The translations under genes and the position numbers were made by a program. From positions 310,001 to 374,000 of the forward strand of contig NZ_CP046640.1 in the NCBI RefSeq assembly GCF_017751145.1: a stretch of 64,000 nt of DNA, given 5' to 3'. A model generated the notes under the pieces. The model saw only the letters and a program-made list of their open reading frames with translations, was not told the DNA's origin and ran no database searches. The stretch is from Iocasia fonsfrigidae (lineage in GTDB: Bacteria; Bacillota; Halanaerobiia; Halanaerobiales; DTU029). Positions 1 to 64,000 of this stretch are shown here, piece by piece (position 1 is the stretch's first letter; each line of letters opens with the position of its first letter).

Positions 1-38
1 AATATTATTTGTCAGTTGCTTAAGAAATATTAGTAGTA

Positions 39-162
39 TTAAAGTTATTTACTTTAAAGTTCGAGGTTATTAAAGTATCAAAGGATTAGGGTTAATAGTT
101 GATATTTAAGCCGGTAACCGGCCTATTAAAGTTTACTTTATTTAAGCATTATAGATTAAAGT
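39..162. repeat. Scattered TTAAAGT heptamers, upstream region
   Basis: The heptamer TTAAAGT occurs five times in the same direction, at 39, 54, 70, 126 and 156. A G/C-rich near-palindrome, GCCGGTAACCGGC, lies at 110-122. The surroundings are very A/T-rich, so chance is a serious alternative. No gene is seen here; the end of an upstream gene may lie outside the window. Confidence 0.25.
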
Positions 163-167
163 TTTCT

Positions 168-1364
<1,197 letters not shown>

Positions 1365-1410
1365 TCATTAGTTTAATTGACAAAAATAGTATTTAAGGGG
1401 GTTGAGAATA

Positions 1411-2103
1411 GTGGAGGATAGAATCTTAATAATAGAAGATGAAAAACAGATAGCCCGTTTTATGGAATTAGAACTAACACATGAAGGGTATCAGGTTGTA
1501 GTTGAATATAATGGCAAAGAAGGCCTGGTCAGCTGGCAGGAGAGCGATTTTAGTTTGATTATATTAGATATTATGTTACCGGGTTTAGATGGGATTGAGC
1601 TCTGTCAGAGGATACGCAGAGAATCTAATATCCCGATAATAATGGTTACTGCCAAAGATTCTACGTCAGATAAAGTCAAGGGGTTAGATATAGGTGCTGA
1701 TGATTATCTAACAAAACCATTTGTCATTGAAGAATTATTAGCCCGTATCAGAGCCTTGCTGCGCAGGAATATTAATAGTAATGAAGCTGATAAAAGAGGC
1801 CTGCTCAAGGTCGATAATTTAGTAGTAGATCAGGTAAAATACAGGGTCAGTAGGGCTGAAGAGGTAATAGAGCTTACTAAAAAAGAGTATGATCTGCTGG
1901 TATATCTCTTAATAAATAAGGGTATGGTTCTTTCACGGGAGAAAATATTGAATGATGTCTGGGGATATGATTATGTAGGAGAAACAAATATAGTTGATGT
2001 TTATATCCGTTATTTGAGGAGTAAGATAGATGACCCCTATCAGGAGAAATTAATACAGACTGTACGTGGGGTTGGTTATGTTATCAAGGATGAGCAAGGA
2101 TGA
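1411..2103 (+). CDS. OmpR/PhoB-family response regulator
   Basis: DNA-binding half of a two-component system with the kinase that follows. The receiver domain spans residues 1-115, with acidic residues IIEDE near residue 10, the phospho-acceptor Asp53 in LDIMLPG and the conserved Lys in LTKPF. The winged-helix domain occupies about 130-228 (EYDLLVYLL, then RGVGYV). An upstream TTG at 1402 is in frame, but the AAGGGGG ribosome site at 1395-1401 abuts it. The GTG at 1411 is 9 bases from that site and gives a normal N-terminus, so it was chosen (230 residues). The stop overlaps the kinase start as ATGA. The signal sensed is not evident. Confidence 0.93.
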   Translation: MEDRILIIEDEKQIARFMELELTHEGYQVVVEYNGKEGLVSWQESDFSLIILDIMLPGLDGIELCQRIRRESNIPIIMVTAKDSTSDKVKGLDIGADDYLTKPFVIEELLARIRALLRRNINSNEADKRGLLKVDNLVVDQVKYRVSRAEEVIELTKKEYDLLVYLLINKGMVLSREKILNDVWGYDYVGETNIVDVYIRYLRSKIDDPYQEKLIQTVRGVGYVIKDEQG

Positions 2104-3476
2104 TCAATCTTTTTGATTGGAAAAAAAAGATTTCTACCAAATTAACTATTATATATGCTGTAATGTTTATCCTGGTAATATTACTATTAAATGGAGCGGC
2201 CTATTTTGGTCTGCGTTATTTTATTATAAATAGTGCCCATAGTAACCTTGATAAGACAATGGAATTTATTTTAAATAGGATTAATAGTAGTTATGAGCTC
2301 TATGAAACAGACATTATAGAAGAGATAAGTCAGACAGAACAGAATATATATTTTCGAATCCTCTCTCCTCAGGAGAATATCCTGGGTCAGTCTACTTTAC
2401 TTAAAGATCAGACGATTCCTCTGAAACCGGGATATAATAATTTGATTATTGATGACAGGCCTTTTATCTACCGGAGTAGTTTTATTCTTAAAAGAGGGAA
2501 TTTTATAGGCTATCTTCAAGGTGTTAGAGAAATGACCCTGGAATACCGTTTTTTACGCGCTCTGTTGACAGTAATGATAGCAACCAGTATTGTGGGGATC
2601 TTAGGGGCAGTTCTTACTGGTTACATGATAACTAAAAAGACCTTGGAACCACTCAGCCGGATGACAAAAACAGTCAGGAATATCAGTTTTAATGACCTGG
2701 GAAAGAGACTGGAGCTTACTGGCCCAGAAGATGAGCTCTATCATCTGGCAGATACCTTTAATTCAATGTTGGACAGATTAGAGGATTCCTTTAAAAAACA
2801 ACAGCAGTTTATTTCTGATGCCTCCCACGAATTGAGGACACCTATCTCTGTAATACGCGGTTATATAAATCTGCTGGACCGTTGGGGAAAGAATGAGGCG
2901 GAAGTCAGGGATGAAGCAATAGAGGCTATCAAAAATGAAGCTGGCAATATGCAGTCTCTGACAGAAGGTTTACTTTTTCTGGCCCGTAGTGATAGTGATC
3001 AGTTAGAAATAAAAAAGGATTATTTTCCCTGGAAGGAACTTATTGATGAGCTGCTAAAAGAGACAGAGATGATTAGTGAAGACCTGCTTATTGAATCTAA
3101 TCGTACCCCAGAATTAGAGTTTTATGGTGATAGAAAATTGATTAAGCAGATGCTGAGGATTTTTATTGATAATAGTATTAAGTATACTCCAGCAGGGGGG
3201 GAGATAAGGATTAATTCAGTGTTAACCGGAGATGGGGTAAAAGTGTCGATTGCTGACACAGGTATAGGTATAGCTGAAGAGGATATACCCTATATCTTTG
3301 AACGTTTTTACAGGGCGGATAAGTCCAGGTCAGAAGAAAAGGGTCTTGGTCTGGGTTTATCTATAGCTAAATGGATTATAGAGGAGCACCAGGGAGAAGT
3401 AGTAATAAACAGCAAGCCTGGTCAGGGAACCAGTGTAGAGGTATTTCTCCCTAATAAGGCTGAGAATACCATATAA
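2100..3476 (+). CDS. Membrane sensor histidine kinase
   Basis: Sensor kinase of 458 residues partnered with the preceding regulator and translationally coupled to it through ATGA. It has a transmembrane helix at about 15-38, an extracytoplasmic region of about 110 residues, a second helix at about 152-176, and a HAMP linker. The HisKA motif FISDASHELRTP carries phospho-acceptor His243. The ATPase domain shows an N box (DNSIKYTP), G1 (DTGIGI), an F box and G2 (GLGLGLS). The architecture resembles ArlS/CssS-type kinases. The extracytoplasmic domain gave no recognisable fold by eye, so the stimulus cannot be named. Confidence 0.93.
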   Translation: MINLFDWKKKISTKLTIIYAVMFILVILLLNGAAYFGLRYFIINSAHSNLDKTMEFILNRINSSYELYETDIIEEISQTEQNIYFRILSPQENILGQSTLLKDQTIPLKPGYNNLIIDDRPFIYRSSFILKRGNFIGYLQGVREMTLEYRFLRALLTVMIATSIVGILGAVLTGYMITKKTLEPLSRMTKTVRNISFNDLGKRLELTGPEDELYHLADTFNSMLDRLEDSFKKQQQFISDASHELRTPISVIRGYINLLDRWGKNEAEVRDEAIEAIKNEAGNMQSLTEGLLFLARSDSDQLEIKKDYFPWKELIDELLKETEMISEDLLIESNRTPELEFYGDRKLIKQMLRIFIDNSIKYTPAGGEIRINSVLTGDGVKVSIADTGIGIAEEDIPYIFERFYRADKSRSEEKGLGLGLSIAKWIIEEHQGEVVINSKPGQGTSVEVFLPNKAENTI

Positions 3477-3486
3477 TAACACGAAA

Positions 3487-3511
3487 GGCCAGCTACTTAA
3501 AGTAGCTGGCC
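3487..3511 (+). terminator. Perfect 12-bp hairpin after the two-component operon
   Basis: GGCCAGCTACTT and AAGTAGCTGGCC flank a single A, giving 12-bp arms directly after the kinase stop. There is no U-run: the 3' flank is cacaaaaaa followed by a GGAGG site. It could therefore be a processing or attenuation hairpin rather than a simple terminator. Confidence 0.6.
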
Positions 3512-3532
3512 CACAAAAAAGGAGGATAAAAA

Positions 3533-3625
3533 ATGAAAAAAGTATTTATATTATCCCCTTATAAAACTTTGCTGGATTTAAATTTTCAATTCAGCACCTT
3601 TTCTTATAGCTTTATGTTCTTATAA
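3533..3625 (+). CDS. Possible 30-residue peptide inside a structured element
   Basis: A 30-codon frame begins with ATG AAA AAA and ends in TAA. A textbook GGAGG (3521-3525) lies 7 bases upstream of the ATG. The peptide is hydrophobic and aromatic (begins MKKVFILSPYKTLL, ends SYSFMFL). The frame lies across two nested inverted repeats: CCCCTTATAA at 3555-3564 with TTATAAGGGG at 3620-3629, and GCTGGATT at 3571-3578 with AATTCAGC at 3588-3595. It could be a leader peptide, a small membrane peptide, or a structured RNA with a fortuitous frame. No relative is recognised. Confidence 0.35.
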   Translation: MKKVFILSPYKTLLDLNFQFSTFSYSFMFL

Positions 3626-3738
3626 GGGGTTATCTAGATTATACTAAAAAGATGATAATTTGTAAAGTAAAATCGAAAAAAAAATAAAGAAATAATATTC
3701 TTTATTTTTGGAAAAATCATTACTGGGTTGTTAATGCA

Positions 3739-4212
3739 TTATATAAAGAGTTGAATATTAGAATTAAGGGCATCTTTTAAATAGTCCTGGGCTGTGATGA
3801 TTTCTACCTCCGCTAGCAGTTCTTCTTTTTTGATCCCCATAACCTCAACTGAAAGTTGACATCCAAAAAACTCCACCCCATTATTACGGGCTTCCTGTAG
3901 GAAGTTTGACAAAAGAGGGGTATCATCATCTTCCATCATTTTTTCTAGCATTTTTTTCCCCAGTCCACTCATATTCATTCTGGAAAGAGGTAATTCTTCA
4001 GGTCCTTTTGGTGTTACCATACCAAACATTTTTTCATATTGTGTTTTGTCTTCCACAGAAAATTTTTTAGGATCTCTAATTAAGAAAAGACCCCAGAAGG
4101 CAAAAAATATAGTAGCGTCAAGTCCGATATCTTTAGCAGAGTTTGCCAGTATTAAAGCAGCTAATGCTTTATCATAATCACCACTAAACATTAGTATATT
4201 AATTTTGTGCAA
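3739..4212 (-). CDS. DsrE/DsrF-like sulfur-relay family protein
   Basis: A 157-residue protein of the DsrE/DsrF/DsrH-like superfamily, small proteins that carry or transfer sulfane sulfur on a cysteine. It starts with a beta strand (INILMFSGDYDKALAA) and has the conserved region FFGCQLSVEVMG with the likely active Cys118, followed by the C-terminal AQDYLKDAL helix. The start is a TTG; the reverse strand carries a GGGAGG site about 10 bases upstream. It lies 94 bases downstream of a PLP sulfurtransferase-like gene on the same strand, so a sulfur-donor and sulfur-carrier pair is likely but inferred. Confidence 0.85.
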   Translation of the reverse strand: MHKINILMFSGDYDKALAALILANSAKDIGLDATIFFAFWGLFLIRDPKKFSVEDKTQYEKMFGMVTPKGPEELPLSRMNMSGLGKKMLEKMMEDDDTPLLSNFLQEARNNGVEFFGCQLSVEVMGIKKEELLAEVEIITAQDYLKDALNSNIQLFI

Positions 4213-4306
4213 ATTATTGTTCCCTCCCTTTTAAATGATAGTATATGACTTATTTTTGATAAAAAACTTTGATTTTATTCATATATTAACTAAGTTGTTT
4301 AATTAA

Positions 4307-5617
4307 TTAGCTATATTTTCTTAAATATTTATTCTTATCTTTACTTATATCATTAAGTATTTCTATTAATTTGTTTATTTCTTCATATGTGTTGTACATG
4401 CCGAAACTAATTCTTACTAAGCCAGGATGTAGTTCAGTATTATTAATATGTCTTTTGATTTCCCCCGGACTTATCTTCAGGATCTTTTGTATATAAGGTT
4501 GTGCACAAAAACAACCATTTCTGACTGCAATGCCTGCTTCGTGAGATAAACAACGAGCAAGTATATCATGTCTTATTCCTTTAATATTAAACGGTATAAT
4601 GGCAACTTTAGGGATTTTTTTAGTGTTATATATCTTTAAATCAGGTATATTTTGTAATTGTTTAGCTGTATAATTACATAATTTTTCTTCATAGTTGCTA
4701 ATCTTGTCTAAGCCAAATTTAGTTAAGGAATTAATTGCTTCCATTAGGGCTATAATGCCCATTATATTTGGGGTGCCGGCTTCTTCTTTGTGTGGGGGGA
4801 GATCCCAGTAAACATTATCCTGTGTTACAACTTTAACTGTACCACCACCAGAATATTCCGGGCTTCCATTTAGAAATGTTTCTTTAGGGGCGATAAGAAC
4901 CCCTGTACCAAAGGGGGCATACATTTTATGAGCAGAAAATACTAAAAAGTCTATTTTCTCACTTTCATTAGCATGTTTCATATCAATTGGGCTGTGGGGA
5001 ATAAGTTGAGCAGCATCGATTAATATTTTAGTATGATAGTGGTGTGCCAGGCCTGCTGCTTTATAAATAGGATTTTTATATCCGGTGACATTGGAGGCCC
5101 CAGTTAAAGTAATTAACCTTACTCTATCATTATATTTTATAAGTTTTGACTCCAGGTCAGCAAGTGATATAGAGCCATCATCAGTACTTTTAATATAATC
5201 TACGGTAAACCTGTTTCTCCAGGGTAAATCATTAGAGTGATGTTCCATTTCTGTAGTAAGAATAACATTTTTACCTTCACTATTGGATAAGCGGTATGAT
5301 AATTTATTAATTGCTTCAGTAGTGTTTTTGCCGTAGACAACTGTGTGTGAAACAGGATTACCTTTAACAAAGTTTAATACTATTTTCCTGGAATCTTCAT
5401 AGAATTCTGATGATAATAAAGATTTATAACCTTGACCACGGTGAATTGATGAATACCAGGGTGCAAAATCATTAAGGGTTTTAATGACTGAATATAATGG
5501 TGGTGTTGTAGCAGCATTATCAAAATTTATGTAGTTGGTTTGTTGCCCATTAGCTAATGGGACTTTAGTTTCTAAACCGAGAATATATTTACGGAAAGGA
5601 GAATTGCCTAAGGGCAT
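4307..5617 (-). CDS. Class V aminotransferase / cysteine desulfurase-like enzyme
   Basis: PLP enzyme of the SufS/CsdA branch of class V aminotransferases, 436 residues. It shows NFDNAATTPP near the N-terminus, EMEHHSND at 124-131, LIDAAQL around 199-205, and the Schiff-base lysine Lys231 in SAHKMYAPFGTG. Cys369 and Cys371 in RNGCFCAQPY occupy the place of the catalytic cysteine loop. A GTG at 5626 is in frame, but GAGGTG sits 7 bases before the ATG at 5617, which is the likelier start. With the DsrE-like gene behind it, the likely role is releasing sulfur from cysteine or a related thiol. The substrate is uncertain. Confidence 0.87.
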   Translation of the reverse strand: MPLGNSPFRKYILGLETKVPLANGQQTNYINFDNAATTPPLYSVIKTLNDFAPWYSSIHRGQGYKSLLSSEFYEDSRKIVLNFVKGNPVSHTVVYGKNTTEAINKLSYRLSNSEGKNVILTTEMEHHSNDLPWRNRFTVDYIKSTDDGSISLADLESKLIKYNDRVRLITLTGASNVTGYKNPIYKAAGLAHHYHTKILIDAAQLIPHSPIDMKHANESEKIDFLVFSAHKMYAPFGTGVLIAPKETFLNGSPEYSGGGTVKVVTQDNVYWDLPPHKEEAGTPNIMGIIALMEAINSLTKFGLDKISNYEEKLCNYTAKQLQNIPDLKIYNTKKIPKVAIIPFNIKGIRHDILARCLSHEAGIAVRNGCFCAQPYIQKILKISPGEIKRHINNTELHPGLVRISFGMYNTYEEINKLIEILNDISKDKNKYLRKYS

Positions 5618-5947
5618 AAATATCACCTCGCTCAGATATTTTATTCATTCGATGATAAATTTGTTAATATATTATCCAATAAAATCTTAAAAAAAGGGTT
5701 TTTGCATTTATTAGTGAATATAATAAACAAGAAATAATAAAACGGTATTTTATTATATAAAATAAACAGACTAAATCTCCGATTAAATATTCATAAAATA
5801 CGGAAAATAATATAATTAAACATAAATTATATCTTTTTCTGCTTTTTCTAATTATTATTTCATCTCTGTAAATAGTTGAGGAGTATGGTAGATTAGTGTT
5901 ATAATAAAGCAGAATAGGAATATAAATTTGCAGAGGGATGGTAGTTT
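5618..5947. other. Intergenic region, divergent promoters
   Basis: About 330 bases of A/T-rich DNA separate divergent genes. No coding frame with a ribosome site was seen. The plus-strand promoter for larB at its right end is listed separately. A minus-strand promoter for the aminotransferase is expected but not clear. Confidence 0.5.
5877..5905 (+). promoter_or_regulatory. Sigma-A-type promoter for larBC
   Basis: TTGAGG at 5877-5882 and TATAAT at 5900-5905 are separated by 17 bases and lie 42 bases before the larB ATG. No nickel-regulator palindrome was noticed around it. Confidence 0.65.
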
Positions 5948-6703
5948 ATGTTTAGAGATAAAGACCAGATTAAGCAAATTTTAAAAGATGTTCAGGCTAA
6001 TAAATTGAGTATTGAGAATGCAATGGAGGATATTTATGACTGTGGTTATCATGATATAGGTATTGCTAAAATAGATCATAATCGTGATAGAAGAAGGGGA
6101 TTCCCTGAGGTAGTTCTTGCTGAGGGAAAAACCAGTGAACAGGTAGTGAAGATTATGGAATCGCTGGCAGAATATCACTCCAATATACTGGCTACCAGGG
6201 CAGAACCAGAAACATATGAACTTGTTAAACAAATTATTCCCGAGGTAAAATATAATAAATTAGGGCGGGTAATAATCCTGGAGCGGAGACCACTGCCCAG
6301 AAAAGGCTCTGTTGTAGTCGTTTGTGCTGGTACATCAGACCTCCCTGTAGTAGAAGAAGCCTGCGAAACAGCCCTTATTATGGGAAACGAGGTTAAAAAG
6401 TTGAGGGATGTAGGGGTTGCCGGAGTACACCGTCTCCTGGACAATTTAGATATTTTGCATCAGGCCAGAGTAATCATTGTAGTAGCAGGTATGGATGGGG
6501 CTTTGCCCAGTGTTGTAGCTGGATTGGTGGATAAGCCTGTTATAGCTGTCCCAACTAGTGTGGGTTATGGTGCCAGTTTTAATGGTCTTGCCCCTTTATT
6601 AACCATGCTTAATAGTTGTGCTGCTGGAATAGGTGTGGTTAATATTGACAATGGTTTTGGAGCAGCTTATTTGGCTAATTCAATTAATAAAATGGGTATC
6701 TAG
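5948..6703 (+). CDS. larB: Nickel-pincer cofactor biosynthesis protein LarB
   Basis: LarB carboxylates and hydrolyses nicotinic acid adenine dinucleotide to give the pyridinium dicarboxylate precursor of the nickel-pincer nucleotide used by LarA-type racemases. The 251-residue protein has the AIR-carboxylase-like (PurE) C-terminal fold. Recognisable segments are VVVCAGTSDLPVVEEA, VAGMDGALPSVVAGL and PTSVGYGASF, with an N-terminal LarB-specific part. Its start follows GAGGGATGG. The downstream larC begins 15 bases later. Neither larE nor larA is in the window. Confidence 0.93.
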   Translation: MFRDKDQIKQILKDVQANKLSIENAMEDIYDCGYHDIGIAKIDHNRDRRRGFPEVVLAEGKTSEQVVKIMESLAEYHSNILATRAEPETYELVKQIIPEVKYNKLGRVIILERRPLPRKGSVVVVCAGTSDLPVVEEACETALIMGNEVKKLRDVGVAGVHRLLDNLDILHQARVIIVVAGMDGALPSVVAGLVDKPVIAVPTSVGYGASFNGLAPLLTMLNSCAAGIGVVNIDNGFGAAYLANSINKMGI

Positions 6704-6718
6704 GGAGGTTGATTAGAA

Positions 6719-7495
6719 ATGGAAGCCTATTTTGATATGTTCTCAGGGATAAGTGGCAACATGGTTCTTGGGGCATTATTTGATCTAGGATTAAAGCAGG
6801 AGGAATTTGAAGAGGAATTAAACAAGTTGGGTTTAAGTGATGAATATAATATAGAGATTAAGCAGGTAAAAAAGGAGGGGATAGGGGGTACATATGTTAA
6901 TGTTGAGTTGTTAAAAAATCAGGCTCAACATCATCTGGAAGACGGGCATCACCATCATCACCATGGTAGAAATCTTAGTGAGATAGAGGGTATAATAGAT
7001 AATAGTACATTAACTGAGGGTGTTAAAGAAAAATGCAAGTCTATTTTTAATAAACTGGCCGAGGCAGAGGCTGGAATACATGGGGTTGGTATTGATGAGA
7101 TCCATTTCCATGAAGTGGGTGCAGTAGATGCTATTGTTGATATTGTAGGTTCTGTTATTGGCTTAGACTTATTGGGGATTAAAAAAATTTACGGCTCTAA
7201 AATAAATACTGGTCAGGGATTTGTTAAATGTGCCCATGGTTTAATGCCGGTTCCGGCACCTGCTACTATGGAGTTGTTAACAGGGGTTCCTGTTTTTTCT
7301 ACAGGTATTGAAAATGAACTGGTTACCCCAACTGGGGCAGCTATCATAACAACCCTGGCTGAGGAATTTGGAGTTCGCCCGGAAATGACTATTATAAATA
7401 CAGGTTATGGGGCAGGTTATTATGACCTCTCAATACCTAATTTATTGAGAATTAGTCTGGGGAAAACAAGCAAAAAAAAAAGCAGATTAAGATAG
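6719..7495 (+). CDS. larC: LarC, N-terminal frame (LarC1)
   Basis: First part of the nickel insertase LarC, which loads Ni into the pincer nucleotide. It opens with the typical AYFDMFSGISGNMVLGAL and carries a metal-binding histidine run GHHHHHHG at about 77-84. It continues through HFHEVGAVDAIVDIVG and PVPAPATMELL. This frame stops at 7495, soon after a run of ten A (7472-7481). The next frame resumes in register with the conserved LarC C-terminal half. The two pieces are therefore read here as one gene expressed through frameshifting, as reported for Lactobacillus plantarum larC. The unshifted product ends in SKKKSRLR. Confidence 0.92.
   Translation: MEAYFDMFSGISGNMVLGALFDLGLKQEEFEEELNKLGLSDEYNIEIKQVKKEGIGGTYVNVELLKNQAQHHLEDGHHHHHHGRNLSEIEGIIDNSTLTEGVKEKCKSIFNKLAEAEAGIHGVGIDEIHFHEVGAVDAIVDIVGSVIGLDLLGIKKIYGSKINTGQGFVKCAHGLMPVPAPATMELLTGVPVFSTGIENELVTPTGAAIITTLAEEFGVRPEMTIINTGYGAGYYDLSIPNLLRISLGKTSKKKSRLR
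7472..7481 (+). promoter_or_regulatory. A10 slippery site joining the larC frames
   Basis: Ten consecutive A residues lie in the only overlap between the larC1 and larC2 frames. In the zero frame the codons are AAA AAA AAA AGC; one base back they read AAA AAA AAG CAG, leading into the VETNIDD motif. This is a classical slippery sequence for either the ribosome or the polymerase. Confidence 0.75.
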
Positions 7496-7515
7496 TAGAG
7501 ACAAATATAGATGAT

Positions 7516-7926
7516 ATGAATCCTGAGATTTATGAATATATTATGGAAAAACTATTTTCAGCCGGGGCATTAGATGTCTATTATACACCTGTTCAGATGA
7601 AGAAAAATCGACCAGGGATTAAATTAAATGTTTTGCTTACAGCTGATATCTTAAATGAAGTCCTAAATATATTATTTACTGAAAGTAGTACACTGGGAAT
7701 CAGGGTAATTAATGAAGTTTCACGTTATTCTCTTGACCGGGAGGTTATTAAGGTTAAAACCCCCTGGGGTTTAATAAGGGTTAAAGTGGCTTATTTGAAT
7801 GATAACAGGGTTAATCTCTCCCCAGAATATGATGATTGCTATAATATTGCCCGCAAAAAAAATATTCCTTTAAAAAAAGTATATGACACAGTAAAAACTG
7901 AGTATTTCAGGCAGGATAAAGCCTAG
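7516..7926 (+). CDS. larC: LarC, C-terminal frame (LarC2)
   Basis: C-terminal domain of LarC. The first ATG of the frame is at 7516, but homology begins upstream: reading this frame back from 7516 gives VETNIDDMNPE, the family hallmark, without a stop as far as the A10 run at 7472-7481. There is no convincing ribosome site before 7516, so independent initiation is unlikely. The frame is -1 relative to LarC1, so a -1 ribosomal shift or an RNA polymerase slip on A10 would produce a protein of about 400 residues. Later motifs include TTEYF-like KTEYFRQDK at the end. A disabling frameshift is the alternative. Confidence 0.88.
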   Translation: MNPEIYEYIMEKLFSAGALDVYYTPVQMKKNRPGIKLNVLLTADILNEVLNILFTESSTLGIRVINEVSRYSLDREVIKVKTPWGLIRVKVAYLNDNRVNLSPEYDDCYNIARKKNIPLKKVYDTVKTEYFRQDKA

Positions 7927-7999
7927 TTGTTAATCAAATAAGTTTTAAAGGATCTTTTTTACTAAAAGATTCAAAAAAATATATAAGGATGGTGGGAAA

Positions 8000-10099
8000 A
8001 TGAATATATTATTATTAGCTCCATTTGCCTCTCTGGCAGCTCTTTTATTTGCAGCATATTTATCATACTCTGTTATGAAAGAGAGTGAAGGCTCAGCAGA
8101 AATGGTAAAGATTGCTGAGGCTATCCGGCATGGGGCAAGGGCATATTTGAAAAGACAATATGCCGGAGTGGCAATTTTCTTTGCAGTTATGTTTGTAGTG
8201 TTGTTGGTTTTTGCCTATATTGGTTATCTCAGTTATTTTGTTTCCTTTGCTTTCCTTACTGGTGGTTTCTTTTCTGCTTTATCAGGATATATTGGCATGA
8301 CTATTGCTACTAATGCTAATGCGAGGACAGCTTTTGCTGCTAAAAAAAGCCTTAACCGTAGTTTGAAAATAGCCTTCTCTAGTGGAGCGGTCATGGGTTT
8401 AGCGGTAGTTGGTCTGGGTATGTTTCATCTGAGTTTCTGGTACTATTTCTTAGACTGGTTTTATCGTTTTTTACCTGAGGCTGAGAAGATACAAAAAATC
8501 ACCTCGGCTATGCTTAATTTTGGGATGGGTGCCAGTTCTATGGCCTTATTTGCCCGTGTAGGTGGGGGTATATATACCAAAGCGGCTGATGTTGGCGCTG
8601 ACCTGGTTGGTAAGGTAGAGGTTGGTATTCCAGAAGATGACCCCAGAAATCCGGCTGTTATTGCTGATAATGTTGGTGATAATGTTGGTGATGTAGCAGG
8701 CATGGGGGCTGATCTATATGAGTCATATATCGGCTCAATTGTCTCAACTACAGCCCTGGCTGTAGCTGCTGGCCTGGGTATAAGGGGTGTAGCTATTCCC
8801 TTTGTTGTAGCTGCTGTTGGTGTTCTGGCTTCAATTATTGGGACTTTTTTCGTTAAATCAGGGGAAGATGCAGATCAGGGTGTCTTATTAAAGGCTCTGC
8901 GCAAAGGGACATATGTAAGTTCTTTACTGGTTGTTGTTGTCTCTTATTTTCTCATTAGGAATATACTTGGTGTTGAATATATTGGTGTCTTTTACGCTAT
9001 GTTAAGTGGTTTGATTGCTGGTTTATTAATAGGCTTTTTCACAGAATATTTTACTTCAGACACATATTCGCCTACTCAGAAACTTTCTGCCACAGCCAAT
9101 ACTGGACCTGCTACGGTGATAATTAGTGGTATTTCACTTGGTATGCTCTCTACTGCTCTGCCGGTTATTATAATTGGTATAGCAGTTCTGGCCAGCTTTT
9201 ATCTGGCAGGTGGAGCAGAGAGTTTTAATATGGGATTATTTGGTGTAGGGATATCGGCAGTTGGTCTTTTAAGTACCCTGGGGATAACCCTGGCAACAGA
9301 TGCCTATGGTCCAGTGGCAGATAATGCTGGGGGGATAGCAGAAATGTCTCACCAGGAATCAGAGGTCAGGGAACGTACAGATGCCCTTGATTCTCTGGGT
9401 AATACTACTGCTGCTACTGGTAAGGGTTTTGCAATTGGTTCTGCTGCCTTGACAGCCCTGGCCTTAATAGTTGCTTATAAGAATGAAGTTGAGCTTATAG
9501 CAGTTTCTGTCAGACCTGATTTTCAGTTTTCCCTTAGTATACTAAACCCTAATGTCTTAATTGGTCTCTTTATTGGTGGTATGCTGGCCTTTATTTTTGC
9601 GGCTTTTACTATGGAGTCTGTTGGTAAGGCAGCTCAGGAGATTGTAACAGAGGTAAGAAGACAGTTTAAGGGAAGTAAGGGGATCCTGGATGGGACTGTA
9701 GAGCCTGATTATGCCCGCTGTGTGGATATCTGCACCAGGGCTGCTCAGCGGGAAATGATTTTGCCTTCTTTGATGGCGATAATTGCCCCTATTCTTGTCG
9801 GAGTATTACTTGGTGTAAATGGGGTAGCAGGAATGCTGGCGGGTTCAACTGTAACAGGTTTTCTGCTAGCAGTAATGATGGCCAATTCAGGAGGGGCCTG
9901 GGATAATGCCAAGAAATATATTGAGGCAGGCAATCACGGAGGAAAGGGCTCTGACAGTCATAAAGCAGCTGTTGTTGGTGATACTGTGGGGGACCCCTTT
10001 AAAGATACTTCTGGGCCTTCAATAAATATCTTGATAAAATTACTCTGTATGGTATCTATTGTTTTTGCTTCCTTTGTTCTACAGAATTCAATTTTTTAA
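8000..10099 (+). CDS. hppA: Membrane-bound ion-translocating pyrophosphatase
   Basis: Hydrolyses pyrophosphate and pumps H+ or Na+ across the cytoplasmic membrane. Its 699 residues form about 16 membrane helices. The pyrophosphate site motifs are intact: DVGADLVGKVE, then DDPRNPAVIADNVGDNVGD, DAYGPVADNAGG, and KAAVVGDTVGDPFKDTSGPS near the C-terminus. The GNTTAATGKG segment has Ala at the position that distinguishes K+-dependent enzymes from K+-independent ones (Lys), so K+ dependence is expected. Many K+-dependent bacterial members pump Na+, but that is not proved here. The ATG follows GGATGGTGGG. A strong terminator follows. Confidence 0.96.
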   Translation: MNILLLAPFASLAALLFAAYLSYSVMKESEGSAEMVKIAEAIRHGARAYLKRQYAGVAIFFAVMFVVLLVFAYIGYLSYFVSFAFLTGGFFSALSGYIGMTIATNANARTAFAAKKSLNRSLKIAFSSGAVMGLAVVGLGMFHLSFWYYFLDWFYRFLPEAEKIQKITSAMLNFGMGASSMALFARVGGGIYTKAADVGADLVGKVEVGIPEDDPRNPAVIADNVGDNVGDVAGMGADLYESYIGSIVSTTALAVAAGLGIRGVAIPFVVAAVGVLASIIGTFFVKSGEDADQGVLLKALRKGTYVSSLLVVVVSYFLIRNILGVEYIGVFYAMLSGLIAGLLIGFFTEYFTSDTYSPTQKLSATANTGPATVIISGISLGMLSTALPVIIIGIAVLASFYLAGGAESFNMGLFGVGISAVGLLSTLGITLATDAYGPVADNAGGIAEMSHQESEVRERTDALDSLGNTTAATGKGFAIGSAALTALALIVAYKNEVELIAVSVRPDFQFSLSILNPNVLIGLFIGGMLAFIFAAFTMESVGKAAQEIVTEVRRQFKGSKGILDGTVEPDYARCVDICTRAAQREMILPSLMAIIAPILVGVLLGVNGVAGMLAGSTVTGFLLAVMMANSGGAWDNAKKYIEAGNHGGKGSDSHKAAVVGDTVGDPFKDTSGPSINILIKLLCMVSIVFASFVLQNSIF

Positions 10100-10115
10100 A
10101 TAAAATACTATGATG

Positions 10116-10140
10116 AAAAGGGCCATCATGGCCCTTTTCT
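10116..10140 (+). terminator. Intrinsic terminator after hppA
   Basis: AAAAGGGCC, loop ATCAT, GGCCCTTTT (10116-10138), followed by CTTGTT. Perfect 9-bp stem. Confidence 0.85.
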
Positions 10141-10177
10141 TGTTAGTTAAGTGTACTATGTGATTAAGAAATTGTGG

Positions 10178-10450
10178 ATAACTTTGAAGACCGACAGATA
10201 TATTTGTTTCCCTTATCGTACGCTTACAGGTACTCCGTATTTAAGCAGAGCGCACAAGAACAGTTTGAGGTTGCGCTGCGGTGTTCTACCTCCGCTTACT
10301 GTCTAGAAATTCTCCTTCGGCGTCGTGCCTACGGATAATTTCTAGAGTCGTACAACAAATATATCTGTCTGGTTAATAATTTATTGATTAACTATGTGTA
10401 ATAAATAGTTTGAGTTAAGAAAGCTGATGTATTTGATTAAGTCTGGGTGG
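10178..10450 (+). repeat. Dispersed foldback element, copy A
   Basis: Longest copy (about 273 bp) of a four-member family. It begins ATAACTTTGAAGACCGAC. The outer arms GACAGATATATTTGT (10193-10207) and ACAAATATATCTGTC (10355-10369) pair perfectly, and inner arms CTAGAAATT/AATTTCTAG pair within. A conserved tail ends GATTAAGTCTGGGTGG. Unlike the other copies it contains, at 10233-10283, a stretch matching the reverse complement of the 52-bp tandem repeat at 34133-34263. It lies about 40 bases past the hppA terminator. No open frame with a ribosome site was found. It is most likely a non-autonomous mobile or REP-like element, or a structured RNA. Confidence 0.8.
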
Positions 10451-10508
10451 CGAAGCCACTTTGCCCAAACTATAGATTTTGTATCTATGTATACAGGAAA
10501 TTGCTTGT

Positions 10509-10538
10509 TTGACATTAAGAAATAAGGCGTGGTATAAT
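10509..10538 (+). promoter_or_regulatory. Sigma-A promoter for the ABC importer
   Basis: TTGACA at 10509-10514 and TATAAT at 10533-10538 with an 18-base spacer, 38 bases before the binding-protein ATG. Confidence 0.85.
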
Positions 10539-10575
10539 TCTTATAAATATTTAAATGGGGAAGGAGCATTTTTTA

Positions 10576-11565
10576 ATGGAGAAGCTGAGTAGTAAGGCAT
10601 TATTTTTGCTTGTGCTGGCCCTGATAGTTATTGCGGCGGTTTTTATATCTTTTCAGGGAAATGAAGAGGAACAACTAACGATTGGGATTATTCAGATTGT
10701 TGAACACCCTGCTTTAGATGCAGCGAGGGACGGCTTTGTTGATTATTTAAATGAGAATGGTTATGTTGTTGATGAAGATGTAGTCTATGATATGCAGAAT
10801 GCCCAGGGGGATATGGCTAATGCAAATACTATTGCCCGTAAATTTAGTAATGATAAACCAGATATGATCCTGGCCATTGCAACACCTACTGCCCAGGCGG
10901 TGGCCAATGTTGTTAAAGATATACCGATTTTGATTACAGCAGTAACAGACCCTGTTGATGCAGGATTGGTTGAATCTGCAGAAAAACCAGGGGGTAATGT
11001 CACCGGGACAAATGATATGAATCCTATTGACCAGCAATTTGATTTAATTGTTGATTTTGTTCCTGAAGTAAAAAGGGTTGGAATTATTTATAATGCAGGT
11101 GAAAGTAATTCACTTGTACAGGTTGAACTGGCTAAAGATGTTGCTAAAGAATTAGGGATTGAACTGGTTGAAGCAACTGCTGATAATAGTGCAGCTGTCT
11201 TACAGGCTGCTCAGTCACTGGCTGACCGGGTAGACGCAATTTATGTACCAACTGATAATACTGTTGTGTCAGCTGTTGAATCTGTGGTTAAGGTAGCAGA
11301 AGATAATGATATACCTCTTATTACTGGTGAAGGCACAACAGTTAAGAGAGGTGCTTTAGCAACAGTAGGTATTGATTATTATGGTTTAGGTGAACAGACC
11401 GGGGCAATGGCCCTTAAAATACTGAAGGGTGAAGCTGAACCGGCTACTATGCCTATTGAGAGTCAGCGGGATGCCAAACTTATTATTAATAAAAAGGCTG
11501 CTGAAGCGATGAGTGTAACTATTCCTGATGAGTTATTGGATAAAGCTAACGAAATAATTGAATAA
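10576..11565 (+). CDS. ABC transporter substrate-binding protein (PF04392 type)
   Basis: Extracytoplasmic binding protein of a three-gene importer. An N-terminal hydrophobic segment (ALFLLVLALIVIAAVFISF) acts as signal or anchor without a lipobox cysteine. The mature part starts TIGIIQIVEHPALDAARDGF and includes IARKFSNDKPDMILAIATPTAQA and NVTGTNDMNPIDQQ, typical of the family sometimes linked to aromatic amino acids or nucleobase-like ligands. The ligand cannot be named. An ATG at 10555 overlaps the ribosome site; the ATG at 10576, 9 bases after AAGGAG, is preferred (329 residues). A hairpin terminator separates it from the permease, probably raising its dose relative to the membrane genes. 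Confidence 0.9.
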   Translation: MEKLSSKALFLLVLALIVIAAVFISFQGNEEEQLTIGIIQIVEHPALDAARDGFVDYLNENGYVVDEDVVYDMQNAQGDMANANTIARKFSNDKPDMILAIATPTAQAVANVVKDIPILITAVTDPVDAGLVESAEKPGGNVTGTNDMNPIDQQFDLIVDFVPEVKRVGIIYNAGESNSLVQVELAKDVAKELGIELVEATADNSAAVLQAAQSLADRVDAIYVPTDNTVVSAVESVVKVAEDNDIPLITGEGTTVKRGALATVGIDYYGLGEQTGAMALKILKGEAEPATMPIESQRDAKLIINKKAAEAMSVTIPDELLDKANEIIE

Positions 11566-11580
11566 TTGGATATGACAAGC

Positions 11581-11610
11581 CCCCATCTTCTAAAAGGGGA
11601 TGGGGTTTTT
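11581..11610 (+). terminator. Terminator/attenuator between binding protein and permease
   Basis: CCCCATC (11581-11587) pairs with GATGGGG (11599-11605), followed by TTTTT. Inside an apparent operon this would reduce read-through into the permease and ATPase genes. Confidence 0.75.
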
Positions 11611-11641
11611 ATTGCCAAGGAACTAGATAGGAGTGGAATTA

Positions 11642-12565
11642 ATGTCGTTTAATTTATTAATGGGAACCCTTGAACAAGGACTGGCTTATGGTCTTCTGGC
11701 TATGGGGGTCTATATTACATTTAGAATACTGGATTTTCCTGATTTAACAGTTGAAGGGAGTTTTCCCTTGGGGGCAGCTGTAGCTGCTGTGTCAATTGTG
11801 TCAGGTGTTAATCCTTTTCTGGCTACTTTTTTTGCTTTTTTAGCTGGTAGTATAGCAGGAGTAATTACTGGTATTATAAATACTAAACTCAATATTGCTG
11901 GACTACTTGCTGGTATACTCACCATGACTTCATTATACTCTATTAATTTAAGGATTATGGGTAAATCAAATATTCCACTTTTAAGGGAACGTACAATTAT
12001 AACTATTCTAAGGGATTTGGGGATACCTGCTGGATATGTAGCACTTATTTCCTTCATAATTATTGTTTTTTTAATAAAAGGTTTAATAGATTATTTTCTT
12101 TATACAGAGATAGGTATGGCTGTCAGAGCAACTGGGGATAATTCTGTTATGATCGAGACACTGGGGGTTAATCCTGATACCATTAAGATTATGGGACTGG
12201 CTCTGGCTAATGGTCTGGTTGCCTTATCTGGTTCACTTGTGGCCCAGTACCAAGGGTTTACAGATATTGGTATGGGCATCGGTATGATTGTAATCGGACT
12301 AGCATCTGTCATTATAGGTGAGGTTGTTATTCGTACTAGTAAGATACCCTTTGCTACTCTGGGCGTTATCTTAGGGTCTATTATATATCGGCTGGCAATT
12401 GCAGTAGCTCTACAACTGGGTTTTGCTCCAACAGATTTAAAGATAGTTACTGCAGTCCTGGTTGTACTGGCACTTGGTGCCCCTTCATTAAGGAAAATAA
12501 TGATTCAAGATGAGTTTGCCGAACACTTACTTGAAGGGGGTAATATTGATGTTAAAACTAAATAA
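11642..12565 (+). CDS. ABC transporter permease
   Basis: Inner-membrane permease of the branched-chain-type (PF02653-like) family, partner of the preceding binding protein. It is 307 residues with about eight to nine hydrophobic helices (for example FLATFFAFLAGSIAGVITGII and IGMIVIGLASVIIGEVVI). The GMAVRATGDNSVMIETLGVNPD loop is the cytoplasmic coupling region contacting the ATPase. A GTG at 11633 lies inside the ribosome site; the ATG at 11642, 8 bases after GGAG, is the better start. Its end overlaps the ATPase start by 17 bases. Confidence 0.9.
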   Translation: MSFNLLMGTLEQGLAYGLLAMGVYITFRILDFPDLTVEGSFPLGAAVAAVSIVSGVNPFLATFFAFLAGSIAGVITGIINTKLNIAGLLAGILTMTSLYSINLRIMGKSNIPLLRERTIITILRDLGIPAGYVALISFIIIVFLIKGLIDYFLYTEIGMAVRATGDNSVMIETLGVNPDTIKIMGLALANGLVALSGSLVAQYQGFTDIGMGIGMIVIGLASVIIGEVVIRTSKIPFATLGVILGSIIYRLAIAVALQLGFAPTDLKIVTAVLVVLALGAPSLRKIMIQDEFAEHLLEGGNIDVKTK

Positions 12566-13346
12566 TCTGCATAAGGTTTTTAATTATGGTAGGGTAAATC
12601 AAAACTATGCCCTTAGGGGGGTAGACATCACAATACCACGTGGGGATTTTCTTACAGTTATCGGTAGTAATGGGGCTGGCAAATCAACCCTTCTTAATCT
12701 GGTAGCTGGAACCTATTTTCCGGAGATAGGCCAGATAGAGATAAATGAACAAACTATAACAGACTGGCCGGTTAGTAAAAGGGCTTTTCTGGTAGGTAGG
12801 GTTTTTCAGGATCCTTTGATGGGGACTGCTGCGGAGATGACTATTGAGGAGAACCTTTCTATGGCTGCTTTAAGGGGAAAACGTAGGGGATTAAGACCTG
12901 GGCTTGATAAAACCCGCCGCCAGGAGTTTCGTGAGTTATTGAGTCTTCTGGGGCTAGGTCTGGAAGAAAGGCTGGAGTATCCTGTAAAACTTCTGTCAGG
13001 TGGTCAGCGGCAGGCCCTTACATTATTAATGGCTACTCTGGGTGACCCGGAGGTTCTTTTATTAGATGAACATACAGCAGCCCTTGACCCCAGTACTGCT
13101 ATTCAGATCATGGAAATAACAGAAAAGATTGTTGAAAAGAAAAATCTGACTGTTTTAATGGTAACCCATGACCTTAAACAGGCTCTGGATATGGGTAACA
13201 GAACAATAATGATGGATAAGGGACAGATTATTCTGGATATTAAAGATGAGGAACGGGCAGAGACAACTGTTGCTGGTTTGCTGAAGAAGTTCAGTGAGCT
13301 TAGAGGACATGAATTGACAGATGATAGGGTCTTGTTGAGTGATTAA
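12549..13346 (+). CDS. ABC transporter ATP-binding protein
   Basis: Energises the importer. The Walker A motif GSNGAGKST is at about residues 38-46, the signature LSGGQRQAL is in mid-protein, and Walker B LLLDEHTAALDP is followed by the switch histidine in VTHDL. The 265-residue length is usual. An earlier ATG at 12510 exists in frame, but GAAGGGGG at 12533-12540 places initiation at ATG 12549, giving MLKLNNLHKVF, a normal ATPase start. Coupled to the permease by overlap. Confidence 0.93.
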   Translation: MLKLNNLHKVFNYGRVNQNYALRGVDITIPRGDFLTVIGSNGAGKSTLLNLVAGTYFPEIGQIEINEQTITDWPVSKRAFLVGRVFQDPLMGTAAEMTIEENLSMAALRGKRRGLRPGLDKTRRQEFRELLSLLGLGLEERLEYPVKLLSGGQRQALTLLMATLGDPEVLLLDEHTAALDPSTAIQIMEITEKIVEKKNLTVLMVTHDLKQALDMGNRTIMMDKGQIILDIKDEERAETTVAGLLKKFSELRGHELTDDRVLLSD

Positions 13347-13380
13347 AGGGTAAATTTTTGTAGTTTGCATTGTTGGTGGG

Positions 13381-13488
13381 TAACTTTGAAGACCGACAAA
13401 TATATTTGTCTGATTTATGATAACAAGTTGACTTTGTGTAAGAAATATTCTTAAGTAAGGTTAATAATTAGTAATTAAGTTTGGATGG
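13381..13488 (+). repeat. Dispersed foldback element, copy B (collapsed)
   Basis: Short copy (about 108 bp). It begins TAACTTTGAAGACCGAC, and the two outer arms have merged into one perfect palindrome, GACAAATATATTTGTC (13395-13410). The body then continues as in the other copies (GATTTATGATAACAAG, TTGACTTTGTGTAAG, TTAATAATT, AATTAAGTTTGGATGG). The whole interior between the arms is missing, as expected from a deletion between them. It sits 34 bases after the ABC ATPase stop. Confidence 0.78.
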
Positions 13489-13494
13489 TTTTCT

Positions 13495-13516
13495 AAGGGC
13501 ACTTAGGTGCCCTTTT
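13495..13516 (+). terminator. Intrinsic terminator after the ABC operon
   Basis: AAGGGCAC, loop TTAG, GTGCCCTTTT. Lies just after repeat copy B, so the repeat is probably in the 3' untranslated part of the ABC transcript. Confidence 0.8.
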
Positions 13517-13570
13517 AAATATGCAGTTATTTATATTATCTTAATAATTTAAAATAATAAGGAGTTAGAT

Positions 13571-15607
13571 ATGGATTTAGCTAGATTTTTAAATACGGAA
13601 CAGCAGAAAGCAGTTAGGGCCTTAGAGGGGCCAGTGCTGGTACTGGCCGGGGCCGGGAGTGGTAAAACAAGGGCACTGACATATAGAACGGCCAGATTAA
13701 TTGATAATGGTGTTGATCCTGCGAATATTTTAACCCTTACCTTTACAAATAAGGCAGCAGATGATATGAAAGGAAAAATAGTTAAGCTTCTTGGTAAAGA
13801 AAGGATCAAAGGGATGTGGTTGGGAACCTTTCACAGTATCTGTCTCAGGATTTTGAGGGATAATTTAGCCAGGGTAAACAGGAGTGAAGGGTGCCTTATT
13901 TACGATACGACTGATTCAGTCGATATTATTGAAGATATAATACTGGAGTTTGGTCTGGATGATCTGGAGTATGAAGCTAAAATAGCCTATAATATAATTC
14001 AGAAGGCCAAAATGGAATTAATAGCCCCTGAGTTTCTGATCAAGGAGTATGCCAGGGAAAATAAAGGCTCCCAGCATTATTATCAAGTACTTAGCAGGAT
14101 ATATCAGGAGTATGAAAGGGTATTGCTCAATAATAATTCCTTTGACTTCAATGATCTGATTAAAAAGACAATAGAATTGTTCAGTAAATACCCTGAGATA
14201 TTAAGGGAATATCAAAACAGGTTTAAATATGTCCAGGTAGATGAATATCAGGATGTAAACCATGCACAGTATCAGATTACCAGTCTGCTGTCAGAGCCGG
14301 AGGGAAACATATTTGTGGTTGGTGATGACTGGCAGGGGATATATGGTTTTCGGGGGGCTGATATAAAAAACATACTGGAATTTGAAAAAGATTATCCCCG
14401 GGCTGAGATTATTAAATTGGAGCAGAATTATCGAAGTACAAATAATATTATAAGTGTTTCTAACCAATTGATAAGTAATAATAAACAAAATAAAGAGAAA
14501 ACCGCCTGGACAAAAGAAGGGGATGGTGCCCCTATATTTTTAACCAGAGCCAAAAATCCACAGGTAGAGGCTGCTTATGTGGCTAGAAGAATTAATGATC
14601 TGGTAAATCACTATAATTATAGTTACAAGGACATTGCTGTTCTCTGTAGAACCAATTTTCAGTCTCATTATATTCAGCAGGTCTTTCCACGTTCACATAT
14701 ACCTTATCAGCTGATTGGTGGTGTTAGCTTTTTTGATCGGCAGGAAATAAGATATTTTATTAACTATCTTAGGCTCCTGGTTAACCCTGAGGACGGTCTT
14801 GCCCTGAAACGCTTATTCAGAATTGAAGCAGATGGGGTAGGTGATGTCCTTTTAAGTGAGATTAATAGATATGCCCGTGAACACAAGATACAGGTTGCTG
14901 ATGTCCTGGCTGACCCAACAAGGGTGAAAGGTATTGGAGAGAAAAAAGCTGCTAATCTAATCGAGTTTAAATTAAGGGTTCTTGATGGAATTAGGGGGCT
15001 TCGTAAGATGAAAATGCCTTTCCCCCGTAAAGCACTTCAATTATATGAACTGATTGATTTTGAGAATAATGTTATTAATGAGCTGGGGAATACAGCAGAG
15101 CGCTTAAAATATATTAATTTTTTTATGGAAGACATTCACAATTACCATAAATATAATCCAGGTAGTACCTTGTATGACTATCTATTGATAAATGAACTCC
15201 TGGGCGGGCAGGATGAACTGGAAGAGGATAATACTGATAGTGTTAAGGTGATGACTGCTCATTCGGCCAAGGGTTTAGAGTTTCCGGTAGTGTTTATTAT
15301 AGCAGTTGAAGAGGATGTTTTTCCACATCAGAAGAGCCTGGAAGAGGCTGCTGCGGGTAGCAACCCTTATGCTGTGGAAGAAGAAAGGCGGCTTTTGTAT
15401 GTGGCTATGACCAGGGCAGAAAAGATATTATTTATGAGTTTTTCACAGCGCAAGAGTGGTAATAATGGGGAGGAAAAGGAAGTAAAACCCTCCAGATTTC
15501 TTTATGAACTACCAGTGGAAAGGATGGATCTTAGTAGTGTAGATATACTTAGAAAGAGTAGAAGACTACAATTTAAAAAAGATCCTACTATTCTGAAAAA
15601 AAACTAA
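13571..15607 (+). CDS. UvrD/PcrA-like superfamily 1 DNA helicase
   Basis: 3'-5' DNA helicase of the UvrD/Rep/PcrA family acting in repair and replication restart. Motif I is GAGSGKTRAL near residue 30, Ia is LTLTFTNKAADDM, II is VDEYQDVN, III is GDDWQGIYGFRGAD, IV is EQNYRS, V is MTAHSAKGLEF, and VI is EERRLLYVAMTRAE. At 678 residues it is somewhat shorter than typical PcrA (about 720-750), mainly at the C-terminus, where the RNA-polymerase-binding tail of PcrA is not evident. The start follows AAGGAG. It stands alone between two unrelated operons. It could be a paralogue rather than the housekeeping pcrA. Confidence 0.93.
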   Translation: MDLARFLNTEQQKAVRALEGPVLVLAGAGSGKTRALTYRTARLIDNGVDPANILTLTFTNKAADDMKGKIVKLLGKERIKGMWLGTFHSICLRILRDNLARVNRSEGCLIYDTTDSVDIIEDIILEFGLDDLEYEAKIAYNIIQKAKMELIAPEFLIKEYARENKGSQHYYQVLSRIYQEYERVLLNNNSFDFNDLIKKTIELFSKYPEILREYQNRFKYVQVDEYQDVNHAQYQITSLLSEPEGNIFVVGDDWQGIYGFRGADIKNILEFEKDYPRAEIIKLEQNYRSTNNIISVSNQLISNNKQNKEKTAWTKEGDGAPIFLTRAKNPQVEAAYVARRINDLVNHYNYSYKDIAVLCRTNFQSHYIQQVFPRSHIPYQLIGGVSFFDRQEIRYFINYLRLLVNPEDGLALKRLFRIEADGVGDVLLSEINRYAREHKIQVADVLADPTRVKGIGEKKAANLIEFKLRVLDGIRGLRKMKMPFPRKALQLYELIDFENNVINELGNTAERLKYINFFMEDIHNYHKYNPGSTLYDYLLINELLGGQDELEEDNTDSVKVMTAHSAKGLEFPVVFIIAVEEDVFPHQKSLEEAAAGSNPYAVEEERRLLYVAMTRAEKILFMSFSQRKSGNNGEEKEVKPSRFLYELPVERMDLSSVDILRKSRRLQFKKDPTILKKN

Positions 15608-15762
15608 AAACTTGATGAATCAGGTATCAAAAGATAGTTATCAAAAAAGTAAAAAAATTATCTTAAAAAAGAAGGATTTTTTGTATTGAAGGAGAATAAA
15701 ATAATACAAGAGTAAATTTAACCCTTAAAAAAACAAATAAAATAATAAGGAATGTATAAGAG

Positions 15763-16923
15763 ATGGAGATTAAAGTAGGCAATTCGCTATTTATTAGGGA
15801 TCTAAATCAACTAGGTATCTTTAAATCAATTCATAAATACGGACCTATTTCCCGTAAAGAATTAGCAGATAATACAGGTTATAGTGCTGCAACAGTAACA
15901 AATCATGTTAAGACTTTATTAAAAAATGGATATGTTATTGAGACAGAAAAGGGCGATTCAACAGGGGGGCGCAAACCAGTATATTTGACAGTTAATCCAC
16001 ATAAGGCTTATATATTTGCTGTCTCTATAGAGGTTAAAGAAGTAAAGCTTATTATGTTTAATTTAAAGTTTTCTATAGAAACAAAGCTGACCTTCCCCAT
16101 AGTTGATAAGAACCCGACAGGTGTTGTGCAGAGACTGCTCCAGGAGATAGATATGATGCTTATGGATAAAGGCATATCTCTAGAGAATGTTATGGGTATT
16201 GGGATTTCAGTACCTGGTTTAATAGACCGGGGGAAACAGGCCCTGGACTTTGCCCCTAATCTGGGTTGGCGAAAAATTGCAATAGCTGAAATGCTCAGAG
16301 AAAAATATGACCTGCCTATTGTGATAGAAAATGAAGCCAATGCTGCTGTGATCGGTGAAAGAGAGTTTGTTTACCCTGATATAAATAATATTGTGTATGT
16401 TTCAATTAATGAAGGGATTGGTTGTGGAATTATTTTTGACGGTAAACTGTATAGAGGAGCAAGTGGAAATGCCGGTGAGTTTGGGCATATTATTATTAAT
16501 AGTTCTGGTCCCTATTGCCATTGTGGCAATAAAGGGTGTTGGGAGACACTGGCCTCTGAAAATTATATAGTCAAAACTGTTAATAAAAAACTGGATACCA
16601 AGATGACAAAGGAGGAGATTTATCAGCAGGGGAAAAAGGGTAATAAACAGATAATTGATATACTACATGAAACAGGAGAAAATATCGGTATAGGCTTAGT
16701 AAATATTATAAATAGTCTAAGTCCTGCCTATTTAATATTGGGAGGGCATATCTCTTCAGTCAAGGATATTATTTATGATCAGATGATTAATGTTTTAAAA
16801 GATGAAACCCTAGCGATTTCTTTCGAGAAAACAACTATTAAGTTTACTAAGCTAAAGGACCTGGCCGTTGTATATGGTATGGCTCAACTGGTTTATAATA
16901 AGAGCTTGAATTTGCAGGAGTAG
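15763..16923 (+). CDS. xylR: ROK-family transcriptional regulator (XylR type)
   Basis: Sugar-responsive repressor of 386 residues placed directly before xylB and xylA. A winged helix-turn-helix is at about 15-60 (PISRKELADNTGYSAATVTNHVK). The ROK sugar-binding/kinase-like domain includes GIGISVPG, ENEANAAVIGE, GEFGHIII and the zinc motif CHCGNKGCWE. Location and family argue for control of xylose genes, with xylose the likely inducer. A palindromic operator was not clearly found; TTTAAG-T-CTTAAA at 16943-16955 before xylB is a weak candidate. The upstream 155 bases hold only A/T-rich DNA with a TTGTATT/AATACAA inverted pair at 15681-15709. Confidence 0.85.
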   Translation: MEIKVGNSLFIRDLNQLGIFKSIHKYGPISRKELADNTGYSAATVTNHVKTLLKNGYVIETEKGDSTGGRKPVYLTVNPHKAYIFAVSIEVKEVKLIMFNLKFSIETKLTFPIVDKNPTGVVQRLLQEIDMMLMDKGISLENVMGIGISVPGLIDRGKQALDFAPNLGWRKIAIAEMLREKYDLPIVIENEANAAVIGEREFVYPDINNIVYVSINEGIGCGIIFDGKLYRGASGNAGEFGHIIINSSGPYCHCGNKGCWETLASENYIVKTVNKKLDTKMTKEEIYQQGKKGNKQIIDILHETGENIGIGLVNIINSLSPAYLILGGHISSVKDIIYDQMINVLKDETLAISFEKTTIKFTKLKDLAVVYGMAQLVYNKSLNLQE

Positions 16924-16988
16924 TTTTAGCATTGGCAAAAAATTTAAGTCTTAAATTAAGTTAAGTAAAAAGCAGGAGGTTATTTTAT

Positions 16989-18491
16989 ATGGCTTATTTA
17001 ATGGGTTTGGATATTGGAACAAGCGGTATTAAGGCACTTTTAATTAAAGAAGATGGTCAAATAGTCAGTAGTCAGACAGAAAAATATCCCCTACATACCC
17101 CCCAGGCCGGTTGGGCTGAGCAGAACCCGGCTGATTGGTGGGAAGCTACCTTGAAAGTGATTTCCAGTGTAGTCAAAGATAGTGGTGTGGAGCCGGCTGG
17201 GATAAAAGGTATCAGTTTATCTGGGCAGATGCATAGTTCTGTCTTCCTTAATAAGGATATGAAGGTAGTTAGACCTGCTATCCTATGGAGTGATACCAGG
17301 ACCAGCCGTCAGTGTCAGCAGATATATGATAGGGCAGGTGGGTTAGAGAATTTAATTAACTATGTATCTAATCCCGCTCTAGAGGGTTTTACTGCCCCGA
17401 AAATATTATGGTTGAAGGATAATGAACCAGCAAATTATCAGCAGGTTTCACTTGTCCTCTTACCTAAAGACTATATCCGCTACCACCTGACTGGTGAGAT
17501 TTTTACTGAGGTATCAGATGCTGCCGGCACCCTGTTATTAAATGTCAAGGAGAAAAAATGGTCAGCTGAGCTACTTAAAAAACTTGATATATCTCCCGAG
17601 ATATTACCACCGGTTATTGATTCGATAGATATTGCTGGTAGAATAAGTAAAAATATTGCTGATAAAACAGGTCTTAAGCAGGGCACGCCAGTAATTGCCG
17701 GGGGTGCTGATAATGCCTGTGGTGCTGTCGGGAGTGGGATTATTCAAGAGGGAAGGGTAATGGTAAGTATAGGGACATCTGGTGTTGTCATGGCCCAGGC
17801 AAATAAACCTACTGCTGATAAGCAGGGGAGGATGCACCTCTTTAACCATGCAGTTCCCGATAACTGGTATATGATGGGTGTTATGCTGTCAGCTGGTATG
17901 TCTTTTAACTGGGTCAAGGAGAAATTATTTGATGACACTATTGATTATGATAGATTAAATCAGCTGGCTGCAGCAGTAGAACCCGGCAGTGATGGGTTAG
18001 TATTTCTACCTTATCTTTATGGTGAAAGGACACCACATGCTGATGCCAATGCCCGGGGAGTATATTTTGGAATCTCCGGTAAACATGAACAGGGGCATTT
18101 TATCCGTAGTGTGATGGAAGGGGTTACCTTTGGATTAAGGGATTCCCTGGAATTAATTAAGGCTCAAGGGATTAAGACAGAGGAAATCCGGGCTATTGGT
18201 GGTGGGGCTAAAAGCCAGTTATGGCAGCAGATTATGGCCGATATATTTGGCCAGGAGATCTGTCTTTTGAATATAGAGGAAGGACCGGCCTTTGGAGCGG
18301 CCCTGATTGCAGGTGTAGGGGCAGGTGTCTATGATAATTTTGCAACAGCTGAATCTCGAATAATTAAAATCAGCAAACGTATTTCACCTGTAGAAGAAAA
18401 TGTAGCCCACTATAACAAATTATATAACATCTATCAGAATCTTTATCCTGCAGTAAAGGATAATTACAGGGAACTTTCCAAACTTAACTAG
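16989..18491 (+). CDS. xylB: Xylulokinase
   Basis: FGGY-family kinase that phosphorylates D-xylulose to xylulose 5-phosphate, feeding the pentose phosphate pathway. Its 500 residues show the phosphate-1 motif [13 protein letters not shown] at the N-terminus, [10 protein letters not shown], catalytic-region [33 protein letters not shown], and the adenosine motif [19 protein letters not shown]. The ribosome site GGAGG precedes the ATG. It is followed 55 bases later by xylA. The gene order regulator, kinase, isomerase is less common than xylA before xylB. Confidence 0.95.
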
Positions 18492-18546
18492 GTCAGTTAT
18501 TAAAGATATTTATTTAATAATTAATAAAACCAAGGAGGAATTAACA

Positions 18547-19866
18547 ATGAAAGAGTTATTTGGCAAAATACCAAAAATTGAGTATGAAGGTCCAGCATCT
18601 ACTAATCCACTTGCCTTTAAGTACTATAATCCAGAGGAAGAGCTTGGCGGGAAAACGATGGCAGAACACCTCCGTTTTTCAATGGCTTACTGGCATACGT
18701 TTACTGCTGATGGTAGTGATCCCTTTGGGGCAGGAACTATGCAGCGCCCCTGGAATGATATTAATGACCCGATGGAAGTGGCCAAAAAAAGGGTAGAGGC
18801 TGCCTTTGAATTAATGAACAAACTGGGTTTTTCTTATTTTTGTTTTCATGATAGGGATATTGCCCCTGAGGGTAAAACACTGGAGGAAACAAATCAGAAC
18901 CTGGATGAAATAGTGGCTTTACTCAAAGAGAAGATGAAAGAAACAGGTATAAAACTCCTCTGGGGAACAGCTAATATGTTTACACACCCCCGTTTTGTCC
19001 ATGGGGCAGCAACCTCTCCCAATGCGGATGTCTTTGCTTATGCTGCAGCACAGGTAAAAAAGGCTCTGGAAATTACCAATGAACTGGGTGGTGAAAATTA
19101 TGTTTTCTGGGGTGGTCGTGAAGGTTATGAAACACTGTTAAATACTAATATGGGTCTCGAACTGGATAATTTAGCCCGTTTTTTACAGATGGCAGTTGAT
19201 TATGCCCAAAAAATAGGGTTTAAAGGACAATTTTTAATTGAACCTAAACCTAAAGAACCTACTAAACATCAGTATGATTTTGATGTAGCGGCTGTTTTTG
19301 CTTTTCTTAAAAAATATGGTCTGGATAAATACTTTAAGACTAATATTGAAGCAAATCACGCAACTCTAGCTGGGCATAACTTTCAGCATGAATTAAGGTT
19401 TGCCCGTTTAAATGGTATCCTCGGAAGTGTAGATGCCAATCAGGGTGATATGTTACTGGGTTGGGATACTGATCAGTTTCCTACAAATATATATACCACC
19501 ACTTTTGCTATGTATGAGATACTAAAAAATGGAGGTCTGGCACCAGGGGGGTTAAATTTCGATGCTAAGGTAAGGAGACCTTCTTTTGAAGCGGTTGACT
19601 TAGCCTATGGTCATATCGCAGGGATGGATGCCTTTGCCCAGGGCTTAAAGGTTGCTTATAAATTATTAGAAGATGGGGTTATTGAGGAATTTATTACCAA
19701 CAGATATGCCAGTTATGATCATGGTATAGGAGCCAGGATAATTAAAAAAGAGCTTGGTTTTGAAGAACTTGCAGATTATGCCTTAAATCATGACCAGATA
19801 GTTAATGAATCAGGTAGACAGGAGATGCTAGAAAGTATCATTAACCAATATTTGATAGAGAGTTAG
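18547..19866 (+). CDS. xylA: Xylose isomerase
   Basis: Interconverts D-xylose and D-xylulose; TIM-barrel metalloenzyme needing two divalent cations. The 439-residue length marks it as a class II isomerase. Motifs seen: [26 protein letters not shown] with the catalytic His/Asp, [25 protein letters not shown] with the metal-binding Glu, [10 protein letters not shown], and DANQGD. The start follows AAGGAGG. An intrinsic terminator closes the xyl operon. Confidence 0.97.
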
Positions 19867-19928
19867 AGTATTTTAGTTATTTAATAAAGTTGTATGGGAA
19901 GATATAGCATCCAAGGAAAAGGGAGAAG

Positions 19929-19960
19929 AAGGAAGGGTAGAAAGAGACCCTTCCTTTTTT
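19929..19960 (+). terminator. Intrinsic terminator after xylA
   Basis: AAGGAAGGGT, an 8-base loop, ACCCTTCCTT, then TTTT. Perfect 10-bp stem. Confidence 0.9.
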
Positions 19961-20052
19961 GTTCTGAGTAAATGTTATAATAAAACTATAATAATTTTAT
20001 AATTCCAGGGAGGATTAGGAGGATTGATATAGAAAAGTATATATACTAAATA

Positions 20053-20069
20053 ATAAAACTTTGTTTTAT
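20053..20069. promoter_or_regulatory. Palindrome ATAAAACTTTGTTTTAT upstream of KDG kinase
   Basis: A perfect 7+3+7 palindrome 34 bases before the kinase start. It resembles the general pattern of KdgR operators (RAAAY around a short centre), which control 2-keto-3-deoxygluconate genes in other bacteria. No kdgR gene is in the window, so the link is by resemblance only. Confidence 0.4.
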
Positions 20070-20102
20070 ATTATAAAATGAAGTAAACAGGAGGAGAATT
20101 AT

Positions 20103-21053
20103 ATGCCAGAAGTAATTACATTAGGGGAAACAATGGTTTTAATGAATCCAACAGAAGCGGGGCCTTTAAGGTATGTTGACCGTTTTAAAAAGCAGATTGC
20201 CGGGGCCGAAACAAATGTAGCAATAGGTATAAATAAATTAGGGCATAGTACAGGCTGGATAAGTAGATTGGGTAGTGATGAGTTTGGACAGTATGTTTTA
20301 TCAGTTATAAAAGGTGAGGGGGTTGATACTTCAAGAGTTATCATGGATGTAGATACCCCCACAGGTGTTTTCTTTAAAGAAAGAAGGATACTGGGCCTTT
20401 CACAGGTCTATTATTATAGGAGGCAGTCTGCTGCCAGTTATATGCTTCCTGAAGATTTAGATGAAGAATATATTGCTTCTGCCAGATACCTTCATTTGAC
20501 AGGTATAACCCCTGCTTTAAGTTCTTCCTGTCTGGCTACAGTCCAGCAGGCGATTGAAATAGCACATCAAAATAATGTCTTAGTATCTTTTGATCCCAAT
20601 ATCAGGTTTAAACTCTGGGATAGGAGAAAGGCCAAAGAAATATTGCTAAGTTTGATTAGAGAAGTGGATATTTTACTGCCTGGTGTCAAAGAAGCTGATA
20701 TGTTGTTAGGTAAAATGGATGAACCAGAAGATTATGCTCAAAAGTTTATCGAAATGGGTCCGGAAATTGTTGCCTTAAAACTGGGAAAAACAGGTTCATA
20801 TATTGCTGATAAAGAAAAGGGGCGAATAGTAGAGGGTTTTTCCAGTACAGAGGTTGATGCGGCTGGGGCAGGTGATGCTTTTGCAGCTGGTTTTTTATCT
20901 GGTCTTTTGGAAGGAAAAGATATTTTTGAAGCGGCTATGATTGCTAATGCTGCAGGTGCTTTTGCTGTAACCCTACCAGGTGATTATGAAGCTTTTCCTA
21001 CTTCACAGGACCTTAATGCCTTTTTAAAGGGTAATTCTGATATATTCAGATAA
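20103..21053 (+). CDS. kdgK: PfkB-family sugar kinase, likely 2-keto-3-deoxygluconate kinase
   Basis: Probably phosphorylates 2-keto-3-deoxygluconate to KDPG in uronate or pectin breakdown. Its 316 residues include the N-terminal PfkB signature with AGAETNVAIGINKLGHSTGWISRLGSDEFG and the C-terminal catalytic motif DAAGAGDAFAAGFLSGLL with the catalytic Asp. The start MPEVITLGETMVLMNP is characteristic of KdgK rather than ribokinase. Its ribosome site is AGGAGG. It stands alone behind the xyl terminator; no KDPG aldolase or isomerase adjoins it. Fructokinase or another PfkB substrate is possible. Confidence 0.82.
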   Translation: MPEVITLGETMVLMNPTEAGPLRYVDRFKKQIAGAETNVAIGINKLGHSTGWISRLGSDEFGQYVLSVIKGEGVDTSRVIMDVDTPTGVFFKERRILGLSQVYYYRRQSAASYMLPEDLDEEYIASARYLHLTGITPALSSSCLATVQQAIEIAHQNNVLVSFDPNIRFKLWDRRKAKEILLSLIREVDILLPGVKEADMLLGKMDEPEDYAQKFIEMGPEIVALKLGKTGSYIADKEKGRIVEGFSSTEVDAAGAGDAFAAGFLSGLLEGKDIFEAAMIANAAGAFAVTLPGDYEAFPTSQDLNAFLKGNSDIFR

Positions 21054-21147
21054 AATTTTACTAATGGAATCTTAATTTGATTTTTTCTTCTCAATAACTT
21101 AAAATAATAATATATTTAAAAATAAGTTATGAAAAGAGTGAAACTAT

Positions 21148-22050
21148 TTGTTTGGATATGTAGTACCATATAAAGATGAATTAAAGGTTAGAGAATATAA
21201 ATTGTTTAGAGCATTTTATTGTGGACTTTGTAAAACACTTGGTAAATCTTCAAATCAATTGACCAGGTTTGGACTTAATTATGACTTTACTTTCCTGGCT
21301 TTATTATTAACTGCCCTTGATGAAGATGAACCCCAAATCAACCATGAGGGTTGTATTGTTAATCCATTCAAAAAAAACCCGCTTATTAAAAAGAATCAAC
21401 ACCTGGAATATGCTGCAGATTTGAATGTAATCTTTGTGTTCTTAAAACTTCTTGATAACTGGCATGATGAGCATTCTTTTAAATCTTTATTAAGTATGCC
21501 TGTTTATTATTTTGCTTCAAGGGGCAAAAGGGAAAAATATGCTACAAGCTTTCATTTTTTTGAAAAATCCCTTAAAAAGCTTGAAGACCTGGAAACGGCA
21601 GGAAATGATATTGTAGATAAGAGTGCAGATGTCTTTGCCAGGATAATGTCTGTGATTTTCACTCCGGCATATATTACTGAAAAAAAATGTAGGAGGATAC
21701 TTGCTTCTCTGGGTTATAATCTGGGGAGATGGATTTATATTCTGGATGCCTTTAGTGACCTGGAAGATGATATTAATTATAAAAATTACAACCCTCTTTT
21801 ACTCCAGTATAATTATAGTGAGGCTGAGGGTTTACAGGAATTTAAAGATAGAATTAAAGAAAATATTGTCTTTACTCTGACTTATTCACTAAATAATTTG
21901 GCCAAAGCTTATCAACTACTTACAGTACACAGATATAATAATATACTGGAAAATATTATTTATCTTGGTTTATATCGGGTAATGGAGAAAAAATTAAATA
22001 ATGGGGGAAGAGAAATTGAAAAATCCATACAAGACACTGGGACTGAGTGA
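21148..22050 (+). CDS. DUF5685 family protein
   Basis: A 300-residue protein of unknown function with the DUF5685-type opening FGYVVPYKDELKVREYKLFRAFYCGLCKTLG. The YCGLCKTLG pair of cysteines near residue 26 could bind metal. The rest is alpha-helical and contains a DxxxDxE-like stretch (ILDAFSDLEDDINY). It starts with TTG; no in-frame ATG lies nearby, and the ribosome site is weak (AAAAGAG). The gene overlaps the J-domain gene by 50 bases, so the two are translated together. With the next two genes it forms a conserved-looking trio whose job is not known. Confidence 0.78.
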   Translation: MFGYVVPYKDELKVREYKLFRAFYCGLCKTLGKSSNQLTRFGLNYDFTFLALLLTALDEDEPQINHEGCIVNPFKKNPLIKKNQHLEYAADLNVIFVFLKLLDNWHDEHSFKSLLSMPVYYFASRGKREKYATSFHFFEKSLKKLEDLETAGNDIVDKSADVFARIMSVIFTPAYITEKKCRRILASLGYNLGRWIYILDAFSDLEDDINYKNYNPLLLQYNYSEAEGLQEFKDRIKENIVFTLTYSLNNLAKAYQLLTVHRYNNILENIIYLGLYRVMEKKLNNGGREIEKSIQDTGTE

Positions 22051-22627
22051 AGGGGCAAGTAAAGAGGAGATTAGAAAGGCCTATAAGAGATTGGTAAAAA
22101 AGTATCACCCAGATAAATATGCCAATAATCCCCTCTCAGACCTGGCAGAGGAAAAATTAGAGGAGATTAATAAGGCCTATAATTATTTAATGAAAAATAA
22201 AGGATATAATCAAGGTCAAGATAATGGATACCAGTCTTCCAGTAACAGATATAGTAATAACAGTTATCATACCTATGCCCAGATCAGGGAGTTGATTAAA
22301 CGGGGTAATATAGTTCAGGCAGAAAAGATATTGGACAGTATCTCACAGAAAGATGCTGAATGGTTTTTCTTGAAAGGGGTTATTTCCCTACAGAAAGGCT
22401 GGTATGACCAGGGTTATCAACAGATTAATAGAGCAGTTGCTATGGACCCTTCTAATAGTGAATACCGTTCTACTTTAAATAATTTGCATCAACAAAATGC
22501 AGCTTACCGTGCTTCCGGCAGGAACAGGGGATACGGTGGTGCTGATGCCTGTGATTTGTGTACCTGTTTATGTTGTAGTGATTGCTGTTGTGAGTGTTTA
22601 GGGGGAGATTTGATAGCTTGTTGTTAA
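22001..22627 (+). CDS. J-domain protein with TPR-like middle and cysteine-rich tail
   Basis: A DnaJ-type cochaperone domain at residues 8-57 carries the HPD motif (36-38) that stimulates DnaK ATPase. A helical repeat region (about 90-165, FFLKGVISLQKGWYDQGYQQI) resembles a TPR pair. The last about 26 residues contain eleven cysteines (CDLCTCLCCSDCCCEC and a final CC). The G/F and zinc-finger domains of true DnaJ are absent. An alternative start is TTG at 22016, just after GGGGGAAGAG. Overlap with DUF5685 suggests a shared complex. The tail could bind metal, an iron-sulfur cluster, or be acylated at the membrane; all are inference. Confidence 0.85.
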   Translation: MGEEKLKNPYKTLGLSEGASKEEIRKAYKRLVKKYHPDKYANNPLSDLAEEKLEEINKAYNYLMKNKGYNQGQDNGYQSSSNRYSNNSYHTYAQIRELIKRGNIVQAEKILDSISQKDAEWFFLKGVISLQKGWYDQGYQQINRAVAMDPSNSEYRSTLNNLHQQNAAYRASGRNRGYGGADACDLCTCLCCSDCCCECLGGDLIACC

Positions 22628-22644
22628 AAAGGGGGGCTATTATT

Positions 22645-23181
22645 ATGAATAGTTCTGGAGAGAAATATAGCCTTAGTAGGTTTAATGCAACAGGAGGTAT
22701 TACAGTATTATTAACAATTTTTTTCCTTTATTTAGCGGTTGTACTGCCTACCACTAGAATTTTTCTTTTCTCTTTAAGCACAGTTTTTATATCAGTTATG
22801 GTAATTGAGTTTAATAATAAAGCGGCTTTTTTGACTTTTATAGCTGCATCATTACTGGGTTTAATTATTATACCAAATAAGTTGCTAATGCTGCCTTATA
22901 TAATTTATTTTGGTTATTATGGGATAATTAAATCTCTGGCTGAAAAAAGGAACTGCTTAACTGTAGAATGGTTGATAAAGTATTTTTCCTATAATATAGC
23001 TTTACTGATTTTTTATTTATTGAATACCAGGATATTAAGCCTTCCCTTATTTAATACTGATATATCTGTATATATTTTAATTATCTCTGCGGAGATATAT
23101 TTTCTTATTTATGATTATTGTTATAGTATAGCTGTTTCTTATTATATGCGGCTTTTGCGGGGTATAATAAAAAGCAAATAG
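22645..23181 (+). CDS. Integral membrane protein of unknown function
   Basis: A 178-residue protein with about five to six hydrophobic helices (VLLTIFFLYLAVVLP, AAFLTFIAASLLGLIIIP, LIFYLLNTRILSL, and others) and a basic C-terminus (RLLRGIIKSK). The frame is open from 22594, but the ATG at 22645, 9 bases after AAGGGGGG, is the credible start. It lies 17 bases after the J-domain gene. No family was recognised with confidence; the size and layout resemble small substrate-specific membrane subunits, but no motif supports that. Confidence 0.7.
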   Translation: MNSSGEKYSLSRFNATGGITVLLTIFFLYLAVVLPTTRIFLFSLSTVFISVMVIEFNNKAAFLTFIAASLLGLIIIPNKLLMLPYIIYFGYYGIIKSLAEKRNCLTVEWLIKYFSYNIALLIFYLLNTRILSLPLFNTDISVYILIISAEIYFLIYDYCYSIAVSYYMRLLRGIIKSK

Positions 23182-23187
23182 TTACTT

Positions 23188-23457
23188 CTATTTGTCTTCC
23201 ATTTGATAAATAAAACTTAATATTTCTGCAATGGCCTGGTATAATTCTGCTGGGACTTCTTCCCCTATATTGAGTTGTACCAGGACCTCTACAATATCAT
23301 GATTTTTTTCGATTGGTATATTGTGTTCGCGGGCAGCAGCAATAATCTTATCTGCTATATCACCACTCCCATTAGCCACTATTTTGGGGGCATTATCTTT
23401 TTGGGGGTCATATGTTAAGGCGGCTGCTTTACTTAGTTTTCTCCTTTTTTTAGTCAT
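23188..23457 (-). CDS. FlhB C-terminal-like protein (EscU/YscU/HrcU family)
   Basis: An 89-residue stand-alone homologue of the cytoplasmic domain of the flagellar export switch FlhB. It shows AAALTYDPQKDNAPKIVANGSGDIADKIIAAAREHNIPI, and the family's ENxxLV-like region as KNHDIVEVLVQLNIGEEVP. The NPTH autocleavage motif of full FlhB is absent. An upstream in-frame ATG at 23466 abuts the ribosome site; the ATG at 23457 is better placed. It follows a FliK-like gene by 18 bases. In Firmicutes such pairs are found away from the main flagellar cluster. Confidence 0.88.
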   Translation of the reverse strand: MTKKRRKLSKAAALTYDPQKDNAPKIVANGSGDIADKIIAAAREHNIPIEKNHDIVEVLVQLNIGEEVPAELYQAIAEILSFIYQMEDK

Positions 23458-23475
23458 TATTTGCATCCTTTCCCT

Positions 23476-25044
23476 TTATACTTTAAAATCTATATGGATA
23501 AATTCTCCAGACTGTTCTGCTAGGCTGAGTTCCAGGCTATTCAGGATAGGGGATTGTTTATGTTCCTCTTTTTCATCCAGCTGGTTAATATCGAAGTTGA
23601 CCAGTTCTATACCCGATTTTGCCAGGTTATGCTTTAATTCAGGCATATATTTTTTAATTAATAGACAGGTTTTTTTACTATCACAATAAAAACTGCTGCT
23701 CAGTTTTTTTCCCGTATATGTTATATCACTCATAATCGTTCCCCTCTTCTCCAAGGAGATAATAAACCTTATCTTATAATTTTTTCCTTTTCCCTGTTTA
23801 TTTTTCTCCTTTTCTGTTTTGCCTTTTTTTACTTCCAGGTGGAAAGGGACTGCTTTTTTGGAATCTGGTAACATCAATGGTATTTCTATATTAAGTAATA
23901 TATTTTCCTGCTGGTTAATAAGTTGTTGTCCAAGTAAATGATTAAAGGTTTTCAAGTTTTCTTCCCCTGTTTGATTTACTAAGGATTGTAGACTCTGTTT
24001 AATGGTTTCCGGGTATTTTTCCAGTTCCTGAGCCAATTTACCAGAGGGTAAATCTATTTTAAGGAGTAGTTTATTAATTTCCCGGGAAATATTTCCTGTT
24101 TTGGAGGGAGCTGTATTTTTTTCAGTGATATTCTGTCTGGATAGATCAGCAGTTTGTAATTTAGCATGATGGATATCTTTTATTGTTGGGTTTAGTTTAT
24201 TATTATCTTTTTCGAGAATGTTCTCTAATAACTGATTAATTTTATCGGCAAAAGAGGTTTCCTCTGCTTTAAGATAAGTATTACTATTTAATTCTGTATT
24301 CTGTTTACTAACATTTATTTTGATGATATTATCCAGCAGTTGTTTAATTTTGTTAGAGAGAGAAATCTGTTGGTCTACTACATTTTTCCCTGATTTAAGT
24401 ATATCATGGCCTTCTGTTTCAAGATTAGTGTTGGTCTTCAGTTCTGGATTTGATTTACTTATATTTTTTTCAATGATATTATTCAGTAATTGATTAATTT
24501 CTTTTTGATGACCGGCTATAGTATCTGCTTTAGTTAGATTATTATTTGTTGTTTCAGAAGGAGTGTTCTCTTTTAGCTCTGGATTTTGCTTGTTAATATT
24601 TCTTTCAATAATACTATCTAATATTTGATTTATTTTATTAGTTAGAGAACTCTCCGGGTCAAGGGTTTCAGCTAAGCTGGATATCAGAACTGGTAAGAGA
24701 GGTATTCTATTGCTGATTAGGATGTTTAAGGCCGTAAGACGGGCATTTTGCTTAGTATTTGTATCATTAGAACTATTTGTCTGTAATTGCAGCAACTGTT
24801 CCCTACTTAGCGGGAGGTTCATTTTGCTTAATAGGGCAAACAACTTATTTTTTTGACTATGATCAAGGTTTTGTAATAGATTTTCTAGATCAGCAGGTAG
24901 GGTTGAAGGGTTATCTGTAGTAGGATTATTATTCATTGTATTCTGATTAGAGATGGTTTTATTTATAGCCTCTTGTTCCTGTGTCTCTAGATTTGTATTA
25001 ATCATATTCAATAAGATATCATATGTTTTATTGGTAATTTTCAT
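23476..25044 (-). CDS. FliK-like flagellar hook-length control protein
   Basis: A 522-residue, Asn/Lys/Gln-rich protein with the layout of FliK: a long low-complexity N-terminal part and a compact C-terminal domain (about 370-500, LNIEIPLMLPDSKKAVPFHLEVK, then FIISLEKRGTIMSDITYTGKKL). Residues about 130-290 contain four imperfect repeats of about 45-55 residues with the core INQLLxNIIEKNxxKxNPEL. In flagella FliK measures the hook and signals FlhB to change substrate, so the neighbouring FlhB-C-like gene fits. Sequence similarity by eye is weak, and a non-flagellar role is possible. The reverse strand has GAGGG before the ATG. Confidence 0.72.
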   Translation of the reverse strand: MKITNKTYDILLNMINTNLETQEQEAINKTISNQNTMNNNPTTDNPSTLPADLENLLQNLDHSQKNKLFALLSKMNLPLSREQLLQLQTNSSNDTNTKQNARLTALNILISNRIPLLPVLISSLAETLDPESSLTNKINQILDSIIERNINKQNPELKENTPSETTNNNLTKADTIAGHQKEINQLLNNIIEKNISKSNPELKTNTNLETEGHDILKSGKNVVDQQISLSNKIKQLLDNIIKINVSKQNTELNSNTYLKAEETSFADKINQLLENILEKDNNKLNPTIKDIHHAKLQTADLSRQNITEKNTAPSKTGNISREINKLLLKIDLPSGKLAQELEKYPETIKQSLQSLVNQTGEENLKTFNHLLGQQLINQQENILLNIEIPLMLPDSKKAVPFHLEVKKGKTEKEKNKQGKGKNYKIRFIISLEKRGTIMSDITYTGKKLSSSFYCDSKKTCLLIKKYMPELKHNLAKSGIELVNFDINQLDEKEEHKQSPILNSLELSLAEQSGEFIHIDFKV

Positions 25045-25073
25045 AATATCCCTCTTTTAAGGTATAGAATTTT

Positions 25074-25092
25074 GCTACAATTTAATTGTAGC
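25074..25092. promoter_or_regulatory. Perfect 19-bp palindrome at the fliK-like promoter
   Basis: GCTACAATTTAATTGTAGC (9+1+9) covers the -10 region (TACAAT on the minus strand) of the promoter below. This is the position expected for a repressor operator. Confidence 0.6.
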
Positions 25093-25112
25093 ATAAAATA
25101 TCATAAAATCAA
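25085..25112 (-). promoter_or_regulatory. Promoter for the fliK-like/flhB-like operon
   Basis: On the minus strand TTGATT (25112-25107) and TACAAT (25090-25085) are 16 bases apart, about 40 bases before the coding start. No sigma-28-type element was noticed. Confidence 0.6.
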
Positions 25113-25225
25113 AAAATAAAATGGAAAAAATAATATTTTTTTAAATAAAAAGAAGGATTTTTACGTTTTATCTATAATATATATAATTAGAAAGAGATAA
25201 AAAAATTGTTTTACATAATTATACT

Positions 25226-25327
25226 GTTCTTTTCCGATAATGGTAAACCTATTGAAAGATGGGGACACAAAACCACGGGCCTAAGGTAGTTTACTACTAC
25301 GGTAGCCGGGTAACCGAAGAAGAGAAC
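25226..25327 (+). ncRNA. Cyclic di-GMP-I (GEMM) riboswitch aptamer
   Basis: The segment matches the GEMM-I consensus in order: GGTAAACC, a P2 hairpin closed by a GAAA tetraloop (ATTGAAAGAT), GGGGACACAAAACCACGGGCC, CTAAGG, a P3 hairpin (GTAGTTTACTAC), ACGGTAGCCGGG, TAACCG. P1 can form between GTTCTTTTC (25226-25234) and GAAGAGAAC (25319-25327). The base aligned with the ligand-contacting G20 of the Vibrio Vc2 aptamer is G (25243), consistent with c-di-GMP rather than cAMP-GMP. Terminators follow with no gene between them, so the regulated target is unclear. Confidence 0.9.
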
Positions 25328-25341
25328 CAGAAGGATCTATG

Positions 25342-25373
25342 CCTGTTAACCTTTTGGTTTGACAGGTTTTTTT
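25342..25373 (+). terminator. Riboswitch expression-platform terminator
   Basis: CCTGTTAACC, loop TTTT, GGTTTGACAGG, then seven T. The stem has a small internal bulge. Located 14 bases after the aptamer. Confidence 0.85.
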
Positions 25374-25425
25374 ATTTGCCATACACAGCTTAAAGCTTTA
25401 TATTATAATAATTTCTCCACCCCTG

Positions 25426-25452
25426 AAAAGCAAGAGGTTTCTCTTGCTTTTT
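25426..25452 (+). terminator. Second terminator downstream of the riboswitch
   Basis: AAAAGCAAGAG, loop GTTT, CTCTTGCTTTTT: 11-bp perfect stem with U-run. There is no open frame between the first terminator and this one. A TATAAT at 25404-25409 with a distant TTGCCA (25376-25381) could start a very short transcript. Confidence 0.8.
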
Positions 25453-25610
25453 ATTTTGCCTAAATTTAAATAGGAATATTTATTTGTTGAAGAATAATAT
25501 AATAATAACTAGGAAATATTTTTAATTGAAGAAGGAGGATTTTTAATAGCTATAAAGAAATATAAAATTAAAGAGAACACAAAAAGGGAGAGGGAGAGTG
25601 AAGAGGGCAA

Positions 25611-26264
25611 ATGGAACAGAAATATGATGAAAAATGGGAAGAACTGCTGGCTGATTTAAGCGATATGAGCGAGATAGCTGAGGATATGCTGCAAAAATCG
25701 ATTAAGGCATTAGATAAAAAAGATATAAAACTGGCTAAAGAAGTAATTCAAAAAGATGACCTTCTTGATAATTATCAGATTACTATTGAAGAAGAGGCAT
25801 CTCGTTTGTTAACACTTGGTCAGCCGTTAAAAAGAGATGTCTGGAATAATATAGCTGCTGTTAAGATTGCTGGTGATCTGGAAAGAGTTGGTGACCTGGC
25901 AAATGATATTGCAGAAACTGTTCTAGATTTTAAAAATGAAGAATACTTAGGACCCTTAGTAATGATTCCTGAACTGGCCAATCTGGTTTCTGATATGCTG
26001 GATACAGTTCTAGAGGCCTTTGTAACCAGGGATGTTGACCTGGCTGAGGCTGTCTGTCGTAAGGACGAAGAAGCAGATAATATATATAGACAGATTTATA
26101 AAAGCAGTATCAAAATAATTGATGCAAGCGAAGGAACCAGGAAGATTAGTCAGGTTGTTCGTTTTATTAATATTGCCAAGTCCCTTGAGAGAATAGGTGA
26201 TCATGCCACAAATATTGGTGAAGAGACAATTTATACAGTGACCGGTAAGAGAGTTAAATATTAG
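25611..26264 (+). CDS. PhoU-family protein
   Basis: Two three-helix PhoU repeats over 217 residues, with the metal-site motifs (E/D)xxxD seen in each half (DLERVGDLANDIAETV and SLERIGDHATNIGEETIY). PhoU proteins link phosphate transport through PstB to PhoR signalling; many also act on Na+/phosphate symporters. No pst genes or symporter adjoin it, so its partner is unknown. The start follows GAAGAGGG. It lies about 160 bases beyond the terminators that follow the c-di-GMP riboswitch, so riboswitch control is doubtful. A terminator follows. Confidence 0.9.
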   Translation: MEQKYDEKWEELLADLSDMSEIAEDMLQKSIKALDKKDIKLAKEVIQKDDLLDNYQITIEEEASRLLTLGQPLKRDVWNNIAAVKIAGDLERVGDLANDIAETVLDFKNEEYLGPLVMIPELANLVSDMLDTVLEAFVTRDVDLAEAVCRKDEEADNIYRQIYKSSIKIIDASEGTRKISQVVRFINIAKSLERIGDHATNIGEETIYTVTGKRVKY

Positions 26265-26288
26265 GAAAATTATAAATAAACTCTAAGG

Positions 26289-26318
26289 AACCACTCCTGA
26301 TAAAGGGGTGGTTTTTTT
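26289..26318 (+). terminator. Intrinsic terminator after phoU
   Basis: AACCACTCC, loop TGATAAA, GGGGTGGTT, then TTTTTT. One G-T pair in a 9-bp stem. Confidence 0.88.
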
Positions 26319-26357
26319 GATCAAAGCATGCCAGAGGGGTGGCAGACTGTGTGAGGA

Positions 26358-26729
26358 TTAGGGTTTCTTTTTGTTTCTATTCCGGAGCATTTGGAGTAGG
26401 GTAATAACACTTTCCTTATCTTCTTCTGTTAGAAATTCTCCATCAAGATGGACGTTAAAACGATTTAATAATTCTTTTATTTCTACATTTGTATTTTTAT
26501 CTTTCAAAATTAACTTATCTGCTGGTGCACGTTCATTGGTTCTTCCAAGGAGGTAATCGACAGATATATTAAAGTAATCTGCAATTTTTTGTAAAGTATC
26601 TATATCAGGTTTCCTTTCTCCAATTTCATACATGGCTATAGTACTAGGTGATAAGTTTAAAAATTTAGCCAGTTTCCGTTGACTAATATTTTCTTCATTT
26701 CTTAATTTTTTAATTTTGTCTTTAAGCAT
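26358..26729 (-). CDS. XRE-family repressor-like regulator
   Basis: A 123-residue protein with an N-terminal cI/Cro-type helix-turn-helix (residues 5-60, ISQRKLAKFLNLSPSTIAMYEIGERKPDIDTLQKIADYF) ending in VDYLLGR, and a C-terminal helical tail (LTEEDKESVITLLQMLRNRNKKK) that may dimerise. It is divergent from a smaller XRE gene. The shared 170-base control region holds four matching 13-bp dyads, one placed inside each predicted promoter. Self- and cross-repression is the natural reading. No phage genes are present. Confidence 0.88.
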   Translation of the reverse strand: MLKDKIKKLRNEENISQRKLAKFLNLSPSTIAMYEIGERKPDIDTLQKIADYFNISVDYLLGRTNERAPADKLILKDKNTNVEIKELLNRFNVHLDGEFLTEEDKESVITLLQMLRNRNKKKP

Positions 26730-26760
26730 TATTTCACACCCTATAAAAAATCATACTTTA

Positions 26761-26789
26761 AAAATATCACAAAGGGTGAGTGCAATCAA
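26761..26789 (-). promoter_or_regulatory. Predicted promoter of the XRE repressor, with operator O1 in its spacer
   Basis: On the minus strand TTGATT (26789-26784) and TATTTT (26766-26761) are 17 bases apart. The dyad TCAC-AAAGG-GTGA (26767-26779) fills the spacer next to the -10. Confidence 0.6.
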
Positions 26790-26886
26790 TATATACTCAC
26801 AAATAGTGAAAAAAATATAAAATAACTATTGACATATTCACATAAAGTGATTATAATATATAAATGAAGGCGCTCACGAAAAGTGA
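26767..26886. promoter_or_regulatory. Four TCAC-N5-GTGA operators between the divergent XRE genes
   Basis: Identical half-sites with a 5-base centre occur at 26767-26779 (AAAGG), 26797-26809 (AAATA), 26838-26850 (ATAAA) and 26874-26886 (GAAAA). O1 lies in the leftward promoter spacer, O3 in the rightward promoter spacer, O2 between them, and O4 in the rightward leader just before the gene. The layout is like a small phage-type genetic switch. Confidence 0.85.
26829..26857 (+). promoter_or_regulatory. Sigma-A promoter of the rightward XRE gene
   Basis: TTGACA (26829-26834), 17 bases, TATAAT (26852-26857): a consensus promoter. Operator O3 lies wholly in the spacer. Confidence 0.92.
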
Positions 26887-26899
26887 AGGAGGTGCGTTC

Positions 26900-27130
26900 A
26901 TGAAGAATTTAGCTTTATTAAGGAAACAGAAAAAGCTGACTCAAAAAGAATTGGCTAAAAACACTGGTATATCAGCAAGTTCCATAGCAATGTATGAAAC
27001 TGGTGAGCGTAGACCAAGTTTAAAGAAAGCAAAAGTATTAGCAGATTATTTTGAAGTAACAATAGAAGAAATTTTTTTTACCAACAATATTCACGATAAG
27101 AGAGCGAATCCTAAGCAAAACTGTGCATGA
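26900..27130 (+). CDS. Small XRE-family regulator
   Basis: A 76-residue helix-turn-helix protein (LRKQKKLTQKELAKNTGISASSIAMYETGERRPSLKKAKVLADYFEVTIEEIFF) with a short tail. The frame opens at 26864, but the ATG at 26900 is the one preceded by AAGGAGG. Its DNA-reading helix (SSIAMYETGERRP) closely resembles that of the divergent repressor (STIAMYEIGERKP), so both probably read the same operators. The sugar-importer binding protein starts 62 bases downstream with no clear promoter of its own, so this switch may drive the sugar operon. Confidence 0.87.
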   Translation: MKNLALLRKQKKLTQKELAKNTGISASSIAMYETGERRPSLKKAKVLADYFEVTIEEIFFTNNIHDKRANPKQNCA

Positions 27131-27192
27131 GAGGATGGATTAAATTGAATGCAGGCTTGAATTGATTCAACTAAATTAAAGGGGGATTTTAA

Positions 27193-28488
27193 GTGAAAAA
27201 AACCATTTTATTAATTATGATCTTTGTTTTTGTTGTTAGTCTCTTTGCAACAGGTGTAATGGCTGAAGAGAAAACTATTATCAAAGTGGCTATTGGTGGA
27301 AGCGCGATCCCATCTGCTAAAAAATTGGCTGAAATGTATAATGAAAGTCATCCGGGGGTTGATGTACAGATTTTGGAAATGCCGGATTCTTCTACAGACA
27401 GTCTGAACCTATATCTTCAATTTTTTGAAGCAAAAAGTTCTGAAGTGGATATACTGGTCGTTGATGTTGTTTGGCCGGGGATTATAGCTGACCACCTTGT
27501 TGATTTAAATAAGTACGGTGCTGAGGAAATAGTTAAAGACCACTTTGAGGCGAATATCAATAATAATACTGTTGAGGGCCGTTTAGTAGCTATGCCATGG
27601 TATACTGATGCTGGTCTACTTTTCTATCGTACAGATTTACTTAAAAAATATGGTTATAATGAGCCCCCAAAAACCTGGGATGAACTGGAAGGGATGGCTG
27701 CCAGGATTCAAAAGGGTGAAAGAGCTGAAAGGAAAGAAGATTTCTGGGGTTATGTCTGGCAAGGTAATGCCTATGAAGGTTTAACATGTAATGCTTTAGA
27801 ATGGATTTATTCTAATGGTGGAGGTACTATTATAAATAATGATAAGGAGATTACTATTTATAATCCTGAAGCTGTTGCAGCAGTTAAACAGGCTGCAGGC
27901 TGGGTGGGAAGTATTTCTCCTGAGAGTGTTACTGGACTAATAGAAGAATCTTCACGCCACATCTGGCAGTCTGGTAATGCTGCCTTTATGCGTAATTGGC
28001 CTTATGCGTACCAATTGGGGAATGCTGCTGATAGTGTAATTAAAGGGAAGTTTGACCTTGCGCCACTTCCTGCTGGAGACAGTGGCTTTGCTGCGGCAGC
28101 CCTTGGTGGCTGGCAGTTGGCGGTAAGTAAATACAGTAAACATAAGAAAATTGCCGCTGATGTTGTTAAGTTTATGACTTCATATGATGCTCAGAAATAC
28201 AGGGCTATTGAAGAGTCTTATAATCCAACTATTAAAGCACTTTATAAAGATAAAGAGGTTCTAGAAGTTCGTCCTTATTATAATAGGCTTTATGACGTTT
28301 TCATGAGTGCTGTTGCTAGACCTACTACTGTTACTTCTACTAAGTATAATGAAGTTTCAGCATTATTCTTTAGAGCAGTACACTCTGTCTTAACAGGTAA
28401 AGATAGTGCTGATAACGCCCTTGGGTATTTACAACTAGACTTGCAGAGTGTTACCGGCTTTGAAACTAGTAGTCCGGAAACCAAATAA
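27193..28488 (+). CDS. Sugar ABC transporter substrate-binding protein
   Basis: Family 1 extracellular binding protein of 431 residues with a cleavable signal peptide (KKTILLIMIFVFVVSLFATGVMAEE; cleavage likely after VMA). Segments typical of trehalose/maltose-type binders include VDILVVDVVWPGIIADHL, AMPWYTDAGLLFYRTDLLKKYGY and PPKTWDELEGMA. In a diderm it would be periplasmic, without a lipobox. It starts with GTG after GGGGGAT. The downstream permeases and GH13 glucosidase indicate an alpha-glucoside ligand such as trehalose, maltose, sucrose or isomaltose. Confidence 0.92.
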   Translation: MKKTILLIMIFVFVVSLFATGVMAEEKTIIKVAIGGSAIPSAKKLAEMYNESHPGVDVQILEMPDSSTDSLNLYLQFFEAKSSEVDILVVDVVWPGIIADHLVDLNKYGAEEIVKDHFEANINNNTVEGRLVAMPWYTDAGLLFYRTDLLKKYGYNEPPKTWDELEGMAARIQKGERAERKEDFWGYVWQGNAYEGLTCNALEWIYSNGGGTIINNDKEITIYNPEAVAAVKQAAGWVGSISPESVTGLIEESSRHIWQSGNAAFMRNWPYAYQLGNAADSVIKGKFDLAPLPAGDSGFAAAALGGWQLAVSKYSKHKKIAADVVKFMTSYDAQKYRAIEESYNPTIKALYKDKEVLEVRPYYNRLYDVFMSAVARPTTVTSTKYNEVSALFFRAVHSVLTGKDSADNALGYLQLDLQSVTGFETSSPETK

Positions 28489-28511
28489 GTTTAATAGAGA
28501 TTAATAAAAGG

Positions 28512-28545
28512 TTACTCTCCTGTATTGAATGGTACAGGAGAGTAA
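28512..28545 (+). terminator. 13-bp hairpin between binding protein and permeases
   Basis: TTACTCTCCTGTA and TACAGGAGAGTAA flank TTGAATGG: a perfect 13-bp stem followed by only a short T run. It probably stabilises the binding-protein mRNA and reduces read-through, rather than stopping all transcription. Confidence 0.7.
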
Positions 28546-28581
28546 TTTCAGGAGATATTGTTTGGAATGGAGGAAAATAAA

Positions 28582-29652
28582 ATGGACAGAAATAGTAAGT
28601 TAGACTTAGTAACAGATGAGCAGAGATTAGCATATAAACTTCTTGCACCAACTTTAATTATTTTATTAATTGTAGCAATTTATCCCTTGAGTCAGGTATT
28701 TTATACTAGCTTTACTGATCGGACTTTTGCTGGTACTAATCAGACACATTTTATAGGGTTAAACAATTATAGCAAACTATTAAATTTTACTATTAAAGAA
28801 TTACCTCCTGTAATAGAGCAGGGAACTAATCAGGTAAAGATTGATTCTAAAACAGGAGAAAAAGTTTATGAACCTTCTTTTAAAGTTTTACCAGGGAGTC
28901 CTAAACCTTATAAAGAGTTAAGTCAGTTTAATTTCTTGGGAAAAAGATATGTGGTTGGAGCAACTAATCCAGAATTTATTAATTCAATAATAACAACTTT
29001 AATCTTTACTCTATCGGCTGTTTCTTTAGAAACAGTACTTGGCTTAATTATTGCACTGCTTGTTAATAGTAATTTTACTGGACGTGGTTTAATGAGAGCA
29101 GTGATGTTATTACCCTGGGCTGTAATTACAGTTGTTTCAGCTAGAATCTGGGAATGGATCCTGGCCCCCAGTAGAGTTGGTTTATTCAATATGTTTCTCG
29201 AAAAGATAGGTATAGGGAATGGTCAGCTTGCTTTTCTTACTGCTGATAACTGGCAGTTGTTTTCATTGATAATGGTGGATGTCTGGAAAACCACACCTTT
29301 TATGGCTTTATTAATATTAGCAGGATTACAGCTTATACCTGGCGAACTCTATGAAGCAGCAAGGGTAGATGGGGCCAATAAGGTAAGACAGTTTTTTTCG
29401 ATTACTTTTCCTTTATTAAAACCTGCACTTGCTGTAGCATTGATTTTCAGGACTTTAGATTCTTTAAGGGTTTTCGGTTTGTTTCAGGTGCTTGTCGGAC
29501 AAAGGCTCTATTCCCTGGCCAGTTATAATTATTATCAGTTGGTTGGTAACAGGGCCATGGGCCTGGCTTCAGCTGTCGGTGTTATTATTTTTATGATTAT
29601 TTTTGTATTTGCAGTAATCTACATGAGATTATTGGGGGTAGATAGTGAATGA
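28582..29652 (+). CDS. Sugar ABC permease, MalF-like
   Basis: Inner-membrane permease, 356 residues, with the binding-protein-dependent transport signature EAARVDGANKVRQFFSITFPLLKPAL. After the first helix (TLIILLIVAIYPLSQVFYTSF) there is an extracytoplasmic insertion of about 80 residues (for example NQVKIDSKTGEKVYEP) before the second helix, recalling the periplasmic P2 loop of MalF. Earlier starts at 28558 (TTG) and 28567 are poorly spaced; ATG 28582 lies 8 bases after GGAGG. It overlaps the next gene as ATGA. The transporter ATPase is not in this operon and is probably a shared MsmX-type protein elsewhere. Confidence 0.9.
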   Translation: MDRNSKLDLVTDEQRLAYKLLAPTLIILLIVAIYPLSQVFYTSFTDRTFAGTNQTHFIGLNNYSKLLNFTIKELPPVIEQGTNQVKIDSKTGEKVYEPSFKVLPGSPKPYKELSQFNFLGKRYVVGATNPEFINSIITTLIFTLSAVSLETVLGLIIALLVNSNFTGRGLMRAVMLLPWAVITVVSARIWEWILAPSRVGLFNMFLEKIGIGNGQLAFLTADNWQLFSLIMVDVWKTTPFMALLILAGLQLIPGELYEAARVDGANKVRQFFSITFPLLKPALAVALIFRTLDSLRVFGLFQVLVGQRLYSLASYNYYQLVGNRAMGLASAVGVIIFMIIFVFAVIYMRLLGVDSE

Positions 29653-30515
29653 TTATAGATATCAAATATATATTTAAGAAAATTCTTTTTTGGTCTGTTA
29701 TTATGATTATCGTTCTTTATTTATTGTTTCCTTTTTACTGGGCAGTTAACTCTTCTTTAAAATCAGAGGCCCAGCTACAGATGATTCCGACTACGCTTGT
29801 GCCTAGAAATCCGGAAACAATGGATTTCAGTCCTACATTGAGGAACTTTGCTGCCGTCTTTAAAAATAAAATTTTCGTGAAAAGCATATTGAATAGTGCT
29901 ATTGTGGCAGGAAGTACAACCTTGTTAGCATTGATTGTTGGTTCTTTTGCTGCCTTTGCTTTAGGCAAATTAGCTTTTAGGGGGAAAAAACCTGTACTTT
30001 ATTTGATTTTAGCTATGACTATGTTTCCTCAGATAACTGTTTTGTCAGGGCTATATGCAGTAATAACTAAATTTAATTTGAGTGCTAGACTTAGTATGGT
30101 TATTTCATATATGATCTTTACTTTACCTTTTACTACCTGGGTTCTTACTTCATTTTTTAAAGAGCTGCCCAAGGAAATAATGCAGTCAGCACAGGTTGAC
30201 GGAGCTACTCCATTTCAAACATTTTATTTGGTCTTGCTGCCCTTAACTGCTCCAGCATTGGTTACAACGGGTTTATTAGCTTTTATTGCTGCCTGGAATG
30301 AGTATCTATTTGCATTGACCTTTACTGCAATTGAGCCTTCTGCTCGGACCATCCCTGTAGCTATTGCTCTTTTCACTGGTTCTGTTGTAAGACAGGTACC
30401 CTATGGTGAGATTATGGCAGCTGCTGTTATAGTAACTGTTCCGGTAGTTATACTGGTATTTATCTTCCAGAGGAGAATTGTACAGGGCTTGACAGCCGGT
30501 TCAGTAAAGGGGTAA
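29649..30515 (+). CDS. Sugar ABC permease, MalG-like
   Basis: Second permease, 288 residues, six helices, with the coupling motif QSAQVDGATPFQTFYLVLLPLTAPAL and the family C-terminal ending RRIVQGLTAGSVKG. Its start overlaps the stop of the partner permease by four bases. A truncated relative of its C-terminus is at 51391-51522. After the stop, TGCGA/TCGCA (30518-30534) and CTTGAAA/TTTCAAG (30556-30577) form small hairpins before the glucosidase gene. Confidence 0.92.
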   Translation: MIIDIKYIFKKILFWSVIMIIVLYLLFPFYWAVNSSLKSEAQLQMIPTTLVPRNPETMDFSPTLRNFAAVFKNKIFVKSILNSAIVAGSTTLLALIVGSFAAFALGKLAFRGKKPVLYLILAMTMFPQITVLSGLYAVITKFNLSARLSMVISYMIFTLPFTTWVLTSFFKELPKEIMQSAQVDGATPFQTFYLVLLPLTAPALVTTGLLAFIAAWNEYLFALTFTAIEPSARTIPVAIALFTGSVVRQVPYGEIMAAAVIVTVPVVILVFIFQRRIVQGLTAGSVKG

Positions 30516-30619
30516 ATTGCGACGCGAGATCGCATTTAGATAAATGTTTGAAGTGCTTGAAATGACTACGTTTCAAGTATACTACAAAGTATTATTAAAT
30601 CTTATGAGGAGGTTATGTA

Positions 30620-32257
30620 ATGAACAGAAAATGGTGGAAGGAAGCTGTTGTCTATCAAATTTATCCGCGGAGTTTTAATGATAGTAATGGAGATGGTATT
30701 GGTGACTTACAAGGAATTATTGAAAAATTGGACTATCTAAAGTGGTTAGGGGTTGATGTCATCTGGTTGAATCCTATTTATCAATCACCTAATGATGATA
30801 ATGGTTATGATATTTCGGATTATTATAATATTATGAATGAATTAGGAACAATGGCTGATTTTGATGAACTATTGGAAGAGACCCATAAAAGGGAGTTAAA
30901 TCTGGTAATGGATTTGGTGATAAATCATACATCTGATGAACATGACTGGTTTGTTGAATCCCGTTCATCCAGGAATAATCCTAAAAGGGATTTTTATATC
31001 TGGCAGAAAGGAAAAGATGGTAAAGAGCCTAATAACTGGTTATCCAGATTTTCCGGTTCTGCCTGGGAATATGATGAGAAGACAGGTGAATATTATCTCC
31101 ACTTATTTTCCAGAAAACAGCCTGATCTTAACTGGAAAAACCCGGAAGTTAAAGAAGAGGTATTTAAGATGATAGATTGGTGGTTAAAAAAAGGTATTGA
31201 TGGCTTCAGAATGGATGTCATTAATTTTATCGGCAAGGCAGATGGACTACCTGACTCTAAAAAAACAGATAGTCCAGAACAGTATGCTAATCAACCATTG
31301 GTCCATGAAGTACTGCAAGCAATGAACCGTGAAGTTTTAAGCAATTATGATATCATGACAGTTGGAGAGACCCCTTTTGTGACACCAGAAATTGGGAGGC
31401 TTTATGTTCAGGAAGAACGCCAGGAACTGGATATGATCTTTCACTTTGAACATGTCTATCTGGCGAATTTTACAGGGGAAAATTTCATTAAGTACAAAGA
31501 AATTCAGAAAAAGTGGTATGATGTTATCAGAAAAAACGGTTGGAACAGCCAGTATCTGGCTAATCATGATCAGCCCAGGCCAGTTTCCAAATTTGGGAAT
31601 GATCAAAAATACCGTTGTGAGTCAGCCAAGCTGCTGGCAACTATGCTCATGACCTTACCAGGTACCCCATACATTTATCAGGGTGAAGAGATTGGTATGA
31701 CTAATGTTAAGTTTTCCTCCATTGAGAATTATAATGATATCTGGACCGTTAATAAATATAAAGAAGAAATTGCTAAAGGGCGTGACCCGGAAGTAGTTTT
31801 GAATGAGTTGCAGCCACTAAGTAGGGACAACAGCAGGACTCCTATGCAGTGGAATAGTAATCAAAATGCTGGTTTTACATCAGGAACCCCCTGGTTAAAA
31901 GTTAACCCAAATTATAAAAAAATTAATGTAGAGAAGGCATTGCTTGCTCAGGATTCGGTTTTAAACTATTATAAGAAAATGATTTCATTTAGAAAAGAAC
32001 ATGCGACCTTAGTTTATGGTTCATATCAACCATTAATGGAAGATGACCAGCAGATTTATGCTTATATTCGTAAATCGAATAATGAAAGCTTACTTGTAAT
32101 ATTGAATAATTCTATTCTTGAGAAAGAGTTTGATTGGAATCAGCTAGAATTAAAAGAGAGAGATTTATTAATTGCCAATCTTCCAACAGCTAATAAAGAT
32201 AAGGGGGAGAAAACTATCTTGCGTCCCTATGAAGCTAGAATATATAGCATATTTTAA
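30620..32257 (+). CDS. GH13 alpha-glucosidase, likely oligo-1,6-glucosidase type
   Basis: Cytoplasmic retaining alpha-glucosidase, 545 residues, (beta/alpha)8 barrel. Conserved regions: DLVINHTS, GFRMDVIN with nucleophile Asp199, VGETP with acid/base Glu250, and NHDQPR with Asp317. Val200 directly after the nucleophile is the residue associated with preference for alpha-1,6 linkages; alpha-1,4-specific relatives have Thr. No signal peptide. It would hydrolyse sugars brought in by the preceding importer. Trehalose-6-phosphate hydrolase or sucrose isomerase relatives share the fold, but an ABC rather than PTS neighbour argues against a phosphorylated substrate. Confidence 0.92.
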   Translation: MNRKWWKEAVVYQIYPRSFNDSNGDGIGDLQGIIEKLDYLKWLGVDVIWLNPIYQSPNDDNGYDISDYYNIMNELGTMADFDELLEETHKRELNLVMDLVINHTSDEHDWFVESRSSRNNPKRDFYIWQKGKDGKEPNNWLSRFSGSAWEYDEKTGEYYLHLFSRKQPDLNWKNPEVKEEVFKMIDWWLKKGIDGFRMDVINFIGKADGLPDSKKTDSPEQYANQPLVHEVLQAMNREVLSNYDIMTVGETPFVTPEIGRLYVQEERQELDMIFHFEHVYLANFTGENFIKYKEIQKKWYDVIRKNGWNSQYLANHDQPRPVSKFGNDQKYRCESAKLLATMLMTLPGTPYIYQGEEIGMTNVKFSSIENYNDIWTVNKYKEEIAKGRDPEVVLNELQPLSRDNSRTPMQWNSNQNAGFTSGTPWLKVNPNYKKINVEKALLAQDSVLNYYKKMISFRKEHATLVYGSYQPLMEDDQQIYAYIRKSNNESLLVILNNSILEKEFDWNQLELKERDLLIANLPTANKDKGEKTILRPYEARIYSIF

Positions 32258-32282
32258 AGTATACTATCATTTTTTAGAAGAA

Positions 32283-32311
32283 GGAAGCAAAGGGATGGGT
32301 CCTTTGCTTCC
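32283..32311. terminator. Terminator between glucosidase and AAA-ATPase gene
   Basis: GGAAGCAAAGG, 7-base loop, CCTTTGCTTCC. A perfect 11-bp stem between convergent genes; it could serve either direction, with only a modest T run on the plus strand. Confidence 0.75.
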
Positions 32312-32361
32312 GTTTATCTTTAAAAATATTCCAGAAATATAATTATAGAAATTAATGATAG

Positions 32362-33942
32362 TTAAACCCATACTGCAAAGATATCCTTATTATCCACCCT
32401 GATATCCTCACTCCTGTATTCCTTATTATCGTTCTTGTCATAGATAACCAGATATCCTTGATCAGCATTTTCAAGTTCTAAGTAACCATTTAATTGTTTT
32501 ATTCCTTCCTGATGATACTTATCTCCCCGCCAGACCTTTAACTCAATAATATATTTATGATTATTAAAGGTTATAACTACATCCTGCCTCTGTTCAAAGC
32601 CTGTCTGACTCTCTACAAAATAAAAACCTCGACCGTTAATTATGGGTTTAAAAAAGGCTAGTAATAAAAGCCTTCCCTGTCTCTCTATAAAACCTTTATC
32701 AAATTTGCCATATACACTTTGCATATATTCTTGGTATTTCAGTAGCGCTATTTTTATATCCAATGTTCCATTCTCATTCTCATAAAGACCTCTTGCTGTA
32801 TAATTACTTAGCTTTTTCCCAACTTCTTCTTTATGTTTTTTAGCAATCATGTAATTATATAATATCAATTCAAATATTTTGTTATGAATAGCTAACCTTC
32901 CATTATCATTCTTAAAAATACTATGCATTATACCCTGGTTATAGGCGTGAACATTATACTGGGTAGTTTCATTTTCAATAATAAGACTATAGATAGTATT
33001 ATATAGTTCTTCATTATTCTCCACATTTTTGATCAAATCATCAAATAAGGTATTACTCTCGTCAAGTAATATATTGACAGCTTCTTCAATACCTTTTTCT
33101 GAAAAATCTTCATCCAGTTCCTCAGCTATTAACTTACATATTTTACTAACAAGATAGGGATATCCTGATGTGTACTTATGTAGTTTTTCAGCAATTGTTT
33201 TTGTATCCATCTCTATTTCCTGGTGTTCAGATAAATAATCCAGAAGTAATGATTCTATTTCCTCCTGATCAAAATCCAGATCGACTTTAAAGGTTTCAGC
33301 TACATTCCAGGGGCTATTGTACTGAGATTTAGACAAGTTTTTTGCTTCTGCCTCTGTAATTATCCTTCTCTCTGCTATATGTGTTTTAATCCTTTTAATA
33401 TCTGATACTCCTGCTAATATTACACTTTTAAAGGTTACATCTTCATTTGACTGCTGGGCTATATATTTTTTTCTAAGCAAACCCAAAAAATCCATAAAAA
33501 CATAGTAATTACTTGCTTTATCAACTTCATCAATTAATAATAATATCTCTTTTTCACTTTCATAACACCATCTACTAATGGCTTTACTAACATCATTCAA
33601 ATTCTTTAAATCATGTCCATAACTTTTTATTTTTTCTGCTATCTCTGGCTGAAATAATTCAAAAGGTTCAGCAAATACATGAAAAATGTTTTGTGAAAAG
33701 ACTTTATCATCTTCAAACAGATAACTACTACCTTCAAAACTTGTCGAAACTACAAGATATTTATCTGATAATTCTTTTGCCAGAAGCTTAAGTATGGTTG
33801 TCTTACCTTTTTGCCTCGCTCGATTTATAGTAAAATAATATCCTGTTTCTATCATCTTAATAATTTTATATAGTTTTTTTGAAATATCAGCCATGTAATG
33901 TAAGTGTTTTACACAGGTTGTTGTTACATTAAATCTTCTCAT
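32362..33942 (-). CDS. AAA-like ATPase fused to PD-(D/E)XK nuclease-like domain
   Basis: A 526-residue protein. The N-terminal STAND/AAA-like ATPase has the P-loop RARQKGKTT at 41-49 and Walker B ILLLIDEVD at 133-141. A winged-helix-like middle follows. The C-terminal domain reads Asp454 then Glu467-Leu-Lys469 (DVVITF, IIELKVW), the PD-(D/E)XK pattern of an endonuclease fold. Such proteins occur in many near-identical copies in anaerobe genomes, and their role is unclear; mobility, defence and chromosome maintenance have been considered. ATG at 33942 follows AGGTG. A 90-bp piece of this gene recurs at 37555-37644. Confidence 0.87.
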   Translation of the reverse strand: MRRFNVTTTCVKHLHYMADISKKLYKIIKMIETGYYFTINRARQKGKTTILKLLAKELSDKYLVVSTSFEGSSYLFEDDKVFSQNIFHVFAEPFELFQPEIAEKIKSYGHDLKNLNDVSKAISRWCYESEKEILLLIDEVDKASNYYVFMDFLGLLRKKYIAQQSNEDVTFKSVILAGVSDIKRIKTHIAERRIITEAEAKNLSKSQYNSPWNVAETFKVDLDFDQEEIESLLLDYLSEHQEIEMDTKTIAEKLHKYTSGYPYLVSKICKLIAEELDEDFSEKGIEEAVNILLDESNTLFDDLIKNVENNEELYNTIYSLIIENETTQYNVHAYNQGIMHSIFKNDNGRLAIHNKIFELILYNYMIAKKHKEEVGKKLSNYTARGLYENENGTLDIKIALLKYQEYMQSVYGKFDKGFIERQGRLLLLAFFKPIINGRGFYFVESQTGFEQRQDVVITFNNHKYIIELKVWRGDKYHQEGIKQLNGYLELENADQGYLVIYDKNDNKEYRSEDIRVDNKDIFAVWV

Positions 33943-34132
33943 TAAAATAACACCTGGCCTTTCGAAAGCATTATTCCTCTAAGTTCTTATACTATATTAT
34001 ACCGTGTTTTCCATAAAATTAAAAGGCACTCTATCTAAATGAAAAAGGAAATGATTTTTAACTATTTTACAATTGAATTGATAAAATTAATCAGATAAGC
34101 TATAATAATGTATAAATAATTCAAAAAATTAC
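33943..34132. other. Intergenic region with divergent promoters
   Basis: The minus strand shows TATAAT near 33998 before the AAA-ATPase gene, with a poor -35. The plus-strand promoter of the acyl-CoA dehydrogenase operon is listed separately. No coding frame is seen. Confidence 0.5.
34078..34106 (+). promoter_or_regulatory. Sigma-A promoter of the acyl-CoA dehydrogenase/Etf operon
   Basis: TTGATA (34078-34083), 17 bases, TATAAT (34101-34106). The predicted leader of about 195 bases contains the 52-bp tandem repeats. Confidence 0.8.
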
Positions 34133-34263
34133 TGCCTGTGGTGCAACCTTAAACTGTTCTTGTGTGTTTTAGCCAAATACGTAGTGCCTGTGGTGCAACC
34201 TTAAACTGTTCTTGTGTGCTTTAGTCAAATACGTAGTGCCTGTGGTGCAACCTTAAACTGTTC
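34133..34263 (+). repeat. Tandem 52-bp repeat, 2.5 copies
   Basis: Units begin at 34133, 34185 and 34237. The first two differ at two of 52 positions; the third is cut after 27 bases. Each starts TGCCTGTGGTGCAACC and continues TTAAACTGTTC. The last unit runs into the palindrome CTGTTCGAACAG (34258-34269). The reverse complement of one unit matches 10233-10283 within repeat copy A. The array lies in the 5' leader of the acyl-CoA dehydrogenase operon. Confidence 0.92.
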
Positions 34264-34307
34264 GAACAGACTTTTTAATATAAATTTATAAGGAGAGTGA
34301 CTATGAT

Positions 34308-35444
34308 ATGGATTATTTTTTGACAGAAAAGCAAAAAATTATTTGCAATCTTGCCCGGCGTATAGCAGAGGAAAAAATTGTTCCAGTTGCAGCAAAATAT
34401 GATGAAAGTGGAGAATTCCCCTGGGAAATAATGAAAATTATAGCTCAGACTGATATGTTTCGGGTCTTTATCCCGGAAAAATATGGGGGTTTAGATGGTG
34501 GAGTTTTAGAAATGGCACTGGTTACTGAAGAATTAAGCAAGATATGTGGTGGAATTGCTCTTGGTTATGCTGCCACAGGGTTGGGTTCTATGCCAATTTT
34601 ATTATTTGGAAATGAGGAACAAAAAGAAAAATATTTACCTCAGGTAGCTGATGGTACTATTGCTGCTTTTGCCTTAACTGAGTCAGAAGCTGGTAGTGAT
34701 GCCAGTAATATGCAGACAACTGCTGCTAAAGATGGCGATTTTTATATTTTAAATGGTACAAAACAATGGATTACAAATGGTGGAGAAGCTGATCTTTATA
34801 CTGTTATAGCCATGACCAATAAAAGTAAGGGCTCCAGAGGTGCTACTGCTTTTATTGTTGAAAAAGGGACTCCTGGTTTTAGTTTTGGAGTTAAAGAGGA
34901 TAAAATGGGTATTCGAGGGTCTACCACCCGTGAATTAATTTTTAACAATTGTCGTATTCATAAAAGTCAGATTTTGGGAAGAATCGGAATGGGCTATATA
35001 GTTGCTTTAAAAACCCTGGATCGGACACGCCCTGGAGTTGCAGCCCAGGCTGTTGGTATTGCACAGGGAGCAATAAATGTCTGCCTTAAATATACTAAAG
35101 AAAGAGAACAGTTTGGGCAAACCATTGCCAGTTTTCAAGCAACAAGGCATATGTTAGCTGATATGGCTATGCAGACTGAAGCTGCCAGATCTCTTGTTTA
35201 TAGTACTGCTCGTATGATTGATTCTGGTGCAACCAAGATTGGAAGAGAATCTGCCATGTGTAAGTGTTTTGCTTCTGATGTCGCTATGAAAGTGACCACA
35301 GATGCTGTCCAGATTTTTGGAGGATATGGATATATGAAAGATTATCCAGTCGAAAAAATGATGAGAGATGCCAAGATAACTCAAATCTATGAAGGAACAA
35401 ATCAGATCCAGCGTAATGTAATTGCTGCAACACTCTGGAATTAG
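34308..35444 (+). CDS. Acyl-CoA dehydrogenase
   Basis: FAD-dependent acyl-CoA dehydrogenase or enoyl-CoA reductase of 378 residues. Family signatures are FALTESEAGSDASNMQTTA (flavin/substrate contacts), QWITNGGEA, and QIFGGYGYMKDYPVEKMMRDAKITQIYEGTNQIQRN, whose Glu in YEGTNQ is the catalytic base. The two Etf genes follow at 18 and 12 bases. The set corresponds in gene order and size to Bcd-Etf or to the caffeyl-CoA reductase-Etf complex (CarCDE) of Acetobacterium, which reduce an enoyl-CoA while bifurcating electrons. No thiolase, crotonase or CoA transferase adjoins it, so the acyl substrate is unknown. Confidence 0.93.
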   Translation: MDYFLTEKQKIICNLARRIAEEKIVPVAAKYDESGEFPWEIMKIIAQTDMFRVFIPEKYGGLDGGVLEMALVTEELSKICGGIALGYAATGLGSMPILLFGNEEQKEKYLPQVADGTIAAFALTESEAGSDASNMQTTAAKDGDFYILNGTKQWITNGGEADLYTVIAMTNKSKGSRGATAFIVEKGTPGFSFGVKEDKMGIRGSTTRELIFNNCRIHKSQILGRIGMGYIVALKTLDRTRPGVAAQAVGIAQGAINVCLKYTKEREQFGQTIASFQATRHMLADMAMQTEAARSLVYSTARMIDSGATKIGRESAMCKCFASDVAMKVTTDAVQIFGGYGYMKDYPVEKMMRDAKITQIYEGTNQIQRNVIAATLWN

Positions 35445-35462
35445 AAAAAGGAGGTTTTAAAA

Positions 35463-36251
35463 ATGAATATTGTTGTTTGTATTAAACAGGTTCCTGATAC
35501 AACTGATGTTAAAATAGATAAAAAAAATAATACTTTAATACGTAGTGGTGTGAAAAGTATTATTAATCCATATGATGTTCATGCTATTGAAACTGGATTG
35601 CAAATTCGAGATGAGTTAGGGGGAAAAGTTACTGTCATAAGTATGGGCCCTCCTCAGGTAAAAGAATCCTTAAAAGAGGCGGTTTCACTGGGTGTAGATG
35701 AAGTTGTCTTGATCAGCGACAGAGCTTTTGCTGGCGCTGATACTTTAGCAACATCTTATACTCTAGCCAAAACAATAGAGAAAATAGGTGAAGTTGATTT
35801 AATATTATGTGGAAAACAGGCTATAGATGGTGATACAGCTCAGGTTGGCCCGGGTATTGCTGAACATCTGGCGATACCTCACTGCACATATATAAAAAAT
35901 ATTACAGAAATAACTGAAAAAAGTATTACTGTTCAGAGAAAGATTGAAGGTGGCTTTGAAATTGTTAAATTACAATTGCCTGCTTTATTAACAGTTAATA
36001 AAGAAATAAATGAGCCACGATTACCTTCTATCAGGGGTATACTGAAGGCCAAAGAAATAGATGTACCAGTCTGGACTGCAAACGACCTTGTTCTGGATAA
36101 AGCTGCTATAGGACTTGATGGATCTCCTACTCAGGTAGTATCTATAGCAACACCAGAAATTAATATCAAAGGTGATATATTTAAAGGGACACCAGAAGAA
36201 CAGGTAAATAACTTGGTTAAAATCTTTTGTGAACAACAGATATTAGGATAG
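35463..36251 (+). CDS. etfB: Electron transfer flavoprotein beta subunit
   Basis: Small Etf subunit, 262 residues. It opens MNIVVCIKQVPDTTDVKIDKKNN and contains GKQAIDGDTAQVGPGIAEHL and the EtfB signature region VQRKIEGGFEIVKLQLPALLTV. With the following subunit it shuttles electrons between the acyl-CoA dehydrogenase and NADH/ferredoxin. In bifurcating Etfs this subunit binds the second FAD in place of AMP; the sequence by eye does not settle which. Ribosome site AGGAGG at the gene start. Confidence 0.94.
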   Translation: MNIVVCIKQVPDTTDVKIDKKNNTLIRSGVKSIINPYDVHAIETGLQIRDELGGKVTVISMGPPQVKESLKEAVSLGVDEVVLISDRAFAGADTLATSYTLAKTIEKIGEVDLILCGKQAIDGDTAQVGPGIAEHLAIPHCTYIKNITEITEKSITVQRKIEGGFEIVKLQLPALLTVNKEINEPRLPSIRGILKAKEIDVPVWTANDLVLDKAAIGLDGSPTQVVSIATPEINIKGDIFKGTPEEQVNNLVKIFCEQQILG

Positions 36252-36263
36252 GAGGCGTTTATT

Positions 36264-37478
36264 ATGGGTATTTTTGTAACAGAAGAATGTACAGGATGTA
36301 AATTATGTATCAGATCATGTCCCTTTGCTGCCATTGAGATAAAAGATAATCAAGCTGTTATCCTGGATAATTGTACACTTTGTGGTTCATGTGAATCTGT
36401 ATGTCCTGTTCAAGCAATAAAAATTGAAAAAGAGGAAAAAACAAAGGATTTTTCAGATTATAAGAATGTCTGGGTTTTTGGTGAACAGAGAGAAGGTGAT
36501 TTAAATTCTGTCGTTCATGAATTAGTTGGTCAGGGAAGAAGATTAGCCAATAAACTAAAAGAAAACTTATCTGTTATCTTACCTGGTTATCAAAATATAG
36601 CTCAGGCTAAAGAATTAATTAATTATGGTGTTGATAAAGTATATCTTATAGATAAAAAAGAGCTTGCTGAGTATAATGATGAATATTATACCTATGTAAT
36701 GGCAGAATTAATTAAGAAATATAACCCCTCTATTGTGCTTATGGGGGCCACTACAATTGGCCGCTCCCTGGGTCCCAGAGTAGCAGCTAGAATTAAAACA
36801 GGTTTAACTGCTGATTGTACTAGTCTTGATATAGATGATAAAAGTAAGATCTTACTACAGACACGACCTGCTTTTGGGGGAAATATAATGGCTACTATAG
36901 TCTGTAAAAATCACCGGCCACAAATGGCTACAGTAAGACCAGGAGTTATGAAGGCAGCAGAAAAACGGGAGAATTATGAAGGAATAATTAGCAAAGAAGA
37001 TCTTGATTTGAGTAAGGTGATCTTAAAAACTGAGGTTATCGATATAGTCAGAGAAATTGAAGATAGTATTAATATAGCTGAAGCAGATATTATTGTTTCA
37101 GGAGGTCGTGGAGTTGGTTCTGGAGAAAATTTTAATCTTATCAGAGAGTTAGCTGATACTTTAGGTGGAGCAGTAGGTGCCTCCAGAGCTGCTGTTGATA
37201 GTGGTTGGATATCACATGATCATCAGGTAGGACAGACAGGTACAACTGTAGCTCCCAGAATATATATTGCCTGTGGTATATCAGGTGCAGTCCAGCATCT
37301 GGTTGGTATGAAATCATCTGATATTATTATTGCTATAAATAAAGACCCTGGCGCATCTATCTTTAATTATGCTACTTATGGTCTGGTAGGAGATTTATTT
37401 AAGATAATCCCTCTATTAATAGAACAGTTAAAAAGTGGTGCTACTATAAAAGAATCAGCAGCCAGTTTTGAGAAATAA
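36264..37478 (+). CDS. etfA: Electron transfer flavoprotein alpha subunit with N-terminal ferredoxin domain
   Basis: A 404-residue EtfA carrying an extra two-cluster ferredoxin domain of about 60 residues. Cys9, 12, 15, 19 and Cys37, 40, 43, 47 form two [4Fe-4S] motifs. The Etf body follows from about residue 68, ending with the FAD-binding stretch SGGRGVGSGENFNLIRELAD, VDSGWISHDHQVGQTGTTV and IYIACGISGAVQHLVGM. The same domain addition is known in CarE of the Acetobacterium caffeyl-CoA reductase and in some Clostridia, where it probably passes low-potential electrons to ferredoxin. Terminator follows. Confidence 0.94.
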   Translation: MGIFVTEECTGCKLCIRSCPFAAIEIKDNQAVILDNCTLCGSCESVCPVQAIKIEKEEKTKDFSDYKNVWVFGEQREGDLNSVVHELVGQGRRLANKLKENLSVILPGYQNIAQAKELINYGVDKVYLIDKKELAEYNDEYYTYVMAELIKKYNPSIVLMGATTIGRSLGPRVAARIKTGLTADCTSLDIDDKSKILLQTRPAFGGNIMATIVCKNHRPQMATVRPGVMKAAEKRENYEGIISKEDLDLSKVILKTEVIDIVREIEDSINIAEADIIVSGGRGVGSGENFNLIRELADTLGGAVGASRAAVDSGWISHDHQVGQTGTTVAPRIYIACGISGAVQHLVGMKSSDIIIAINKDPGASIFNYATYGLVGDLFKIIPLLIEQLKSGATIKESAASFEK

Positions 37479-37488
37479 TTAAAACAAA

Positions 37489-37522
37489 GGAAGCAACGGG
37501 GCGGTCTGTTGCTTCTTTTTTC
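37489..37522 (+). terminator. Intrinsic terminator after etfA
   Basis: GAAGCAAC (37490-37497), 10-base loop, GTTGCTTC (37508-37515), then a T-rich tail. Confidence 0.85.
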
Positions 37523-37554
37523 TTTACTTTTAACATGAGCTCCCGAAGGCGGGG

Positions 37555-37644
37555 CATTATTCTCCACATTTTTGTTCAAATCATCAAATAAGGTATTACT
37601 CTCATCAAGTAATATATTGACAGCTTCTTCAATACCTTTTTCTG
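37555..37644 (-). pseudogene. Fragment of an AAA-ATPase/nuclease gene
   Basis: Ninety bases match 33012-33101, inside the AAA-ATPase gene, with only two differences and in the same orientation. In the minus frame it encodes KGIEEAVNILLDESNTLFDD followed by NKNVENN. Nothing else of the gene survives beside it. It is the relic of a second copy, or a recombination scar. Confidence 0.9.
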
Positions 37645-37813
37645 GCTGACTAAGCCAATTCATTCTATTTCTGGCAATCCTATTGCCCTTAACAACAGCT
37701 CTGTAGATACCTCCAATAATAAAAAGATATCACAACAAAGAAATAGCAGCTTTTCTACACCAAAAAAATAAATAAATCATAGAATAAGGTATAAATGAAA
37801 TAGGGGAGAGAAG
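37645..37813. other. Intergenic remainder after the gene fragment
   Basis: No open frame with a ribosome site and no clear promoter. The sequence may be decayed DNA from the same event that left the ATPase fragment. Confidence 0.4.
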
Positions 37814-38530
37814 ATGGGGGTATATGATCAAGAATATAAGATGATACTAAGATCCACGCAGTGGGTTTTTTCCAGACTAAAAAAGTCTCTTTATCAGGGC
37901 GAGGGGTTTTCCCTGATCAGGATTGGTGATGGGGAAACAAGGGCTATTGCTCATAATGATTTGATAAGTATGGATGCAATTCCACCCTGGTTAAGTTATG
38001 CAGGGGTTGAACTGCCTGATAAGGGTTTAAAAGATAAGCTGCTTAAATCCATTAGATGTGCTGATATAATAGGTCTTCCTTTTGAGAAAAACTATTTTTT
38101 TAAACCCCTTATGTTGGAGATAATAAAAAAATATGGTTTAGCATTTTCAAATATCTGTAATAATAGGATAAATTATGACCTTTATACTCTAGGCTATCTG
38201 AACAGTCTTTTAAAGGGCAGGAGGATTATTATTGTAGGTAGAAAGGCAGCAGAAGCTGCAGGGTGTTTTGCTGCCGCAAACCTTGTTGCCACCTATGACT
38301 TGCCTGGAATGTATGGTGTTGATAATACCTACCGGGAGATAAGTAAAAAAAGGGATTTTGAGATTGCACTTGTAGCAGCTGGTATACCTGCTGTTGTTTT
38401 ATGCCCAAAACTTGCCCGGCTGGATAAGATTGCCCTGGATTTAGGTCATGTCCTGGATAGTATTGTAACCCCTGATAAAAGTCTCTTTCAGTTAATGGGA
38501 GAATGGTTGAAAGAAAATAATTTTTCATAA
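37814..38530 (+). CDS. GT-D fold glycosyltransferase-like protein
   Basis: A 238-residue protein resembling the GT-D domain (formerly DUF1792). The hallmark is FSLIRIGDGETRAIAHND near residue 33, and a nucleotide-fold strand RRIIIVGRKAAEAAG lies mid-protein. GT-D enzymes add hexoses in bacterial surface-protein O-glycosylation, acting on an already attached sugar. It heads a five-gene run of glycosyltransferases on the same strand, consistent with stepwise assembly of a glycan. The acceptor (flagellin, spore surface, S-layer) cannot be told from the sequence. Ribosome site AGGGGAGAG. Confidence 0.82.
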   Translation: MGVYDQEYKMILRSTQWVFSRLKKSLYQGEGFSLIRIGDGETRAIAHNDLISMDAIPPWLSYAGVELPDKGLKDKLLKSIRCADIIGLPFEKNYFFKPLMLEIIKKYGLAFSNICNNRINYDLYTLGYLNSLLKGRRIIIVGRKAAEAAGCFAAANLVATYDLPGMYGVDNTYREISKKRDFEIALVAAGIPAVVLCPKLARLDKIALDLGHVLDSIVTPDKSLFQLMGEWLKENNFS

Positions 38531-38547
38531 AGTGAGGAGATAATACT

Positions 38548-39288
38548 ATGTCTGGTTTTACCAGTATAATAATTTTAACATATAATCAATTACATTTAAC
38601 TAGAGTGTGTCTGGGGAGTATAAATACCTATACCAAAAAACCCTTTGAGTTAATCTTTGTTGATAATGGTTCAACAGATGGAACAGTTGACTATTTGCAA
38701 AGAATTAGAGAGGCCAAATTAATCTTAAATAAAGAAAACCTGGGTTTTAGTAAGGGAGTCAATCAGGGGCTTGAACTAGCCCGGGGAGAGGAAATTCTCC
38801 TGTTAAATAATGATACAATTCCATCACATAATTGGCTTAGTAACCTACAAAAGTGTCTTTATAGTAGGCCTGAGATTGGAATAGTTGGTCCCAGGAGTAA
38901 TTATGCTGGTGGAAGGCAGGGGGGAATAGCGGGAGATTTCTCTACAATAAACCAGATACATAGTTTTAGTAAGGAATTTAACATACCTAATCCCTGTAAA
39001 TGGCATGAGGTAGAACTTATTACAGGTTTTTGTATGTTAATAAAGAAGAGGCTTATAGACCAGCTCGGCTTATTTGATGAGAGATTTAAGTATGGTATGT
39101 TTGAGGATTGTGATTACTGTAAGCGTGCCCTTAATCATGGTTATAAATTATATTGTGCTGGAGATACTTTTATCTATCATGTAGGGAGCCGTTCTTTTCA
39201 TCAGAACAATTTGAATATGGCAGAGATATTTTATCATAATAAAAGGTTGTTTGAAGAGAAGTGGTGTAATGGAAGTGTTGGTAAATGA
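38548..39288 (+). CDS. Family 2 glycosyltransferase
   Basis: GT-A fold transferase, 246 residues. The nucleotide-sugar site begins SIIILTYNQLHLTRVCLGSI, then FVDNGSTDGT and LLLNNDTIP (DxD-like metal site N-N-D). The acceptor region reads GLFDERFKYGMFEDCDYCKRAL with the ED catalytic pair. This rhamnosyl- or GlcNAc-transferase-like subgroup lacks membrane helices. Its last codons overlap the next gene (ATGA). Confidence 0.9.
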   Translation: MSGFTSIIILTYNQLHLTRVCLGSINTYTKKPFELIFVDNGSTDGTVDYLQRIREAKLILNKENLGFSKGVNQGLELARGEEILLLNNDTIPSHNWLSNLQKCLYSRPEIGIVGPRSNYAGGRQGGIAGDFSTINQIHSFSKEFNIPNPCKWHEVELITGFCMLIKKRLIDQLGLFDERFKYGMFEDCDYCKRALNHGYKLYCAGDTFIYHVGSRSFHQNNLNMAEIFYHNKRLFEEKWCNGSVGK

Positions 39289-40256
39289 GACTTTTATTTA
39301 TCAATTCTGGATTAAAGGGTATACCAGAGGGTTACACCAGGTCTATTATGGATGTCTTAAATAACTGGCCTTCACTGGAGGTTATGGAGGTCTGGCCACA
39401 GGAATTAACTATTAATACAATAAAAAGTTATTACCCTGATTTAATAATGGCTTTTCATGGTAATCTTACACCACTTGATATTATTCAATATGCCCATACA
39501 AGGGGTATATTGACCTTTATCTGGATTGTAGAAGACCCTTATGAATTAGATGTTCATACCAGTGAATGGCTCCATAGCTATGACTATGTTTTTACTACTG
39601 AGATAGAGGCCTTAGCTTACTATAACAGTCATAATGTCTTTTATTTACCCTGGGGGACCAATACTGAGATTTATCACCCCTGTTCAGTCCCACTTAAATA
39701 TAGGAGCGACCTCTGTTTTGTGGGTATGGGATTTAAAAACAGGGCAGAAATCCTGAATGCAATAGCTGAAGAGATAAAGGGTCTGGATGTAAAATTGATC
39801 GGCAACTGGGAGAAATGGGGAGCAGAGTTAAAACCCTGTCTACAGGATTATGTTCTGCCTGTTCACAGCCGGGCTGAAGAGGTAGCCCGGTTTTATGCAG
39901 GGGCCAGGATAAATCTTAATATCCATCGGGACCCTGTTGATGATATAAATGTAAATACACCTGGAATTGGGGCTGAAAGCCTTAATAATAGGACTTTTGA
40001 TATTGCTGCTGCTGGAGGTTTTCAAATTGTAGATGATAAAAGGAAAGAGTTGAATAAATTTTACTGCCCTGGTAAAGAGATAGTAGTTTTTAGGGATCCA
40101 CATGACCTGGCTAATAAAATTAAGTATTACCTTAGAGATAATACGATAAGAAAAGAAATAACAGCGAATGCCTTTTTCAAGACAGTGAATTACCACACAT
40201 TTAAAAATAGAATAACCCGAATGTTCAATATAATAAAAAGGGGATATGATTTATGA
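39285..40256 (+). CDS. CgeB-like glycosyltransferase
   Basis: A 323-residue protein of the CgeB / DUF3880-type family with GT-B organisation. The N-terminal part includes PDLIMAFHGNLTPLDIIQYA and FIWIVEDPYELD. The C-terminal part has DLCFVGMGFKNRAEIL, GARINLNIHRDP, and SLNNRTFDIAAAGGFQIVDDK, where RxFDIAAAGGF is characteristic. CgeB of Bacillus subtilis acts in spore outermost-layer maturation; relatives also occur in flagellin glycosylation clusters. ATGA overlaps on both sides couple it to two GT2 genes. Confidence 0.85.
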   Translation: MRLLFINSGLKGIPEGYTRSIMDVLNNWPSLEVMEVWPQELTINTIKSYYPDLIMAFHGNLTPLDIIQYAHTRGILTFIWIVEDPYELDVHTSEWLHSYDYVFTTEIEALAYYNSHNVFYLPWGTNTEIYHPCSVPLKYRSDLCFVGMGFKNRAEILNAIAEEIKGLDVKLIGNWEKWGAELKPCLQDYVLPVHSRAEEVARFYAGARINLNIHRDPVDDINVNTPGIGAESLNNRTFDIAAAGGFQIVDDKRKELNKFYCPGKEIVVFRDPHDLANKIKYYLRDNTIRKEITANAFFKTVNYHTFKNRITRMFNIIKRGYDL

Positions 40257-40966
40257 TATCTATAATAATGTTGTCCTACGGGAGTAATATTTTGACCAGA
40301 CAGTCTATTGACAGCATTCTGGAGCATACCAGTACTGACTATGAACTTATTGTTGTTGATAATAATAGCGGTCTCTTACTTAGAGATAAAAAATACAAGG
40401 GGATTAGATTAATTAAAAACAGGGGTAACCCTGGTTATGCCAGGGGCTGTAATCAAGGGGCAGATCAGGCCAAAGGCAGATACCTACTTTTTCTCAACAA
40501 TGATACAATTGTAACCCCTGGCTGGCTTTTAGCTATGTATCAGGTTATGCTTAAAAATAAAGACGTAGGGATTGTTGGTAGTAAATTACTTTTCCCAGAT
40601 ACAGGGAGGATACAGCATGCCGGAGTAATTTTTATCGATAGATTACCTGGGCATATCTATTATAATGAAAGTCCCTTTGAAGTACCTATAGAAGAAGAAA
40701 AGGAGTACCCAGCTGTGACAGGGGCCTGTTTACTTATTAGAAAAAGTCTCTTTGAGAGGGTAGGTGGTTTTGATCATTTGTTTATTAATAGCTATGAGGA
40801 TATTGATCTCTGTTTAAAAATCAGAGGGCTGGGCTATCGAATTATTTATACACCTGATAGTCTGGTCTATCACTATAGCTCAAAATCACCTGGCAGGCAT
40901 AGATATGATAAGAGAAACCTGGCTTTATTACTTAAAAAATGGCAGGGCAGCAGTTTGTTGAGTTAG
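40253..40966 (+). CDS. Family 2 glycosyltransferase
   Basis: A 237-residue GT-A transferase: SIIMLSYGSNILTRQSIDSIL, VVDNNSG, NPGYARGCNQGADQAKGRYLLFLNNDTIV, then VTGACLLIRKSLFERVGGFDHLFINSYEDIDLCLKI. The EDIDLC motif carries the catalytic base. It has no membrane segment. It is coupled to the CgeB-like gene by ATGA and followed 27 bases later by a third GT2 gene. Confidence 0.9.
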   Translation: MISIIMLSYGSNILTRQSIDSILEHTSTDYELIVVDNNSGLLLRDKKYKGIRLIKNRGNPGYARGCNQGADQAKGRYLLFLNNDTIVTPGWLLAMYQVMLKNKDVGIVGSKLLFPDTGRIQHAGVIFIDRLPGHIYYNESPFEVPIEEEKEYPAVTGACLLIRKSLFERVGGFDHLFINSYEDIDLCLKIRGLGYRIIYTPDSLVYHYSSKSPGRHRYDKRNLALLLKKWQGSSLLS

Positions 40967-40993
40967 TAGTAGGCTTTATCATTAGGAGGGTTT

Positions 40994-41848
40994 ATGGTTT
41001 CTATAATAGTGGTTAGTTATAATTCCCTTGATTATCTGGTAATGACCCTTAATTCGCTTATTGAAAAGACTAATTATCCCTGTGAACTTATTGTAATCGA
41101 TAATAGCTCTGATAATCAAACCCGGGACTATTTAAAGAAAAAAACGGAAGATTATAAAAGTAGGATAGACTTTAAGTTGATGCTAAATAAAGAAAATAAA
41201 GGGTATAGTCAGGCCTGTAATCAGGGTATTAAAATGGCTGATGGCAAATATATATGTTTGATGAATAATGACTTAATCTTAAGTAAAAACTGGCTTGAGA
41301 GATTACTGGTACATCTGAAAAATAATCCCTCTGCTGGTATGGTTGGTCCATTGGGAAAAGGAATTGGTGGTGAACAAAACTATGTAGGTATTTACCGGCA
41401 GCTAGCTTATAGGTATCCTGAAAAGGGCGAACTGGATAAATTCTCTGATTATTTATATAAGAACTTTAAAGGTGATTATACAGAAACAAAGTTTTTGATC
41501 GGCTGTTGCCTCCTACTTAAAAGGGAAGTCATAGAAAAGGTTGGGCTTCTAGATGAAGGGTTTTTTATGTCTGCTGATGATTTTGATTATTCCCTTCGCA
41601 CCAGGATAGCTGGTTTTTCCTTATATGTAGCAGAAGATGTTATTGTGCACCACTACTGCCATCAATCATTTGCTTCCCTTATGCCGCCACAAGAAGAGGA
41701 GATGTTCAGGCAGGCCTGGTCCTATTTTAATAATAAGTGGCAGGGGTTATTGAAGTTTTACAGTATGGATGACCTTTTTTATAATAAAAGAAAGGTATTT
41801 TATAGAGGATTAATTAAGGGACACCGTTTAAAAATAGCAGGATATTAA
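40994..41848 (+). CDS. Family 2 glycosyltransferase
   Basis: A 284-residue GT-A transferase with SIIVVSYNSLDYLVMTLNSLI, VIDNSSDNQT, NKGYSQACNQGIKMADGKYICLMNNDLIL and KVGLLDEGFFMSADDFDYSLRTRIAG. It is longer than its two neighbours by a C-terminal helical part (SYFNNKWQGLLKFYSMDDLFYNKRK). Ribosome site AGGAGGG. Last gene of the glycosylation run; no sugar-nucleotide synthesis gene or flippase is included. Confidence 0.9.
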   Translation: MVSIIVVSYNSLDYLVMTLNSLIEKTNYPCELIVIDNSSDNQTRDYLKKKTEDYKSRIDFKLMLNKENKGYSQACNQGIKMADGKYICLMNNDLILSKNWLERLLVHLKNNPSAGMVGPLGKGIGGEQNYVGIYRQLAYRYPEKGELDKFSDYLYKNFKGDYTETKFLIGCCLLLKREVIEKVGLLDEGFFMSADDFDYSLRTRIAGFSLYVAEDVIVHHYCHQSFASLMPPQEEEMFRQAWSYFNNKWQGLLKFYSMDDLFYNKRKVFYRGLIKGHRLKIAGY

Positions 41849-41933
41849 TATTTAGTATTGAATTATTATAATAAGGAAAATAATTATTATCCTTAATAAT
41901 TGGTATAATTAATATAAGAGAGGGTGTATTTAA

Positions 41934-42647
41934 TTGAAGATTGAAGCTGATTTACACACACATACTATTGCCAGTGGTCATGCCTATAGTACAGTAAGAG
42001 AGATGGCCCAGGCTGCTGCAGGTCGGGGCCTAAAATTGATAGCTATTACTGACCACGGTCCGCTGCTGCCGGGGGGACCTCATGAGTATTATTTTGGTAA
42101 TATTAAGGTTTTACCAGATTATATTGCTGGTGTGAGGGTTTTAAAGGGAGTTGAGGCAAATATTATGAGTGACGGCAGCCTTGATCTCTCCACAGACTAT
42201 CTGGACAAGCTGGAATTTATTGCGGCGGGAATACATGAAGATGCAGGTTATTATAATCAAAACAGGACAGCCCATACCGAGGCTACTATCAGGGCAATTA
42301 TGAATCCCAGGGTAAAGATGATTACCCATCCAGCTAATCTCTATTATCCCATTGAGATAGAGGCTGTTGTCCGGGCTGCCCGTGAACATGATGTTATTCT
42401 GGAAGTAAATGCTAGTTCATTTGATAGCTATCGGGTTAATAAAAGGGGTAGTAAAGAGCTGACCTTAAAGATGTGTAAACTGGCCAGGAAATATGGTGTT
42501 CCCGTCAGTCTAAATAGTGATGCCCATTATTATGAAGATGTTGGTAATATAAAGGCTATCCTCCCAATTGTAGAAGAGGCTGGTCTTAAAGAAAGTGATA
42601 TTATTAATACTTCCCTGGAGTTATTAAATAAAGTTATAGATTTTTAG
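41934..42647 (+). CDS. PHP-domain phosphoesterase (YcdX-like)
   Basis: A 237-residue metal-dependent phosphatase of the PHP family. Metal ligands appear in order: DLHTHT near residue 6, ITDHG near 38, GVEANI near 72, AAGIHED, ITHPAN and LNSDAHYYEDVG. The YcdX group binds three zinc-like ions and removes phosphate from small metabolites; the true substrate is unknown. It starts with TTG behind GAGAGGGTG. A TATAAT at 41904-41909 lies upstream but with a poor -35. Confidence 0.88.
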   Translation: MKIEADLHTHTIASGHAYSTVREMAQAAAGRGLKLIAITDHGPLLPGGPHEYYFGNIKVLPDYIAGVRVLKGVEANIMSDGSLDLSTDYLDKLEFIAAGIHEDAGYYNQNRTAHTEATIRAIMNPRVKMITHPANLYYPIEIEAVVRAAREHDVILEVNASSFDSYRVNKRGSKELTLKMCKLARKYGVPVSLNSDAHYYEDVGNIKAILPIVEEAGLKESDIINTSLELLNKVIDF

Positions 42648-42684
42648 GTCAGGAAGGGTTCCAATTTTAATAAGGGAATCTCTC

Positions 42685-42981
42685 TTAATGGCGGGGGTCT
42701 TTAGCAACAGCCTTGATGGCCTTTGTAATTATTGATATAACATCAACCTGGATTTGATTTTCAAATTCTGTTATCCGGGTCTGGAGTTCCCCTTCTCGAC
42801 AGGAGAAATACTTGGCGGGCAGTCTATTTAGGGCATAGCTTGCCATGTCCAGCAGGCACTGTTCACAGGTACAGATACCCTTAAATTCAGAAGTCTGCAG
42901 TAACTCTTCCATTTTGCTTAAAACAAGTATTTCGGTATGATTACAAAGTCTATCCTGTATCTTATTAAAGTCTATTTCCAT
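42685..42981 (-). CDS. ComFB-family protein
   Basis: A 98-residue protein with the ComFB features: CTCEQCLLDMASYALNRLPAKYFSC, where Cys37, Cys39, Cys42 and Cys61 could bind zinc and LNRLPAKY is the family core. ComFB lies in the competence operon comF of Bacillus; in cyanobacteria and other bacteria the domain has been reported to bind cyclic dinucleotides. No competence gene adjoins this copy. A c-di-GMP riboswitch elsewhere in the window makes a signalling role worth considering. The reverse strand has AAGGAGG just before the ATG. Confidence 0.85.
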   Translation of the reverse strand: MEIDFNKIQDRLCNHTEILVLSKMEELLQTSEFKGICTCEQCLLDMASYALNRLPAKYFSCREGELQTRITEFENQIQVDVISIITKAIKAVAKDPRH

Positions 42982-43124
42982 CTCCTCCTTATTAAATATA
43001 AATATCTTACTAATTTATAGTATTCTGTAGAGGGAAGGGAATACCTTTTTATTAATTGCATTTTTGTGATAAAATTGTATCGCTAGATAAGAAGTCTTGA
43101 TTTTGAATGGAGAGGGGTTTTTTT

Positions 43125-43571
43125 ATGGATGAACTTGATTTGAAATTATTAGAAGACCTATCCCAGGACAGCCGGGCAACATATGCAGAATTGGGTAGAA
43201 AATATAAGCTCAGCAGGGTCTGTATTAGGGAAAGAATAAATAATTTGGTTGACCAAGGGGTTATTGAGAAATTTACTATAGCTATAGATGCCCAAAAGCT
43301 GGGGTTAAAACTTTCAGTATTCTTTGATTTAGAAGTAAAACCGGAATCCCTCTATAAAGTAGCTGAAGAACTGGCCGAGGATGAGGCTGTTACTAATATC
43401 TTTTTGATGACTGGCTCACCAACATTATTTGTCAATGCCTTATTACGAGACCATAATGAACTTGAGAATTTTATGAGGGAAAAGTTCTATTTCCGTGATG
43501 AAATACTCAGAGTTCATAGTAATATCATGTTAAAGAATTTTAAAAGTAAAAGAGGTGGTCTATGTCCTTGA
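43125..43571 (+). CDS. Lrp/AsnC-family regulator
   Basis: A 148-residue regulator. The helix-turn-helix is at about residues 2-50 (LDLKLLEDLSQDSRATYAELGRKYKLSRVCIRERINNLVDQGVIEKF), followed by a RAM ligand-binding domain (LSVFFDLEVKPESLYKVAEELAEDEAVTNIFLMTGSPTLFV). The usual effector is an amino acid. An in-frame ATG at 43107 exists, but it lies within the ribosome site; GAGAGGGG before ATG 43125 favours the latter. Single gene with no obvious target alongside. Confidence 0.9.
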   Translation: MDELDLKLLEDLSQDSRATYAELGRKYKLSRVCIRERINNLVDQGVIEKFTIAIDAQKLGLKLSVFFDLEVKPESLYKVAEELAEDEAVTNIFLMTGSPTLFVNALLRDHNELENFMREKFYFRDEILRVHSNIMLKNFKSKRGGLCP

Positions 43572-43873
43572 ATCTTAACAATGATTTATTCCCGGTTAAT
43601 TTGTGAGCAGTAAATTATAGTAGTTAATACTTTATCAAAAAAGTAATATATTATAAGATAACACTGAATAAAGAGTAGTAAAACCCATTGACAAAGTGGC
43701 TTTCTTATTATAAGATTAAAATAGGTATAAATGTCGTTTTCTGCCTCTTGATACATAACTTTGTATATTATTATATTAATATTTAGTATAGATAAATATA
43801 AATTTTATACTTTCCAGAAATATTATTAGGGAAATTACATAAGTTCATTAAAATAAAAAAAAGAGGTGTTTTT
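43572..43873. other. Intergenic region upstream of the chemoreceptor
   Basis: About 300 A/T-rich bases. One promoter candidate: TTGACA at 43688-43693 and TAAGAT at 43711-43716, 17 bases apart. This would give a leader of about 150 bases. No hairpin or open frame of note and no sigma-28-type element seen. Confidence 0.5.
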
Positions 43874-45889
43874 ATGTTTAAAAGTATTAAAATAAGGATG
43901 ATTGCAATTATCAGTCTGGTAATTCTAATTTTGGTAGCAGGTAGTTCGTTTTTTGCTTATAACAGTTCGCGCAACATTCTGGAAGATACATTAGATAAAA
44001 CGGCCCGTGATGCTGCGAATAAAAATGCAATTATTTTTAAAGAAAAATTATTTGATAGTATTAATACAATCAGCAATTTAGATATTACATATATAAGGGA
44101 TCGAGAGGACCTGATGGAGAGTCTTGATGGGGAAACACTTAGAAGCCTATACTGGATGCAGGTAAGTGATGGTTTTAAGGAACTTGCAGAAGGAAAAAAC
44201 TCTTTAGAAACTATCTTTGTAGTTGACACAGGTGGTAATTATGTAGATACATTAGGTGAAAGTGGTAATGTACTTGAAGAAGAATATTACGATCAAGCTA
44301 TAAATAGTCAAGAAATTGTCATCTCTACCCCAATAAAACAGGGTGGTAAAGACCTGATTGCTATCTTACGTCCAATTATAGTTAGAGATAAGATAAGATT
44401 ACTATTAGGGGGAACAGTTAGTCTTGATTATTTAAACCAGATAGCCAGTACAATGAATATCAATGGTTATGGATATGCCTGGGTAATTGATGAAGAGATG
44501 AATACTATCGTCCATGCTAATAAAGGTTACTGGGCTAATCAGTCAATTTTTAAAAATGAACAGCAGCTTAAGGATATAGCAGAAGAAATGGTAGCAGGTA
44601 AAACAGGTGAAGAGATCTATACTGTAAATGGGCAGGAGCAGAAGCTCACCTTTGCCCCAGTTGCAGAAACTGGCTGGTCACTGGCTCTAACTGCCAGTAA
44701 CAGTGAATTATTGTCACCACTAGCAGTAGTCAAAAAAGGTAGTATTACTGCTAGCTTAATTGCTATAATATTAGGGATAATCATTTCATATCTTGTTTCG
44801 GCCAGGATTGCCAGTCCCTTAATTAAATTAACTGAGGTCACAGAAAAAGTAGCTGCTGGAGACTTAACCCAGAAAATAAATAATGTCGACACTAGTAGGG
44901 ATGATGAAATAGGTAGACTGGCTGGGTCAGTGAGGAATATGATCGGAAACCTAAGGATCATGATTGGTAAGGTTGCTGAGATATCGGAAGGAGTAGCCAC
45001 TTCCAGTGAAAAACTAACAGCAGCTGGTGATCAGGTAGGTGAGAGTGCTGAACAGGTTGGGGTTTCAATCCAGAATGTAGCTGCTGGTGCTGAAGAACAG
45101 GCAGCCCAGATTGAGAGGACAGCCAATAATACTAACAACCTGATAAATAAGATAGATGACATAAATCAGGGGTCAAATACAATGAATGAGGCTGCCGGTC
45201 ATGTGATGAATGATATTAAAAAAGGTAATGAGTCGGTTAATTATTCTATCAAAAATATAAATAATGTCAAAACCTCTACAGGTGAAGTTGCTGAAATTAT
45301 TAATACGCTGGGAGAAACATCTGCAGAGATAGATAATATTGTTGGCTTAATAAATGGCATTGCTGCCCAGACCAATCTCCTGGCCCTAAATGCTGCTATA
45401 GAAGCTGCCCGTGCTGGTAATGCCGGTAAAGGCTTTAGTGTGGTTGCCGAAGAGATCAGGCAGTTAGCAGAGGAATCTTCAGGTGCAACAGAACAAATTG
45501 CTGTTTTAATTTCTAAGATTCAAAAAGGTGTAAATAATGCTATAGCTGAGATGGATAATAATATAGAGGCTGTAGATAATAGTGTTAAAGCCATAGATGA
45601 TACAGGGGATGTCTTTAATGAAATTGAACGAGAAGCATTGAACCTCAAAGAGCTAATTAATGAAATAGTTCAGAACAGCCAGGCAATGGCAGAGGATAGT
45701 AAGCAGGTGGAAGAAGCTATTAATGATATTACTGAACTGAGTGAACAATTTGCTAGCAACTCTGAAGAGGTAGCAGCCTCCAGTGAAGAACAGATAGCAG
45801 CTACTGAAGAGATAGTAGATGGAGCTAAAGACCTGAATGACATGTCAGAGGAATTAACCCGCTCTATCGACCAGTTCAAATTAAAATAA
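43874..45889 (+). CDS. Methyl-accepting chemotaxis protein
   Basis: Transmembrane chemoreceptor of 671 residues. A membrane helix at about 8-28 is followed by an extracytoplasmic sensing region of about 250 residues with the appearance of a dCache domain ([23 protein letters not shown]). A second helix at about 285-307, HAMP, and a long coiled coil follow, with the signalling hairpin [40 protein letters not shown]. Cache domains commonly bind amino acids or carboxylates; the ligand is unknown. It is consistent with a motile cell, along with the flagellar-type genes at 23-25 kb. A terminator follows. Confidence 0.95.
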
Positions 45890-45917
45890 TATAATATAGT
45901 AATTGTATGACATGGAG

Positions 45918-45963
45918 ACGGTTTGTTTGACACATTATTATGTCAAACGAACCGTTCTTTTTT
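45918..45963 (+). terminator. Intrinsic terminator after the chemoreceptor
   Basis: ACGGTTTGTTTGACA (45918-45932) pairs with TGTCAAACGAACCGT (45941-45955): 15 bp with one G-T pair, then TCTTTTTTT. Repeat copy C starts immediately after it. Confidence 0.92.
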
Positions 45964-45970
45964 TGTGTAA

Positions 45971-46150
45971 ATAACTTTAGAGGCCGACCAATATATTTAC
46001 TTACCTTGTCGTATACTACGGCGTCCATGCCTCCAGACAATTTCTAGAGTCGTCCAGTAAATATATTGGTCTGATTTATGATAAATAGTTAACTTTGTGT
46101 AAAAAGTGGTTCTAAGAAAACACTAATGATTGTTGATTAAGTCTGGATGG
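45971..46150 (+). repeat. Dispersed foldback element, copy C
   Basis: About 180 bp, beginning ATAACTTTAGAGGCCGACC. Outer arms GACCAATATATTTAC (45986-46000) and GTAAATATATTGGTC (46057-46071) pair perfectly. Tail TTGTTGATTAAGTCTGGATGG as in copies A and D. Compared with copy D it lacks about 38 bp between two CGGCGTCC direct repeats, which explains its smaller size. It is located between a terminator and the end of a convergent XRE gene. Confidence 0.82.
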
Positions 46151-46185
46151 CGAAGTTACTTTTTTCTGGCAGCAAATAGTGTAAT

Positions 46186-46542
46186 TTAGTCAGGGTCAAT
46201 GGCCTGAATGATTTTGATTATCTGTTGAATAGATTTAGGTGAGAGGTCTTTGGTTTTTTCAAAAAGGAGCTGGAGGTCTTTTCGTTCAGAGACTTTAGTA
46301 AGGCAGTTAGCAAGTTCCGGATTTATCTGGTAGGTATTGCGCTCTGTGGTTTCTTCTAATAGGTAACTGATAGAAACTTCAAATATTTTAGCTAGTTTTT
46401 GGATTGTTTTTATGTCTGGTGTATTAATATTGTTTTCATATTGTGAGATTGTTGATTTGGCTACATTTATTTTTTGACCCAGTTCAGTCTGGGTCATATT
46501 TTTTTCTTTTCTTAGTTTGCGGATCATATTTCCTAGTGACAT
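46186..46542 (-). CDS. XRE-family repressor-like regulator
   Basis: A 118-residue protein with an N-terminal helix-turn-helix (LRKEKNMTQTELGQKINVAKSTISQYENNINTPDIKTIQKLAKIFEVSISYLLEE) and a helical C-terminus that may dimerise. It is divergent from a small XRE gene, the same architecture as the 26.4-27.1 kb pair but with a different DNA-reading helix and a different operator (GTTCA-N7-TGAAC). The reverse strand has GGAGAG before its ATG. Confidence 0.88.
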   Translation of the reverse strand: MSLGNMIRKLRKEKNMTQTELGQKINVAKSTISQYENNINTPDIKTIQKLAKIFEVSISYLLEETTERNTYQINPELANCLTKVSERKDLQLLFEKTKDLSPKSIQQIIKIIQAIDPD

Positions 46543-46562
46543 ATTGTTTCTCTCCTTTAAAT

Positions 46563-46579
46563 GTTCATAATCTGTGAAC
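46563..46579. promoter_or_regulatory. Operator GTTCA-N7-TGAAC, leftward copy
   Basis: GTTCATAATCTGTGAAC, a 17-bp dyad, lies just downstream of the predicted start point of the leftward XRE transcript (TATAAT at 46592-46587 on the minus strand). An isolated half-site GTTCA lies at 46631-46635. Confidence 0.75.
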
Positions 46580-46663
46580 TGCTTTTATTATAACATAGAT
46601 AGGTTTAGAGAATAATATTATGAGTTAAAAGTTCATAAAAAAAATACAAAACCATGGAAATAC

Positions 46664-46692
46664 TTGACAAAAATACAAAAAATAAATATAAT
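46664..46692 (+). promoter_or_regulatory. Sigma-A promoter of the rightward XRE gene
   Basis: TTGACA (46664-46669), 17 bases, TATAAT (46687-46692): a consensus promoter. The expected start point is near 46699, only about 15 bases before the GTG used as gene start. Confidence 0.9.
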
Positions 46693-46703
46693 ATAGTAAA
46701 AAT

Positions 46704-46720
46704 GTTCATATAAGGTGAAC
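46704..46720. promoter_or_regulatory. Operator GTTCA-N7-TGAAC, rightward copy
   Basis: GTTCATATAAGGTGAAC has the same 5-base arms and spacing as the dyad at 46563. It overlaps the first codons of the rightward gene. Confidence 0.75.
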
Positions 46721-46927
46721 AAGGAGCTGGTCCCCATTAATTTAGCAAAACTTAAAAAGCTAAGGGTAGAAAAGGGTTTTACTCAACAGGAGATGGCTGA
46801 AAAGTTAGGCTATAAAGGGAAGAGTGGTTACTGTCAGTTAGAAAATGGCACTGTTAAAATGACCCTGGAGCAGGCCAAAAAAATAGCTGAAATATTGGGA
46901 GATGATATTGAAAAAATATTTTTTTAA
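46715..46927 (+). CDS. Small XRE-family regulator
   Basis: A Cro-like helix-turn-helix protein of at most 70 residues (LKKLRVEKGFTQQEMAEKLGYKGKSGYCQLENGTVKMTLEQAKKIAEILGDDIEKIFF). The start is uncertain. The GTG at 46715 lies inside the operator and only about 15 bases from the predicted transcript start, leaving no room for a standard ribosome site. A perfect AAGGAG at 46721-46726 points instead to the codon at 46736, 9 bases on, which is ATT, a rare initiation codon. Either way the helix-turn-helix is complete. Confidence 0.83.
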   Translation: MNKELVPINLAKLKKLRVEKGFTQQEMAEKLGYKGKSGYCQLENGTVKMTLEQAKKIAEILGDDIEKIFF

Positions 46928-46983
46928 CTAAATATCTAAGATGTTTGTAAGGGATATATTTAAAGTAGAAAGGGGTAAAAAAA

Positions 46984-47544
46984 ATGGGATTTATCGGAGA
47001 ATTAGTAAAGGAAGAAATAGATAAGACACCTGGCATGGATGAGGATAAACTTAGTAATCTCCTGGGTCTTGAGCACCTGGAGTTTTTAGAATATATTAAT
47101 GGGGATAGAATACTGCCTGATGAGTTGCTAATTGAAATAGCGGTGATATTAGACAGCAGTTTATTACAGTGTTTTGTTGCAGGAGCTATTGCTGGGTTTA
47201 TGTCTTTTAATCAAGATAAGGCTGATTTTTATATAACAGCTAAAAACTCTATAAATCATCTTGAAAAAACTATGGGGCTTACTAAAAGGGTTTTGCGTTT
47301 TACCCATAATAAAAATTCTATAGCTGACCTTAGTAGAGAGGAAGTAATGCTTTATAGGCAGATGATTAATATGCTCAAAGATACAGGACATTTCTGTAAA
47401 GTGTTACAGCTTGCAGTAGAGAAGATGGATAAAAATTTCAGTAATGAAACAGGAAATAAAAGCAGTAATATAGATTATATTTCAAATAAGTTTAAAAAAT
47501 ATAAGACGGCAGCCGGGATATTATGTACAGCAGATAAGAAATAA
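46984..47544 (+). CDS. Uncharacterised protein with helix-turn-helix-like N-terminus
   Basis: A 186-residue, largely helical protein with no recognised family. The N-terminal 60 residues (DEDKLSNLLGLEHLEFLEYINGDRILPDELLIEIAVIL) resemble an XRE/Cro-type fold in spacing. The rest has no membrane helix; a short hydrophobic patch is at CFVAGAIAGFMSF. It lies 56 bases behind the small XRE gene and probably shares its promoter, so it would be under the switch's control. AAAGGGG precedes the ATG. Confidence 0.65.
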   Translation: MGFIGELVKEEIDKTPGMDEDKLSNLLGLEHLEFLEYINGDRILPDELLIEIAVILDSSLLQCFVAGAIAGFMSFNQDKADFYITAKNSINHLEKTMGLTKRVLRFTHNKNSIADLSREEVMLYRQMINMLKDTGHFCKVLQLAVEKMDKNFSNETGNKSSNIDYISNKFKKYKTAAGILCTADKK

Positions 47545-47581
47545 TTTTAATCTAGTATGATTTTTAGAGCTGGCTATTTAA

Positions 47582-47610
47582 TTGAAAGAGAATCTATTAT
47601 ATTATATAAA
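47582..47610 (+). promoter_or_regulatory. Promoter for the PLP racemase gene
   Basis: TTGAAA (47582-47587), 17 bases, TATAAA (47605-47610), about 45 bases before the start. Confidence 0.65.
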
Positions 47611-47656
47611 GAAAGAGGAAGAACAATAAGAATAAGACACAGGGGGATAATAGTAG

Positions 47657-48730
47657 ATGGAAAATCCTAGAATAAATATAAATCTAACACAGATAAGAGA
47701 AAATGCAGAGAGGGTATTTGAAAATTGTAGGAATAATAATATATCACTTACCGGGGTTGTCAAAGTAGGGGCTGGGGATATTAAACTTGCTCAGTCTTTT
47801 ATTAATGGAGGTATTAAGAGTCTGGGAGATTCCCGATTGGATAATATTCGCAATCTGCGCAGGAGTGGTTATCAGGGGGAAACAGTACTTTTGAGACTTC
47901 CTCAACTGGCAGAGGTGACTGAGGTAATTAATTATGCTGACCTTAGTCTAGTAAGTGAGGTAGTAACAGTAAAGGCCCTATCAGAGGCTGCTGTTAAGGT
48001 GTGTAAGCGACATGGTATTATAGTAATGATAGATGTTGGCGACCTGCGTGAGGGTATTTTGCCTGATCAAATAAAGGATTTTTTCAGAGAAATAGTTAAT
48101 TTACCGATGTTAGATATCAGGGGAATCGGAACAAATGTAGGCTGTTATGCTGGTGTATTACCTACTATCAGCAACACAGAGATACTTGTTGAACTGGCTG
48201 AAGAATTAAGGGATTATTACAGCCTTGAACTGCCGCTTATTTCAGGGGGGAATACGGCTACTACTAGACTCCTTAGTGATAATACCCTACCTGAAGGGAT
48301 AAATCACCTGAGAATAGGTGAAGCAATCTTACAGGGTACAGATATTACCAACCAGCGAATTATTAAAGACTTACAGCAGAATAATTTTACTATGACAGCC
48401 TCAATTATTGAACTCAAAGATAAACCCTCTGCACCTACGGGAGAGGTGGGCTATGATGCCTTTGGAAACATACCTGTTTATGAAGATAGGGGAGTAAGAA
48501 AAAGGGCTATTCTGGCAGTAGGCAGACAGGATGTTAAGTTAGATGGTCTTATCCCTGTTGATGAAGGAATAAAAGTATTGGGGGCCAGTAGTGATCATTT
48601 ACTGGTAGATGTGACAGATAAAAAAGGTTGTTTATCTACTGGTGATGAGTTGGAATTTTATTTAGATTATGGTGCTATACTAAGATTGATGACTTCACCA
48701 TATGTCTATAAGAATTATATTATGTTTTAG
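47657..48730 (+). CDS. PLP-dependent amino-acid racemase (alanine racemase N-domain family)
   Basis: A 357-residue fold-type III PLP enzyme. The N-terminal barrel starts PRININLTQIRENAERV and places the PLP lysine in GVVKVGAGD. Further marks are LRGIGTNVGCYAGVLP, ISGGNTATTRLL and LRIGEAILQGTDIT, which fit the alanine/ornithine racemase-like subgroup rather than housekeeping Alr. Candidate substrates include ornithine, alanine and other amino acids; none can be chosen from sequence. The 3' end overlaps the convergent amidohydrolase gene by 11 bases. Confidence 0.85.
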   Translation: MENPRININLTQIRENAERVFENCRNNNISLTGVVKVGAGDIKLAQSFINGGIKSLGDSRLDNIRNLRRSGYQGETVLLRLPQLAEVTEVINYADLSLVSEVVTVKALSEAAVKVCKRHGIIVMIDVGDLREGILPDQIKDFFREIVNLPMLDIRGIGTNVGCYAGVLPTISNTEILVELAEELRDYYSLELPLISGGNTATTRLLSDNTLPEGINHLRIGEAILQGTDITNQRIIKDLQQNNFTMTASIIELKDKPSAPTGEVGYDAFGNIPVYEDRGVRKRAILAVGRQDVKLDGLIPVDEGIKVLGASSDHLLVDVTDKKGCLSTGDELEFYLDYGAILRLMTSPYVYKNYIMF

Positions 48731-50342
48731 CTTTATAAACAGCTTTACCACCTACATAAGTACCCAGGATTGTTATATCCTTTATTTTTTCCCTGTCAAG
48801 ATGAAAAATATCTTCTGAAAGGACAGTAAAATCTGCCAGTTTGCCTATTTCAAGGGTTCCTTTAATACCTTCTTCAAAGGACTGATAGGCAGGGTTAACT
48901 GTAAAGATTTTAACAGCATCATAGACTGATAGTTGTTCTGCTGGGTGCCAGCCGCCCTGGGGGTTACCTGCTAAATCATGACGGGTTACGGCAGCATAGA
49001 TGCCATAAAGAGGGTTAAAGGGTTCGATAGGGGCGTCAGAACTACCACATATTTTAATTCCACTCTGTTGCATTGACTGCCAGGCATAGCTGTGGAAAGA
49101 CCTATCAGTTCCAACTCTGTCCTCAATGATTGGCCAGTCTGTTGCCAGGAAAATAGGTTGTACAGCAGCAATCACTTTATTTCGGGCCATCTTTTGGTAT
49201 ATTGAGGGACTGCCTAGCTGGGCATGAACGATAATGGGTCTGGGGTTATTAATGGTTTTTATCCGGCTAAAGGAATTGGCAGCCATTTCAACTGCAGCAT
49301 CTCCAATGGCATGAACTGCAACTTGACAGTCTTCTTTATAGGCAGTAGATACCAGTCTATTTAGATCAGTCTGACTTAATAAAAGGTCTCCTTTAGTACT
49401 TTTGTTAAAATAAGGTTGGCGTAGGGCGGCGGTACAGGCCCCCAGTGAGCCGTCAGCTATTATTTTAATAGGCCCGTATTTAAAGAAAATGTTTCCTCTA
49501 CCTGTTTTAATACCCTGTCTACTGAATTTAATTATCTCTTCTGCCTGGTTAACTCTTAATTGAAGGTTGATTCTGAGAGGTAGTTTGTTTTCTTCAGCAA
49601 GTTCCTGGTAGGCTTGTAAGATTATTGAGGGGTCTTTTATATTAAGGAAATCATCAGTCTGGAGGGAGCTAAGTCCTGTTCTGGCAGCTGCTTCAAAACC
49701 CTGTTGTAGTAATTCTTTGGTCTGTTTAATATTTTTTTGTGGTATTTTATTTTCTACCAGGTCAATGGCATCATCATACAAAACACCTGTAGGACTGCCC
49801 TGGTTGTCACGTTCTATTTTGCCTCCGGCTGGATCCGGGGTCTTTTTATCAATCTGGCAGATTTCCAGGGCTCTGGTGTTTACCAGTGCTACATGATAAC
49901 AGGCCCTTTTCAGTATTAACGGGTTTTCAGGGGCTATTAGATCAAGTTCTTCTTTTTCTGGTAAGCCTGGTGTAGTAAAGTCTTTATCATTCCAGCCACT
50001 TCCCTCAATCCACTTGCCTGGTACTATATTTCTATCCTTAATATAATTTTTAATTCTCCTGGAGATATCTTCTATTCCAGTGACAGCATTTAGTCTTATC
50101 TTACTATTTGATAAGGCATATTGATAAATGTGGAGATGGGCATCATTAAAACCAGGAATCACTGTCTTTTCTCTTAGGTCAACAACCCTACATTTATTAT
50201 TTAGATATTTTCCCATTATGTATTGCTCAGTTCCCAGGTCAAGAATATAGTCATCTTTAACTACCATTGCCTGCAGGGGATTATTTACAGTTTCCTGGTT
50301 TTTCATAGTATAGATTTTGCCGTTTCTAAAGATCGTTTTCAT
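48720..50342 (-). CDS. YtcJ-like metal-dependent amidohydrolase
   Basis: A 540-residue amidohydrolase of the YtcJ-like branch. N-terminal part: KTIFRNGKIYTMKN and VIPGFNDAHLHIYQYAL with the HxH metal pair. Further in: IKIIADGSLGACTAALRQPY, VAVHAIGDAAVEMA with a metal His, VHAQLGSP and CGSSDAPIEPFNPLYGIYAAVTR, whose Asp is the usual catalytic residue. Family members cleave N-substituted amides of small molecules; the substrate is unknown. An ATG at 50354 is in frame, but the ribosome site overlaps it; ATG 50342 is preferred. It lies back to back, tail to tail, with the racemase. Confidence 0.88.
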   Translation of the reverse strand: MKTIFRNGKIYTMKNQETVNNPLQAMVVKDDYILDLGTEQYIMGKYLNNKCRVVDLREKTVIPGFNDAHLHIYQYALSNSKIRLNAVTGIEDISRRIKNYIKDRNIVPGKWIEGSGWNDKDFTTPGLPEKEELDLIAPENPLILKRACYHVALVNTRALEICQIDKKTPDPAGGKIERDNQGSPTGVLYDDAIDLVENKIPQKNIKQTKELLQQGFEAAARTGLSSLQTDDFLNIKDPSIILQAYQELAEENKLPLRINLQLRVNQAEEIIKFSRQGIKTGRGNIFFKYGPIKIIADGSLGACTAALRQPYFNKSTKGDLLLSQTDLNRLVSTAYKEDCQVAVHAIGDAAVEMAANSFSRIKTINNPRPIIVHAQLGSPSIYQKMARNKVIAAVQPIFLATDWPIIEDRVGTDRSFHSYAWQSMQQSGIKICGSSDAPIEPFNPLYGIYAAVTRHDLAGNPQGGWHPAEQLSVYDAVKIFTVNPAYQSFEEGIKGTLEIGKLADFTVLSEDIFHLDREKIKDITILGTYVGGKAVYKAKT

Positions 50343-50517
50343 AATTAAGCCCATCCTCTCATTGCAAATATTATTTGCAAAGCCTTTTTAGTATGTAGCT
50401 ATATTATATTATAAAAGCATTTTCCTGACAAATAGTTAATAATTAATCTTAGCTTATTTAAAGGTGCATAATTAACAGCTGAAATGATTAAAATAAAAGT
50501 GGAGGTGGTGCCCTGGA

Positions 50518-50691
50518 GTGGCACGAATAATGTCAGATAGAACCAAATATGAATTGGCTGAAGAGCTTGGATTTGGGCACAAGGTCAAAGATGGTGACTG
50601 GGGCAATATAACCACCCGTGAAGCCGGGCTGCTTGTCAAGGCTGCTGTAGCTAAAGCAGAGGAGATGATGGCCCACAGTAACAGGCAGTAG
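50518..50691 (+). CDS. Small acid-soluble spore protein, alpha/beta type
   Basis: A 57-codon gene starting GTG (GTG GCA CGA ATA ATG) and ending TAG. The product contains YELAEELGF, then KVKDGDWGNITTREAGLLV, followed by KAAVAKAEE. GDWGNITTREAG is the diagnostic motif of alpha/beta SASPs, which coat spore DNA and protect it from UV. GGAGGTG at 50501-50507 lies 10 bases upstream; an ATG at 50530 is an alternative. It resembles the SspF-like minor subgroup. The stop codon lies inside the 5' arm of the terminator. Confidence 0.93.
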   Translation: MARIMSDRTKYELAEELGFGHKVKDGDWGNITTREAGLLVKAAVAKAEEMMAHSNRQ

Positions 50692-50715
50692 GGTTTTTTT
50701 CCTACTGCCTGTTAC
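50678..50715 (+). terminator. Terminator overlapping the SASP stop codon
   Basis: GTAACAGGCAGTAGG (50678-50692) and CCTACTGCCTGTTAC (50701-50715) form a perfect 15-bp stem with a T-rich 8-base loop; the last SASP codons are in the first arm. Confidence 0.88.
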
Positions 50716-50768
50716 TCTTATAGATCTAGATAATGTTGCCAAGTTTTGAGATTGGCAAATGTATTTAC

Positions 50769-51269
50769 TTAACTTAGGAATTGCCTTTTAGCCAGTCTTT
50801 TTCCCGCTTCGCTTAAGTAAAGTTTATCTATTACCCGGATAATTTCCTCTTTATTTTTGGCTGATAGGTCATATTCATCTGGTAAATTAACCAGCCAGTC
50901 AGCATCATACAATATCTTAAAATTATTGCTATTAAACTTCCCGGGGGAATGATGGTTCCCAATGATTTCACAGACTTCCTTGATGATTAATTCTTCAATT
51001 GGAAAACGGTTTAAGATATCCCTGGCGACAGGAGGCCCTTCAATTTCCTGGTATTTAGGAGCCGAACTGTTGTATTTCTTTTCTGCATTTTTAATCCCTA
51101 TATCATGCAGAATAGCCGAATAGATAATAACTTCTTGATTTATATCTTTTTCCTGGTGTAGGGAGATTAATTTCTCTGCATAACTGGTTACTTTCAGGGC
51201 ATGCTGAATTCTTTTGTGATCATCACCAAAGTAGTTCTTCATTTCATTGATAATTTCTTTTTTATACAT
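50769..51269 (-). CDS. HD-domain phosphohydrolase
   Basis: A 166-residue HD-superfamily protein. Metal-binding residues are seen as HALKVTSYAEKL, AILHDIGIKNAE (the HD pair), GNHHSPG, and a final Asp in LYDADWLVNL. Small HD proteins of this kind cleave phosphomonoesters or nucleotides; the substrate is unknown. Start ATG 51269 preceded on its strand by AGAGAGG. Convergent with the spore-protein gene. Confidence 0.87.
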   Translation of the reverse strand: MYKKEIINEMKNYFGDDHKRIQHALKVTSYAEKLISLHQEKDINQEVIIYSAILHDIGIKNAEKKYNSSAPKYQEIEGPPVARDILNRFPIEELIIKEVCEIIGNHHSPGKFNSNNFKILYDADWLVNLPDEYDLSAKNKEEIIRVIDKLYLSEAGKRLAKRQFLS

Positions 51270-51390
51270 ATTTTCACCTCTCTTTTAGGTCATAAAATAA
51301 TCTATAGAGAAATTATATCAATTACAGTAAAAAAAATAAAGAAAATTTTGCCCTAGGACAGATGGATTTTCTGGACGGTGATTACAGTAG

Positions 51391-51522
51391 ATAGTATGGT
51401 TTATTAAACTGGTTCAGTTAATGGCTGCCCTGGTTGTAGCCTCAATTCCAGTTATTATAGTATATCTAATTTCCTCTAAACAGGTAGTACAGGGGATGAC
51501 AGCAGGGGCTGTCAAAGGATAA
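51391..51522 (+). pseudogene. C-terminal relic of a MalG-like sugar permease
   Basis: A short frame closed by a stop at 51388-51390 upstream encodes LVQLMAALVVASIPVIIVYL and then VVQGMTAGAVKG before TAA. This is the last helix and the conserved TAGxVKG ending of MalG-type permeases; compare MAAAVIVTVPVVILVF and VQGLTAGSVKG at the end of the 29649 gene. No start, ribosome site or rest of the gene is present. Confidence 0.85.
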
Positions 51523-51534
51523 ATTGAAAGCAAT

Positions 51535-51810
51535 TTAGACATATGGATTTTCTGAACCTTCACTTACCCTGATAAAGTCAATAATCAGTGCAATCTGAAT
51601 GGCCAGTAGTAATTGGTCAAGTATGGTTCCCAGGAAGGCGGTACGGCAGACAGATGCATCAATTATACACTCACCTACAGATGGTGTTCTGGTTAATTCC
51701 TCTGTTGCCCCTACCAGGAGGCGGTAAGAGTCGGTTAATAAAGTGAATTTCTCTATTAATGAATCTATATCACCCAGTATAATGTCATCAAAACCAAAAC
51801 CATTAGGCAT
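51535..51810 (-). CDS. Small uncharacterised protein
   Basis: A 91-residue protein without a recognised family. It begins MPNGFGFDDIILGDIDSLIEKF and has two cysteines in the middle (GECIIDASVCRTAF) followed by a hydrophobic helix (LDQLLLAIQIALIIDFIRV). The ribosome site is excellent (AAGGAGGG, 7 bases from the ATG on the minus strand), which argues that it is expressed. Spore-coat or surface-associated small proteins are possible by style, but nothing specific supports this. Confidence 0.7.
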   Translation of the reverse strand: MPNGFGFDDIILGDIDSLIEKFTLLTDSYRLLVGATEELTRTPSVGECIIDASVCRTAFLGTILDQLLLAIQIALIIDFIRVSEGSENPYV

Positions 51811-51924
51811 ATTGAGCCCTCCTTAAGACAGTTTATATAGTATATTCACAAAGCTTTCTTTTTGATAGTAATTTTATTTATAGTTATTTATAGACTAGGA
51901 AGTAAAGAGGATTCATTTTAATTC

Positions 51925-51953
51925 TTGCAAAATATGGGTATTGTATATATAAT
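51925..51953 (+). promoter_or_regulatory. Sigma-A promoter for pgi
   Basis: TTGCAA (51925-51930), 17 bases, TATAAT (51948-51953). Confidence 0.75.
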
Positions 51954-52015
51954 GTTAAAAGAAAGCTGACTGCATTACATAAGAGTTATTTAAATTAAAA
52001 ATAGGAGGCGGTTTA

Positions 52016-53443
52016 ATGGCTAAGAGGTTTAATGACAACGAGTGGACAAATAAAATGAGAATAAAACTGGATGTTAATAATATGTTTGCCGAAAGGGTTG
52101 GCCCTGAACATGGCTTTACAAGGGAAGAGATAACAGCCTTGTCAGATAAGGTAGAAGAGGCCCATAATAATATTAAACAGGCTAAACCAGGTTTTATGGA
52201 TCTTCCGTATGAACAGACTGAAATTGTCAGAGAGATTAAAGAATTTGCAGCTAAAAAACAGGGTGAGTTTGATAATTTTGTTGTATTGGGTATTGGGGGT
52301 TCTGCCCTTGGTAATATAGCCCTACAGACTGCTTTAAATGACCCTTATTATAATTACAGAAATGATAAAAGGGGTGGCTGCTGTCGTTTGTTTGTTCCGG
52401 ATAATGTTGATCCTGTAAGATTCAAGAGCTTATTAGAGACACTTGATTTAAAGAAAACGGTTTTTAATGTTATCTCTAAATCAGGTGGTACTGCAGAAAC
52501 CATGAGTCAGTATCTTATTGCTCGTAAGGCCGTTGCTGAAGTAGTAGGTGAAGATAAGGTAGAGAAACATTTTATTGCCACTACAAGTGCAAATTCAGGT
52601 TATCTTATTGAAATATCTAAGAGAGAGGATTTTAAGACCTTTTATATCCCTGATAATGTTGGAGGACGTTTTTCTGTATTAACACCTGTTGGTCTGGTAT
52701 CAGCCGCCTTTTGCGGAATAGATATTGAGGAGTTACTAGCTGGTGCTGCCTATATGGATAAGCTCTGTCAGAGTAGTGACTTGTGGCAAAACCCGGCCTA
52801 TCTTAATGGGGTATTACAATATATGTCTTATAAAGAAGGGAAACCTCTCTCTGTTATGATGCCATATGCACATGCCCTAAAGGACATGGCTGACTGGTAC
52901 CGTCAGTTGTGGGCAGAATCACTAGGTAAGGAAGTTGATCGGGAGGGTAATGTTATTAATGTTGGGCCTACACCGATTAAGGCCCTGGGGGCTACTGATC
53001 AGCATTCCCAGGTTCAACTCTATACAGAAGGACCCTTTGATAAGGTTATTACCTTCCTGGAAGTAGAGGATTATGGGGTTGAGATTGAAATACCAGCTGT
53101 TTATCAGGATATTCAGGGGGTATCATATCTAGGTGGACATACCTTGAATGAACTGATTAGGACTGAAAAAAATGCTACTGAACTGGCCCTGAGCAAAAGA
53201 GGGCGTCTAAATTCAACTATTATACTCCCTGAGGTTAATGAGTTTACCATGGGGCAGCTGATATATATGCTTGAATTGCAGACTGCTCTGGTTGGTGAGT
53301 TGTTTAATATAAATGCTTTTAATCAACCTGGTGTGGAATTAGGCAAACATTATACCTATGGTGTACTGGGGCGCGAGGGTTATGATGATAAGAAACAGGA
53401 GTATGATGAGAGGCCTAAAAAAGATAAGGATTTAATTATATAA
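52016..53443 (+). CDS. pgi: Glucose-6-phosphate isomerase
   Basis: Interconverts glucose 6-phosphate and fructose 6-phosphate. Its 475 residues show the SIS-fold signatures VLGIGGSALGNIALQTAL, VISKSGGTAET, DNVGGRFSVLTPVGL with the active-site region, QLWAESLGKEVDREG, and GATDQHSQVQLYTEGP (the PGI signature with catalytic His). It is the shorter bacterial form (about 450-475 residues). GGAGGCGG precedes the ATG. Single gene with its own promoter and terminator. Confidence 0.97.
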   Translation: MAKRFNDNEWTNKMRIKLDVNNMFAERVGPEHGFTREEITALSDKVEEAHNNIKQAKPGFMDLPYEQTEIVREIKEFAAKKQGEFDNFVVLGIGGSALGNIALQTALNDPYYNYRNDKRGGCCRLFVPDNVDPVRFKSLLETLDLKKTVFNVISKSGGTAETMSQYLIARKAVAEVVGEDKVEKHFIATTSANSGYLIEISKREDFKTFYIPDNVGGRFSVLTPVGLVSAAFCGIDIEELLAGAAYMDKLCQSSDLWQNPAYLNGVLQYMSYKEGKPLSVMMPYAHALKDMADWYRQLWAESLGKEVDREGNVINVGPTPIKALGATDQHSQVQLYTEGPFDKVITFLEVEDYGVEIEIPAVYQDIQGVSYLGGHTLNELIRTEKNATELALSKRGRLNSTIILPEVNEFTMGQLIYMLELQTALVGELFNINAFNQPGVELGKHYTYGVLGREGYDDKKQEYDERPKKDKDLII

Positions 53444-53476
53444 TCTCCCTTTATAGGGAAAAATAAGTCAGTAGCC

Positions 53477-53502
53477 AAATCCCTGCTAAAAAGCAGGGAT
53501 TT
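53477..53502 (+). terminator. Intrinsic terminator after pgi
   Basis: AAATCCCTGCT, loop AAAA, AGCAGGGATTT: perfect 11-bp stem; T run short. Confidence 0.85.
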
Positions 53503-53650
53503 TATGATTGAAAATAAGCGGAGCCTACCTGAACTACCCTCTAATGATATTTAGGGGAAGACTCAGGAAAGAGGCACCTTATTTGTAGAATCATTTAGTT
53601 TGTAATATAGTAATAAAATGATATAATAATACTGTTGAGGGTTTTTTGAT
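53503..53650. other. Intergenic region before repeat copy D
   Basis: About 150 bases with no ribosome-site-linked frame. GATATAATAATACTG near 53631 contains a TATAAT without a matching -35. Nothing else recognised. Confidence 0.4.
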
Positions 53651-53868
53651 GACTTTAAAGACCGACAAATATATTTACTTCCCTTGTCGTGCACTACGGC
53701 GTCCTGCCTTCGTTTACTGTCGAGAAATTGTCCTCCGGCGTCCATGCCTCCAGACAATTTTTAGAGTCGTCCAGTAAATATATTGGTCTGTATTATGATA
53801 ACAAGTTGACTTTGTGTAAGAAGAATTCCTATAGTAAAAATTAATAATTGTTGATTAAGTCTGGATGG
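53651..53868 (+). repeat. Dispersed foldback element, copy D
   Basis: About 218 bp, beginning GACTTTAAAGACCGAC. Outer arms GACAAATATATTTAC (53664-53678) and GTAAATATATTGGTC (53774-53788) pair with one mismatch. Inner arms AAATTGTC/GACAATTT also pair. Two direct copies of CGGCGTCC are at 53697-53704 and 53736-53743. Tail TTGTTGATTAAGTCTGGATGG. It lies between the pgi terminator and the pseudokinase gene, so it may form part of that gene's leader. Confidence 0.82.
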
Positions 53869-53936
53869 CCGTTAGGCGGCTTGTTCTTTGATTATAACAA
53901 TAGAGAAAGAGGAATAAAAAAAGAGGGGGGATTTAA

Positions 53937-55358
53937 ATGAGGATAGTTAATGAAGTGGAGAGGTGGGGGAAGAGGTTTTATGAATTGACAGATGGTCAGG
54001 AGAGTTCTGTGGCAGAGGCTATTTTTGTTACTCGTAAACCTAGGTCACGAATAATGCTTGATGTCAAGATGGGCTTGGAAGATATTATCAGTAAGGGGAA
54101 TCTTCTACAACATGAGGCCTTTATCAAGTATAAAAGTATTAGTATGATTAATGATGAATACTGTCTCTTAAAGGATGAACCAGGTATTTATCAACCACTG
54201 ACTGCTTATCTCAGGGAGAAATCCCCCTCACTGGTACAGAGGGTAAAATGGGTTTTAACACTGGCAGAAGTTTTAAAAGAGGCTGAAGAGAAGGGTTGCA
54301 ACTGGACAATACTGGGGTTGAAATCACTCCAGGTTGATAAAGATGGTGGATTAAAGGTCATTGATCCTGCTATAACCGGGCTTACCTGGCAGTACAGGGA
54401 GGATGAACAGCAGACTTATCCTGAAGAAGTCTATCAGGCAGTTGAGGTATATAAAGAAAAGAAGTGGGCTGAAGGGTCACATATTTATAATGCAGGTGTT
54501 ATTATGTATTATTTGCTGACAGACAGGATGCCTTTTAATGCTGATGACAAATCAGACCTGGTTGACCAGATCTATAATTCTATACCAGTGGAACCCCGCT
54601 ATCTTAGTTATCAGCTCTCAAAGCCTCTCAATGATTTTATTATGTCTACCCTGAAGAAAGACTTAAGTGAGAGGTTAGGGGACTGGGATAGTTTTATCAG
54701 CCAATTACGAAATTTAGAGGAAAAGGGGCTTTTAGAGGGTGACCTTAATCAGCTAAAAGAGAATCAAGAAAAGGCTTCTCAAATGATTAAAAAAAGGAAA
54801 CACAGGCTTAGTGTTAGAAACTTCTGGCGGAAAAAGCGGGCAGTAATTACTGTTGTAGGTGGTTTGCTGGCTTTCTTTGTCCTGCTTGGTTTTATGGGGG
54901 GCAGTAGGGAACCTGTTGTAACAGAAGAGACTACCCCGAGTGAGGTTGTAGAGATTTTCTATCAGGGAATAGACCAGAAGGATATTTTCCTGGTTGAAGA
55001 TACTAATATCAGTGATCTGGGAGAACTGGATAATCTTTTGAACAGGAATTATGTTATAGAAAGGGTCAGACAGGCCTATAGTATGGCAGATACAGAAGGC
55101 TTTTTCGGTATAACAGATTTAGAGATTACTAAACTTGCTGATCATCTCCAACCAGCCTTTGAAGTTGTATATCACTTATATATAAATAATCCAACAGATG
55201 AAACTAATGAGGATACTGGGGAACCAGTCATGGAAAAGATAATTATAGATATGAAAGACAGGGTATTACTGGGTAATGTAGAAGGCCGCTGGCAGATAGT
55301 AGAGCTTGAGGGTAGTATCCAGAGCCTGATCCAGGGTGAACTGGGTCTGGAATCATAG
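53937..55358 (+). CDS. Membrane-anchored protein-kinase-like protein, probable pseudokinase
   Basis: A 473-residue protein with a Ser/Thr-kinase-like domain at about 1-270, a basic linker (KKRKHRLSVRNFWRKKR), one membrane helix at about 303-322 (AVITVVGGLLAFFVLLGFMGG) and an extracytoplasmic C-terminal domain of about 150 residues. The catalytic HRD loop appears as TILGLKSLQVDKDG, lacking the catalytic Asp. DFG is replaced by DPA, and no glycine-rich loop is visible, so phosphotransfer is doubtful. Late-lobe features survive (IYNAGVIMYYLLTDRMPF). The external domain is NTF2-like in feel but not identified. Ribosome site GAGGGGGG. Confidence 0.82.
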   Translation: MRIVNEVERWGKRFYELTDGQESSVAEAIFVTRKPRSRIMLDVKMGLEDIISKGNLLQHEAFIKYKSISMINDEYCLLKDEPGIYQPLTAYLREKSPSLVQRVKWVLTLAEVLKEAEEKGCNWTILGLKSLQVDKDGGLKVIDPAITGLTWQYREDEQQTYPEEVYQAVEVYKEKKWAEGSHIYNAGVIMYYLLTDRMPFNADDKSDLVDQIYNSIPVEPRYLSYQLSKPLNDFIMSTLKKDLSERLGDWDSFISQLRNLEEKGLLEGDLNQLKENQEKASQMIKKRKHRLSVRNFWRKKRAVITVVGGLLAFFVLLGFMGGSREPVVTEETTPSEVVEIFYQGIDQKDIFLVEDTNISDLGELDNLLNRNYVIERVRQAYSMADTEGFFGITDLEITKLADHLQPAFEVVYHLYINNPTDETNEDTGEPVMEKIIIDMKDRVLLGNVEGRWQIVELEGSIQSLIQGELGLES

Positions 55359-55395
55359 AAATTAATTTTAAAGGATTTAGGGATGATATCCAGAA

Positions 55396-55440
55396 TATAT
55401 ATTAGTAACACAAATATTATATTCGTGTTACTAATATATA
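55396..55440. promoter_or_regulatory. Long dyad TATTAGTAACAC / GTGTTACTAATA before the ECF gene
   Basis: A 16-bp perfect inverted repeat (55396-55411 with 55425-55440) with a 13-base centre, ending 15 bases before the ECF S-component start. The arm TAGTAACAC with a 13-base spacer resembles the widely spaced operators of BirA- or NiaR-like vitamin regulators. It lacks a T-run, so it is not a terminator. Confidence 0.55.
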
Positions 55441-55455
55441 AAGGGGTTTTAGAAG

Positions 55456-55992
55456 ATGGAAACAAAGAAGATTGTCTTTATGGGTATTTTTATTGCTTTA
55501 GGTCTGGTTATTCCAACGGCTTTTCATTACCTACTGCTTGGTTCTGGTTCTGTATTTTTACCAATGCATATCCCTGTATTATTAGCAGGTGTTTATCTTG
55601 GGCCAGCGGCAGGCTTTATTGTAGGAGCTGTAACACCATTATTATGTAGTTTGTTAACCGGCATGCCTCCTTTATTACCGATGCTGCCGATTATGTTTGT
55701 TGAATTGAGTATCTATGGGTCAGCCATAGGTTATCTATATCAAAGAAGGAGTTTGGGTATTTTTACTTCCCTTATTTTGACTATGCTGTTGGGGAGGGTT
55801 GGGGCAGGATTTGTGGTTATGATTATGGTGCACCTTTTTGGGATGAATTATCTACCTGCCAATCCCCTGGTATATATCTGGTCATCAATTATTGGAGGGA
55901 CAGTGGGAATTGTAATCCAGTTAATCTTAATTCCTGTTTTACTAAAATACCTGAAGGGTGGTATTACAGGGGAATTGGGGGTAAAACAGTGA
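55456..55992 (+). CDS. ECF transporter S component
   Basis: A 178-residue membrane protein with about six helices, of the general ECF substrate-binding family (PF12822-like). It opens TKKIVFMGIFIALGLVIPTAFHYLL and continues with FLPMHIPVLLAGVYLGPAAGFIVGAVTPLL and LTGMPPLLPMLPIMFVELSIYG. S components capture vitamins or their precursors and work with a shared EcfA/A'/T module, which is not in the window. The vitamin is unknown. It overlaps the next gene at GTGA, coupling it with a methyltransferase. Confidence 0.87.
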   Translation: METKKIVFMGIFIALGLVIPTAFHYLLLGSGSVFLPMHIPVLLAGVYLGPAAGFIVGAVTPLLCSLLTGMPPLLPMLPIMFVELSIYGSAIGYLYQRRSLGIFTSLILTMLLGRVGAGFVVMIMVHLFGMNYLPANPLVYIWSSIIGGTVGIVIQLILIPVLLKYLKGGITGELGVKQ

Positions 55993-56573
55993 GCAGGGAA
56001 TTTTTTAACCAGGTGGCAGAAAACTGGGATGAAAGGGTAGACCATGATAATAGGAAAATAAGGTTTGCTATCAACAAATTACCTGTTCATGAAAGACCTG
56101 ATATTCTTGATGTAGGGACAGGGACAGGTGTTATACTTCCTCTTCTGGAGGAATACTATGGTGGCGGTTGTCAAATTACGGCAGTGGATTTTGCTGAAAA
56201 TATGCTTGAAATTGCTAAAAAGAAGTATCATCATTACCAGAATATCCAGTTTATAAGGGCTGATATTTATAAATATCAATTTAATCAGTGCTTTGATTTG
56301 ATTATTACCTATTCTGTTTTTCCACACCTGGGGGATAAGGTTACTATACTGGAACGGTTTTATGATTTATTAAAAGATAGTGGAAGGCTACTGATTTTCC
56401 ACTCCCAGTCAAGGGAGGAAATAAATCAGCTGCATCATAATAGTGAACAAGATGTGGTTAGAGATGACCTGCCACCGATTGGGCAGGTAATTGACTGGGC
56501 TGAAAGGATAGGCTATAAGCAAGTGGAAAGTATTGATAATGATAAGATGTATCTACTTATACTGAGAAAATAG
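55989..56573 (+). CDS. Class I SAM-dependent methyltransferase
   Basis: A 194-residue methyltransferase with motif I LDVGTGTGVILPLL, motif II TAVDFAENMLEIAKKKY and the post-motif region FDLIITYSVFPHL. It starts with GTG, overlapping the ECF stop. Substrate unknown; coupling to a vitamin-uptake S component hints at modification of the imported compound or of a related cofactor. Confidence 0.87.
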   Translation: MSREFFNQVAENWDERVDHDNRKIRFAINKLPVHERPDILDVGTGTGVILPLLEEYYGGGCQITAVDFAENMLEIAKKKYHHYQNIQFIRADIYKYQFNQCFDLIITYSVFPHLGDKVTILERFYDLLKDSGRLLIFHSQSREEINQLHHNSEQDVVRDDLPPIGQVIDWAERIGYKQVESIDNDKMYLLILRK

Positions 56574-56607
56574 AAGTTAAAGGCCTTTTTTGGAAGGAAA
56601 ATAAGTT

Positions 56608-56633
56608 AAAAATCACCCGAAAGGGTGATTTTT
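56608..56633 (+). terminator. Intrinsic terminator after the ECF/methyltransferase pair
   Basis: AAAAATCACCC, loop GAAA, GGGTGATTTTT: 11-bp perfect stem with U-run. Confidence 0.92.
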
Positions 56634-56773
56634 GTCTATCTTATTCGTTTAGTGTAGGCAGTAGAGGGGAATGTTGAGTTTGAGATTAGAAGTGAATAAC
56701 AAGGTTAAAGTCCTTGCAGAATTTTACCGGGAGTGATATAATCAGCCAGAACTTATTATAAGGTGGTGTTTCT

Positions 56774-57547
56774 TTGAAACTATCATTATCCAAAAACTAT
56801 ACAAATAAGATAGTAAAGGCTGTAGCTGAATTTGATTTAATTCAAGATGACGATCATATCTTAGTAGGGTTGTCAGGTGGTAAAGACAGCAGTTTTCTAC
56901 TTTATAGCCTGGCTTTTTTAAGGAAGTATCTGGGTGTTAAATTTAGTTTGAGTGTGATTACAATTGATCTTGGTTTTAATGGGGTAGACTTTGAACCCCT
57001 CAGGGATTTTTGCCGGGAACTGGCTGTCCCTTTTTATCTAGAAAGAACCAGGATAGCAGAGTATATCCTGCAAGAGGAGGCTGCTAATCCCTGTGCTAAA
57101 TGCGCCCATTTCAGGAAGGGAGCTATAGCAGGTTTTATGCGCAAAAAAGGAATTAAGAAACTGGCCTTTGGGCACCACTATGATGATGCTGTGGAGACCT
57201 TTCTAATGAGTATTTTATACTCAGGACAGTTAGTAACCTTCCAGCCTAAACAGTACTTATCAAGTAATGATATCTTTATTATCCGTCCACTGGTATATTT
57301 AAGGGAAAAAGATATTGTTGAAGCAGGTAAATTATTAGGATATGAGCCTATCAGTAGCCCTTGCCCCTATGATGGTAAAACTAAAAGGGAAGAAATAAAG
57401 CAGTACCTGCGGGAATTTACTGGACAGAAGCAGGTATTTTACAATCTGGCAGCAGCTATGAGGAAAGGGGCATCCCTTGAACGCTGGCCTCAGAGCCCTT
57501 CGGGGGAGGAACTTTCCAGGAAAATAAAGGAGCTGTGGAAGCCTTGA
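56774..57547 (+). CDS. TtcA-family tRNA sulfurtransferase-like protein
   Basis: A 257-residue PP-loop ATPase (VGLSGGKDSSFLLYSL near residue 33) of the TtcA group. CAKCAHFRKGA carries the CxxC pair, and a third cysteine is in SSPCPYDGKTKRE; in TtcA such cysteines hold an iron-sulfur cluster used to thiolate C32 of tRNA. FGHHYDDAVETFLM is typical. It starts with TTG after AAGGTGG. The family also includes proteins acting on other substrates, so the tRNA position is inferred. Confidence 0.87.
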   Translation: MKLSLSKNYTNKIVKAVAEFDLIQDDDHILVGLSGGKDSSFLLYSLAFLRKYLGVKFSLSVITIDLGFNGVDFEPLRDFCRELAVPFYLERTRIAEYILQEEAANPCAKCAHFRKGAIAGFMRKKGIKKLAFGHHYDDAVETFLMSILYSGQLVTFQPKQYLSSNDIFIIRPLVYLREKDIVEAGKLLGYEPISSPCPYDGKTKREEIKQYLREFTGQKQVFYNLAAAMRKGASLERWPQSPSGEELSRKIKELWKP

Positions 57548-57590
57548 AAATGCCAAATTTTGCGACTTTTTTATAGGAGCATAGTTTTGC

Positions 57591-57619
57591 TTGACAGGAA
57601 ATAGTTATATTGGTATACT
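57591..57619 (+). promoter_or_regulatory. Sigma-A promoter of the efflux operon
   Basis: TTGACA (57591-57596), 17 bases, TATACT (57614-57619). Confidence 0.9.
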
Positions 57620-57622
57620 ATA

Positions 57623-57638
57623 GACTGACCGGTAAGTC
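57623..57638. promoter_or_regulatory. Probable TetR operator
   Basis: GACTGACCGGTAAGTC is a near-perfect palindrome (centre ACCGGT) just after the -10 and before the TetR gene, matching the GACCGGTC-type operators of TetR-family efflux repressors. Autoregulation is the likely function. Confidence 0.8.
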
Positions 57639-57647
57639 GAGGAAGGT

Positions 57648-58247
57648 GTGATACATAAAATAGAGATGAATACTAAAGATAAGATACTGGAGGCTGCTGT
57701 AAAGCTGTTTACCGAAAATGGTTTTCATGAGACTTCTATGGCAGCAATTGCTGAAGAGGCAGGCCTTGGGAAGGGGACACTTTATTGGCACTTTTCCAGT
57801 AAAGATGAATTGTTTGGAGAAGCAGTTATCAGGGGAGGCAGGAAAATAATAAAAGAAACACATAATTTTATTATTCAAGAAAACAAAGGTCAGTCTGCTG
57901 GAGATATCTTAAAGTCATTTTTCAGGCTGAATTTTAAGAGGATTTATAGGAATAAGAAAGTAATTGGTTTATTTACCAATACGGAAAGTTATTTTAGTAG
58001 TGATGTAAAGAAAATTTTTTTTAAAATTCATTCTGCAATAGCAAGTGAAGTAGAGGAGATAATTAAGCTGGGGATTAAGAATGGGGAATTTCGCAATATT
58101 TCTAGTCGTAAGGCAGCAATTTTTATTGTTGGTAGTTTAGGGGCAATGAATGGTATTATCCTTGAAGATGATATGGAAGATATAGAAGAACTGGTTGAAT
58201 CCCTTTATGATCTGGTTTTAAAGGGTATTCAAGAAGAAGGGAGATGA
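57648..58247 (+). CDS. TetR/AcrR-family repressor
   Basis: A 199-residue repressor with an N-terminal helix-turn-helix (TKDKILEAAVKLFTENGFHETSMAAIAEEAGLGKGTLYWHFSSKDELF) and a helical ligand domain. Two starts are possible: GTG 57648, shortly after GAGGAAG, and ATG 57666. It heads an operon with TolC, HlyD and RND genes and overlaps the first by four bases, so it most likely represses the pump until an inhibitory compound binds. Confidence 0.92.
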   Translation: MIHKIEMNTKDKILEAAVKLFTENGFHETSMAAIAEEAGLGKGTLYWHFSSKDELFGEAVIRGGRKIIKETHNFIIQENKGQSAGDILKSFFRLNFKRIYRNKKVIGLFTNTESYFSSDVKKIFFKIHSAIASEVEEIIKLGIKNGEFRNISSRKAAIFIVGSLGAMNGIILEDDMEDIEELVESLYDLVLKGIQEEGR

Positions 58248-59575
58248 ATGAAGTGAAGGATATAAAGGTAGTTTTTATCTGTATAGTCAGTCTGCTTGTT
58301 CTTTATACCGGCTCAGTACTGGCCCTTGATAGTTTGACATTGAAAGAGGCCTTGCGTGCTGGACTGGAAAACAACTCCAATATCAAGCAGAGCCATCTGG
58401 AGGTGGAGAAATCTGAGTATGATCTGGAACTGGCTGAAAGAAACTGGTACCCAACACTGGATCTAAAGAGTTCCTATACTAGGCTGGAAGAGGCTCCACC
58501 GGAATTAGATTTTACTACTCTTAAACCTAGTGAGGGTTCCCAAAATAGTTATAATACCCAGTTAACACTACAGCAGACCATATATTCAGGTGGCCAGATA
58601 GGCCTTGGTATTAAACAGGCTGAAAAGGGTTTGACCCTGGCCGGTCTGCAGACCGAACAGGAGATAAGTGAGATTCTTTATAATATTATTGAGGCCTATT
58701 ATAATGTTTTAATGGCTGCTGAAAGGGTGGAAATAGAAGAAGAGGCCCTGAAAGTAGTAAAAGAACATAAAAGGATTGTCCAGAGCAGTTTTAAAGAGGG
58801 AGTGGCTTTGAAAACAGATGTGTTACAGATCGAGATCAAAGAGGGTGAATCAGAACAAAGTCTGCAGAACGCCCGTAATCAACTCCATTTAGCCAGCAAG
58901 AATCTGGCTAATTTAATCGGCAGGGATGAGCAGGATTTTCAGCTTGTTAGTCCAGATATACAGGCAGCAGTAGAGCTTGATTTAGAAAGACTTTACCAGT
59001 TAGCCCTGGAGAAGAGGCCTGAACTAAATATGATAACAGTTAATAAAGAGATAGTAGAGACCAATATAGAGATGGAAGAAAGGAGTCACCTGCCCAGGCT
59101 GGCACTTGCTGGTAATTACAGCTGGCAGGGTAGTGAGCTGGAATTTGATGACGGCAGCTGGAGTATTAGTCTGTCAGGTTCTCTCTCTATCTTTGACGGT
59201 GGTAAATCAAGTACAACTGAGAAGAAATATCAAAAAGAACTTAGTAGATTAGAGGAGTCTAAAAGCGATTTAAAGGAATTAATTAGATTAGATATTGAGA
59301 GTAAAATACTTACTGCCCGGGAAAATCGAGCCGGAATTGAACTAAAGGAATTAAATCTTGATAAGGCCCGTGAGAATCTAAGGTTGGAAGAGATGAGGTA
59401 TCAGGAGGGTGTAGGGACAAATATAGATGTAATGAATGCTCAAACCACCCTGAAACAGACCAAGATAGGTAAAATGCAGGCAGAATATCAATACCAGTTA
59501 GACCTTTTTGAATTACTGCAGAAGACGGGTCAACTTACGGGCTATTGTGAGGAGGTAATCACTAATGAAAAATAA
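58244..59575 (+). CDS. TolC-family outer-membrane efflux protein
   Basis: A 443-residue outer-membrane channel with a signal peptide (VVFICIVSLLVLYTGSVLALD) and the two OEP repeats: LTLKEALRAGLENNSNIKQSHLEVEKSEYDLELAERNWYPTLDL, and later PELNMITVNKEIVETNIEMEERSHLPRLALAGNYSW. Long amphipathic helices form the periplasmic tunnel. Its presence means the cell has an outer membrane. It overlaps both neighbours by a few bases. The start could be ATG 58244 or GTG 58253. Confidence 0.93.
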   Translation: MNEVKDIKVVFICIVSLLVLYTGSVLALDSLTLKEALRAGLENNSNIKQSHLEVEKSEYDLELAERNWYPTLDLKSSYTRLEEAPPELDFTTLKPSEGSQNSYNTQLTLQQTIYSGGQIGLGIKQAEKGLTLAGLQTEQEISEILYNIIEAYYNVLMAAERVEIEEEALKVVKEHKRIVQSSFKEGVALKTDVLQIEIKEGESEQSLQNARNQLHLASKNLANLIGRDEQDFQLVSPDIQAAVELDLERLYQLALEKRPELNMITVNKEIVETNIEMEERSHLPRLALAGNYSWQGSELEFDDGSWSISLSGSLSIFDGGKSSTTEKKYQKELSRLEESKSDLKELIRLDIESKILTARENRAGIELKELNLDKARENLRLEEMRYQEGVGTNIDVMNAQTTLKQTKIGKMQAEYQYQLDLFELLQKTGQLTGYCEEVITNEK

Positions 59576-61079
59576 AATAGGGATATTTACAATACTTATC
59601 GTCTTACTTATTAATACTGTCAGTTTAGCACAGAGTATACCAGTCAGGGTTGTAGAGGCAGAACTAAAGGACCTTGCTGAAATAAAGGTTGTCAATGGAA
59701 AGATTGAGCCTTATAAAAGTATCCAGATATCCCCTGAAATAGGTGGTATTATAGATGAGGTGAATGTTGAAGTTGGGGATTTTGTTAAAAAAGGCCAGTC
59801 TTTAATTGTTTTTGATCAAGATAATTTAAAAGCCCAGTTAAAACAGGCTGAAGCTGCTGTAGAACTGGCTCAAGCGAATCTGGATATGCTTGAAAATGGG
59901 GCTACTCCAGAGGAAATAGCCCAGGTTGAGGCTTCATATCAGAGTGCAATGGCCTCATTTGAAGGGGCTAAAACCGGACTGGAAATAATCGAATCTATTT
60001 ATCATGATAAGAGTGATTATAAACAACAGCTGACCAGTTCAAATACCCAGTTAGAGAGTGGCCGGAAACAATTATCTATTGCCGATGAGCAGTTAAATCA
60101 GGCCAGGGTTGCTTATAATCAAGCCAGTACTGATTATGAAAGAATGAAGACATTATATAATGAAGGGGCTATAACCCGGAAGGAATTTGAGGGGGTAGAG
60201 ACCCAGTATAAAAATGCTCAATCAGCTTTGAAAACAGCTGAATTGGGTAAAGAACAGGCGCAGATTAATTATAATGGTGCCCTGGAGAGTTATCAGATAG
60301 TAGAGGATGTTTATCAAAATCCACATTCCCTCAAACAACAGCTTGATAATGCTCGTACCCAGCTTGAAGTTGCCAGGGCTAACCTCCAGACAGCTGAAGC
60401 CAACCTGGCTAAGGTAAAAAAAGGGGCCCGTGAAGAAGAGCGGAGATCAGCCCGGGCTAGTTTGAAACAGTCACAGGCCTCATTAGAACTTGCCCGAATC
60501 CAGTTTGAGAATAGTGTGGTAAAAAGCCCTAACCAGGGTATAATATCTGCTGTTAATGTTGAGGTCGGTGAAATGCTTGGTGCAGGCACTCCAGTAATAA
60601 ATCTGGTAGACCTTGACCAGGTTTATGTTAAAGTAAATGTTAATGCTGATACCCTGACCAGGATTAAGGTAGGTGACCAGGTAAGTGTTGACCTCCTGGC
60701 CTTTAAAGATGGAATAAGCCAGGGAGAGATTACTAATATTAGTCCAGTTATCGATCAGCAGGCTCAGGCCTATCCAGTAAAAATATTACTTGATAATGAA
60801 GATAATAAAATATATGGGGGTATGTTTGCTGATGTAAGTTTTATCCTGAATAGGGCTGAAAATACTGTGGTTATCCCCATAAATGCAGTACTTGACCTTG
60901 ATGGTAACCCCTATGTTTTTGCGGTTGATGGTGACAAGGTGGTCAAAAAAGAGATAGAGATTGGTATTATAAATGCTAATGAACTTGAAGTTATAGATGG
61001 TATATCTCCAGAAGATATCCTGGTTATCCAGGGACAGAATTCCTTACAAAATGGTGATCTGGTTGAGGTGGTAGATTAA
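59565..61079 (+). CDS. RND efflux periplasmic adaptor (HlyD/MFP family)
   Basis: Membrane-fusion protein, 504 residues, that bridges the RND pump and TolC channel. It has a signal peptide (FTILIVLLINTVSLAQS), a lipoyl half-motif (GGIIDEVNVEVGDFVKKGQSLIVFD) and its partner (VKSPNQGIISAVNVEVGEMLGAGTPV). Between them lies an unusually long helical hairpin (about residues 85-315) in which two related arms can be seen (QLESGRKQLSIADEQLNQARVAY and QLEVARANLQTAEANLAKV). Typical adaptors are about 350-400 residues, so the coiled coil is long. A beta-barrel domain ends the protein. Confidence 0.92.
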   Translation: MKNKIGIFTILIVLLINTVSLAQSIPVRVVEAELKDLAEIKVVNGKIEPYKSIQISPEIGGIIDEVNVEVGDFVKKGQSLIVFDQDNLKAQLKQAEAAVELAQANLDMLENGATPEEIAQVEASYQSAMASFEGAKTGLEIIESIYHDKSDYKQQLTSSNTQLESGRKQLSIADEQLNQARVAYNQASTDYERMKTLYNEGAITRKEFEGVETQYKNAQSALKTAELGKEQAQINYNGALESYQIVEDVYQNPHSLKQQLDNARTQLEVARANLQTAEANLAKVKKGAREEERRSARASLKQSQASLELARIQFENSVVKSPNQGIISAVNVEVGEMLGAGTPVINLVDLDQVYVKVNVNADTLTRIKVGDQVSVDLLAFKDGISQGEITNISPVIDQQAQAYPVKILLDNEDNKIYGGMFADVSFILNRAENTVVIPINAVLDLDGNPYVFAVDGDKVVKKEIEIGIINANELEVIDGISPEDILVIQGQNSLQNGDLVEVVD

Positions 61080-64000
61080 TGAAACTTTCAGATTTGGCTA
61101 TTAAAAGACCGGTGACAACCACAATGATGGTGCTACTGGCAGTATTACTGGGAGTAGTTAGTTTTACTATGATCAATATAGATCTTTTCCCGGAAATTAC
61201 CTATCCAGGGGCAGCGATTATTACCAGTTATAGTGGGGTAGGTCCAGAAGAGATAGAGAATATGGTAACTAAACCGCTTGAGAGTGCTGTCTCAACTGTT
61301 ACCAATATAAAAACAATCAGCTCCAGTTCGTCTAAAGGCAGCTCACAAATAATTGCCGAGTTTGACTGGGGTACAGATATGGATACAGCAACTATGGACT
61401 TGAGAGAGAATGTCGATATGGTAGAGGGGATGCTGCCTGATGATGTTGATGACCCGATAATCATCAAATTTGACCCTTCGATGATGCCTATTATGCAATT
61501 AGGTGTTACTGCAGACCTTGACCTGGCCGAATTAAAGACCTTGCTTGAAGACAGGGTGTCTCCTCGCCTGGAACGCCTGGAAGGGGTTGCCTCTGTTAGT
61601 TTAATAGGGGGTTTAGAACGGGAAATATTAATTAGTCTCAATAGGAACAAACTAAATAACTATAATATAGATTTTTCCAGTGTTAAAAATACCCTGATGT
61701 CAGAAAACCTTAATATGTCTGGTGGTAATGTCTCGCGCGGGAGTGATAAATTACTGGTCAGGGTAACGGGGAAATTCAAATCTATTGATGAGATAAAAGC
61801 TGTAGAGATTCCAACTGCTACCGGGGCAAATGTACCGCTGGCAGACATTGCTGAAGTTAAAGATACTTTTAAAGAGGTTGAAAGCATGACCCGGCTTAAC
61901 AGGAAAACGAGTATGGGTATTATGATACAGAAACAGACTGATGCTAATACTGTTAATGTATCAAGGCTTGTCAATCAAGAAATCGTTAAATTACAGGGAG
62001 AAATAAATAATGATATAAAAATAATACCGATTATGGATCAGGCAGAATATATTGAGGATTCTATCAGTAATGTGACCACCAGTGCTATTTATGGGGGAGT
62101 GCTGGCTGTACTGGTTTTGTTCCTCTTTCTGAGGAATATCAGGAGTACCTTAATTATCGCCACAGCAATTCCGGTTTCAGTAATTACTACCTTTATGCTG
62201 CTTTATTTTAATGACTTAACTTTAAATATGATGACCTTGGGTGGATTGGCCCTGGGGGTAGGAATGTTGGTTGATAATTCTATTGTAGTTCTGGAGAATA
62301 TCTTTCGCTATCGGGTAGAGGGTTTATCCAGGAAAGAGGCAGCTCATAAAGGGAGTCTGGAAGTTGGTATGGCTATACTGGCTTCTACCTTGACTACTGT
62401 GATTGTTTTTCTTCCGGTCTTTTTCGTGGAAGGTATGGCTTCACAGTTGTTTAGAGAGCTGTCACTGACAGTCGCTTTTTCTCTCCTGGCTTCGCTGCTG
62501 GTATCTTTAACACTAATACCAGTTATGTCTTCCAAGATACTCAAGGTTAAGAAAGTAGAGGTTGAACGGCATCAGAATTCTTCCAGAATGGGAAGGGTAA
62601 AATCGTTTTACCGTTCTACACTAGATTGGAGTCTGTCACACCGCTGGTTGATAGTAGTTATTACCTTGGTAGCTTTTATTGGTAGTATTTCATTATTTCC
62701 TATGATCGGGACGGAGTTTATCCCTGAATCTGATACAGGAGAGATAAATATAAGTGCTGAATTACCCCTTGGTTCTTCCCTGGAGAGTACTGATCGGGTT
62801 GCCAGGGAGATTGAAAAAGTTGTCCTGGATACTCCTGAAGTCAAAAATTTGCTGGTAAATGTAGGTTCTTCAGGTATGATGGGTATGGAAGGTAGTGAAA
62901 GTGAAACAGCCAGTTTTTATCTTCAATTAGTAGACCTAAATGAAAGAGAGCGCTCAACCCAGGAAATTATTGAGGCCTTAAGAAATGATTTATCAATCCC
63001 TGGAGTTGAAATCAATATTGAGACTGAAGGTATGTCAATGGGAGGCAGTGGAAAACCGATATCTATCATGGTCAAAGGTGATGACTTAGTCGTTCTAGAG
63101 AGATTAGCTCGACAAATAAGTGATGAAATAAGAAATCTTGAGGGTGTAAGAGAGGTTGAAGACAGTCTTTCTGAAGGAAGGCCTGAGATGCAGGTTGAGA
63201 TAAATAGAACCCTTGCCTCTAAATATGGACTCAGGGTTAGTCAGATAGGTGAGGCAATTAATACAGCAATCAGTGGGAGTGTTGCTACCCAGTATGAGAT
63301 TGGTGGAGAAGAGTATGATATAACTGTTAAATTGGCCGAAGAGGATATTGATAGTCCGGCTCAGGTCAGGGAATTATTGCTATCTTCATCAACTGGTGCT
63401 CTGGTTCCTCTAGAAGACATTGCTTCTTTTAAGGTAGAAGAAGGTCCTAAAGAAATCCTGCGGGAAAATCAGGTTAGATATGCTCAGATTGGTGCCTCTT
63501 TATATGGTAGGAGTTTGGGAGAGGTAATGGGTGAAATACAGGGTAGATTGTCTGAGAATCTTCAGCTGCCCTCAGGCTATGAACTGGACTATGGTGGTGA
63601 ATTCGAGCAAATGCAGGAATCTTTCACCAGTCTGGCCCTTGCCTTATTGCTGGCCCTGGTACTAGTATATATGGTAATGGCATCACAGTTTGAATCACTA
63701 TTACATCCACTGGTAATAATGTTTACCGTACCGATGGCTGCTATTGGTGTTATGCTCGGCCTAGTTATTACAGGAAATAATATTTCAGTGGTGACTATAA
63801 TTGGTATTATTATGCTGGCAGGTATTGTAGTAAACAATGCTATTGTACTGGTAGATTATATTAATCATTTACGCAGTACTGGTATGACTGTCAGGGAGGC
63901 CATCCTGGAGGCAGGACCAATTCGTCTGCGGCCTATCTTTATGACTGCCCTGACAACAATACTGGCTATGCTGCCGATGGCTATTGGACTGGGTGAGGGC
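61079..64000 (+). CDS. RND multidrug efflux transporter, partial
   Basis: Inner-membrane proton-driven pump; 974 codons are present and the frame is still open at the window edge (AcrB-type proteins have about 1000-1050). It begins KLSDLAIKRPVTTTMMVLL and has the typical LFPEITYPGAAI. Porter loops flank GMLVDNSIVVLENI in helix 4, where a proton-relay Asp is expected (one Asp here rather than the AcrB DD pair), and GIVVNNAIVLVDYIN in the second half. The start overlaps the adaptor stop (TAATG). With the preceding genes it completes a tripartite TetR-controlled pump; substrates are unknown. Confidence 0.95.
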   Translation, partial: MKLSDLAIKRPVTTTMMVLLAVLLGVVSFTMINIDLFPEITYPGAAIITSYSGVGPEEIENMVTKPLESAVSTVTNIKTISSSSSKGSSQIIAEFDWGTDMDTATMDLRENVDMVEGMLPDDVDDPIIIKFDPSMMPIMQLGVTADLDLAELKTLLEDRVSPRLERLEGVASVSLIGGLEREILISLNRNKLNNYNIDFSSVKNTLMSENLNMSGGNVSRGSDKLLVRVTGKFKSIDEIKAVEIPTATGANVPLADIAEVKDTFKEVESMTRLNRKTSMGIMIQKQTDANTVNVSRLVNQEIVKLQGEINNDIKIIPIMDQAEYIEDSISNVTTSAIYGGVLAVLVLFLFLRNIRSTLIIATAIPVSVITTFMLLYFNDLTLNMMTLGGLALGVGMLVDNSIVVLENIFRYRVEGLSRKEAAHKGSLEVGMAILASTLTTVIVFLPVFFVEGMASQLFRELSLTVAFSLLASLLVSLTLIPVMSSKILKVKKVEVERHQNSSRMGRVKSFYRSTLDWSLSHRWLIVVITLVAFIGSISLFPMIGTEFIPESDTGEINISAELPLGSSLESTDRVAREIEKVVLDTPEVKNLLVNVGSSGMMGMEGSESETASFYLQLVDLNERERSTQEIIEALRNDLSIPGVEINIETEGMSMGGSGKPISIMVKGDDLVVLERLARQISDEIRNLEGVREVEDSLSEGRPEMQVEINRTLASKYGLRVSQIGEAINTAISGSVATQYEIGGEEYDITVKLAEEDIDSPAQVRELLLSSSTGALVPLEDIASFKVEEGPKEILRENQVRYAQIGASLYGRSLGEVMGEIQGRLSENLQLPSGYELDYGGEFEQMQESFTSLALALLLALVLVYMVMASQFESLLHPLVIMFTVPMAAIGVMLGLVITGNNISVVTIIGIIMLAGIVVNNAIVLVDYINHLRSTGMTVREAILEAGPIRLRPIFMTALTTILAMLPMAIGLGEG

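Follow-up and report, generated by a model that had tools for sequence, protein, structure and literature searches.

What are the four foldback sequences dispersed over the window, the whole 64,000-nucleotide stretch of Iocasia fonsfrigidae DNA analysed here (positions 310001-374000 of a single-contig 3.93-Mb genome)? The original prediction had described four copies of one architecture and left the choice between a non-autonomous transposon and a new structured RNA family. All four were found in the window in one orientation, as had been stated. Copy A (10147..10466, + strand; 5' boundary approximate) is an IS91-type non-autonomous element that bears the modules termed K and X, with GCCC at 10463-10466 in the position of GTTC. 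Its K, with X inside, occupies 10193..10369 on the + strand (outer arms 10193-10207 and 10355-10369; 102.7 bits and E 2.3e-21 against the covariance model R1), the folding strand probably being the - strand; its ori-like 3' hairpin TGGCGAAGCCA (10448..10458, +) is identical to the 3' hairpin of the IS91 element. Copy B (about 13370..13489, +; 5' boundary approximate, 3' end decayed) is a short form without K, built around a palindrome at 13395-13410. Copy C (45967..46166, +), which follows a terminator directly, is truncated at its 5' end and has TTTC at 46163-46166 in the GTTC position and an internally shortened K at 45986..46071, + strand (outer arms 45986-46000 and 46057-46071; R1 match 58.9 bits, E 2.8e-11). 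Copy D (53650..53886, +) ends in GTTC at 53883-53886 and carries K at 53664..53788, + strand (outer arms 53664-53678 and 53774-53788; R1 match 134.8 bits, E 9.8e-29), which also probably folds on the - strand; its ori-like 3' hairpin TGGCCGTTAGGCGG (53866..53879, +) has a loop of a type that recurs among IS91 homologues in another genus. The arms quoted for copies A and C are exact in the sequence, and the four doubly compensated positions are correct. Two details of the shared architecture need correction: copy B lacks the insert and has only the 16-nt palindrome GACAAATATATTTGTC, and the module of copy C is internally shortened. Likewise, the placement right after terminators is clear for A and C, loose for D and absent for B.

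The family is far larger than the four members first proposed, with 88 copies genome-wide. A pattern for the 5' block gave 88 matches in the 3.93-Mb chromosome and none for a reversed-pattern control; the final 88 exclude the coding-region match at 3153653, rejected as a family copy because the rest of the element is missing, and include the copy at 1025189, found with a laxer pattern. A DnaA box (TGTGGATAA) in the 5' block was dismissed as a functional site, being exact in 37 of 88 copies and conserved no better than its surroundings. In orientation, 87 of the 88 copies point with replication: the sign of the GC skew, read from the fetched pieces, changes between 1.956 and 2.079 Mb, and the copies before this switch are all +, those after it all -, the exception being the copy at 2097099 near the terminus. 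A related-frame copy at 778790 also breaks the rule. Since 93% of the genes near copies (386/414) are on the leading strand, copy orientation is confounded with transcription, and 75 of 89 repeat contexts lie between co-directional genes. At eight copies the neighbouring genes conflict: they meet tail-to-tail at two and head-to-head at five, and at one both lie on the lagging strand. Seven of these copies, including the last-named, follow replication; the eighth is the terminus copy. These contexts favour replication over transcription as the orienting factor, in a suggestive but not conclusive way. Among the neighbours of individual repeats are the tmRNA gene (tag ANDNNYALAAA; L082:3497-3852), immediately downstream of the one at 674385, and, as Rfam matches near others, a T-box leader (L066:1321-1547) and a glycine riboswitch (L138:8048-8139).

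Several repeats adjoin a 441-codon transposase gene. The encoded protein matches Y2_Tnp (PF04986, E 6.5e-36) and Zn_Tnp_IS91 (PF14319, E 2.6e-23), scores 286.8 bits against the NCBIfam IS91 equivalog (cut-off 125), and contains the HUH motif (HIH) and two tyrosines (YIGRY); the resident element qualifies as an IS91 member by its Y2 HUH transposase with the IS91 zinc-binding domain. The genome holds eight near-identical genes of this family, directly preceded by a repeat in six cases and by another copy of the insertion sequence (IS) in two. Comparison of the ends revealed that repeat and IS have their terminal 22 bases at the 3' side in common, GGGTGGCGNAGCCATTTT followed by GTTC (score 44, maximum 28 in 5000 shuffles), the 3' hairpin of the frame, GGGTGGC-GCCATTTT, abutting GTTC. 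At the 5' side, where the two are only partly alike, they have the blocks TAGGAAAYTATG and TTGTGGATAACTT in common (p 0.00015). Both ends are shared as expected of a family member, most strongly in young copies and in decayed form in old ones, and the tetranucleotide agrees: GTTC follows the hairpin in young copies, GTTC or one-base variants in old ones. The two end motifs are also kept in IS homologues of about 65% identity in another genus of the order. GTTC or GAAC has been described as the IS91 target (PMC7758954).

The 5' similarity is lost gradually, 61 of 88 copies exceeding the shuffled 95% level in the ter region, and head-to-tail arrays are common. For IS801, one-ended products are documented in which the right end is constant and the left end varies (PMC3189936), a behaviour that the graded loss fits by analogy. 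The frame ends are unlike each other, a 5' block and a 3' hairpin; a classical miniature element would have terminal inverted repeats and a target duplication of fixed length, a feature not systematically tested for this frame. Given the ends shared with a resident IS91-family element, the repeats are probably non-autonomous rolling-circle elements that borrow its transposase in trans; this mobilisation is inferred from the ends, without a transposition assay or empty sites. Elsewhere in the genome, two further and different IS91-type (Y2_Tnp) genes lie on the lagging strand (L140 and L149; genome 1594913 and 1607085), and near 2281900 (L110) a lax 3'-block search downstream of a repeat matched sequence from the interior of the IS91 element, perhaps a one-ended product or an IS fragment. 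A single-copy Y1 transposase of 252 aa, similar to REP-associated transposases, is encoded at L061:1108-1866 (- strand; 77.3 bits, NCBIfam cut-off 80). It was rejected as the direct partner of the frame: its short flanks carry no repeat, and the nearest copy is about 2 kb off with a gene between.

Inside the frame, the internal sizes are quantised at 16, 124, 175, 184 and 235 nt, because the modules K, X and Y nest. From arm to arm, 18 copies contain the palindrome only, 40 contain K (about 124 nt), seven K and X (about 51 nt), four K and Y (about 60 nt), 13 all three, and six other forms. Identical internal forms occur with different 3' blocks, and the parts have therefore been shuffled. A second frame has the same IS91-like ends, another outer stem and K inverted; K and this inverted relative can be aligned from end to end (score 107, maximum 59 in 2000 shuffles), and the loops are preserved although the stem sequences have changed. 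K is also carried by a third frame with CCAATTATATTAATGG arms and without recognisable IS91 ends (L202, L208, L210), which may belong to another transposon. At L202, L207 and L210 there is a further nested module beginning with ATTAGAAGCACGG.

The covariance model R1 was built from 14 K sequences of this genome alone, so its search of other genomes is an independent test of the structure. Of the 59 genomes of the class, 13 contain full-length K by this model; they represent 11 genera and include the present genome. A single complete genome of 2.47 Mb holds about 49 copies. A second model, R2 (21 sequences), searched in 398 genomes sampled across the phylum, found K in at least 13; among the matches listed, three genomes of two families (G097, G138 and G324) lie outside the class. 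K is hence present in 15 other genomes of the phylum, 12 by R1 and three by R2. In other genomes K was detected by the structure model alone, exact patterns having failed there. Exact-pattern scans of genome contigs and viral contigs returned neither frame nor K, nor did BLASTN against phages and plasmids, where a lone 33-nt plasmid match was discounted. At gathering or E-value threshold, K matches nothing in Rfam 15, whether at its own or at foreign loci, and a literature search on repeats in this order found nothing relevant.

The search of genome and relatives with a covariance model, which the original prediction had proposed, also settled whether the copies covary beyond chance. Within this genome, 11 pairs of K are changed on both sides, and 97% of the alignment cells pair, against 37-46% in slid pairings. 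In the sequence-only alignment A3, 29 of 30 pairs are changed on both sides and 93.9% of cells are paired (34-44% slid). In alignment A4, with 98 distinct copies from 15 genomes, these values are 30 of 30 and 94.5% (34-44% slid), and the covariation score is 0.767 versus 0.241 in shuffled alignments (0/500); A4 was fitted to the structure model and leans towards structure. Neither outcome that would have refuted the prediction was met: genome-wide and cross-genome copies do covary, and nothing points to decayed coding sequence. A coding remnant was rejected, as the stems covary over genomes and no reading frame lies inside. K is a conserved structured family, folded as an outer stem with two hairpins and under compensatory change.

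Outside this genome, K rides in other carriers. In G324 the frame has terminal repeats and flanking duplications of 8-11 bp at all nine copies examined, which represent five distinct insertions; here (L288-L292) the K-bearing miniature transposon has itself inserted into a larger mobile repeat, some 1.5 kb long, which accounts for five identical copies of it. The G039 frame has other terminal repeats, with flush duplications of 11-25 nt in four of nine copies, above the shuffled level; one of them covers a whole terminator hairpin. In further genomes K is found with its outer stem alone. This outer stem differs between genomes with its pairing kept.

Which strand folds? A folding strand is expected to tolerate G·T mismatches better than A·C. 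On the strand first described, A·C exceeds G·T (41 versus 17 distinct events, p 0.002, loop-closing pair excluded), so that on the complement G·U exceeds A·C, by a modest margin. Moreover, folding is more favourable for the complement in 95 of 98 copies (mean -46.2 versus -39.8 kcal/mol). Among the unpaired bases, conservation is highest at positions that include the TCC of the two apical loops (T and C at 91-100%), which reads GGA on the complement. On that strand, 82 of the 98 distinct copies have GGA in each of the two apical hairpins, and the mean number of GGA is 5.4 versus 3.2 in mononucleotide shuffles. The copies are related, which makes the strand p-values optimistic. Taken together, the wobble asymmetry, the folding energy and the conserved GGA loops suggest that the complement strand folds; this is compatible with RNA and no proof of it. 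An RNA on the strand first described was discarded, because G·T there is not in excess over A·C but rather the reverse. The compensation described in the original prediction is confirmed, and the three asymmetries suggest the complement of the strand originally folded. That K and frame are separable had not been foreseen, nor had the complement as the suggested folded strand.

Several explanations compete for these observations. That the repeats are host regulatory or terminator elements of 3' regions, oriented by transcription, would agree with the 75 of 89 co-directional contexts and with the several copies after terminators. It is disfavoured by the seven of eight conflict-context copies that follow replication, and by the shared IS91 ends, head-to-tail arrays and nested insertion, which show mobility; we consider it very unlikely. 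Pairing could also arise without function if hairpin-templated correction, by strand switching in replication, matched the arms, so that covariation would merely be mutation. In favour of such correction, the arms form long inverted repeats that are almost perfect, several hybrid copies persist although their arms do not match, and A·C and G·T mismatches both occur. Yet strong conservation marks the apical and junction bases throughout the phylum while the stems are rewritten, and correction would not keep unpaired loops; the wobble types, too, are unequal (p 0.002). We therefore judge this reading improbable and rank it third among those of K.

The remaining question is what the folded K does. 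Our leading guess is a structured RNA that hitchhikes on the transposons and has GGA in its apical loops, with its function unproven and no transcript at hand. A specific version, in which the complement strand yields an undescribed structured RNA offering its GGA loops to an RNA-binding protein such as CsrA, and transposon spread seeds copies of a regulatory RNA across genomes, must itself be called unlikely on present evidence. The second-ranked reading takes K as a DNA device: a hairpin-specific enzyme, for instance a REP-associated Y1 (HUH) transposase, would recognise the pair of hairpins in extruded or single-stranded form and move K between palindromes and transposon frames, in the way that REP sequences are mobilised. 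In support, the genome has a single Y1 transposase gene similar to the REP-associated ones, and K is found in either orientation relative to frames and chromosomes. Conservation is also concentrated in the loops and the outer arms vary, opposite to the pattern of ordinary terminal-repeat transposons. However, the Y1 gene is not flanked by K and falls just under the NCBIfam cut-off, and the one-strand energy advantage and the wobble pattern are also expected from RNA. A DNA device is accordingly a possibility that we keep, though a less likely one.

Based on the observed shared ends, copy number, orientation, nesting, occurrence of K in other genomes and frames, and covariation, we consider it likely that the locus comprises two nested layers, an IS91-type non-autonomous frame and K as its conserved folding cargo; trans mobilisation, the active strand and the action of K are inferred. 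Both halves of the initial alternative are supported, one inside the other, for the frame shares IS91 ends and K recurs in unrelated frames, with the RNA role unproven. In the putative model, the frame is gene-less and lies between a ter-like 5' end and an ori-like 3' hairpin that abuts GTTC. The transposase of the resident IS91-family element would introduce a nick at the ori end, and the single strand that it transfers would be joined at GTTC. Such copying would leave no target duplication, run mostly in the direction of replication, and often give head-to-tail arrays and variable 5' ends. Most copies carry K, which is more widely distributed than the frame and is found within unrelated miniature transposons across the phylum. 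In this model compensation keeps the fold of K because one strand, most likely the complement of that first described, is functional when folded.

This model is reminiscent of the IS91 family (IS91, IS801, ISCR) and its one-ended products, which have a Y2/HUH transposase with a zinc-binding domain, distinct ends, an ori-end hairpin, GTTC adjoining the 3' end and variable 5' ends; the repeats differ in lacking a gene, in their number (88 versus eight IS) and in their structured cargo. As in the non-autonomous Helitrons of eukaryotes, the elements are gene-less, have ends in common with a rolling-circle transposon and bear a hairpin near the 3' end, whereas the repeats are bacterial and their IS91-type transposase has no helicase; this is a working likeness, for which no homology was tested. 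REP/BIME sequences are likewise high-copy intergenic hairpins, and a Y1 transposase of the REP-associated type is present here, but K is a two-hairpin cloverleaf of about 124 nt with a variable outer stem, and no repeat flanks the Y1 gene. Finally, the several GGA motifs on the complement strand of K, two of them in hairpin loops, recall CsrA-binding RNAs of the CsrB/RsmZ type; by contrast, K has no Rfam match, no demonstrated transcript and many copies inside transposons. Without expression or binding data, this analogy may serve as a lead.

In summary, one structured module travels in miniature transposons of quite different mechanism: one kind is rolling-circle, and the other two have terminal repeats together with target duplications. 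Ordinary miniature transposons keep their ends and leave the inside free to vary, but here it is the inside that is conserved, and its outer stem differs in each genome. Because the IS91-type frame follows replication almost without exception, the part played by single-stranded targets in rolling-circle transposition can be tested, and more than 100 copies together with two covariance models make the dispersal of a functional RNA or DNA hairpin by transposons directly testable.
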